Made by a program: the position numbers and the translations under genes | Assembly: GCA_017544285.1 (NCBI GenBank) | Contig: JAFYEL010000088.1 | Location: 1 to 37,840 of the forward strand | DNA from: Lachnospiraceae bacterium | GTDB taxonomy: Bacteria; Bacillota; Clostridia; Lachnospirales; Lachnospiraceae | Direction: 5' to 3' | Length of the DNA stretch: 37,840 nt | The notes under the pieces: model-generated | What the model saw: only the letters and a program-made list of their open reading frames with translations | What the model was told of the DNA's origin: nothing | Databases searched by the model: none | Shown: positions 1 through 37,840 of the stretch, one piece after another | Position numbering within the stretch: the first letter of the stretch is position 1 | Layout: each line of letters begins with the position of its first letter

Positions 1-1127
1 GACTCGACACCGCCGAGGCTCATACCGATACAGGTAAAGGACTCTTCACCTTTCTTTCTGTAATATACCTTGTCGGTATACTTGTCATTTTTGTCGTAAT
101 TATCATTCTCCCACAGGAGCGTAGCTGTAACGGCACCGGCTGTCACGGTGGCATAAACTTCGGTGTCTGCCGGATTCTCCGGAGTAATGGTGATCTCGTC
201 ACCATAGGTGAGTCTTTTTGAAGTCTGTTCTTTGTTGTCACCGGTAAATACATCGGCATACAAATGACCGCTCAGGACCTGATTATCAGTCTTCAGTGTA
301 ACAAAGCCCTCTGACGGATGAAAAATCTTGTCGGAGTCAGTCTTGCTGCCCGGTATTGTCGTCGGTGTATCCAGGGTTTTACCATTTATTTTTTCTATAA
401 GAAAGCCGTGAGAAGCAATGGCCTCATCGGCGGGGTTTTCTATATCGTAGGACATATGTGCGACGGTATATCCGTTATCAAGTATCTGTGGATTTTTAAG
501 CTCTACCAGGGTTTTATCCACTCCCGCTTTGGTAGTAGTAAAGATAAAGGGTGATGTGCTGAATTCAATCTGGCTATATGAATAGTATTTACGGACCAAC
601 GCAATCCTGGCCAGATAGCGGGTGTTGGTTTCAAACCCGCAGTCGGGCACAAAACGACCGGTGAAGTAATAGTAAGAATGTTTGTCGCTTTTTTCGATTT
701 TCTCGCACGATATTTCTGTTACAGGGGTAATATGGAAGCCTGCCGGCAGATCTGTGGTTTTTATATCACCTTTGTTTTTATCAAAGGAGGCATCCCCTTC
801 CTTTGCCCAGATAAGACCAAGCGCGTCAAGAGAGGGTTTAGAACCGGGACCAATGGTCATCCTGAAATCAAGGCCATAGGCATCGGGATAATAATTGTAT
901 GACACCAGCTCAAGGGAACCGTCGTAATTGACATATTCTTCATCGGTCACGGGCGAGATCATATCGGTCTCTTCATCCCGGGTGTCCTCGGAAATAAGCA
1001 CCCCGGTGTCTTCGGAAGCTTCAGAGGTGATATTGTCATCGGCGGCAAAAGTACTCATGGCACCGGAAACTGTCATAACCGCTGCCAGGATAATGGCTAT
1101 GGAACGCCTGAAACTGATTGATCTCAT
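1..1127 (-). CDS. Secreted protein of unknown function, 3' end cut by window edge
   Basis: The reading frame opens at ATG 1127 behind a GGGGG ribosome binding site five bases upstream and stays open for 375 codons to the left edge, so the C-terminus is missing. The first ~29 residues form a signal peptide: basic start (MRSISFRRS), hydrophobic core, and a likely cleavage after STFA before ADDN. The next ~30 residues are acidic and Ser/Thr-rich, like a linker. The remainder is rich in Tyr, Thr, Asp and short beta-type segments, which suggests stacked extracellular beta domains, but I recognise no named domain. It lies 86 bases after ilvC with a long hairpin between and no clear promoter of its own. 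A surface or extracellular role is inferred from the signal peptide only. Confidence 0.8.
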   Translation of the reverse strand, partial: MRSISFRRSIAIILAAVMTVSGAMSTFAADDNITSEASEDTGVLISEDTRDEETDMISPVTDEEYVNYDGSLELVSYNYYPDAYGLDFRMTIGPGSKPSLDALGLIWAKEGDASFDKNKGDIKTTDLPAGFHITPVTEISCEKIEKSDKHSYYYFTGRFVPDCGFETNTRYLARIALVRKYYSYSQIEFSTSPFIFTTTKAGVDKTLVELKNPQILDNGYTVAHMSYDIENPADEAIASHGFLIEKINGKTLDTPTTIPGSKTDSDKIFHPSEGFVTLKTDNQVLSGHLYADVFTGDNKEQTSKRLTYGDEITITPENPADTEVYATVTAGAVTATLLWENDNYDKNDKYTDKVYYRKKGEESFTCIGMSLGGVE

Positions 1128-1148
1128 ACTTACCCCCGATGGATTTGT

Positions 1149-1190
1149 GAGATGCCGGCCTTCGACAAAGTGTCAAACAGCCGGCATCTC
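1149..1190 (-). promoter_or_regulatory. Long hairpin between ilvC and the left-edge secreted gene
   Basis: A perfect 11-bp inverted repeat (GAGATGCCGGC at 1149-1159 with its complement at 1180-1190) encloses a second arm. On the minus-strand RNA that inner arm pairs TTTGACA with TGTCGAA around a 3-base loop, with one G-U pair. It starts 24 bases after the ilvC stop. There is no U-tract on either side, so it is not a standard intrinsic terminator. It could be a processing or stabilising hairpin, or a factor-dependent stop, for ilvC mRNA. Confidence 0.55.
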
Positions 1191-1213
1191 CTTTGATTTA
1201 AACTTGGTATTTA

Positions 1214-2272
<1,059 letters not shown>

Positions 2273-2304
2273 TTACACCCGAACCACTCGGGGTATATGC
2301 CGGT

Positions 2305-2820
2305 TTACATGTAGGAATCGGGGATGATATCCTCAGAGCCTCTGGTAAGGCCCGCTATGCCGGTCCTTGCAAGCTCAATGATACGATACCCGTCAAGGAG
2401 GCGAAGGAAGGCGTCAACCTTGCCCTGATTTCCGGTGAGCTCTATTATGAGGCAGTCCTTTGCAACATCAATGATATTTGCCCTGAAGATCTCAACCAGA
2501 GAACTGATATTTGGCCGGTCCGCTGCCCCGACCTCAACCTTGATCATGCAGAGCTCACGGTAAACGGAATTCTCGCGGACAAGCTCACGGATATGGCGCA
2601 CATCCTCAAGCTTGCGTACCTGCTTTTCGATCTGTTCCAGGATCATGTCATCTCCGCTTGCCACAATGGTGATACGGGTGAACCTGGGGTCCGAGGTGGT
2701 ACCTGCGGTTATGCTCTCGATATTATACCCTCTTCGTGAGAAAAGTCCGGATATCCTGGAAAGAACACCGGAGGTGTTGTCTACAAGCAGCTGAAATACT
2801 TTTTTTCTTGATTCTGACAT
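2305..2820 (-). CDS. ilvN: Acetolactate synthase small (regulatory) subunit
   Basis: The regulatory subunit of acetohydroxyacid synthase. It binds the catalytic IlvB subunit and confers valine feedback control. The 171-residue product has an N-terminal ACT domain (roughly residues 6-80, starting VFQLLVDNTSGVLSRI and including the RRGYNIES segment) and the C-terminal small-subunit domain. ATG 2820 has AGGAGA upstream. It is first in the short ilvN-ilvC unit. The catalytic subunit gene is absent from the window: the next gene upstream encodes an unrelated membrane protein, so IlvB must be encoded elsewhere. ilvH is an equivalent name. Confidence 0.95.
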   Translation of the reverse strand: MSESRKKVFQLLVDNTSGVLSRISGLFSRRGYNIESITAGTTSDPRFTRITIVASGDDMILEQIEKQVRKLEDVRHIRELVRENSVYRELCMIKVEVGAADRPNISSLVEIFRANIIDVAKDCLIIELTGNQGKVDAFLRLLDGYRIIELARTGIAGLTRGSEDIIPDSYM

Positions 2821-2862
2821 ATGCTCTCCTAAACTGTAGCCTGCAACAGGCCGAATATACTA

Positions 2863-2891
2863 ATTCTATAGACAATAAACTTTGTTGTCAA
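2863..2891 (-). promoter_or_regulatory. Sigma-A type promoter for ilvN-ilvC
   Basis: On the minus strand a perfect -35 TTGACA (2891-2886) is followed after 17 bases by TAGAAT (2868-2863), one mismatch from consensus. Transcription should start near 2856, leaving a leader of about 35 bases. That is too short for a T-box or peptide attenuator; it holds only a small 5-bp hairpin (GCCTG TTG CAGGC). The -35 hexamer overlaps the TGA stop codon of the upstream membrane-protein gene. Confidence 0.75.
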
Positions 2892-4141
2892 TCGTCGTCC
2901 TTCTTCTCTTCTTTGACGGGATACCCTTTTAAAGGATCCGGAAGATAATAGGCCGAGGTCTCACGGGGCAGCTGCTTAAAAGCCAGCGCCTTGTCGGCAA
3001 AGCGCTTGATGAAATTGTAGATCACCGCAAACACCGGAACGCCGATGAACATTCCCATTATTCCGAAAAGTCCGCCGAAAATGGTGATAGCGAAGATTAC
3101 CCAGAATGCCGAAAGTCCTGTGGAGTTTCCGAGGATCTTGGGGCCGATTATGTTTCCGTCAACCTGCTGCAGCACTACTATGAGGATGATGAAATACAGG
3201 CACATCCTGGGGCTTACCAGCAGTATGAGGAAGGCCGAGGGAATGGCTCCAAGCAGAGGTCCCACGAAGGGGATGATGTTTGTCACTCCCACTATCACGC
3301 TGACCAGCACGGTGTAGGGCATCTGCAGGAAGGTGCATGCTATAAAGCAGATGATGCCGATTATTATGGAATCCATGACCTTGCCGGTGATGAATCCGCC
3401 GAAGGTCCTGTTCACAAGTCCGGACTCCCTGAGGATCTTTTCGGCGGTGCTGCGCCTGAAGAATGCGTATACCAGCTTTGTGGCCTGAGCCTTAAACATC
3501 TCTTTGGAAGAAAGGATGTATACGGATACGATAAGTCCGATTATGAGATTCCATAGGATCTTTACAATATTTATCACCTGGGTGGAAAGCACCTTCAGCA
3601 CCTTGTCTGCCTGGGAGACAACCTTTTCGTTGAACCAGTTGACAACGCTTTCGACCATGCTGTCAAGGTTTGCCTGGACCACGGCCTCAAGGTCGCGGTT
3701 GTTTTTAAGGAGCTTTGACAGCCAGGTGTTGAGATTCTGAGTGTAGCCCGGCAGGTTTGAGATAAGGGTCTTGATACTGTTTATCAGCTCGGGCACCACC
3801 ATGTTGAGCAGTGCGTAAATACCCAGCACAAAAAGGGCCATGGTAAGGACGGTGCCGATGAGCCTCACCATCTTTTTAACCTTAAGAGTGTCGGTCTTAA
3901 GCTTCATCCGTTTGCAGAGAGGGAAAAGTATGCCGTCCTCTATATACCCCAGTACCGGAGCCAGCATATAAGCCACCACAAAACCGGTGATTATGGGGGA
4001 TAGTATCTTGATGATATTCTTGATGCCGTCTATGATGTTGAAGGTGTTGAGCAACAGAAACACGAACAGTCCCGCGCCGCAAAGTGCGGCGAAGATCGCA
4101 AGTGCAAGACAGACATATTTGTTTTCAAGTAGATGCTTCAT
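2888..4141 (-). CDS. AI-2E family membrane transporter
   Basis: A 417-residue polytopic membrane protein of the AI-2 exporter/PerM/YtvI superfamily. There are two N-terminal membrane segments (about residues 10-60), another pair near residues 85-110, then a long amphipathic stretch with LISNLPGYTQNLNTWLSKLLKN, then a cluster of hydrophobic segments. This cluster includes the family-typical IVGVTNIIPFVGPLLGAIP and QQVDGNIIGPKILG. The C-terminus is charged (EEKKDDD). Members export autoinducer-2-like molecules or act as Na+/H+ antiporters; the substrate cannot be told from sequence. It is transcribed alone, divergently from the 4252 gene. Confidence 0.9.
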   Translation of the reverse strand: MKHLLENKYVCLALAIFAALCGAGLFVFLLLNTFNIIDGIKNIIKILSPIITGFVVAYMLAPVLGYIEDGILFPLCKRMKLKTDTLKVKKMVRLIGTVLTMALFVLGIYALLNMVVPELINSIKTLISNLPGYTQNLNTWLSKLLKNNRDLEAVVQANLDSMVESVVNWFNEKVVSQADKVLKVLSTQVINIVKILWNLIIGLIVSVYILSSKEMFKAQATKLVYAFFRRSTAEKILRESGLVNRTFGGFITGKVMDSIIIGIICFIACTFLQMPYTVLVSVIVGVTNIIPFVGPLLGAIPSAFLILLVSPRMCLYFIILIVVLQQVDGNIIGPKILGNSTGLSAFWVIFAITIFGGLFGIMGMFIGVPVFAVIYNFIKRFADKALAFKQLPRETSAYYLPDPLKGYPVKEEKKDDD

Positions 4142-4170
4142 AGTGTCCTCGGAAATTTATACGCATTAAC

Positions 4171-4187
4171 TGTGATATTATATCACA
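4171..4187. promoter_or_regulatory. 17-bp perfect palindrome in divergent promoter region
   Basis: TGTGATATTATATCACA is a 7-bp perfect dyad with a 3-base centre. On the minus strand it contains an extended -10 element TGATATAAT 30 bases before the AI-2E start; on the plus strand the same dyad gives TGATATTAT towards the 4252 gene. Matching -35 hexamers are poor on both strands. This suggests either back-to-back extended -10 promoters or a protein-binding operator covering both -10 regions. A second weak plus-strand candidate is TTGTTT-N17-TAAAAT just upstream of the small gene. Confidence 0.5.
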
Positions 4188-4251
4188 TTCATCTTGTTTT
4201 GAGAAGAAAAATGAGGTAAAATAATCATTATTGAAGTTTATGGAGGCGGTT

Positions 4252-4500
4252 ATGACAGAGCACGAAAGAAGCATCATCGTCCGCATCAACAACTACGCCG
4301 AAGAGGTGTTAAAGGACATCGATCCCCAGCGGACGCGGACAGGCTTTCAGATAAGCCAGCTGATGCCCATCTTCAGAGACATCGCAAAGGAAGAGGGCAT
4401 ATCAGACGAAGACATGTTTATAAAGTACATGGATCTGCAGACAGAGTATAAACTCGAAGAGGAAAACAGATTCAAAGAAGAGTTTGAGGGACTTGCTTAG
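4252..4500 (+). CDS. Small acidic protein of unknown function
   Basis: An 82-residue soluble protein starting MTEHERS and rich in Glu, Asp, Ile and Lys, predicted mostly helical, with no signal peptide or membrane segment. I do not recognise a named family. The start chosen is ATG 4252 because GGAGG lies five bases upstream (4242-4246); in-frame ATG 4240 and TTG 4231 lie upstream but would have no such site. Codon use resembles the neighbouring housekeeping genes, supporting a real gene. It stands between a divergent promoter region and its own terminator, so it is probably a single-gene transcript. Confidence 0.75.
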   Translation: MTEHERSIIVRINNYAEEVLKDIDPQRTRTGFQISQLMPIFRDIAKEEGISDEDMFIKYMDLQTEYKLEEENRFKEEFEGLA

Positions 4501-4520
4501 GCAGGTCCCTTGTTTGTTAA
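4488..4520 (+). terminator. Intrinsic terminator overlapping the stop codon of the 4252 gene
   Basis: GGGACTTGC (4488-4496), loop TTAG (4497-4500), GCAGGTCCC (4501-4509), followed by a T-rich tract. The last three codons encode the left arm and the stop codon TAG lies in the loop. One G-U pair occurs in the stem. Confidence 0.75.
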
Positions 4521-4563
4521 ATTTTTATCGTAAAATCCTTGTTAAAAATTTGTCGCAGATTGT

Positions 4564-4635
4564 ACCTGATTTCGAACATTATTCAGGTTCCATTTCCGAA
4601 AAAGGTATGATATATTTTTAAGCGATTTCGCGAAA
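4564..4635 (+). promoter_or_regulatory. Putative pta promoter region with dyad elements
   Basis: An extended -10 TGATATATT is present (hexamer at 4611-4616), with only a weak -35 (TTCCAT at 4588-4593, 17-base spacer). A 6-bp dyad ACCTGA/TCAGGT (4564-4569 and 4583-4588) touches the -35 region. A perfect 10-bp palindrome TTTCGCGAAA lies at 4626-4635, just downstream of the expected start site. These could be regulator sites, but no regulator gene is adjacent. Confidence 0.4.
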
Positions 4636-4695
4636 AAAGCGACGGTTTTTATGATAAACAAAATTCAATTCACATAAAAGAAAAGGAGAATCATT

Positions 4696-5694
4696 ATGGC
4701 AATCTTTGGTTTCGGTTCAATGATCGAAAAACTGAAAAAATCACCCAAGACAATAGTTTTCACCGAGGGCACGGACCCCAGGATCCTTGAGGCATCTTCA
4801 AGACTTCTGGCCAGCACCTTCCTCTCTCCCATCCTCATCGGAAATCCCGAACAGGTAATGGCTGCTGCCGAGGAGGCAGGCTACAATGTCCGCGGTGCAC
4901 AGATCATCGATCCCGAAAACTATGACAGATTCGACGAGATGGTAAATCTCCTTGTTGATCTCCGCAAGAGCAAGGGCATGACGGAGGAAAAAGCCCGCCA
5001 GACTCTTAAGCAGGCAAACTACTTCGGAACCATGCTGGTAAAGATGGGTGTTGCGGATTCCCTCCTGGGCGGCGCCACCTATTCCACCGCCGACACCGTA
5101 AGGCCCGCTCTTCAGATCATAAAGACTAAGCCCGGTTACAAATCGGTTTCTTCATGCTTCATCCTCGTACGTGCATCAGCATCCGGTGACAACGAGGTTC
5201 TGGCCTTCGGTGACTGCGCCATCAATATCCACCCCTCACCGGAAGAGATCGCAGAGACCGGTATCTACTGCGCAGAGTGCGGCAGGATCTTCGGTATCGA
5301 TCCCAAGGTTGCCTTCCTCTCCTTCTCTACCCACGGCTCCGCAAAGGATCCCGATGTAGACAAGATGGTTGAGGCCACAAAGATCGCACGTGAGATGGCG
5401 CCCAACCTTGCCATCGACGGCGAGCTGCAGTTCGACGCCGCCGTTTCTCCTGCGGTTGCAAGGACAAAGTGCCCCGGCTCACCTGTGGCAGGTCACGCAA
5501 ACGTATTCGTCTTCCCTGACATCAACTCCGGTAACATCGGTTACAAGATCGCACAGCGTCTCGGACAGTTCTCGGCTTACGGTCCCATTCTCCTGGGTCT
5601 GAACGCTCCCATCAACGACCTGTCAAGAGGCTGCAACGGTATGGAGGTTTACTCCATGGCCATCATCACCGCCGCTCTTGCCGACGAAGGCTGA
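4696..5694 (+). CDS. pta: Phosphate acetyltransferase
   Basis: Interconverts acetyl-CoA plus phosphate and acetyl phosphate plus CoA; together with acetate kinase it forms the ATP-yielding acetate pathway of fermenters. The 332-residue product matches the short single-domain Pta form (PTA_PTB family) over its full length. It includes the segments KTIVFTEGTDPRILEA near the start, FGTMLVKMGVADSLLGGATYSTADTVRPALQ in parts around residue 110-140, and the C-terminal glycine-rich GNIGYKIAQRLG region. AAGGAG precedes ATG 4696. An acetate kinase gene often follows pta, but here the gene ends at a strong terminator, so ackA must be elsewhere. High expression is plausible for a central energy enzyme. 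Confidence 0.95.
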   Translation: MAIFGFGSMIEKLKKSPKTIVFTEGTDPRILEASSRLLASTFLSPILIGNPEQVMAAAEEAGYNVRGAQIIDPENYDRFDEMVNLLVDLRKSKGMTEEKARQTLKQANYFGTMLVKMGVADSLLGGATYSTADTVRPALQIIKTKPGYKSVSSCFILVRASASGDNEVLAFGDCAINIHPSPEEIAETGIYCAECGRIFGIDPKVAFLSFSTHGSAKDPDVDKMVEATKIAREMAPNLAIDGELQFDAAVSPAVARTKCPGSPVAGHANVFVFPDINSGNIGYKIAQRLGQFSAYGPILLGLNAPINDLSRGCNGMEVYSMAIITAALADEG

Positions 5695-5707
5695 AAACAG
5701 ATATAGT

Positions 5708-5732
5708 AAAAGGGCCCTGCGGGGCCCTTTTT
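5708..5732. terminator. Bidirectional intrinsic terminator between pta and the ABC exporter operon
   Basis: GGGCCC arms with an A-run/T-run symmetry (AAAAGGGCCC, loop TGCG, GGGCCCTTTTT) give a stem of about 10 bp with a U-tract on both strands. It serves pta on the plus strand and the converging permease gene on the minus strand. Confidence 0.9.
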
Positions 5733-5754
5733 ATTCGACATTTTTATTTGTTCT

Positions 5755-8088
5755 TTATTCGATGCCTTTCAGCGCTTCGACCATGTCTATATTCTTAACC
5801 TCCCGGGACAGGACCTGGTTTACCAGCATTGACAAAACCAGCGTTCCCAGGAAGGTCAGCAGGTAGGACTTTGGCTCAACCACTATGCAGTAGTCCATTG
5901 CCTCCGGCATGTCTCCGAACATGACTCCGAGGATGCCGAAGCCTGCGATATAACCGGAGCCCACACCGAATATTGTAAGCCACACATTCTGTTCCTGAAG
6001 TATGGCTCTGATGGTGTTTGTTTTAAGACCGAGCACCTTGAGGGTCGCCATCTCCCTTCTCTTTTCTATCAGGGACAGCACGCCAAGGTTATAAAGCACC
6101 ACCACCGCCAGAACAATGGCTGCGGTTATCAATATGGCCGCCATCGTATACATCATCTCCATCATGGCGTCCATGGAATCCATCATCTCATCCGTGTTCT
6201 GGACGTCGGCTATCTCATCCCTGTCCTTTGCAGAATCCGGCACTGTTACGTTCGTCAGGATCTCGGTGGGCTGAAAACGAAAGTCCAGATCCTCGTAGGT
6301 CTTACGGTACATCGTAAGTCCCTGGGAGGAAGGATTCCTGTATATCTTTCCCACTCTCATCTTATATTTCTTTTTATCGCCCTGAAGGTTCCAGGTAAAG
6401 AAATCACCCTCCTTCACATTGAGCATCTCCGCCATCTTATAGGACATGGCCACGCCCTTTTTATCAAGGCTGATACTGTGCCTGTCGGCATCCTCAAAGT
6501 GCATGAAATTGCCGGTGTCCAGCACGGTCAGGGTGCCGGTCTTTACAATATCTCCGGCCTTAAGGGTGATGGCCTCATTTTCGATCATCTGGCCCGAATA
6601 CTTTTTGGCCCAGTCCATGGTGGTCCCGTAGGGCGTGCCCTCCTCCATGGTGATCTTTGTCTTTGCGGTATTTATCTCGCCGTACATCCATCCGGTGATA
6701 AAGTTAAGACTGTCCAGACACCCGAAGGCGGAAAACATCAGCATGGCGCAGCCTATGACGCCGGCGGTGCCCATGAGGCTGCGGACCTTATTCCTCATGA
6801 TATCTCTTAGGTTCCACCTGGCCGAAAAGCTCAGCTTATCCCAGAGAGCGCTCTTCTCCAGTGCGGTTGCCTTTACGTTTTTGGGAGACGCCGGCCTAAG
6901 GGCTTCGGCGGGGATAAGGGCACACTCCCTGCGGCTTGCGTACCATGCTATGAAGGATGAGACCGCCACCTCCATGACTATCATCAGAAATGCAAGAGAT
7001 GAAAAGCCCGTCTTCATAACCGGAAGTATGTAGGTCTCCGTGAACATGCTTATGATGTACGCGGGCAGGGTATGGTACCCCACGAGGGCTCCGGCAATGC
7101 TGCCCGTCAGTGACAGAAAGAAACCGTAGGAAACATAGTGGAGGATTATCCTTCCCGTGGAAAAGCCCAGTGCCTTCATGGTTCCGATCTGGACTCTCTG
7201 CCTTGCAAGAAGCCTGCTCATGGTGGTGACTATGCCCAGAAGTGATATGAGCACAAAGACTATGGGAAATGCAAAGGACATAGAATGGTGCTGTTCCATC
7301 TCGGAGCGGAAGGTACTGTAGGACATCAGCTCCGTCTTGTCAAAGACCACCATCTCCTCGTCGTCGAGGACGTTTTTGATCTTTGAAGCAAGGGCTCTTC
7401 CGGCAGCCTTTTCCTCATCCGTCATGACCCCCTTATTGTCTATGCCATGGGCATCCAGCACCATGGAATTAAACTCGATATCCTCCAGAGGATATTCGGA
7501 GATATCAAACACGGCAACGCCGTACCTGCCGTAGGCGGGCATCATCGCCGCAAGATTCTCGACATAATATACATATTCGGGATGATAAAAGAAGCCGGAT
7601 ATCTTTTCCGTGAACTTGGTGTTTTCAAGCTTGAAGGTGACCTGATCTCCGATGCGAAGCCTCCGCCTTGAGGCAAAGGCCTCGTCGATCCACACTCCGC
7701 TGCTTCCCGGCCTGTAGGGAATTCCTTCGCTTATCTTAAGGTTCGAGATTCCCTCATCCTCAAGAAAGATCATCTGCATGGTGGGCTCGTCGCCGTACTC
7801 ATCGGAATCAAGCTCCGCCTTTCCCTCGGTCATGATACGCCTCTGGGCATCGGCTACGGAGTTTATGTGCTTTACCGCATTCACATCCTCCTTGGAAAAT
7901 TCCCTGCCGGTGGCCCAGAGATCCGCAAGGTTTGTCTCCTCGTAGTAGCTCTCCTCACAGGCCTCAAGCCCCGTCACCTCGGAGTCCATGCCGACGAACA
8001 CGTAGATCCCCAAAAAAGACATGAGAAAGATGGAAAGAAACTGTATTCTGTTCTGTGAAAGATCTCTGAATAGTTTTAATAAAAGCAT
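5755..8088 (-). CDS. ABC transporter permease, FtsX/MacB type, duplicated
   Basis: A 777-residue permease with an N-terminal membrane segment, a large extracytoplasmic domain (about residues 40-250), a block of three membrane segments (about 270-400), a second membrane segment with a second extracytoplasmic domain (about 430-640), and a final block of three segments ending VEALKGIE. This two-copy FtsX arrangement is typical of Gram-positive lipid, peptide or drug export permeases. It sits four bases after the ATPase gene and is last in the adaptor-ATPase-permease operon, ending at the shared terminator. The substrate is unknown; a MacB-like efflux or envelope-stress function is an inference. 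Confidence 0.92.
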   Translation of the reverse strand: MLLLKLFRDLSQNRIQFLSIFLMSFLGIYVFVGMDSEVTGLEACEESYYEETNLADLWATGREFSKEDVNAVKHINSVADAQRRIMTEGKAELDSDEYGDEPTMQMIFLEDEGISNLKISEGIPYRPGSSGVWIDEAFASRRRLRIGDQVTFKLENTKFTEKISGFFYHPEYVYYVENLAAMMPAYGRYGVAVFDISEYPLEDIEFNSMVLDAHGIDNKGVMTDEEKAAGRALASKIKNVLDDEEMVVFDKTELMSYSTFRSEMEQHHSMSFAFPIVFVLISLLGIVTTMSRLLARQRVQIGTMKALGFSTGRIILHYVSYGFFLSLTGSIAGALVGYHTLPAYIISMFTETYILPVMKTGFSSLAFLMIVMEVAVSSFIAWYASRRECALIPAEALRPASPKNVKATALEKSALWDKLSFSARWNLRDIMRNKVRSLMGTAGVIGCAMLMFSAFGCLDSLNFITGWMYGEINTAKTKITMEEGTPYGTTMDWAKKYSGQMIENEAITLKAGDIVKTGTLTVLDTGNFMHFEDADRHSISLDKKGVAMSYKMAEMLNVKEGDFFTWNLQGDKKKYKMRVGKIYRNPSSQGLTMYRKTYEDLDFRFQPTEILTNVTVPDSAKDRDEIADVQNTDEMMDSMDAMMEMMYTMAAILITAAIVLAVVVLYNLGVLSLIEKRREMATLKVLGLKTNTIRAILQEQNVWLTIFGVGSGYIAGFGILGVMFGDMPEAMDYCIVVEPKSYLLTFLGTLVLSMLVNQVLSREVKNIDMVEALKGIE

Positions 8089-8092
8089 GATA

Positions 8093-8797
8093 TCAATAGT
8101 TGATCACATCTGCGTCCGCCGGGTTTTCGTTGATCTCTGTGGAAACCACCCTTCCGTTCTTAACCCTTATGACAGTATCGGCGATCTGGGCAAAGGAGGC
8201 GTTGTGGGTAACCATCACAACTGTCCTGCCTTCATTTCTGCACACATCCAGAAGGAGCCTCAGTACCTCACGGCCCGTGTCGGTGTCAAGAGCTCCCGTG
8301 GGCTCGTCGCAAAGAAGGAGCTTGGGCTTTTTGGCTATGGCTCTTGCGATGGACACGCGCTGCTGCTCGCCTCCGGACATCTGTGAGGGAAACTGGTGGG
8401 CGTGGTCCTTAAGCCCAACAAGCTCAAGGCAGTGCATGGGATCATCACAGTCATCCTTAACGTCACGCATCAAAGCCACATTTTCATAGGCCGTCAGAGT
8501 GGGTATAAGGTTATAAAACTGAAATACAACTCCCACGCTCTCGGCCCTGAACCTTGTGAGCTCATCGTCGTTGTATCGGGCAATATCCTCACCCTCAAAG
8601 AGGATACTTCCAGAGGAAGGTGAATCCATACCTCCCAGCAGGTTCAGCAATGTGCTTTTTCCCGCGCCGGAAGGGCCGAGGATGACCACCATCTGTCCGC
8701 TGTCAATCTCAAGATCCACGCCTCTTAAGGCATAGAAATCGTGATCGCCGGCGGTGTATTTCTTTTCGATGTTTTTAAGCTCTATCAATGCACCCAT
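8093..8797 (-). CDS. ABC transporter ATP-binding protein (LolD/MacB type)
   Basis: A 234-residue ATPase that powers the neighbouring permease. Walker A GPSGAGKST is at residues 41-49, Q-loop Gln near 93, signature MSGGEQQ at 140-146, Walker B LLLCDEPT at 160-167, and the H-loop His near 198, all intact. ATG 8797 was chosen over an in-frame ATG 36 bases upstream: it has AGAGG six bases before it, it leaves a 10-base gap to the adaptor stop, and the protein then begins MGALIELKNIEKKY as in homologues. Confidence 0.93.
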   Translation of the reverse strand: MGALIELKNIEKKYTAGDHDFYALRGVDLEIDSGQMVVILGPSGAGKSTLLNLLGGMDSPSSGSILFEGEDIARYNDDELTRFRAESVGVVFQFYNLIPTLTAYENVALMRDVKDDCDDPMHCLELVGLKDHAHQFPSQMSGGEQQRVSIARAIAKKPKLLLCDEPTGALDTDTGREVLRLLLDVCRNEGRTVVMVTHNASFAQIADTVIRVKNGRVVSTEINENPADADVINY

Positions 8798-8807
8798 GGC
8801 CTTACCT

Positions 8808-10298
8808 CTATAATCCGGCAGCTGCCCTCTCACCGATCATGGAATCGGTGACCGCATCGGTGATAAGGATCTCGCCCTCGTTTATGCCTGAAAGGGCCTC
8901 GGTGTATTCATCGTTTACTATTCCGGCCTCAAAGTACCTTTTCTCGATAACGCCGTTTGCCAGCACATAGCAGTAGCTGCCTCCGTCGTCGGAATAGTAA
9001 GCGTTCACGGGGATCAGGACACTGCCCTCGGCCTTTTTCGTAAAGACGGTCACATCCGCATCCACACCTATTATGAGTTTGTCGTCAGGCTCGTCTATGG
9101 TGATCCATACGTCTATCCTGCTCTTGTCCGAAGAGTCGTTTACTGCCAAAGAACTGATGTTTGTCACATGACCCTTGTAGGAAGCTCCGGGTATCTCCAC
9201 CAGGGCCTCCTGCCCCTCTTCCAGATTTGCGATATCGAATCTGGAGATGCTCACCTTTACCCTGATCTCGTCCGTGGGCTCTATGGCAAAAAGCTCCGTG
9301 CCTTCGGGAACATAGGCTCCCTTCTTAATGCTGCAGCGTTTCACCACTCCGTCATGATCTGCCTTAACCCCCGACTCTCCCTTTGCAAGCTCGCGCCTGG
9401 CCTCACTCTCGTTCTCCGCAGCGCTCTCAGCCTGCTTTGCCAGGGACTCCTTTTCGTCTTCATTCAAAAAAGAAGCCTCATAAGTCTGCTTTTCTGTGAT
9501 GGTTTCCTGCCACCTGCGGTTTAAGTCCTCCATCATATTCGCATCCTCGTTGGCTTCCGTATTTTCTTCGGCACTCATTCCTGCCGAATAAATTGAGGCG
9601 GCCTCTGTCTGAAGATCCGCCAGTTCATCATTGAGATCGTTGAGCTCGTTCTGGAGCTTTTTCTTTTTGTCACGTACCTTCTTGGGTACTTCTTCCTCCT
9701 TTGCCACATAGTCCGAGGCCTTGTTCTGAGCCTTGGTAAGCTCCTGGGTCTTGTCAAGGATCTCCTCGTTTTTCTGAGCTATCCTTTTGTTTATGCCGTC
9801 CAGCGTACACTGTGCGTTGCGGTCGTCGGCGTACTGACGATCCAGAAGGTCCTGCCTCTCCTGCCTTACCAGTGCGTAGGTTGCGGCATAGGCCGCATCC
9901 ATATTCTTTGCGTTCTCGTAGCGTTTTTTGTTCTCGTCGGATTTTTTCAGAGCTCCGTCAAGCTGGGCCTCGCTCTGCTCCCTTGCAAGGCTGGCCTGTC
10001 TGCTGGCGTGCTCCAGATCGGAAAGATCGTAGGAAAGAAGAAGACCACCGGCCTTTACCCTGTCACCCTCCTTGAGGTCAAAGTTCTCAACCGGTGCCGA
10101 TACCCCGGCGTAAAAAACCTCTTCATCAAGTCCGCAGACACTTCCCGTTTCCCTCACCGTTCCGGTTATGGTGCCCCTCTCGGTCTTTACCGCCGTCAGC
10201 TCCTTTGGCTTCCTGAGGATGAAGATGAGGGCGATTGCCAGAACGAGCACTATACTAAGCGGAATGATGATCTTTGCTATCTTGTTCTTTTTCTTCAT
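8808..10298 (-). CDS. HlyD/RND-type efflux adaptor (periplasmic-adaptor-like)
   Basis: A 496-residue membrane-anchored adaptor. A single N-terminal transmembrane helix (about residues 8-27) is followed by the first half of a biotinyl-lipoyl-like domain. A long charged alpha-helical hairpin (about 95-310, rich in Glu, Lys, Gln, Ala) comes next, then the second lipoyl half (GVKADHDGVVKRCSIKKG), a beta-barrel domain and a C-terminal membrane-proximal domain. In Gram-positives such adaptors pair with MacB-like transporters and couple cargo to the permease. It is the first gene of the three-gene operon; AGGAG lies upstream of ATG 10298. Confidence 0.92.
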   Translation of the reverse strand: MKKKNKIAKIIIPLSIVLVLAIALIFILRKPKELTAVKTERGTITGTVRETGSVCGLDEEVFYAGVSAPVENFDLKEGDRVKAGGLLLSYDLSDLEHASRQASLAREQSEAQLDGALKKSDENKKRYENAKNMDAAYAATYALVRQERQDLLDRQYADDRNAQCTLDGINKRIAQKNEEILDKTQELTKAQNKASDYVAKEEEVPKKVRDKKKKLQNELNDLNDELADLQTEAASIYSAGMSAEENTEANEDANMMEDLNRRWQETITEKQTYEASFLNEDEKESLAKQAESAAENESEARRELAKGESGVKADHDGVVKRCSIKKGAYVPEGTELFAIEPTDEIRVKVSISRFDIANLEEGQEALVEIPGASYKGHVTNISSLAVNDSSDKSRIDVWITIDEPDDKLIIGVDADVTVFTKKAEGSVLIPVNAYYSDDGGSYCYVLANGVIEKRYFEAGIVNDEYTEALSGINEGEILITDAVTDSMIGERAAAGL

Positions 10299-10364
10299 GA
10301 TGCTTGCTCCTATGGGATATGATCCGTAATCTCAATGATTTCCGGTTTTTAATTACTTATATAT

Positions 10365-10380
10365 GTTAGTTTGTTCTAAC
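10365..10380. promoter_or_regulatory. Inverted repeat upstream of the exporter operon
   Basis: GTTAG-N6-CTAAC lies 67 bases upstream of the adaptor start in an AT-rich leader. A TATATAAG-like -10 sits just downstream on the minus strand, without a convincing -35. The geometry suits an operator for a TetR- or MarR-type repressor, but no regulator gene is linked here. The binding protein is unknown. Confidence 0.35.
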
Positions 10381-10435
10381 CATCTGTATGATATCACTGT
10401 AAATAGTAAAAATCCATACTTCTTTTAAAAAACGT

Positions 10436-10475
10436 AAAAAACCCCGAAAAACCTGTTACGGTCTTTCGGAGTTTT
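10436..10475 (-). terminator. Intrinsic terminator after the Nudix gene
   Basis: On the minus strand, AAAACTCCGAAAGACC pairs with GGTTTTTCGGGGTTTT around a 6-base loop, and the right arm runs into TTTTTT. The stem begins 16 bases after the Nudix stop codon. It would end the long operon that begins at livJ. Confidence 0.8.
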
Positions 10476-10490
10476 AAGCAATTTCACTAT

Positions 10491-10943
10491 TCAATAATAC
10501 TTCCTGTTGAGCCACATACCGCTCTTTTTGAGATAACGGTACTCGTCGTAGCCCTTTTCCAGGATGATCTTTTCGTTGGAATACTTGAGGAGATGATAGG
10601 CCTCATGGAAACGGTAATACCCCGCATCCATAAAAAACTCTTCCCGCTGGGGCGTGCAGTCATAGCCGTCGGAAGCCATCAGGTACCAGTGTACATCCTT
10701 TTCAACGGTCTCGTCACCCACGGAGAAGCTGTAATGGCTCACGTCGATGAACTTGACTATCCTGGCGGAAACACCGGATTCCTCATGCACCTCACGGAGG
10801 GCGGTATCCTTGAATTCCTCTCCCTCTTCAACGGTGCCCTTGGGCAGGACCCAGCCGTCATATCTGTTTTTAAGATTTTTGTAAAGGAGAAGTATCTTGC
10901 CTCGGAAGATCACCACTCCTCCACAGCTGACTGCGTTTTCCAT
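10491..10943 (-). CDS. Nudix hydrolase
   Basis: A 150-residue cytoplasmic hydrolase of nucleoside diphosphate-linked compounds. The Nudix box is complete at residues 36-58 (G-x5-E-x7-REV-x-EE-x-GV), with the preceding WVLPKG typical of diadenosine tetraphosphatase/RppH-like members. The substrate cannot be fixed by sequence; dinucleoside polyphosphates or RNA 5' ends are family precedents. It starts 19 bases after the PBP stop codon, so it looks like the last gene of that operon, and it is followed by an intrinsic terminator. Confidence 0.93.
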   Translation of the reverse strand: MENAVSCGGVVIFRGKILLLYKNLKNRYDGWVLPKGTVEEGEEFKDTALREVHEESGVSARIVKFIDVSHYSFSVGDETVEKDVHWYLMASDGYDCTPQREEFFMDAGYYRFHEAYHLLKYSNEKIILEKGYDEYRYLKKSGMWLNRKYY

Positions 10944-10962
10944 AACCCAATATTACCACCTT

Positions 10963-12378
10963 TTACCTGTAATAACAATCAAAGATACGCTTTGCCATAG
11001 GAACGGCGTAATCAGAGCCCGTTCCCGCTCCCTCCACAAGAACGGTGACGGCGATGCATTTATCCCCGCTTTCATCCCTGGCAAAGCCGGTGAACCAGGA
11101 GTGGCTGTCCCCCTTTACCTGACCGTACTCGGCGGAACCTGTCTTTCCGGCCACATAATAATCCTCTGACATGAGCTTCGAGCCCGTACCCTCGGTTATT
11201 ACCGCCTCCATGTACTCTGTGAGGAAGTCGGCTTCTTCGGAAGTCATAAGCCGTTTTTCATCCTCGGTGTGATACTGTTTGATCACCACACCCTTGTAGT
11301 TTTCGATCCTGTCTATAAGGCAGGGCTTTTCAAGCATACCCTTATTGGCGATAGCCTGGGTGATGAGGTTCATGTGAAGAGGCGTCACCAGAGTCTTGCC
11401 CTGTCCTATGGCGGTGTGGAGTTTTTCCTCGGTATCGCTGCTTTTTTCAAGGGTAAAGCTGCTCATTTTGTGGGACAGCTTTATGGGCAGCTCTTCGTTG
11501 AACAGAAGGTCCTTCGCAGTGGATCTGAAGGCGTTGCTCTTCAAGCCGTAACCAATGTTTGCAAAGGATGAGTTGCAGGACTTCGCAAAGGACTTCTTAA
11601 GATCCAGCTTCCCGTGTACCGAACCGTGGAAACAGTTGATGGTCACATCCTCGGCAGTGAATCTTCCGTTGCAGTTAAAGCTGTACTCCTCCGGATTTTT
11701 GTTCTCTCTGAAGTACTCCAGAAGGGTTATCATCTTAAAGGTGGAGCCCGGAGGATAAAGTCCCTGGGTGGTCCTGTTCATAAGAGGAGAGGTGGTCATC
11801 TCATTAAGCTCATCCCACTGCTGATCGATGGTGCCGGGATCAAAGCCGGGGCTTGATACCATGGCAAGGATCCTGCCGGTTTTCGGCTCTGCCACCATGA
11901 TAGAACCCTTGTATATGCCCATGGTCTCGTAGGCGCATTTCTGCAGCTCGATATCAAGGGTGGATATTATGTTGTCACCTATGCTCTTCTGGTCCGCCAT
12001 CTCGTTTGAGATACGCTCGGAGATATCGGCGTTAGAGGTCAGAAGGCTTATATTGGCTATGCTCTCGATGCCGTAGCGTCCCTTGGTGGAATAACCCACC
12101 ACGTGGGCAAAGATACCGCCGTAGGGATACCTTCGGATCTCTCTTCCGTCGGGGGTGAGCTCGGTGCAGGCGAGAGGCTTTCTGTCGGAGGAAAGTATGG
12201 CTCCCCTTATCACCTTTGCCGCCAGCTTTTCCTGCCTGGGATTGTAGGAATTGTTGATGTCGTCAGGACTGGAGAACTGAACGTAGTAAGCAAAATATCC
12301 CATCATGGCCAGGAAGAGCGCCACAAAGATGAACATCACTATGTAGATTGAAATGTCTGAATTCTTTTTGTTTTCCAA
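10963..12378 (-). CDS. Class B penicillin-binding protein (PbpA/FtsI-like transpeptidase)
   Basis: A membrane-anchored D,D-transpeptidase that cross-links peptidoglycan. An N-terminal transmembrane helix (about residues 10-32) is followed by a short linker domain and the transpeptidase domain. The active-site motifs are intact: STFK at 212-215 with the nucleophile Ser212, SCN at 267-269, and KTG at 412-414. At 471 residues it is shorter than PBP2 or FtsI because the N-terminal domain is reduced, as in PbpA-type proteins paired with FtsW/RodA in Gram-positives. The start is a TTG (12378) with AAGG eight bases upstream; the next in-frame ATG would fall inside the membrane helix. It is cognate with the flippase-polymerase gene just upstream. 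Confidence 0.95.
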   Translation of the reverse strand: MENKKNSDISIYIVMFIFVALFLAMMGYFAYYVQFSSPDDINNSYNPRQEKLAAKVIRGAILSSDRKPLACTELTPDGREIRRYPYGGIFAHVVGYSTKGRYGIESIANISLLTSNADISERISNEMADQKSIGDNIISTLDIELQKCAYETMGIYKGSIMVAEPKTGRILAMVSSPGFDPGTIDQQWDELNEMTTSPLMNRTTQGLYPPGSTFKMITLLEYFRENKNPEEYSFNCNGRFTAEDVTINCFHGSVHGKLDLKKSFAKSCNSSFANIGYGLKSNAFRSTAKDLLFNEELPIKLSHKMSSFTLEKSSDTEEKLHTAIGQGKTLVTPLHMNLITQAIANKGMLEKPCLIDRIENYKGVVIKQYHTEDEKRLMTSEEADFLTEYMEAVITEGTGSKLMSEDYYVAGKTGSAEYGQVKGDSHSWFTGFARDESGDKCIAVTVLVEGAGTGSDYAVPMAKRIFDCYYR

Positions 12379-12443
12379 ATCTTTTACCTTACCGGTCTAT
12401 CTGCTCCCTTGCGGGCCATACTGTTTACGGGAAGCGGTCTGAT

Positions 12444-13742
12444 CTAACCGTTATCGCAATATATCCCCTGGATCACGGAGAACATTATGATGGTCACCAG
12501 CACCGAGGTCCCTCCGTAGCTCACCAGAGGCAGGGTCACGCCCGTAAGGGGGATGAACTTGGTTACGCCTCCGATGGTGAGGAACATCTGAAACCCGTAT
12601 ATCACAGCCATCCCCAGGGCGACCAGCCTGTAGAAAAGGTCACTCTGCTTAATGGCGATGTTCAAAAACATAAGGAAGTTGGAGATGCATATCAGTATGA
12701 TACACAGTCCGAAAAGGCAGCCCAGCTCCTCGGAGATGGCGGAGAAAATGAAGTCCGCTTCCACCACGGGGATCTTGTTGGGAGTCCCCTGGCCCAGGCC
12801 CATTCCGAACCATCCTCCGGTGCCTATGGCAAAAAGGGACTGGGTTATCTGATAGCCCTGGCCGTCGATGACGGAAAAGGGATCCTTCCAGGCTATGAAA
12901 CGGGTGCGCACATGGGCAAAGAGCCTGTATCCCGCCACTGCGGAAACCGCGCCAAGGATCATCCCCGCCAGCAGCCAGTAGAGCTTCCGGGTTGCCACAT
13001 AGAGCATGAACACATATACCACGAAAAAGATGAGTGCGCTTCCCAGGTCCTTTGAAAGGGCCAGGATCCCGATATGAGCCATCGCAAAAACGGAGGTAAT
13101 GATTATCTGCTTAAGAGTGGTGGACTTTGCAAACATTGCCGCCACAAAGAACACAAAGAGAAGCTTCACCGCCTCCGAGGGCTGAAAGGTTATACCCTTT
13201 AAGGTAAAGGAAAGCTTGGAGCCGTAGGTGGCCCTTCCCAGCACGAACACCACTCCCAGCACGAATACTCCCGCCAGTGCCCATAGCCAGGTGAGGTGCA
13301 TGAACACCAGATGCGAAAACTTCATCAGGAAGGGAATGACAAGAGCCAGGACCATCCCCGCCGCTGCTATCACAAACTGCTTCTGACATTTTGAGTAGGA
13401 AAGCCTTGCAAGGATCACAAGACTGATGGTAAGCAGCATACACATGTTGTTGACTATAAGTGGCTGGGAAGCCGGATAGATCACCCTGTAGAGTATCACA
13501 AAGGCAATGATCACCAGCTGGGTGACACAGTAAAAGGTCACCATGGATACATCCCTGCCCTCCAGCACCAGCACCGCAAATCCAGCGGCGTGGATCATCA
13601 CCATAAAGATGTTCTGCATCACATAAAAGCCCCGCTGGTCCTCGTGGGTCTTGTATCTGAAAACGATGAATCCGTTGAGGGCGTAAAACGCGATACAGAG
13701 GATTATGAAATATTTGGATAGTTCAATGATTATGTTGTTCAT
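12444..13742 (-). CDS. FtsW/RodA/SpoVE family peptidoglycan glycosyltransferase
   Basis: A 432-residue protein with about ten membrane segments. SEDS proteins polymerise lipid II into glycan strands together with a class B PBP. Family marks seen: FQPSEAVKLLFV, the extracellular loop RFIAWKDPF leading into GQGYQITQSL, GLGQGTPNKIPVVEADFIFS, and the signature LPLVSYGGTSVL near the C-terminus. Assignment among FtsW (division), RodA (elongation) and SpoVE (sporulation) is not possible from this region. Linkage to a PBP and to zapA favours a division or general cell-wall role. The ribosome binding site is weak, suggesting coupling to the upstream U32 gene 26 bases away. Confidence 0.94.
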   Translation of the reverse strand: MNNIIIELSKYFIILCIAFYALNGFIVFRYKTHEDQRGFYVMQNIFMVMIHAAGFAVLVLEGRDVSMVTFYCVTQLVIIAFVILYRVIYPASQPLIVNNMCMLLTISLVILARLSYSKCQKQFVIAAAGMVLALVIPFLMKFSHLVFMHLTWLWALAGVFVLGVVFVLGRATYGSKLSFTLKGITFQPSEAVKLLFVFFVAAMFAKSTTLKQIIITSVFAMAHIGILALSKDLGSALIFFVVYVFMLYVATRKLYWLLAGMILGAVSAVAGYRLFAHVRTRFIAWKDPFSVIDGQGYQITQSLFAIGTGGWFGMGLGQGTPNKIPVVEADFIFSAISEELGCLFGLCIILICISNFLMFLNIAIKQSDLFYRLVALGMAVIYGFQMFLTIGGVTKFIPLTGVTLPLVSYGGTSVLVTIIMFSVIQGIYCDNG

Positions 13743-13768
13743 ATAAGTCTGTTATAAGATCGCCGGTT

Positions 13769-15900
13769 CTACTGTACACTCTTTCTGAAATGTCCCGCGG
13801 TATAAGGCCTGTCCGTTGAAACAGCTCCTCCGAAAAACTCATCGAGTACCGATGTGCACTCATCACCGCTCTCTGTCGTAAAGTGGAGCCGCAGGTGCCC
13901 GGGGGAAAGTGAGGCTATAGCCTTCCTCTCTCCGATGAGATATGTTGGCACACTGTTCAGGATACGGTTGGAGCAAAAACCGCAGTCATTTATCACCGGC
14001 ATGCGGCTGTTCTTTCTGTCCGTAAGGTAGAGCTCTTCATGCTGCCTGCCGCACATATCAAGGGTCTTTAATATACAGCCGGCGCTTATCATCATGGGAA
14101 CCCTGCCGTAAAAGACAAGCTCGCTGATCCCGGCATGCCCCCTCTCCCTCATCTCATGGATGTTAAGCTCAAGAGGAAGGGTGAGTTCGTGAGCGCCCTT
14201 TTCAAGCAGAAGCTCACAGGCTCTTTTGTTAAAGCTGTATACCCCGGAGTCCGCCACGCAGATAAGATCACTTCCGGCAAAATATTCCAGTTCCTCGTAG
14301 CTTCTGCACAGCACGCCGCAGACATATTCAGGCAGAGATATACGGCCCACATCTCCCTCTCTCACTATATAGGGAAGGGCCATGAACACCTCGGACTCAA
14401 AGCCCTCAAGGCATTTCCTCACCGCATTTGCATCCCGCATAAACAGGCTGTAGTCCACATATATCCTTGATATCTTTGAAAAATAAGGTCTGAGAGCCTT
14501 AAGCTGGGGAAGGGTCTCGGTAAGAACGCTGCACTTCATGCTTCCCGCTCCGGAGTTTTCATCCTCTTTACCGGCATCATATGAGGGCTTTGTTTCATTC
14601 CCTCTGGTATGGCCTGAGATAAGGGCTTCTTTAATACCCTCCAGGGCCTCGCGCCTCAAGGCGTTAAGCTGCCCCACGGGGACAAAGATATCATCTGCCA
14701 TGTCTATATCAAGGTTTTTGATTGAAAATTCACTGCCTCCTGTCTTAAGGAGCTGCTTTTCTATGGCCGCCCTGTCCATGGGACGGTTCACCGCCTTCTG
14801 GCAAACCTCTCCCTTCGCGGTAAAAGAAATGTCCCCCGCCCTAAGGGTAAGAGTCATTTGTTCGCCGGTGTAAAATCCTGCCTCTCCCGTAAGCTCAATT
14901 GCAGACATGGCGGGAATGGTATCGGCTTCGCTTTTGCTGCCTTCATAGGAGGGCTGCTTCAAGGTGATGAGCTTTCGGGAATTTCTCACATCGTAATATC
15001 CGGTCTGGATATCGGTCCTTACATACCTTTGCTTCAGGGATACAAGGTCGGCCTCATCCACCCGGTAGCCCTCGGCTCCCTTTTCGTAGTACAGGTCCAT
15101 GTATTTCCTGTACATGGAGGTGACAAAGGCAGTGTATCCCGGGCTTTTCATCCTGCCCTCTATCTTAAAGGATGCAATTCCCGCCTCTATCAGCTTCGGA
15201 AGGATCTCTATGGTACACAGGTCCTTCATGGACAGAAGGTAGGGCTCCTCTTTTTTCGAGATCTGTCTGCCGTCGCAAAAGGCCCTGTATTCCAGGCGGC
15301 AGGGCTGGGCACAGCGCCCGCGGTTCCCGGAGCGTCCTCCCAGGAAGGAAGAAAAAAGACACTGTCCCGAATAGGAATAGCACATAGCTCCGTGGATAAA
15401 GGTCTCAAGCTCCAGTCCGGTCTCTTTTCGGATGGCGCAAAGCTCCTTAAGGGAAAGCTCCCGGGCAGGCACTATCCTGTCCATTCCGAGAGACCTTGCA
15501 AACAAAGCTCCGGGAATACCGGTGATGGTCATCTGGGTGCTGGCGTGAATGGGCATTGAGGGAAAGCATTCCCTGATAAGGCTCACTATTCCCACATCCT
15601 GTACTATAACGGCGTCGAGGCCGGCTTTGTAAAAGGGGGTTAAAAAATCGTAAAGCTCGGAAAACTCCCTTTCCTTACAGAGGGTGTTCACTGTAAGATA
15701 AAGCTTTTTTCCGTAGAGATGTGCTGTGTCAATGGCGCGCAAAAGCTCCTCATCGGTGAAGTTCCTGGCGTAGGCCCTGGCACCGAAGGCTCCCCCGCCC
15801 GCATATACCGCGTCGGCTCCGGAGGAAAGAGCTGCCATGAAGCTCTCATAGCTTCCGGCAGGTGAAAGTAATTCAGCTTTTTTTCTGCTTTTGCCGGCAT
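13769..15900 (-). CDS. U32 family protein (RlhA/collagenase-like), with an apparent -1 frameshift near the start
   Basis: A large U32 protein (family called peptidase U32; characterised members include RNA hydroxylation factors such as RlhA). The signature ETFIHGAMCYSYSGQC and the following SGNRGRCAQPCR with clustered Cys are present, and a C-terminal extension makes it about 710 residues. The main frame is open from 13769, but its first ATG (15838) lies inside the conserved N-terminus: in-frame codons upstream encode AELLSPAGSYESF, and that frame has no usable start. ATG 15900, two bases after the zapA stop, opens MPAKAEKK in the other frame and joins the main frame by a -1 shift exactly at A-AAA-AAG (15883-15877). 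Either the ribosome or polymerase slips there, or one A is missing from an original run of eight. If translation starts at 15838 the motif is lost. Confidence 0.85.
15877..15883 (-). other. A-AAA-AAG heptamer (candidate slippery site or homopolymer indel)
   Basis: On the minus strand, codons 6-8 of the ATG-15900 frame read GAA AAA AAG, giving a canonical bacterial -1 slippery heptamer in the correct phase. Slipping back one base continues as GCT GAA into the U32 frame. A 6-bp hairpin (GAAGCT/AGCTTC, 15855-15839) starts 21 bases downstream, farther than usual for a stimulator, and no well-placed upstream Shine-Dalgarno stimulator is seen. A one-base deletion in the A-run is an equal or better explanation. 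Confidence 0.55.
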
Positions 15901-15902
15901 GT

Positions 15903-16229
15903 TTATTTCCCGGATCTGCTGCCCGCCTTCATCTGGGCGGTCACAAGCTCGTGTTTGATGTCGTAGATCTCGTTGTTCTTGCGCTCGATCTCAGCCTTGA
16001 GTTCCTCTATATCCTTGAGAGAATTAAAGTAATCGTCGGCTATGTTGAGCTGTAGAAAGAGGCTCTGCATATCAAAGGAAAGACGCTTGAAGCTGTCCTT
16101 TGAATTGCACTCCTCGTGTTTTGAATTTAAGTATTCGGCTACCTTTTTCAGATACTCGCTGTCGTAACCCGAGAGCTTAAAGGATTTTCCGCCGATGACT
16201 ACCGATACCTTATTATCTTCCGATCCCAT
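15903..16229 (-). CDS. zapA: Cell division protein ZapA
   Basis: A small FtsZ-associated protein that bundles FtsZ filaments at mid-cell. The 108-residue product has the N-terminal ZapA globular part (VSVVIGGKSFKLSGYDSEYLKKVAEYLN split around residues 7-35) and a C-terminal coiled coil (about residues 60-100, ELKAEIERKNNEIYDIKHEL). ATG 16229 was chosen because GGAGGGG lies five bases upstream and homologues start close to the VSVVIGG segment. An in-frame ATG at 16295, four bases after the ruvB stop, would add 22 residues that include a tandem-repeat-encoded NRITKNRIT. It lies between ruvB and the U32 gene in the same operon. Confidence 0.88.
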   Translation of the reverse strand: MGSEDNKVSVVIGGKSFKLSGYDSEYLKKVAEYLNSKHEECNSKDSFKRLSFDMQSLFLQLNIADDYFNSLKDIEELKAEIERKNNEIYDIKHELVTAQMKAGSRSGK

Positions 16230-16254
16230 TTTCCCCTCCGTTTCAGAATTTAAT

Positions 16255-16284
16255 GTGATGCGGTTTTTCGTGATGCGGTTTTTC
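16255..16284. repeat. Tandem 15-bp duplication before zapA
   Basis: GTGATGCGGTTTTTC occurs twice in a row in the ruvB-zapA gap. Because 15 is a multiple of three, it leaves the extended upstream zapA frame open. Confidence 0.8.
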
Positions 16285-16299
16285 GGATCATTCATCCCA

Positions 16300-17289
16300 T
16301 CATCGATGACCCAAGTGTTCGATCGCCGCCTCAGTCAAGACTCTTCCTCTGGGAGTCCTTGCTATGAATCCGTTCTGCAGCAGGTAGGGCTCATACACAT
16401 CCTCTATGGTGCCCGCATCCTCGCCTATGGCCGCCGCTATGGTCTCAAGACCGACGGGGCCTCCGTCAAAACGGTCCAAAATGGTGGTGAGAAGAAGACG
16501 GTCCGAGGCATCCAGCCCCAGAGAGTCAACGTCCAGTATGTCCAGCGCCGTCCTTGCTACCTCTTCGGTGATGCGGCCGTCGTAGCGTACCTGAGCAAAA
16601 TCCCTGACCCTCTTTAAAAGCCTGTTGGCAAGCCTCGGTGTTCCCCTGGAACGCTTTGCCAGCTCTGCGGCTCCGTTTTTTTCAATGTCAACTCCCAGCA
16701 CCTTTGCGGATACGGTGATGATCCTTGCAAGCTCTGTCGGAGTATAAAACTCAAGCCTGCTGATGACTCCGAAGCGGTCCCTTAAGGGGGCCGTCAGAAG
16801 TCCCGCCCTGGTGGTGGCTCCCACAAGTGTAAACCGGGGGAGCTCAAGCCTTATGGACCTGGCGGTGGGGCCCTTTCCTATCATGATATCGATGGCGAAA
16901 TCCTCCATGGCGGGATAGAGCACCTCTTCCACCTGGCGGTTCAGCCTGTGTATCTCGTCTATGAAGAGCACATCTCCCTCGGAGAGGGAATTCAGAATAG
17001 CCGCGATCTCTCCCGGCTTCTCAATGGCAGGACCGCTGGTGACCTTCATATGGGTGCCCATCTCATTGGCTATGATGCCCGCAAGAGTGGTCTTACCCAG
17101 TCCCGGAGGTCCGTAAAAAAGTACATGATCCAGGGCTTCCCCTCTCTCCTTTGCGGCGTCGATATAGACCTTGAGGGTAGACTTCACCTTTTCCTGTCCG
17201 GTGTAATCCTCAAGCCTCTGAGGCCGCAGTGAGCTCTCTATTTTCAGGTCTTCCTGGGAAACCGTGGTTTCTATCATGCGCCTTTGCAT
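16300..17289 (-). CDS. ruvB: Holliday junction branch migration motor RuvB
   Basis: The AAA+ ATPase ring that drives branch migration with RuvA in recombination repair. The 329-residue product shows Walker [10 protein letters not shown] (60-68), Walker B VLFIDEIH (107-114), sensor segment GATTRAGLL (157-165), and the LRDRFG arginine-finger region (169-174). A C-terminal winged-helix domain ends in [17 protein letters not shown]. It starts four bases after the ruvA stop. ruvC is not adjacent, as in many Firmicutes, where RecU resolves the junctions. Confidence 0.97.
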
Positions 17290-17293
17290 GTCC

Positions 17294-17893
17294 TTACCCC
17301 ATATTCTTAAGTGCTGCGCTTATGATCTCTTCCGCCGTAAGTGCATCGGCGTTCTCAACTGCCCGTACGGCTTTGATGCACTGTGCGGGAGGGAATCCCA
17401 GAGCAATGAGGGCCTCCATGGCATCTCCTCTTGCCCCTTCGTTTTCTTTGCCGCCCTCTTTGACGCCGGCGGCTATATCAAGTGCCTCTTCTATGTCTAC
17501 CTTATCTTTGAGATCAAGGATTATCCTCTGGGCTGTCTTGGGCCCAACCCCGGGGCACTTCGCTATGGTCTTTGCATCCCCGGAGAGGATGGCCATCCTC
17601 AGATCCTGAGGCTCCATGACGGAAAGAATGTCCTGGGCCACCTTGGGGCCTACCTTGTTTACGGTGATAAGGAGCTTGAAGAAATCCAGATCCTCCTTTG
17701 TGAGAAACCCATAGAGCTTCATGGCGTCCTCACGGACCGAAAGGTAGGTATAAACCCTTACTACGCTGCCCACAGAGGGCATGCGGGAAGCCTCCTTGGA
17801 GGATATGAGCACGCAGTAGCCCACTCCTCCTACGTCGATGACCGCGCTTTCCGCGGATATTTCGCTTATCTCACCCTGTATGTAAGAGATCAT
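17294..17893 (-). CDS. ruvA: Holliday junction DNA-binding protein RuvA
   Basis: The tetrameric junction-binding partner of RuvB. The 199-residue product has the N-terminal OB fold (residues 1-62, [12 protein letters not shown]) and two helix-hairpin-helix motifs (around residues 70-130, with [17 protein letters not shown] and [20 protein letters not shown]). A linker and the C-terminal RuvB-interacting domain follow (from about 150, [16 protein letters not shown]). Its ATG directly abuts the livF stop codon (TGAATG), so translation is probably coupled to the amino acid transporter genes. Confidence 0.97.
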
Positions 17894-18604
17894 TCAGCCA
17901 CCCAGATATGCCTTTCTCACAGAGTCATCCTTAAGCAGCTTCTCTCCCGTTCCGCTGGTGACTATGCGGCCTGTCTCAAGCACATAGGCACGGCTGGCGA
18001 TGGACAGGGCCATCTGGGCGTTCTGCTCCACCAGAAGTATGGTGGTACCGTTTTTGTTCAGAGTGGAAATGATCTCAAAGATCTGCTCCACCAGTATGGG
18101 GGCCAGTCCCATGGAAGGCTCGTCAAGCATCATCAGATCCGGCTTTGACATAAGGGACCTGCCCATGGCCAGCATCTGCTGCTCGCCTCCGGAAAGAGTT
18201 CCGGCGATCTGCTTGTAACGCTCCTTAAGTCTGGGGAACTGCTCATATACCATGTCCAGGGATGCGGCAATCTCTGCCGTGGGCCTGGAGTAGGCACCCA
18301 TCTCAAGATTTTCCTTTACAGTAAGCTCCTGGAAGATACGCCTGCCCTCGGGACAGAGTGACATGCCCTTCTTCACAAGCTTATGGGCCTCGATACCGGT
18401 AATGCTCTCACCCTTGAACTCTATGCTTCCCTTTGCGGGCTTTAAAAGTCCCGCCACGGTGTTCAGGGTGGTGGATTTTCCGGCGCCGTTGGCTCCGATG
18501 AGGGTGACTATCTCGCCCTCGTTTACCTCGAAGGATACCCCCTTTATGGCATGTATGCTGCCGTAATATACATGGAGGTCCTCAACCTTAAGTACTTTGC
18601 TCAT
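17894..18604 (-). CDS. livF: Branched-chain amino acid ABC transporter ATP-binding protein LivF
   Basis: One of the two ATPases of the high-affinity Leu/Ile/Val importer. The 236-residue product has Walker A GANGAGKST (37-45), signature LSGGEQQ (137-143) and Walker B LMMLDEPS (around 157-164), plus the LivF-typical GMSLCPEGRRIFQELTVKENL region. The ATG overlaps the livG stop by four bases (ATGA), with AGGAGG nine bases upstream. It is the last liv gene, followed without gap by ruvA. Confidence 0.96.
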   Translation of the reverse strand: MSKVLKVEDLHVYYGSIHAIKGVSFEVNEGEIVTLIGANGAGKSTTLNTVAGLLKPAKGSIEFKGESITGIEAHKLVKKGMSLCPEGRRIFQELTVKENLEMGAYSRPTAEIAASLDMVYEQFPRLKERYKQIAGTLSGGEQQMLAMGRSLMSKPDLMMLDEPSMGLAPILVEQIFEIISTLNKNGTTILLVEQNAQMALSIASRAYVLETGRIVTSGTGEKLLKDDSVRKAYLGG

Positions 18605-19503
18605 CGGTTCTTACCTCCTTTTTTACCGGGGTTCTTTTCCTCTTTGTTTTCCTTGTTTTTTCCGAGATATGCCTCAACCACCACGGGGTTGTTCTGGATC
18701 TCGGAGGGAGTGCCCTTGGCTATGATACGGCCGAAGTTCAGCACCACTATGCCCTCGCAGATACCCATGACAAGGTTCATGTCGTGCTCGATGAGCAGTA
18801 TGGCGATGCCGAAATCATCTCTGATCTTGCTGATGGTGTCCATGAGCTCAGAGGTCTCGGAGGGGTTCATGCCGGCTGCGGGCTCATCAAGGAGCAGTAC
18901 CTTGGGCTCAGTGGCAAGGGCCCTGACTATCTCAAGGCGGCGCTGTGCGCCGTAGGGAAGGGATCCCGCGGGAACATTGGCCTCATCCTGCATGTCAAAG
19001 ATGGAAAGCAGCTCCATGGCCTTTTCATGGGCCTGCTTCTCCTGCTTACGGTAGGCCGGAGTCCTGAAAACTCCCTGCCACATGCCGTAGTCGATGCTGT
19101 TGTGGAGACCGATCTTTACATTGTCCTCAACGGAAAGGCTGTCAAAGAGCCTTATGTTCTGGAAGGTTCTGGCAATGCCCGCCCGGTTCATCTGGGTGGT
19201 GGACATGCCTATGGTATCCTTGCCGCCAAGGAAGATGGTACCTCTGGTCTGCTGATATACCTTTGTGAGAAGGTTGAAAACCGTGGTCTTGCCGGCACCG
19301 TTGGGGCCGATTAGACCGGTTATCTCGTTTTTGCTCATACCCAGGTTAAAATCATCAACCGCAGTGAGTCCTCCGAAGTCGATGCCCAGATGGGTAGCCT
19401 CAAGTACAAGGGGTTCTCCCGCATTTCTCTCGGGAACGATATAAGGACTGGGTACGGAGACGAGCTTGACTTCCTGTTTTTTCTTAGCCTTGATCTCTGT
19501 CAT
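18601..19503 (-). CDS. livG: Branched-chain amino acid ABC transporter ATP-binding protein LivG
   Basis: The second ATPase of the Liv importer. The 300-residue product has Walker A GPNGAGKTT (66-74), the LivG-type signature LPYGAQRRLEIVRAL, and Walker B VLLLDEPAAGMNP. It is longer than usual at both ends, with about 30 extra N-terminal residues before the ATPase fold and a basic tail (NKENKEEKNPGKKGGKNR) after the common LG end. The start overlaps the livM stop by one base (TAATG) with AGGAGG seven bases upstream. Confidence 0.96.
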   Translation of the reverse strand: MTEIKAKKKQEVKLVSVPSPYIVPERNAGEPLVLEATHLGIDFGGLTAVDDFNLGMSKNEITGLIGPNGAGKTTVFNLLTKVYQQTRGTIFLGGKDTIGMSTTQMNRAGIARTFQNIRLFDSLSVEDNVKIGLHNSIDYGMWQGVFRTPAYRKQEKQAHEKAMELLSIFDMQDEANVPAGSLPYGAQRRLEIVRALATEPKVLLLDEPAAGMNPSETSELMDTISKIRDDFGIAILLIEHDMNLVMGICEGIVVLNFGRIIAKGTPSEIQNNPVVVEAYLGKNKENKEEKNPGKKGGKNR

Positions 19504-20549
19504 TATGCCGCCTCCTTTTTGGCCTTTTTACTGAAGAGCCCTTTTATAAAGGCTGAGGCCTTTTCATTGTTTGTGATGATCATTACAAGGATCAGCACTA
19601 TGGCGTAAACCAGCATTCTGTAATCCTGGAACTGTCTGAGGACCTCGGGAAGTACCGTGAGGATGATGGCAGCAATGATGGAACCGGTGAGGTTACCGAT
19701 ACCGCCCAGTACCACGAATACCAGGATGAGAATGGAGGTGTTAAAGTCGAATTTCTTGGGAACTACTGTGGAATAGTTCAGAGCGTAAAGGGCTCCCGCA
19801 GCACCCGCAAGGGCGGATGAGGTCACAAAAGCCATCATCTTGTACTTTGTGACGGGGATACCGCAGGCCTCTGCCGCTATCCTGTTGTCCCTGATGCCGG
19901 CGATGGCCCGGCCTGCCCTGCTGTTTACCAGATTCTGGATGATGAACAGGGTGATGACGATAAGGATTATGCCTGCAAGGAAGCTTGATATCTTTGTGAT
20001 ACCCAGGGCTCCCATGGGGCCGTTGATTATGGTGGTGCCTCCGGGCTCAAGACCCATAGAGGCCTCATCGGTAATGGAGAAATGAAGACCTCTTGAATCC
20101 ACACCGATGTACATACAGTTCATGATATTTTTGATGATCTCGCCGAAGGCCAGGGTCACAATGGCCAGGTAGTCGCCCCTGAGGCGGAGAACCGGAACTC
20201 CGATGAGAACTCCCGCTATGGCAGCAAGAACCGCACCTCCTGCTATGGCAAGTATCAGCCTTGCGGGGCCAAAGGGTACAAGGTTTTTAAGACTTGAAGC
20301 TATGATAACTCCGGTAAAGGCTCCGACACTCATAAAGCCGGCATGCCCCAGTGAAAGCTCACCTGAAAAGCCTACCACAAGGTTTAATGCCAGGGCCATG
20401 ACCACATAGGCACAGATAGGCACCAGCAGTCCCTGGAGTGAATTGGTCAGCACCTTAGCAGATGCAAGTATCTGAAATATGATATAGAGGACTATCACCA
20501 AGCCATAGTTGATAAAGCCCTTTATGGAATGTTTTGATAATTTTTTCAT
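19503..20549 (-). CDS. livM: Branched-chain amino acid ABC transporter permease LivM
   Basis: One of two membrane permeases of the importer. The 348-residue product has about nine to ten hydrophobic segments and the family pattern: GFSGELSLGHAGFMSVGAF near residues 65-85, RLRGDYLAIVTLAFGEI near 125, the cytoplasmic EAA-like loop GRAIAGIRDNRIAAEACGI near 215-235, and VVLGGIGNLTGSIIAA near 285. ATG 20549 overlaps the livH stop by one base (TGATG). A GTG three bases earlier is an alternative that would give a GTGA overlap. Confidence 0.95.
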   Translation of the reverse strand: MKKLSKHSIKGFINYGLVIVLYIIFQILASAKVLTNSLQGLLVPICAYVVMALALNLVVGFSGELSLGHAGFMSVGAFTGVIIASSLKNLVPFGPARLILAIAGGAVLAAIAGVLIGVPVLRLRGDYLAIVTLAFGEIIKNIMNCMYIGVDSRGLHFSITDEASMGLEPGGTTIINGPMGALGITKISSFLAGIILIVITLFIIQNLVNSRAGRAIAGIRDNRIAAEACGIPVTKYKMMAFVTSSALAGAAGALYALNYSTVVPKKFDFNTSILILVFVVLGGIGNLTGSIIAAIILTVLPEVLRQFQDYRMLVYAIVLILVMIITNNEKASAFIKGLFSKKAKKEAA

Positions 20550-21418
20550 CACACTTTCTCCGTAAGCTTTCTGCCCAGAAGTCCCGTAGGCTTAACAATG
20601 AGCACAACTATGAGCACCGCAAAAACTATGGCATCCGACAGCTGGGTGGAAACGTAAGCCTTTGCAAAGATCTCTATAACACCAAGCAGTATACCGCCAA
20701 GCATGGCGCCGGGGATGGAACCTATCCCGCCGAATACGGCTGCGGTAAAAGCCTTGATTCCGGGCATTGCGCCGGTGGTGGGCATCAGTGTGGGGTATGC
20801 GCTGCAAAGAAGAACTCCCGCCACTGCAGCCAGACCGGAGCCTATGGCAAAGGTAACGGATATGGTGGAGTTTACATTGATACCCATGAGGGCCGCCGCT
20901 CCCCTGTCCTCGGATACTGCCCTCATGGCCTTGCCCATCTTTGTCTTTTCGGTGAAGAAGGTAAGGGCCAGCATAATGACAATACAGGATGCGATGGTCA
21001 CCAGGGCAACGGAAGTTACCACGCTGTCCCCGACCTGCACCTGAGGAAGATCAAAGAGATTGGGGAAGGCCTTGGGGTTTGAACTCCAGATGAGCAGAGC
21101 CGCATTCTGAAGGAAATAGGAAACACCTATGGCCGTGATCAGCACCGCCAGCGAGCTGGCTCCCCTCAGAGGCTTGTATGCAAGCTTTTCAACCACTATT
21201 CCCAGGATGGTGCACACCAGCATAGAAAAAAGAACGGATGTCAGCGGTCCAAAGCCCATATATGAAGTGGAGCAGTATGCCATGTATCCGCCCACCATAA
21301 TGACATCTCCGTGAGCAAAATTAAGCATCTTTGCTATGCCGTATACCATTGTGTAACCCAGGGCGATTATAGCGTACACCGCTCCCAGGCTTATCCCGTT
21401 TATCAGATAGGAAACCAT
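20549..21418 (-). CDS. livH: Branched-chain amino acid ABC transporter permease LivH
   Basis: The partner permease of LivM. The 289-residue, strongly hydrophobic product has MVYGIAKMLNFAHGDVIMVGGYMA at residues ~27-50 in its conserved N-terminal part. The coupling loop KMGKAMRAVSEDRGAAALMGIN lies near 175-195, and VFGGIGSIPGAMLGG near 230-245, as in the family. ATG 21418 has AGAGG six bases upstream. It is separated from livJ by 77 bases that contain a GC-rich hairpin. Confidence 0.96.
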   Translation of the reverse strand: MVSYLINGISLGAVYAIIALGYTMVYGIAKMLNFAHGDVIMVGGYMAYCSTSYMGFGPLTSVLFSMLVCTILGIVVEKLAYKPLRGASSLAVLITAIGVSYFLQNAALLIWSSNPKAFPNLFDLPQVQVGDSVVTSVALVTIASCIVIMLALTFFTEKTKMGKAMRAVSEDRGAAALMGINVNSTISVTFAIGSGLAAVAGVLLCSAYPTLMPTTGAMPGIKAFTAAVFGGIGSIPGAMLGGILLGVIEIFAKAYVSTQLSDAIVFAVLIVVLIVKPTGLLGRKLTEKV

Positions 21419-21443
21419 ACCATACCTCTATAATACTGCGTCA

Positions 21444-21468
21444 GGGGCACATGCAGCGCACGTGCCCC
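21444..21468 (-). promoter_or_regulatory. Intercistronic hairpin between livJ and livH
   Basis: An 11-bp stem with one A-C mismatch (GGGGCAC core) and a 3-base loop, with no U-tract after it. Such hairpins behind binding-protein genes often protect the upstream mRNA from 3' decay and so favour more binding protein than permease. That role is inferred. Confidence 0.6.
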
Positions 21469-21495
21469 GTAACAATCCTGTCATACTGCCGCAAA

Positions 21496-22740
21496 TTAAA
21501 GTCCTACATATACTCCGTTCTTGATTACAACGGCCTTGGGCGCCTTGTTTACCTCGCCCTCTGCGTTCCAGGTCATGCCCTCGCCTGTGATGCCGTCAAC
21601 TGAGAATGAAGGATCGGAGAATACTCCGATGAGGATCTCACAGAGCTCATCGTAGCTCTTGCCGGTGACATCAAGACCGCCGTTCTTGTCGGCATAGTAC
21701 TTGAGTGCCTCGCGGATAGCATATACACAGTCATATCCGTCAGCAGCGAACTGTGAAGGAGTGTCGGTATACTTCTCTTCGTACTTGGAAACGAAGTTCT
21801 TTGTCCTCTCGTCCTCTGCGTCTGCGGAGAAGGGAGTAAGGAGCATAACGCCCTCTGCAAGGCTGGTGTCGAAGCCCTCGAGAGTAAGGATACCGTCCAT
21901 ACCGTCCACGCCGAATACCTTTACATCGTAACCTGTGGAGGCTGCCTGCTGAAGGATCAGTGATGCGGGTGTGTAGTAGATGGGAAGGAACAGAAGGTCT
22001 GCTCCGTTGCTCTGTGCGTCGGAAAGCTGTACAGAGAAATCGTTTGCGGTATCGTCGGTGAAGGTGGTGGTTGATACGATCTCAAGACCTACGCTTGCAG
22101 CCTCGTCAACGAACTTCTGATAGATACCGGTTGAATATGCGTCGGAGTTGTTGTAGATGATGGCCACCTTTTCTCCGATGCCGTTATCCTTGATGTACTT
22201 AGCGGATGCGCTTCCCTGGTTGGGGTCTGAGAAGCAGAGCTGGAATACATTGTCATTGCCCTCTGTCACGGAAGTGGATGAAGCAGAAGGGGTGAGCATG
22301 AAGAGACGGTCTGAATAAGCCTCTGCTGCTACTGCGATACAGGGTGTGGTGGTAACGCTTCCCACGATGGCCTGAACACCCCAATCCTTAAGGTTGTTAT
22401 AAGCGTTAACGGACTTCTCGGCATCATGCTCGTCGTCCTCGCCCTGGTACTCGATGGTAAAGCCCGAGCCCTCGGCGTTGATCTCGTCAACTGCGATCTG
22501 TGCTGCGTTGTGAACCGCATTTCCGTAGATAGCTGCTGCGCCGGTAAGGGGTCCGATCATACCCATCTTAAGGGTTCCGGTAAGGCCGCCCGATCCGGTG
22601 CTTGCTGCTCCTTCGGAGCCGGTCTCGGTCTTTGCTTCGGTGTTGTCTGCGGGTGCAGATCCGGTGTTTGCTGCTCCGCCGCAGGCCGTAAGGGATACGG
22701 TCATTGATGCGGCAAGCATTAGTGCTAATAGTTTCTTCAT
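21496..22740 (-). CDS. livJ: Branched-chain amino acid ABC transporter substrate-binding lipoprotein
   Basis: Extracellular binding lipoprotein that delivers branched-chain amino acids (or related ligands) to LivHMGF. The 414-residue product has a lipoprotein signal with lipobox LTAC and acylated Cys20. A Gly/Ser/Thr/Glu-rich linker (about 21-50) and a type I periplasmic-binding fold follow (GTLKMGMIGPLTGAAAIYGN start, NDVFQLCFSDPNQGSASAKYI-like region, KVAIIYNNSDAYSTG). Strong AGGAGG lies eight bases before the ATG. It is first in the operon, behind a strong promoter and a terminator-like leader hairpin. The exact ligand is inferred from the operon. Confidence 0.95.
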   Translation of the reverse strand: MKKLLALMLAASMTVSLTACGGAANTGSAPADNTEAKTETGSEGAASTGSGGLTGTLKMGMIGPLTGAAAIYGNAVHNAAQIAVDEINAEGSGFTIEYQGEDDEHDAEKSVNAYNNLKDWGVQAIVGSVTTTPCIAVAAEAYSDRLFMLTPSASSTSVTEGNDNVFQLCFSDPNQGSASAKYIKDNGIGEKVAIIYNNSDAYSTGIYQKFVDEAASVGLEIVSTTTFTDDTANDFSVQLSDAQSNGADLLFLPIYYTPASLILQQAASTGYDVKVFGVDGMDGILTLEGFDTSLAEGVMLLTPFSADAEDERTKNFVSKYEEKYTDTPSQFAADGYDCVYAIREALKYYADKNGGLDVTGKSYDELCEILIGVFSDPSFSVDGITGEGMTWNAEGEVNKAPKAVVIKNGVYVGL

Positions 22741-22772
22741 AACAATTTCCTCCTCTTGGTTATTGTTCTATA

Positions 22773-22801
22773 CAAAAACGGCACACCCGGAGGCGTACCG
22801 T
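22773..22801 (-). terminator. Intrinsic terminator in the livJ leader (possible attenuator)
   Basis: On the minus strand a 10-bp stem (ACGGTACGCC with GGTGTGCCGT, two G-U pairs) and a 4-base loop run into TTTTTGT. It lies downstream of the livJ promoter and upstream of the livJ ribosome binding site, so it could attenuate livJ transcription. It could also end transcripts from the chemoreceptor gene. No anti-terminator was found by eye. Confidence 0.7.
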
Positions 22802-22821
22802 CTTTGGCAATACCTTTGTAC

Positions 22822-22850
22822 ATTTTAGTAGAATGAAGTCATTTTGTCAA
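22822..22850 (-). promoter_or_regulatory. Sigma-A type promoter for the livJ operon
   Basis: Perfect -35 TTGACA (22850-22845), 17-base spacer, -10 TAAAAT (22827-22822, one mismatch). The predicted start near 22815 gives a leader of about 75 bases. It lies between the chemoreceptor stop codon and the leader terminator. Confidence 0.85.
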
Positions 22851-22869
22851 GGATAGGATTACATAATAT

Positions 22870-24954
22870 TTACTTTAGCTTAAATGAATCCACTATAGTC
22901 TTGAGATCCGAGGAGACATCATGCTGGCTCTGGGCCATGGAAGAGATATCCTCTACCATTCTGTTTACCTCTTCCACGGTATCCGTAACCTCGGCCGATG
23001 ACTCCGCCGTCTCGTTTGCACTGTCGGCAATGGATGCCACCGCATCATTTACCTGATCCATGGATTCGCGGATGTTGTCTACCATCTCTGATATCCTGGA
23101 GGTGAGATCACCGAAGGACTGGGCGTCCTCACCGTACCTGTGGCCCATCTCGATGAAGCCCTCGTAGTCGGGAGTGACGGTGTCCTTGACGAATTTAAGC
23201 AGTCCGGTGGAGCTGTTGTCGAGATCCGTGAAGGCCTGCTGAATACCGCCTATGGTGTGCTTGATCTGATCCACGGTGGATGCCGTATCCGTGGCAAGCT
23301 TGTTTATCTCGGATGCAACTACCGCAAAGCCGCGGCCATGCTCTCCGGCCCTGGCTGCCTCGATGGAGGCATTGAGGGAAAGGAGGTTGATCTCTTCCGC
23401 TATATCTGCTATGGAATCGGCCAGAGTGCCGATCTCGTTGATGACGGATGCCTTGCTGCTGGCCTCCTCAAGCTCACGGCCTCTCTCGTCGGCTATCCTG
23501 ATGGCGTTGTCGCAGGACTTTCTGGAATCTGCCTGGATCTTTTCGGCTCTCTTCAGGATCTGCTTAACCTCATCCATGGTGGCCCTGGTCTCTTCAGCCA
23601 GACGGCCCACGGAGGCGTTGACCTCGTTTGCGGATGCGGAAACCTCCTGGGTAGCCGCTCCGGTGTTGGTCATGGCGTCATTAACCTTGACCATGGAACC
23701 GCGGATGCTGGAGAAGCGCTGGGTCAGATCATCCGCCACCTTTGCAAGCTGCTTGGAAGATTCGTTGACCTGCACCGAACCGTTGGAGATGTTCCGGATA
23801 ACGGAGCTGTTGTTTTCGTACATGGTGTTGAGTGACTCGGACATCTGTCCTATCTCATCCGAGCTTCCCACCGTAATCATGTCTACGGTGAAATCACCGC
23901 CTGCAAGGTGCTTTGCAAACTGCTTTACCCTGTCGATGGACTTTGCTATGCCGCCGGCGATGAAAATTATGATGAGTGAGCAGATCACGATGGCGATCAC
24001 AAGTATGATCAGCGCGGTGCGTATGATCCTGTTCACCGGTGCGTTGATCTCGGAAACGGGCATAACCAGCAGAAGCTTCCAGTCAACCTTGGGAACCGTG
24101 CCGTAGTAAGCCCTGTACTCTCCGTCGCTGTCCTTAAAGCTCGTCTCACCGCTGCTGCCGGAAAAGACAGCTGACGCCACGGATGAAATAGGGGATGAAT
24201 CCTGGGAGATCTTTACGGCGCTCTGAACCTTTGAGATATCCTTTGTGTAGATGTAGGTGCCGTCGGTGGTAAGAAGGTTTGCATAGCCCTTTTCGCCCAC
24301 CTTTATGGAGCCCATCATCCGGGAAATGGTGTCAAGGCTGATATCAACGGTAACGCAGCCTATGTAAGCCCCGTCTCCGTTAAAGATGGGTGCGCTGCAG
24401 CTGGCCATTATGACTCCGCTGCCGGGATCGTAATAGGGATCCGTGATGATGGCATCGAGAGTGGTAAGGGCCTTTGCGTTTAAATAATACTCCTGGTTGA
24501 AGTAATCGTACTCGGCGTTTGAATACTGCCAGTCTTCAACTATATCGGAACCGTCCTTGTACCAGTAGGGACCCACATACTGTTCTCCGAAATATGCGGC
24601 GTCACCTGTGTACACTTCGGGTTCAAACCAGATACCGCTTCCCATGATCAGGTCATCGGAATTGATGGTCTGGGAGAATACTTCCTTATATGTACCGATC
24701 TTTGTGATCCTGTAGGTCTGTGAAACAAAAATGGAAAGATCGACAGCCGCTTTTCTGACCTTTTCAAGCTTGCTGTCCACCATGCTGGTGTTTTCGTTTA
24801 GAGCGGCGGTGAGTCTGTCACCCACCTCCGATGAGATGGCTTTATTAGCCATGGTAGAACTTGCGTAAGTAACGATGATCAGTGCGATAAGCACCACCGG
24901 AACTATGGATAAAATAAGCTTTTCGCGGATTCCCAAACCGTTTTTCTTCTCCAT
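22870..24954 (-). CDS. Methyl-accepting chemotaxis protein with extracellular Cache domain
   Basis: A 694-residue transmembrane chemoreceptor. TM1 lies at about residues 12-33. The extracellular dCache-like ligand domain (about 35-300) shows the typical [29 protein letters not shown] and [12 protein letters not shown] patterns in pieces. TM2 is at about 304-330, a HAMP domain follows, and a long cytoplasmic coiled coil carries the conserved hairpin tip [28 protein letters not shown]. No C-terminal CheR/CheB-binding pentapeptide is present (ends DSFKLK). Adjacent to the liv operon, but with no proof of a shared ligand. The gene implies that the organism is motile. GGAGG lies seven bases before the ATG; no sigma-D promoter was seen. 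Confidence 0.95.
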
Positions 24955-24999
24955 AAAGTACCCTCCGTTTCATGCGAGACGATAGTTTCCTGTGATAAT

Positions 25000-25036
25000 A
25001 ACAAAGGCGCCCGGCACCTGGCCGGACGCCTGTTAT
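25000..25036 (-). terminator. Probable terminator after the alanine-rich gene
   Basis: On the minus strand a 10-bp GC stem (GGCGTCCGGC with GCCGGGCGCC, one G-U pair) and 5-base loop, flanked by AACA/TGTT and followed by TTTGTTATT. The U-tract is interrupted, so read-through into the chemoreceptor gene is possible. Confidence 0.6.
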
Positions 25037-25048
25037 CAACAGATCATA

Positions 25049-26032
25049 TTAGATTGCAAGTGCGCTTGCGAGTGCTGCCTTTGCTGCTGCAAGAGCTGCT
25101 GCGTAAGCTGCCTCTGCCTTAGCCTTTGCGGTAGCGTTTGCGCCGTCAGCTGCTACTGAAGCTGCCTGGCCGTAAGCTGCGTCTGCTGCTGCCTTAGCTG
25201 CGCCTGCAGCCTTGGTAGCTGCTGCCTGTGCTGCGAAGTAAGCGTTCTTTGCTGCCTGAACTGCCTGTGCATCACTGGGATCAGCCTTGTACATATCGTT
25301 CTTGGCATCAAGAGCTGCCTTCTCTGCTGCTGCTGCTGCGCTGCTTGCATCGCCGGCGATCTTAGCTGCCTTCTCTGCTGCCTTAGCTGCGTCCTTAGCT
25401 GCGTCTGCTGCAACCTTTGCTGCCTTCTTTGCTGCTGCGTCTGCTGCCTTAGCTGCATTATCAGCTGCCTTAAGTGCCTTCTCATACTCGGCAACCTTTG
25501 CCTTGTAAGCTGCCTCTGCCTGTGCTGCTGCCTTCTTTGCTGCGTCTGCTGCAAAAGCTGCCTCAGCGTCTGCCTTCTTCTGTGCTTCCTTAGCTGCGAT
25601 AGCCTCAGCCTCTGCCTTTGCATCTGCTGCTGCCTCTTCAGCCTCTGCCTTTGCCTTTGCTGCTGCCTCTGCTGCTGCGATCTCAGCCTTAAGCTTGTCA
25701 TCAGCTGCCTTAGCCTCAGCCTCAGCCTTTGCTATTCTTTCCTCCTCAGCAAGCTTAGCTGCTTCGATCTCAGCCTCAAGCTTTTCCTTAGCTTCCTTAG
25801 CTGCTACCTTTTCGGCCTCTTTCTTAGCTTTAGCGGCTGCCTTTGCCTCCTCAGCTTCCTTCTTAGCCTTTTCCTCGGCTTCCTTCTTTTCCTGCTCAGC
25901 CTTTATTTCAGCTTCGGTCTTTGTCTTTGCATATACAGGTACTACGCTGGTAACGGTTGTGCTGAGTACCATCATGCCTGTGGCGGCAGCGATGATAGCT
26001 CTGTTTAAACTGCTCTTGCTTGTAAGTCTCAT
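25049..26032 (-). CDS. Secreted alanine-rich helical protein
   Basis: A 327-residue product with a clear signal peptide (MRLTSKSS..., hydrophobic core, cleavage near VYA before KTK). The mature part is almost entirely Ala, Lys, Glu and Asp. The first half (~130 residues) is a charged Glu/Lys/Ala helix; the second half has more Ala, with heptad-like spacing such as AADAAKD and AAKAAEK. A single helix breaker, ADPSD, could form a hairpin of two long helices. No cell-wall sorting signal, membrane anchor or catalytic motif is seen. It resembles TolA-like linkers or alanine coiled coils in composition only; function unknown. ATG 26032 has AGGAGG upstream; an earlier TTG is disfavoured. It has its own promoter and terminator. 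Confidence 0.85.
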   Translation of the reverse strand: MRLTSKSSLNRAIIAAATGMMVLSTTVTSVVPVYAKTKTEAEIKAEQEKKEAEEKAKKEAEEAKAAAKAKKEAEKVAAKEAKEKLEAEIEAAKLAEEERIAKAEAEAKAADDKLKAEIAAAEAAAKAKAEAEEAAADAKAEAEAIAAKEAQKKADAEAAFAADAAKKAAAQAEAAYKAKVAEYEKALKAADNAAKAADAAAKKAAKVAADAAKDAAKAAEKAAKIAGDASSAAAAAEKAALDAKNDMYKADPSDAQAVQAAKNAYFAAQAAATKAAGAAKAAADAAYGQAASVAADGANATAKAKAEAAYAAALAAAKAALASALAI

Positions 26033-26089
26033 AATGACTCCTCCTAACAAAAAAATAAATTAAACAACGACAGTTGTTCATCAAACCAA

Positions 26090-26118
26090 ATGATATCACA
26101 ACATATTACGGATTTCAA
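26090..26118 (-). promoter_or_regulatory. Promoter of the alanine-rich secreted protein gene
   Basis: TTGAAA (26118-26113), 17-base spacer, TATCAT (26095-26090), with a TG one base before the -10 (extended -10). The leader contains a small AACAAC/GTTGTT hairpin (26063-26078) and then a long T-run on the minus strand just before the ribosome binding site. Confidence 0.65.
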
Positions 26119-26125
26119 CGTTTTT

Positions 26126-27037
26126 TTACAGTTTTATGCCTGCGAGAAGAGACCCGAGGGAAGTACCTATGCTCTCGCTCTCGGGAAGCTTTACCTCTTC
26201 CTCCTCTATCTCGGTGGCCATAACATCCTCAAGAGCCTTCTTGGAAAGGGATATCTTGCCGTCCTTAACGGCGATGACCTTAACCTTGACCTTTTCGCCC
26301 TCCTTGAGGACGGCGCCGGGATGCTTGATCCTTGTGTTGCTGATCTGTGATACATGAAGGAGGCCCGAAAGCCCGTTGGAAAGTCTGACAAAGGCTCCGT
26401 ATGGCTGAAGGCTCTCGACTGTGCCCTCGGTCACAAGACCTACCTCCACGTTGGAAGCCAGCCTTGCCTCCTGCTCCCTTCTCTCCTCGAAAAGGATGTC
26501 CTTTGCACTCATCACCAGCTTCTTGTCATTCCTGTCTGCTGTGATGACTCTGACCTCGATGACCTTGCCCACGAATTTCTCAAGTTCTTCCTCTTCCACG
26601 TAGGAAAGAGCAAGCTTCGATGCGGGGATAAAGCCTCTTACGCCCTCAAGGTAAGCGACCACGCCGCCCTTAACTGCGGATGCCACCTTAACCTTTGCGT
26701 TGCGCTGGCTGCTCTTGTACTCCTCAAGGCGGTCCCAGGCAAGAACTGCGTTGGCTTCCTTCTTTGAAAGAAGGATCCTGCCCTTTCCGTCGTCCTCGCG
26801 GATCACCGTAGCGGAGATCTCGTCTCCCACCTTGACTTCGTCCATTGCAGTCACCGTGGGATCGTCGGAGTAATCCTGAGCCCTGATGACACCCTCGGCA
26901 AAGTAACGAAGGTCGATGACGATCTCTTCCTCGTTCACGTCGATGACGGTTCCGGTGAGGATGTCGCCTTCGTTGATCTTCCTCATGGACTGATCGATCT
27001 GGTCTTTGTAGTCAGCCATTGTTTCCTGTGTTTCCAA
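26126..27037 (-). CDS. S1-domain RNA-binding protein (ribosomal protein S1 homologue)
   Basis: A 303-residue protein with three S1 OB-fold repeats: about 20-90 (EGDILTGTVIDVNEEEIVIDL), 105-180 (GGVVAYLEGVRGFIPASKL), and 195-270 (VTEGTVESLQPYGAFVRLSNGLSGLLHVSQIS), the last being the most canonical RNA-binding copy. It is shorter than six-domain S1 and like the three- to four-domain S1/YpfD homologues of Firmicutes, which bind mRNA and ribosomes. The start is probably TTG 27037, since AGGAGGT lies at good spacing; ATG 27019 with AGGAAA is the alternative. A cloverleaf-like repeat element lies 48 bases upstream. Confidence 0.93.
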   Translation of the reverse strand: METQETMADYKDQIDQSMRKINEGDILTGTVIDVNEEEIVIDLRYFAEGVIRAQDYSDDPTVTAMDEVKVGDEISATVIREDDGKGRILLSKKEANAVLAWDRLEEYKSSQRNAKVKVASAVKGGVVAYLEGVRGFIPASKLALSYVEEEELEKFVGKVIEVRVITADRNDKKLVMSAKDILFEERREQEARLASNVEVGLVTEGTVESLQPYGAFVRLSNGLSGLLHVSQISNTRIKHPGAVLKEGEKVKVKVIAVKDGKISLSKKALEDVMATEIEEEEVKLPESESIGTSLGSLLAGIKL

Positions 27038-27084
27038 CTTTGTTACCTCCTGGAGATGTTTTATTGTTTTGGTGTGGGGTTTGT

Positions 27085-27207
27085 TGAGTGTAGGTCAATA
27101 TCGCTTTGCGATATTGGTAATCCTGCATCCGGGCCGCTCTGCAAGTAAACTTGCGAGGCGGTCCGTGTGCAGGATGCCAAACGGCTTTGCCGTTTGACCT
27201 ACACTCA
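27085..27207. repeat. Cloverleaf-like nested palindromic element
   Basis: A 123-bp element bounded by a perfect 14-bp inverted repeat (TGAGTGTAGGTCAA at 27085-27098, complement at 27194-27207). Inside are three further hairpins. Arm A (27099-27113) is TATCGC-TTT-GCGATA, extendable to 9 bp by borrowing CAA from the outer stem. Arm B (27120-27175) has an 8-bp ATCCTGCA/TGCAGGAT base, an 8-bp CGGGCCGC/GCGGTCCG stem with one G-T pair, and a GCAAG-TAAA-CTTGC tip. Arm C (27181-27193) is ACGGC-TTT-GCCGT, extendable to 8 bp. No U-tract follows on either strand, so it is not an intrinsic terminator. It looks like a small non-coding repeat of REP/MITE type or a structured leader; no second copy was seen in this window. 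Confidence 0.85.
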
Positions 27208-27285
27208 TATTGTCACGCAAAAATTAATCACCCAAACACATCCACACCCATAAGTTCTAAACCTTTAAATCATATTTCGGCACGA

Positions 27286-29937
27286 TCACGCAAGCTGCTT
27301 CGCCAAAACATCGGCAGCCCCTTCCACAACCTTGGGTATACCCGCAGGGTTCTTTCCTCCTGCCTGGGCCATGTTCGGCCTTCCGCCGCCGCCTCCGCCG
27401 ACGAGACCGGCCAGCTCCTTGATAAGGTTTCCTGCATGTGCTCCCTTATCCATGGCTCCCTGAGTGGCCATGACAACCAGGCATACCTTGCCGTCATTCT
27501 CGGATACAAGTACCACGACTCCGTCACCAAGCTTGTCCTTGATGGAATCGCCCATATCCCTGAGGCTGTTCATATCCAGATCCTTGAAATCTGCCGCCAG
27601 GAGCTTGACTCCCTTGACCTCAGTAACCTTATCCATGATCCCGGATGCGGCGTCGTTTGCGGCCGCGCTCTTAAGGGATCTGATCTCGGAGTTAAGTGTC
27701 TTTATCAGCTCGTACATGGAGCGGATCTCGTTCACCAGCTTATCCGGTGTGGTCCTTGCAACGGCCGCCGCCTCATGAACGGTCTTCTCCAGATCCTTAT
27801 AATACTCGGTTACATTATCTCCCGTAATGGCGGTGATCCTGCGGACTCCGGATGCTACGGATCCCTCGGATACGATCTTGAAGCTCCTTATGGCTCCCGT
27901 ATGTGCCACGTGGGTGCCTCCGCAGAGCTCCTTGGAGAAATCTCCCATGGATACCACTCTTACATTCTCGGCGTACTTCTCTCCGAAGAGTGCCATGGCT
28001 CCGGACTTCTTGGCCTCATCCAGAGACATTACCTTTGTCTCGACCGGCAGATCCTCTGCGATCTTTTCGTTTACTATATCCTCAACCTTTTTCAGTTCTT
28101 CCCCGTTCATTGCCTGGAAGTGTGAGAAGTCGAATCTGGTGCGCTCTGCATCCTGATAGGATCCGCTCTGCTCTACGTGACTTCCCAGCACATCTCTCAG
28201 TGCCTTCTGAAGCAGGTGGGTTGCGGAATGGTTGCGGCATACGGATGCGCGGTTCTTTTCATCTACGGAAAGTGTTGCCGCCGTATCCTTTCTGATCATG
28301 CCCTTTGAAACATATCCGAAGTGGCCGATCCTGTTTCCGGTAACCTTTTCGGTTGCGGTAACGGTGAACTCTCCGTCTGCGGTGGTGATCACGCCGATGT
28401 CACCGACCTGGCCGCCCATGGTGGCGTAGAAGGGAGTCTTTGCGCAGACTATGCAGCCCTTCTGTCCCTCGGAAATGGCATCGCTTATCTCGGTCTTCTC
28501 ATCATCGGAAACGGCGATGGCGCTGATCTTATCTTCAACGGTGAGCTTGTCATAGCCCACGAACTCGGAGGTAACGCTCTTGTCATAGTCATCCCAAACG
28601 GTGGCGTCGGCTCCCATGTAGTTGGTGGTCTTTCTTGCAGCCCTTGCCTTTTCCTTCTGTTCCTTCATGCAGGCCTTAAAGCCTTCCTCGTCAACGGTGA
28701 AGCCCTTCTCCTCCAGGATCTCTGCGGTGAGGTCGATAGGGAATCCGTAGGTATCATAGAGCTTGAAGGCATCGGCGCCGGAAAGCACGGTCTTGCCTTC
28801 CTTCTTAAGGCTCTCCTCGTAACCCGTCAGGATGGAAAGTCCGGTATCTATGGTCCTGTTGAACTGCTCCTCCTCCTTGGTGAGGTTGTTTATGATGAAA
28901 TCTCTCTTTTCGTCAAGCTCGGGATATCCGTCCTTTGAGCCCTCGATAACGGTCTCGGCAAGCTGTGCCAGGAAAAGTCCCTGAATGCCGAGCTTGCGGC
29001 CCTGTCTTGCGGCACGTCGGATGATACGGCGGAGCACATAGCCCCTGCCCTCGTTTGAAGGCATGATACCGTCGGATATCATGAAGGTTGCGGAACGCAT
29101 ATGGTCAGTGATGATACGGATGGACACATCGGTGTCGTAATCCTTTTTGTACTCGACTCCGGCTATGCGGCACACGTGTGAACGGAGCGCATAAACGGTG
29201 TCAACGTCAAAGATGGAATCCACATCCTGTACAACGGAGGCCAGTCTCTCAAGGCCCATTCCCGTATCGATGTTCTTCTGGTCAAGCTCCGAGTAGTTGC
29301 CCTTGCCGTCGTTGTCAAACTGGGTGAAGACGTTGTTCCAGATCTCCATGTAACGGTCGCAGTCACAGCCCACGGTACAGCCTTCCTTGCCGCAGCCGTA
29401 TTTTTCTCCTCTGTCATAGTAGATCTCGGAGCAGGGGCCGCAGGGACCTGAGCCGTGCTCCCAGAAGTTATCCTCCTTGCCGAAACGGAAGATCCTCTCG
29501 GGTGCAATGCCTATCTCTTTGTTCCAGATCTCGAAGGCTTCGTCATCGTCCTGATAAACCGAAGGATAAAGTCTCTCGGGATCCAGTCCTACTCTCTCGG
29601 TCAAAAACTCCCACGACCAATGGATGGCCTCTTTTTTGAAATAATCCCCGAAGGAGAAGTTGCCCAGCATCTCAAAGAAGGTGCCGTGACGGGCTGTCTT
29701 TCCGACGTTTTCAAGGTCTCCTGTCCTTATACACTTCTGGCAGGTGGTAACCCTGTGTCTGGGGGGCTCTTCCTGGCCCGTAAAATAGGGCTTCAGTGGT
29801 GCCATTCCCGAATTGATGAGCAGGAGTGAGTTGTCATTGTGGGGCACAAGGGAAAATGACTTGAGCTTTAAATGCCCCTTCTCCTCCATGAAGTCCAGGA
29901 ACATCTTTCTGAGTTCGTTTACACCGTAGTTTTGCAT
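27286..29937 (-). CDS. alaS: Alanyl-tRNA synthetase
   Basis: Charges tRNA-Ala. The 883-residue product has the class II catalytic core, with the N-terminal INSGMAPLKPYFTG and GTFFEMLGNFSFGDYFK segments. The editing domain follows, with the zinc-site HSATH and CGGTHVAHTG motifs, and then the C-terminal C-Ala domain with a GGGGGGRPNMAQAGG glycine-rich segment. The start chosen is ATG 29937 (MQNYGVNELR) with AGGAAA upstream; it lies just after the antiporter stop, whereas an in-frame ATG 33 bases earlier would overlap it. Last gene of the his-antiporter-alaS run. No T-box or strong terminator was found around it. Confidence 0.97.
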   Translation of the reverse strand: MQNYGVNELRKMFLDFMEEKGHLKLKSFSLVPHNDNSLLLINSGMAPLKPYFTGQEEPPRHRVTTCQKCIRTGDLENVGKTARHGTFFEMLGNFSFGDYFKKEAIHWSWEFLTERVGLDPERLYPSVYQDDDEAFEIWNKEIGIAPERIFRFGKEDNFWEHGSGPCGPCSEIYYDRGEKYGCGKEGCTVGCDCDRYMEIWNNVFTQFDNDGKGNYSELDQKNIDTGMGLERLASVVQDVDSIFDVDTVYALRSHVCRIAGVEYKKDYDTDVSIRIITDHMRSATFMISDGIMPSNEGRGYVLRRIIRRAARQGRKLGIQGLFLAQLAETVIEGSKDGYPELDEKRDFIINNLTKEEEQFNRTIDTGLSILTGYEESLKKEGKTVLSGADAFKLYDTYGFPIDLTAEILEEKGFTVDEEGFKACMKEQKEKARAARKTTNYMGADATVWDDYDKSVTSEFVGYDKLTVEDKISAIAVSDDEKTEISDAISEGQKGCIVCAKTPFYATMGGQVGDIGVITTADGEFTVTATEKVTGNRIGHFGYVSKGMIRKDTAATLSVDEKNRASVCRNHSATHLLQKALRDVLGSHVEQSGSYQDAERTRFDFSHFQAMNGEELKKVEDIVNEKIAEDLPVETKVMSLDEAKKSGAMALFGEKYAENVRVVSMGDFSKELCGGTHVAHTGAIRSFKIVSEGSVASGVRRITAITGDNVTEYYKDLEKTVHEAAAVARTTPDKLVNEIRSMYELIKTLNSEIRSLKSAAANDAASGIMDKVTEVKGVKLLAADFKDLDMNSLRDMGDSIKDKLGDGVVVLVSENDGKVCLVVMATQGAMDKGAHAGNLIKELAGLVGGGGGGRPNMAQAGGKNPAGIPKVVEGAADVLAKQLA

Positions 29938-29953
29938 TGGGATTTCCTTTCTG

Positions 29954-31177
29954 TCAATAACTGTCGACAAAGTCTTCTTCTCCGCCTCCGGCGGTTATCT
30001 CCTGAGGCGTAGGTTCGCCCGCGTAAAGCGCCTTAAGGGCCACCGGGGTCACCAGGGACGAAATGATGATGAGCATTATGACCGGGGTGAAATAAGTGGC
30101 GGACATAAGTCCCATGGCCAGACCTTTTTGTGAAACGATCAGGGCCACCTCACCGCGGGTCATCATACCGACCCCCACCTTAAGACAGTCTTTATTTTTA
30201 TATCCGAAGAGCTTGGCCGCAAGGGAACAGCCTATGATCTTTGTGACCAGGGCCACGATCACAAAGCCGATACAGAAGGCCATCAGCTCTTTGTTCATGC
30301 CGGTTATCTTTGTCTTTATACCTATGGAGGCAAAGAATACCGGACCGAAGAACATGTAAGATGATATGTCCATCTTTTCCGCGATGTATTCGGAGTCGTT
30401 TATGGAGCAGAGGATAACCCCCGCCACAAAGGCTCCTGTTATGTCCGCTATGCCGAAATACCGCTCCGCCACATAGGACAGGGCCAGACACAGGGCCAGG
30501 GAAAAAATGGGGATACGCCTGGTGTGGGGATACCGGGTGTCCATCCACTTGAACACATGGTAGAGTATGATGCCCACTCCAACGGCGAACACAAAGAACA
30601 GTACCGTGTTCATCACCACCGCGTCGGGCTCCACGGAATCCGATACGAAACCGATGACAAAGGTCAGGACTATGATGCCTACGATGTCGTCGATTATGGC
30701 CGCGGAAAGGATCAGGGTTCCCACATCTCCTGAGAGATGCCCAAGTTCCTTTAACACCTGGACGGTTATGGACACCGAGGTGGCGGTCATGATACAGCCC
30801 ATGAAAATGGCCTTGTAAAACTCCATGCTTCCCGGTTCGGCAAAGCCGTAAAAGGAGCTGTACAGCAGGAAACCGCCGTAAAGAGGCACTGCCACACCCA
30901 CACAGGCTACCAGCAGCGCCCTCGGTCCCGTCTTTATCAGTTTTTTCAGATTGGTTCCCAGTCCCGCCGAGAACATCAGGAGTATGACTCCTATCTCAGC
31001 CATCTGGGAAATGAATTCGGTCTGCTGTACGAACCCGAAAAGACAGGGTCCGACAATGATACCGGCTATGATCTCGCCGGCCACCTGGGGGATCCTCAGT
31101 TTCTTTGCCACCAGGCCGAAAAGCTTCGCGCTTATAACAATTATCGCAAGTTCTCTAAGTATACTGTAGCTTTCCAT
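29954..31177 (-). CDS. Cation:proton antiporter (CPA2/Kef type)
   Basis: A 407-residue membrane protein with about 12 hydrophobic segments. Family marks include KKLRIPQVAGEIIAGIIVGP near the start, the SAAIIDDIVGIIVL double-aspartate ion site in the middle, and GMMTRGEVALIVSQKG near the C-terminus. It lacks the C-terminal TrkA-N domain of full Kef channels and ends in a short acidic tail. Likely exchanges Na+ or K+ for H+ at the cytoplasmic membrane. It is 15 bases after the hisIE fusion and 16 bases before alaS. Confidence 0.93.
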   Translation of the reverse strand: MESYSILRELAIIVISAKLFGLVAKKLRIPQVAGEIIAGIIVGPCLFGFVQQTEFISQMAEIGVILLMFSAGLGTNLKKLIKTGPRALLVACVGVAVPLYGGFLLYSSFYGFAEPGSMEFYKAIFMGCIMTATSVSITVQVLKELGHLSGDVGTLILSAAIIDDIVGIIVLTFVIGFVSDSVEPDAVVMNTVLFFVFAVGVGIILYHVFKWMDTRYPHTRRIPIFSLALCLALSYVAERYFGIADITGAFVAGVILCSINDSEYIAEKMDISSYMFFGPVFFASIGIKTKITGMNKELMAFCIGFVIVALVTKIIGCSLAAKLFGYKNKDCLKVGVGMMTRGEVALIVSQKGLAMGLMSATYFTPVIMLIIISSLVTPVALKALYAGEPTPQEITAGGGEEDFVDSY

Positions 31178-31192
31178 GATACAAAAGACGCC

Positions 31193-32509
31193 TTATCTCT
31201 GCGCCATCTCCTTCACTATGTCATCCCAGGTCACGTCCTTCACCGCCATTAATACCATGCAGTGATACAGGAAATCTGCGATCTCATACTTTATCTCTTC
31301 GGAGTCGGGGTTCTTCGCCGCGATCACGATCTCGGTGCACTCCTCCCCGACCTTCTTAAGGATCTTGTCGATGCCTTTGTCGAAGAGATAGTTGGTGTAA
31401 GAACCCTCCTTGGGATTGTTCTTCCGGTCAATGATGGTACCGTATTCCTTCTCAAAGATCTGAAGAGGATTTGTATCATTGAATTCCTTTTTGAGGATCT
31501 CGTTGAAAAAGCAGCTTTTGTTTCCGGTATGGCAGGCTGCTCCAACCTGACGTACCTTTGCCAGTATGGTGTCATAGTCGCAGTCCGCGTAAAGTGCCTT
31601 AACGTACTGGTAATGACCGCTGGTGGCCCCCTTTACCCAGAGCTCGTCGCGGCTGCGGCTGTGATAGGTCATGACACCGCTCTCCACCGTGTGGTTGAAA
31701 GCTTCCTCGTCCATATACGCCACCATCAGCACCTCAAGGGTCTTGTAATCCTGGACCACAACGGGAACCAGGTCTCCTGGGCCCTTTTTAAGGTCCTCCC
31801 ACTTCAGGGCCGCCTCATACAGATTGACGTCGATACCAAGGCCCTTGCACTGCCACTTGAGCTTCATGATATTTTCGGGATTTTCGTTTATTGCGCCGCC
31901 GCAGATGCCTCCCAGGTCTTCGTGGGCCCTGAGCACTGCCGCCATCCCGTGGAGCTCTTTGTCCCCCAGCACGCACTTTAATGCAACGGGATGCTGGGTG
32001 TGAAGAAGAGCTTTGTCGTACATGGTCTGCAAACAGCCGTCTATCTCTTCCTCTTTGAGCAAAAGCAGCTCACAGGTATAGTTCTTTATCAGCACATCGT
32101 AGGTTGCTATCTCTTTGGGATTGATGACACATGCGCAGATCTTCTCCCTTCCGAAACGTGTGGCAACTTCTTCCGCCAGATGAGCGTTGCTCTCCTTGGA
32201 AAGATTGAGGGCCGCTCTGGAACAGCCTGCATACAGCAGCTTTTTCACATCCTCAAAGCGCCTTACATTGCCTGCTCCGATAAGCGGTATGTCCACCGCC
32301 CTGCTGATATCCTTGATGATCTCAAGGGATCTGGTGTGCTCGTCGTCCGTATTGGAGAAATCAAAGATGAGGATCTCATCCGCTCCGAAGTTCGAATAAG
32401 AAACCGCCAGCTCTACGGGGTCATCGCTGACCACCGTCATATCCTTTATTCCTTTGACCGCCTTTTCGTTTTTTAGATAAAGGCAGGCCGTTATCGTCTT
32501 GTGTTTCAT
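31193..32509 (-). CDS. hisIE: HisF-like/HisI/HisE fusion: phosphoribosyl-AMP cyclohydrolase and phosphoribosyl-ATP pyrophosphatase
   Basis: The 438-residue protein carries steps 2 and 3 of histidine synthesis. Residues 1 to about 230 resemble the HisF/HisA barrel (ITACLYLKNEKAVKG, DPVELAVSYSNFGADEILIFD). Residues about 245-340 are HisI, with metal-site DCDYD (309-313) and ACHTGNKSC (325-333). Residues about 365-438 are HisE (GIDKILKKVGEECTEIVIAAKN, EIADFLYH). In my alignment, the two catalytic aspartates of HisF (positions 11 and 130 in the Thermotoga enzyme) are Tyr11 and Asn130 here, and the phosphate-binding GGG is GAG. The barrel is therefore probably inactive as a cyclase, and a separate HisF should exist elsewhere. 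GGAG precedes the ATG. Confidence 0.93.
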   Translation of the reverse strand: MKHKTITACLYLKNEKAVKGIKDMTVVSDDPVELAVSYSNFGADEILIFDFSNTDDEHTRSLEIIKDISRAVDIPLIGAGNVRRFEDVKKLLYAGCSRAALNLSKESNAHLAEEVATRFGREKICACVINPKEIATYDVLIKNYTCELLLLKEEEIDGCLQTMYDKALLHTQHPVALKCVLGDKELHGMAAVLRAHEDLGGICGGAINENPENIMKLKWQCKGLGIDVNLYEAALKWEDLKKGPGDLVPVVVQDYKTLEVLMVAYMDEEAFNHTVESGVMTYHSRSRDELWVKGATSGHYQYVKALYADCDYDTILAKVRQVGAACHTGNKSCFFNEILKKEFNDTNPLQIFEKEYGTIIDRKNNPKEGSYTNYLFDKGIDKILKKVGEECTEIVIAAKNPDSEEIKYEIADFLYHCMVLMAVKDVTWDDIVKEMAQR

Positions 32510-32556
32510 AATGCTCCGATCCTGTTAAATCAGTTAAACCCAAAGGTGCCGTCTAA

Positions 32557-33144
32557 CTACGCAAGGCTGCCCTTGGTTGAAAGCACTCCGTGTACTCTGT
32601 CCTCGATCTGGGTAGCCATATCAAGTGCCTTTCCGAAGGCCTTGAACATAGCCTCCGCAATGTGGTGGCCGTTGGAGCCCGAAAGCATTTTGATGTGGAT
32701 GTTCATACCCGCCGCATAGGACACGGCGTAAAAGAACTCCTTAAGCATCTCGGCTTCCATGGTGCCTATCTTTTCCGTGGGAAGGTCCGCCTCAAAAACC
32801 AGGTAGGGCCTGCCGGAAAGATCCACGGCGCAGAGGCAGAGAGCCTCGTCCATGGGAAGGATGAAATGTCCGAAACGGCGGATGCCGCTCTTGTCACCCA
32901 GGGCGTCCTTGATGGCCTGGCCCAGCACAATGCCCGCATCCTCAACGGTGTGATGTGCATCCACCTCAAGGTCGCCGCGGCACTTCATGGTCAGGTCGAA
33001 GAAGCCGTGCTTTGCAAAGCCCGTGAGCATGTGGTCAAAAAAACCTATGCCCGTGTCTATGTCGATGACACCCTTGCCGTCCACGTCAAAGGTGGCGCTT
33101 ATATCCGTTTCACCGGTCTGTCTGTATACAGTGGATGTCCTCAT
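32557..33144 (-). CDS. hisB: Imidazoleglycerol-phosphate dehydratase
   Basis: The 195-residue monofunctional dehydratase form (no phosphatase domain). Metal-binding repeats HHTVEDAGI and HHIAEAMFKAFGKAL and the FFDHMLTGFAKHG motif are present. ATG 33144 (MRTSTVYRQ) was chosen: it lies one base after the hisD stop and nine bases after AGGAGG. An in-frame ATG nine bases earlier would have no room for a binding site. Confidence 0.96.
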   Translation of the reverse strand: MRTSTVYRQTGETDISATFDVDGKGVIDIDTGIGFFDHMLTGFAKHGFFDLTMKCRGDLEVDAHHTVEDAGIVLGQAIKDALGDKSGIRRFGHFILPMDEALCLCAVDLSGRPYLVFEADLPTEKIGTMEAEMLKEFFYAVSYAAGMNIHIKMLSGSNGHHIAEAMFKAFGKALDMATQIEDRVHGVLSTKGSLA

Positions 33145-33145
33145 G

Positions 33146-34441
33146 TCAATCATCCTCCTTAAATCTCTGTGCCACGGAAGCCGCGTGGGCATCAAGGCCC
33201 TCGGCCCGTGCAAAGCACTCAATATCTTCGTGTAATATGGACAGGGCCTCCTGTGAGAAGGAGATCACGCTGCTCTTTTTAATGAAATCATCAACGGAAA
33301 GGGGAGAGAAAAATCTGGCCGTTCCGTTGGTGGGAAGTACGTGGTTGGGACCAGCCATGTAATCGCCCAGGGGCTCGCAGGAATACTCACCCAGGAAAAT
33401 GGCTCCCGCATTTCTGATAGCGGTCATGGTCTGCCAGGGATCCTTTGTGATGATCTCAAGGTGCTCCGAAGCAATTGCGTTTACCATATCGCAGGCCTGC
33501 TCCATATCCTTTGCGATGAGGAGGAAGCCGAAATCCTCAAGGGACTTCTCAATGATTCCTCTGCGGCCTCTCTCATCAAGCATTCCGTCTATGCAGTCCG
33601 AAACCCTGCAGGCCAGCTCTTCGCAGGTGGTCACAAGGATTGCCGACGCCATCTCATCGTGCTCTGCCTGGGAAAGAAGATCCGCCGCCACAAAATCGGC
33701 CTTTGCGGTCTCATCCGCCAGCACCAGCACCTCGGAAGGGCCTGCCACGGAATCTATGCTCACATCTCCGTACACCGTCTTTTTGGCAAGGGCCACAAAG
33801 ATGTTTCCGGGTCCCACTATCTTGTCCACCTTGGGAATGCTCTTCGTGCCGTATGCCATTGCCGCAATAGCCTGAGCTCCGCCCACCTTGTAGATGACAT
33901 CCGCCCCGGCTATGTGTGCCGCCGCAAGGATTGAGGGTGCTATCTTTCCGTCCTTTCCCGGAGGGGTGCAGACGATTATATTGTCGACTCCCGCAACCTT
34001 TGCGGGAATGATGTTCATCAGTGTGGATGAGGGATATGCGGCCTTGCCGCCGGGCACGTATACGCCCACTCTCTCGATGGCGGTGATCCGCTGCCCCAGG
34101 ATGGATCCGTCGGGAGAGGTTGAAAAGATGCTCTGCCTCACCTGTTTTTCGTGGTAATCCCTGATCCTGTCGGCGCTTCTTTGCATAATGCGCTTAAGGT
34201 TGGCATCCACCTGCTCAAGGGCCTCCTCTATCTCTTCCGGGGTCACCCGTATGCTGCTTTCGTCAAGTGCGCAGTGATCGAATTTCTCGGTGTAGGAAAG
34301 CAGGGCCTCGTCGCCTCTGCTCCTCACATCGGAAACTATATCCGCTACGGTCTTTTCAAAACCCTCTGCGCTTCCGCCTCTGTTCTTTAGAATCTGAAGT
34401 ACCTGTGCCGTGGTCTCATTATTCAGGAATATCTTTTTCAT
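33146..34441 (-). CDS. hisD: Histidinol dehydrogenase
   Basis: Catalyses the last two oxidations of histidine synthesis, histidinol to histidine, with NAD+ and Zn2+. The 431-residue product is of usual length. Conserved features: RVGVYVPGGKAAYPSSTLMN, the KVDKIVGPGN and GPSEVLVLADE segments, AADLLSQAEHDEMA with the zinc-ligand Gln/His, and EHLEI...GAIFLGEYSCEPLGDYMAGPNHVLPT in parts near the C-terminus. The ATG overlaps the hisZ stop by four bases (ATGA), so translation is coupled. Confidence 0.97.
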   Translation of the reverse strand: MKKIFLNNETTAQVLQILKNRGGSAEGFEKTVADIVSDVRSRGDEALLSYTEKFDHCALDESSIRVTPEEIEEALEQVDANLKRIMQRSADRIRDYHEKQVRQSIFSTSPDGSILGQRITAIERVGVYVPGGKAAYPSSTLMNIIPAKVAGVDNIIVCTPPGKDGKIAPSILAAAHIAGADVIYKVGGAQAIAAMAYGTKSIPKVDKIVGPGNIFVALAKKTVYGDVSIDSVAGPSEVLVLADETAKADFVAADLLSQAEHDEMASAILVTTCEELACRVSDCIDGMLDERGRRGIIEKSLEDFGFLLIAKDMEQACDMVNAIASEHLEIITKDPWQTMTAIRNAGAIFLGEYSCEPLGDYMAGPNHVLPTNGTARFFSPLSVDDFIKKSSVISFSQEALSILHEDIECFARAEGLDAHAASVAQRFKEDD

Positions 34442-35643
34442 AACGCCTTCTCAATCTTTCCTTTGCTGGCCACATAGGCCTCGTTGATCACCATCTGCTT
34501 TGCATCCATTATGTGATCCTTTATTTCGAGTCCGGGAACCCGGGGTATGAGTTCTATTATACCGCCCTCGCTTCTCTTTTCTTCGGCAAAGGCAATGGCT
34601 TCCTTAAGGGAATCCTCCTCGTAGATGAGGATCGCGCCCTTGGTGGTTTCCTCTATGCGTGAATCCTTGGAGTTGAGAGCCTGCATAAAGGTCTCCATAC
34701 AGAGCACAAAGCCCACCGCAGGAGCATCACAGCCGAACTTCTTGATGAGGGAATCATAACGACCGCCTGTGGTCACCGGCTCACCGGCACCGTCGGCATA
34801 CGCCTTGAAGATCACCCCTGTATAATATCTGAGCTTTGAATACATGCCAAGGTCAAAGCTTATGTATTTCTGCATGTTGTAGGTTCCAAGGAGATCGTAT
34901 ATCTCCCGGAGCCTCTCTATGGCAGCAAGGCTTTCCTCATTGTCCACCATATCCTTTGCCTTCTCCAGCAGCTCCGGGCTGCCCATGAGGAAGGGAAGAT
35001 TCGTGATAAGCCTCTTTTTCTCCTCGGGTATATCCAGGTCCCTGAGGATGTCGACTATGGCAAAACAGTTCTTTACGGTTATCTCTTCCGCCAGGGCGTC
35101 CATGGTATCATCGTCAAGATCTGCCTCCTTAAGGATACCCATGATGAATCCCGGGTGGCCCAGTGTCAGGCGGAAATCCCTGAGACCGCCGGCAAGGATG
35201 CACTTGATATTGGCGGCTATGACCTCCGCATCGGCAGCGCAGGAAGGATCGCCGATGAGCTCTGCTCCTATCTGGTAGCTCTCCTTCATCTTGCCCTGGA
35301 GGCCCTCCAGGTTTTTAAAAACATTTCCGCGGTAGGTGAGACGCACGGGAACCTTGGAATCCGCGAAATACTTGGAGTAAACCCTGGCAATACCCGGAGT
35401 GAAATCGGGCCTTAAGACCAGAGTATTGTTTTCCTTGTCGACAAACTTGTAGAGCTCTCTCTCCTTGCCGATACCAACCTTTCCGGAAAAGATATCGAAG
35501 TATTCAAAGGAGGGAGTGGTGATCCTCATGAATCCGAATCTTTCCAGTTCATCCGAGATCCTGAAAAGGGTCCTGCGGGCCCTGAAATAATCCCTGCCGT
35601 ATATATCCTTTACTCCTTCGGGAGTGTGAATAAGCTTATTCAT
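34438..35643 (-). CDS. hisZ: ATP phosphoribosyltransferase regulatory subunit
   Basis: A 401-residue paralogue of histidyl-tRNA synthetase that activates short-form HisG and takes part in histidine feedback. Class II synthetase-like segments [27 protein letters not shown] and [23 protein letters not shown] are present. The second half has the [16 protein letters not shown] and [12 protein letters not shown] regions, and the C-terminal part is diverged and shorter than a true HisS. ATG 35643 overlaps the hisG end by eight bases; a TTG three bases earlier is an alternative. Pairing with a 215-residue HisG supports HisZ over HisS. Confidence 0.93.
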
Positions 35644-36283
35644 CAATGACCCTCTTTAACCTTTCGATGATATCGAGTATACGCTCGCACTGGACATTCA
35701 TGGACACCTGATTGACCACAAGCCTTGCGGAAAGAGGACGTATCTCCTCAAGAACGCAGAGTCCGTTTTCCCTGAGGGTGGAGCCCGTCTCAACAATATC
35801 CACTATCACGTCGGAAAGACCTACTATGGGGGCCAGCTCCACGGAACCGTTTAGCTTCACTATATCCACAGTCTGCCTTTTTACGTTTTCGAAGTACTCC
35901 TTTGCAATGGTGGGATACTTGCTGGCAACGCGGATCTTGTCGCGACGCTGCAAAAGCTCCCCCGCCCCCGGAAATCCGCAGACGCACATGCGGCACTTTC
36001 CGAAGCCAAGGTCAAGCACCTTGTACAGTGCCCGGCCTTCCTCGAGGATGGTGTCCTCGCCCACCACGCCGATGTCGGCTGCGCCGTACTCTACATAGGT
36101 GGGTACATCAGGTCCCTTGGCCAGGAAAAACTTAAGTTTCTTTTCTTCGTTGGTGAAAATAAGCTTGCGCGAGCCTTTGTCCTTCATCTCGTCGCAACTG
36201 ATGCCGATCTTATCCAGCATCTCCATGGTTTTGTCGGCAAGCCTGCCCTTACCCAGGGCAAAGGTTAAATACCTGTCTTCCAT
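35636..36283 (-). CDS. hisG: ATP phosphoribosyltransferase, short form
   Basis: First step of histidine synthesis: ATP plus PRPP to phosphoribosyl-ATP. The 215-residue product is the short HisG form lacking the C-terminal ACT-like regulatory domain, matching the adjacent hisZ. Conserved [18 protein letters not shown] at the start, [13 protein letters not shown], and the PRPP-binding [15 protein letters not shown] region. Its ATG directly abuts the TAA stop of the upstream surface-protein gene (TAAATG), and its ribosome binding site lies within that gene. No hisG promoter is visible in an intergenic space because there is none. Confidence 0.96.
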
Positions 36284-37840
36284 TTACTTCTTATCCTTAC
36301 TGTAATCTGATTCGCTTCTCGCCACATCGGAGAGGATTCCGGAGAAGTTACCGCAGAGGTACACGCTGCTCACCTTGGTGTCACCGGATTTGATACCTCC
36401 CATCGGGATATAGTAATCAAATCTCTTGGGAGTGATGATGTCCTCGTATTCTATATCAGTCTCTCCATCCTCACGATATACATGCTTCTTTCTCTTCCAG
36501 CCGCCGGCCTTGAGCTTTATAAGCTTTTTGGTAGGCACGCCGTTTACGTCCACAAAGATCTGTGCGGTAAGTCCCTTAATGTCAAATTTGGTTGAATAGC
36601 GGTCTGATTCCCCCTCTTCCTTCACGGTTTTCCAGGTGGTCTTAGTCTTTCCGGAGTAAATGAGGATGCCACTCTTTTCCGAAAGCGCCGGGTTGGAGGC
36701 AACCTCAGCCTTTGTGTATATTACGGAATTCCCGGAAATATCTATGGGGTAGATAGCCACGGTGGCCGTTTCTCCGCTGAACTGCGGCTCGTACTCGTAC
36801 CAGGTCTCACCGTCCTCGCGATACTTCTTCTTTTTATATTTGGGGTTGCAGAGCTTGTTTATCTCTTTTTTCAGTTTCTTGTTGGCGCCAAACATTTCCT
36901 TAAGCGTTGCATTCTTTTTATTGTAGTTGAGCTTAAGGACTATCAGTGTGTCATTGGCATTGCCCGATTCTTCTTCATCGTCATCAAATCCATATTCGTC
37001 GGTATTGGCGTTAAGATTGCGCTTAACCACCACGTTCTTTATGGAAATGCCGTCGGCCCCTATGGGAAGCGCAACGCCGTTGTAGGAAATAGCCAGGTTT
37101 TCAACCCTTATATCCTTTGCCACCTTTGCGCTCTCCTTTGCATTACCACTCTTCCATACGTGCTTTCTGCCGTCAAAGTCAACGTGATCCGTGTAGTCAT
37201 ACCGGAGCACAAGGCTTCCGTCGGTGGAGGAGAGCTCGCAGTGACCCTGAAGGGTTACATCCTCCCACTGGGAATAGATAAATGTATCCCTGTAAACTAT
37301 GGTGTCATAGTAGAAAAAGTCCTTGTAATCGGGATCGTGATACCAGCCTGTGACCTCATATCTGCCCGGCTCTGCTTTTACCGCCGGTATATCAGGCATG
37401 GATACGGTCTGTCCCTCCCAGATCTTTATGGTCTCGTAGGTTTCAAACTCAGGCTTTGCGGCAGTCACATCCTTAGGCTTCATAAAGGTGACATTTACCT
37501 GCTCTCTTTCGCCCCACTTCACATATATCACGGTATCCTTAGTGATCTTAGTGTTTGCAAAATCAAATTCCTTTGTATATCCGGGATCCTCAAAGCAGCC
37601 CTTGTAGTAGAACTTGCCCTCGGGATCGAAGGGGTAGGCGGGCTCAATTATGGAGCTGCCCTCCAGGACCCTGTAGGATGGCATGGGAACAACTGCAGAG
37701 TCAAAGGAAACGGTGTAAAGTATCGGCATCTTTGAGTTGTAATGGATATTGGGGCAGTCAAGCACGGAATGGTTCTCTGTATTGCCCTCGAAGGCCTTTT
37801 GGAATTCCGCCTCACTTCCGCCGAAGAACACATCGTCAAA
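36284..37840 (-). CDS. BspA/InlB-type repeat surface protein, 5' end cut by window edge
   Basis: The frame is open from the right edge to TAA 36284, leaving 518 C-terminal codons. The first ~35 residues (DVFFGGSEAEFQKAF...CPNIHYNSK) look like the last repeat of a BspA-type leucine-rich region. Two InlB/Listeria-Bacteroides-type beta repeats follow, each ending in a pattern like TVIYVKWGE or TFIYSQWED. The rest (about 300 residues) is not recognised; it is rich in Lys, Asp and Tyr and contains YREDGET twice. There is no sorting motif at the C-terminus (ends YSKDKK). A cell-surface or secreted adhesion role is inferred from the repeats. Its signal peptide would lie outside the window. Confidence 0.85.
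   Translation of the reverse strand, partial: FDDVFFGGSEAEFQKAFEGNTENHSVLDCPNIHYNSKMPILYTVSFDSAVVPMPSYRVLEGSSIIEPAYPFDPEGKFYYKGCFEDPGYTKEFDFANTKITKDTVIYVKWGEREQVNVTFMKPKDVTAAKPEFETYETIKIWEGQTVSMPDIPAVKAEPGRYEVTGWYHDPDYKDFFYYDTIVYRDTFIYSQWEDVTLQGHCELSSTDGSLVLRYDYTDHVDFDGRKHVWKSGNAKESAKVAKDIRVENLAISYNGVALPIGADGISIKNVVVKRNLNANTDEYGFDDDEEESGNANDTLIVLKLNYNKKNATLKEMFGANKKLKKEINKLCNPKYKKKKYREDGETWYEYEPQFSGETATVAIYPIDISGNSVIYTKAEVASNPALSEKSGILIYSGKTKTTWKTVKEEGESDRYSTKFDIKGLTAQIFVDVNGVPTKKLIKLKAGGWKRKKHVYREDGETDIEYEDIITPKRFDYYIPMGGIKSGDTKVSSVYLCGNFSGILSDVARSESDYSKDKK

Follow-up and report, generated by a model that had tools for sequence, protein, structure and literature searches.

A probable MITE-like DNA repeat with a cloverleaf core between alaS and an S1-domain gene in Lachnospiraceae, its arms apparently kept paired at the level of DNA

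The 37,840-nucleotide stretch of Lachnospiraceae DNA analysed here (the window) carries, between an alanyl-tRNA synthetase gene and a gene for an S1 RNA-binding-domain protein, a cloverleaf element that appears to belong to a family of small DNA repeats that look mobile and are dispersed in Lachnospiraceae genomes. We think this element likely to be a MITE-like mobile DNA repeat that encodes nothing and whose cloverleaf core is kept paired by a process acting on DNA, not by an RNA function. It is not a leader of the S1 gene, not a REP element mobilised by a RAYT transposase, and not a terminator.

A first-pass annotation had described a self-complementary stretch of 123 bp in which a perfect 14-bp outer repeat encloses three inner hairpins, and coordinates, repeat and fold were all confirmed (Table 1). 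The minimum free energy of the 123-nt element is -81.0 kcal/mol on the + strand (z -12.7) and -73.0 kcal/mol on the - strand, against means of -36.1 and -31.6 for dinucleotide shuffles, none of which (0 of 200 per strand) reached the energy of the element, and a scan of the + strand of the window in 40-nt steps found no more stable stretch of 123 nt. A perfect 14-mer inverted repeat within 140 nt occurred in three of 100 first-order Markov simulations of the window; the outer arm on its own is modestly unusual, and chance comes nowhere near explaining the fold as a whole. The loop of each side hairpin is GC-TTT-GC, and a CAA belongs both to these hairpins and to the outer stem, so that alternative pairings exist, in agreement with the competing folds proposed earlier. 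The same annotation had excluded a terminator, and between 26900 and 27500 there are indeed no terminator-like tails or sites, nor any sigma-70-like sites. At gathering score Rfam has no family anywhere in the window, and the single sub-threshold match near the element (27251-27269, E 2.4) lies outside it. Few letters are as well conserved between genomes as those of the middle-arm tip, AAGC-NN-GCTT, both in the members of alignment A6 and in the weak candidates; the window copy has a variant of it.

Table 1. Coordinates of the cloverleaf element, its parts and the adjoining genes in the window.
Feature	Position	Strand	Basis
Whole cloverleaf element	27085..27207	+ (strand of family models R1/R2)	Model R1, built without the window copy: match 27084-27208, 58.5 bits, E 1.2e-14; fold
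Outer stem, left arm TGAGTGTAGGTCAA	27085..27098	+	Perfect 14-bp inverted repeat
Outer stem, right arm TTGACCTACACTCA	27194..27207	+	Perfect 14-bp inverted repeat
Left hairpin, longest form CAATATCGC-TTT-GCGATATTG; CAA common with outer stem	27096..27116	+	Sequence and fold
Long middle arm	27115..27179	+	Fold; alignment A6
Middle-arm tip TGCAAG-TAAA-CTTGCG, variant of the usual family tip (GCAAGC-NN-GCTTGC-like)	27140-27155	+	Fold; alignment A6
Right hairpin, longest form CAAACGGC-TTT-GCCGTTTG	27178..27196	+	Fold; aligns with the AAGCAGC-TTT-GCTGCTT arm of the other five own-genome copies
S1 RNA-binding-domain protein gene, neighbour	26126..27037	-	Pfam S1 5.9e-37
Alanyl-tRNA synthetase gene alaS, neighbour	27286..29970	-	Pfam tRNA-synt_2c 1.9e-200

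The genome-wide copy search that the first-pass annotation had proposed gave opposite answers by two methods. BLAST with the element meets only itself in its own genome (2.33 Mb, 84% complete), and the lack of any other copy, which the annotation had held would count against its reading, is in this case a failure of sequence search and not a fact about the genome. The same search returned nothing from 60 relatives or from phages, and one weak 35-nt match (E 0.3) from plasmids. Covariance models, by contrast, find six copies. A scan for inverted repeats with a stable fold, covering the window and 20 unselected stretches of its genome (247,847 bases), ranked the element first of 75 candidates and placed next after it two other own-genome cloverleafs of the same architecture. 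Model R1, built from those two cloverleafs only, with the window copy left out, recovers the window element (Table 1) and three further own-genome copies, six in total. A second model, R2, which includes the window copy, was run over 63 own-genome sources (762,547 of 2,330,304 bases), two of them chosen for already containing copies, and returned the same six and nothing else. In most of the own-genome copies the letters of the outer stem differ while complementarity is kept, and the loop of the right hairpin reads TAT instead of TTT in one of the other five in the alignment.

The family core is about 125 bp long and has four base-paired arms, namely an outer stem, a left hairpin, a long middle arm and a right hairpin. 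R1 matches at least eight of 397 genomes of the window's family, its own included (seven others), a count that is a lower bound, as are all R1 genome-search counts, because the first genome-wide pass missed the window copy; R2 matches eight of 391 genomes of the class, again with its own and seven others, most of them weakly, and the E-values of these genome matches are rough. The three other genomes of the genus gave no match to R1. Best scores are strong (68-79 bits) in G333, G266, G202, G082 and G233 and weak (28-44 bits) in G283, G206, G134, G052, G675, G691, G156 and G418; those of the weak candidates that were folded give full or partial cloverleafs, and in most of these the middle tip is GCAAGC-like. 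G182, L176 (14.5 bits) and L077 (a 36-nt partial match) are doubtful members. Among 28 contig stretches with the pattern GGTCAAAAGT...ACTTTTGACC, 18 are members at 107 bits or more, all in four Lachnospiraceae metagenome-assembled genomes (MAGs; eight in RGIG2561, eight in RUG12461, one each in RUI362 and UBA3814); L176, also from the Lachnospiraceae, is among the 28 but not clearly a member, and none of the nine stretches from outside that family is a member. G333 and RUG12461 hold the same loci, with 100% matches at the same offsets. A negative control of 52 other loci (221,525 bases) gave no matches at E<=1, and viral contigs gave none to a 20-base end pattern. In one copy (L182:4915-5041) the outer stem runs 17 complementary bases further, in letters unlike the ends of its sister copies.

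The position of the element upstream of the S1 gene had suggested a structured leader through which that RNA-binding protein would regulate its own synthesis. This autoregulation was rejected and is scarcely tenable, for five of the six own-genome copies lie elsewhere, and in G002, the congener with the nearest S1, the alaS-S1 spacer is 34 bp long and free of the element that is present in the window's genome (G000), a single comparison between species whose S1 proteins are 79% identical. The S1 locus of G001, from the same genus, holds no family member by R2, and no close S1 was found in G003. In other genomes, 29 loci with S1 homologues, paralogues among them, gave no match to R2, and the S1 neighbourhood of the element therefore looks coincidental. 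Rather than controlling the adjoining S1 gene, the element most likely sits beside it as a passenger. The neighbourhood offers some observations of its own. Positions 25049-26050 (-) encode a 333-aa low-complexity protein rich in Ala, Lys and Glu, with a hydrophobic N-terminal stretch and no Pfam match at 1e-5. G001 carries a different repeat (L036 and L038-L045), a short leader with a hairpin, some 55 nt long (GTGTGAAAAAAGTGCTATGCACTTTTT... then GAGGTA-ATATG), whose end coincides with what looks like the start codon in several different genes and which has an extra hairpin module in three copies (L036, L038 and L039), one of them before S1; the repeat before S1 has no match to R2, and a TwoAYGGAY RNA (90.2 bits) lies away from it in the same locus (L036:203-367).

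The mobile character of the family is best seen in G202, where terminal repeats of 19 bp, TTTGAGTTTCCCCATTTTT, bound a 196-bp unit that contains the cloverleaf. With up to three mismatches this end pattern occurs at 126 places, against three for a reversed control. Among 21 bounded elements at the places listed, the flanks are exact duplicates over 8 bp in seven, over 9 bp in three and over 10 bp in four, and mean 8-bp flank identity is 0.595 against 0.308 when shuffled. Palindromes of 61-63 bp that consist of the ends only (L102, L112 and L119) have the same terminal repeats without the cloverleaf in those that were read; G266:C51:1263-1321 and C13:9979-10022 may, by end spacing only, be further such palindromes (range 44-63 bp). 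G202 also has an insertion sequence with 14-bp ends, CTTGAGTTTCCGCA, that differ from the MITE end at two of 13 positions on each side, a 10-bp duplication with one mismatch recognised by eye, and a 417-aa transposase that matches DDE_Tnp_1 at 53.4 bits, above the Pfam cut-off; IS4-type NCBIfam models match this transposase below their cut-offs, and a structure-database search with it returned nothing. A fragment of a related transposase lies beside an exact copy of the MITE end. No relative of the fragment was found in G000, G333, G266, G082 or G233, nor of the intact transposase in the sampled third of G000.

The ends of the family differ from genome to genome, and elements whose ends are quite unlike one another (G202, G266 and G233) all keep the cloverleaf. 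G266 and the named-MAG relatives have ends other than those of G202, about GATGTTGAGGTC. The end GATGTTGAGGTCAAAAG is enriched in G333 (23 against 8 in the control) and G266 (60 against 6), and has eight matches against two in the window's own genome, none of them at any of the six copies. No insertion sequence with GATGTTGAGG ends was seen by eye among the matches listed, and no parent insertion sequence with matching terminal repeats was seen for G000, G333 or G266. An 8-bp target duplication accompanies two of 17 copies of the four named MAGs; in the own genome none was found for five of the six copies and none is clear in any of the six, the window copy having only a 6-bp repeat that lies 17 bp off the boundary on one side. 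Putative mobility in the window's own lineage rests on the dispersal of the copies and on the element-free spacer in G002. For the family, the dispersed copies and their relatives together with the ends, duplications and insertion sequence of G202 support the MITE-type mobile repeat that had been one of the identities suggested at first. Another of those identities, a REP/BIME-type repeat mobilised by a RAYT (Y1 HUH) transposase, would account for intergenic palindromes, many of them just past stop codons, and is nevertheless very improbable and was rejected: PF01797 has no match in the own genome (84% complete), although the control search has matches in five of 14 genomes, so that the REP-associated transposase that the annotation had proposed to look for was not found there, and both size and anatomy are wrong, with a cloverleaf of 123-132 bp against the 20-40 bp given for REP sequences in PMC3733652.

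Pairing within the cloverleaf is kept while the letters change. RNAalifold predicts 41 pairs from 21 copies of five genomes, 38 of them with two-sided change. On a structure of 48 pairs, the analysis of relatives that had been suggested as a check shows two-sided changes at 44 of the 48 in 21 copies; there are 213 two-sided cells against 64.8 in shuffles (none of 500 shuffles reaches this number), and 92.3% of cells are paired against 70.8 when shuffled and 33-45% when slid. These covariation controls are generous, given that the same sequences partly supplied the structure and that the copies are related to one another; the recovery of the window copy by R1 does not depend on them. The pairs of the middle-arm tip are near-invariant.

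Covariation of this kind is usually taken as evidence of RNA structure, and it could be read as the mark of a structured RNA, free-standing or cis-acting, that is conserved as RNA, a reading to which one might add that 16 of 35 copies lie 28 bp or less from the stop codon of a neighbour by simple mechanical ORF calling. We regard it as improbable. By the same ORF calling, the element occurs in both orientations relative to genes, and the 31 copies with both neighbours comprise 19 in tandem, eight divergent and four convergent contexts. Rfam, silent on the window, also matches no element in the 18 loci searched that contain members or candidates. A selected RNA stem is expected to tolerate G.U and not A.C. 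Across 37 copies the isolated stem mismatches are 13 G.T, 12 A.C and seven others, beside 1904 Watson-Crick pairs, so that A.C is as common as G.T, whereas 17 distinct tRNAs from the same fetched loci have 24 G.T, no A.C and 338 Watson-Crick pairs over all stem positions and, by the isolated-mismatch rule, nine G.T and no A.C (Fisher p 0.013 on that rule, with copies of one genome not independent). Counted more crudely on alignment A6, G.T outnumbered A.C by 37 to 19; in that alignment the seven rows from G082 and G202 have their left hairpin out of register, which added errors to the count.

A pair of orthologous copies in RGIG2561 (L179) and RUG12461 (L196) gives a closer view of how arms are rewritten. 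Their loci are 84% identical at the nucleotide level over 1073 bp, with the element between two flagellar basal-body rod-type genes. The two elements differ at 12 of 129 sites, and 10 of the 12 differences are base-pairing partners, a number that none of 20,000 random placements reached, while the 24-nt middle-arm tip has five mismatches in direct comparison and one if inverted. The simplest account of this pattern would be the flipping of a hairpin or a switch of template, and gene conversion by another copy may account for it as well. PMC8794818 puts forward template switching during the replication of DNA as a source of compensatory multi-base changes. In a scan of 38 copies for inversions, the only candidate besides this clear one was weak. 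Fifteen young G202 copies, among those listed and with the misoriented row L113 left out, have 49 one-sided and four two-sided stem differences and thus decay like neutral passengers, correction being invisible at that time scale; this free decay, with 15 G.T and 13 A.C, also speaks against a structured RNA. The strand-symmetric stem mismatches, the paired differences at the orthologous site and the inverted tip together suggest that the pairing of the cloverleaf is apparently kept at the DNA rather than the RNA level, and of the identities first suggested the cruciform-type one is, by mismatch symmetry, tRNA contrast and orthologous pair, favoured over RNA.

A DNA-level cause need not be templated correction. 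The arms may instead stay paired through selection: the DNA cloverleaf, extruded or in single-stranded form, would be recognised by a protein such as a transposase or a structure-specific nuclease or recombinase of the host, and a copy whose arms no longer pair would fail to spread. Symmetric G.T and A.C counts fit any DNA-level cause, the retention of the cloverleaf despite quite different ends and the near-invariant tip pairs agree with selection, and the one-sided decay of young G202 copies may mean that pairing is filtered among the copies that spread. Set against this are the paired differences of L179 and L196, which arose at one orthologous site where transposition need not have intervened, and their inverted tip, which points to a mutational process (or to the gene conversion that would also do). 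Selection thus strikes us as plausible, though on balance we lean against it, and it competes with one step only of the explanation that we prefer, the MITE-like repeat maintained by a DNA-level process. In that explanation, copies in the window's genome would have spread in trans by means of a transposase, and their arms would stay complementary through template switching or through hairpin or cruciform flipping between arms, perhaps also with selection for folded DNA during mobilisation. At alaS-S1 the element would probably be a passenger, and any transcript that reads through it would gain a very stable hairpin. Several observations weigh against this explanation: the missing ends and target duplications at the own-genome copies, the lack of relatives of the G202 transposases in the genomes searched, the one-sided decay of young G202 copies, the scarcity of tip inversions, the G.T excess in the A6 count, and the fold of the window copy, which is better by 8 kcal/mol on the + than on the - strand.

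More tentatively, and as a proposal that we consider rather unlikely as a whole, the family may represent a class of mobile DNA conserved in shape, a DNA four-way cloverleaf, and not in sequence, in which the flipping of cruciforms or a switch of template would rewrite the arms, the core would be joined to unrelated terminal repeats, and the folded DNA would be the substrate of mobilisation. Such DNA would look exactly like structured RNA in standard covariation tests. The family itself would give the Lachnospiraceae a dispersed repeat that plain sequence search misses and would be a clear case in which covariation is no sign of RNA, so that G.T/A.C symmetry and arm inversion would be simple extra tests for the discovery of structured RNA. 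If DNA shape drives mobility, it would be a testable new mode for miniature elements.

No published description of a cloverleaf family of this kind was found in searches of open-licence PMC articles, and the nearest relatives among known systems each share some of its traits. Prokaryotic MITEs such as QMITE2 of Coxiella burnetii, as outlined in the relevant part of PMC10969869, are likewise short, non-coding and intergenic with a stable fold, and the G202 elements also resemble them in their terminal inverted repeats, direct repeats of 8-10 bp, length of about 196 bp and insertion sequence with similar ends. Unlike the MITEs of that account, the family has a four-arm cloverleaf core, which two-sided changes preserve from genus to genus and which occurs with different ends, and no clear target duplication or parent insertion sequence was found in the window's genome. 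Insertion sequences of the IS4 family (DDE_Tnp_1) are matched by that of G202 in its 14-bp inverted ends close to the MITE ends, its duplication of about 10 bp and its DDE transposase, whereas the cloverleaf elements encode nothing and the link is seen in one genome only. With REP/BIME sequences, the GTAG/CGTC palindromes treated in the part of PMC3733652 considered here, the family shares intergenic palindromes and possible DNA cruciforms, but it is much longer, forms a cloverleaf, lacks a GTAG/CGTC tag common to the copies and has no RAYT that was found. Hairpins maintained by template switching, as presented in the pertinent part of PMC8794818, show the same multi-base compensatory changes; that work concerns RNA genes, whereas the cloverleaf is a mobile-looking DNA repeat without RNA polarity.
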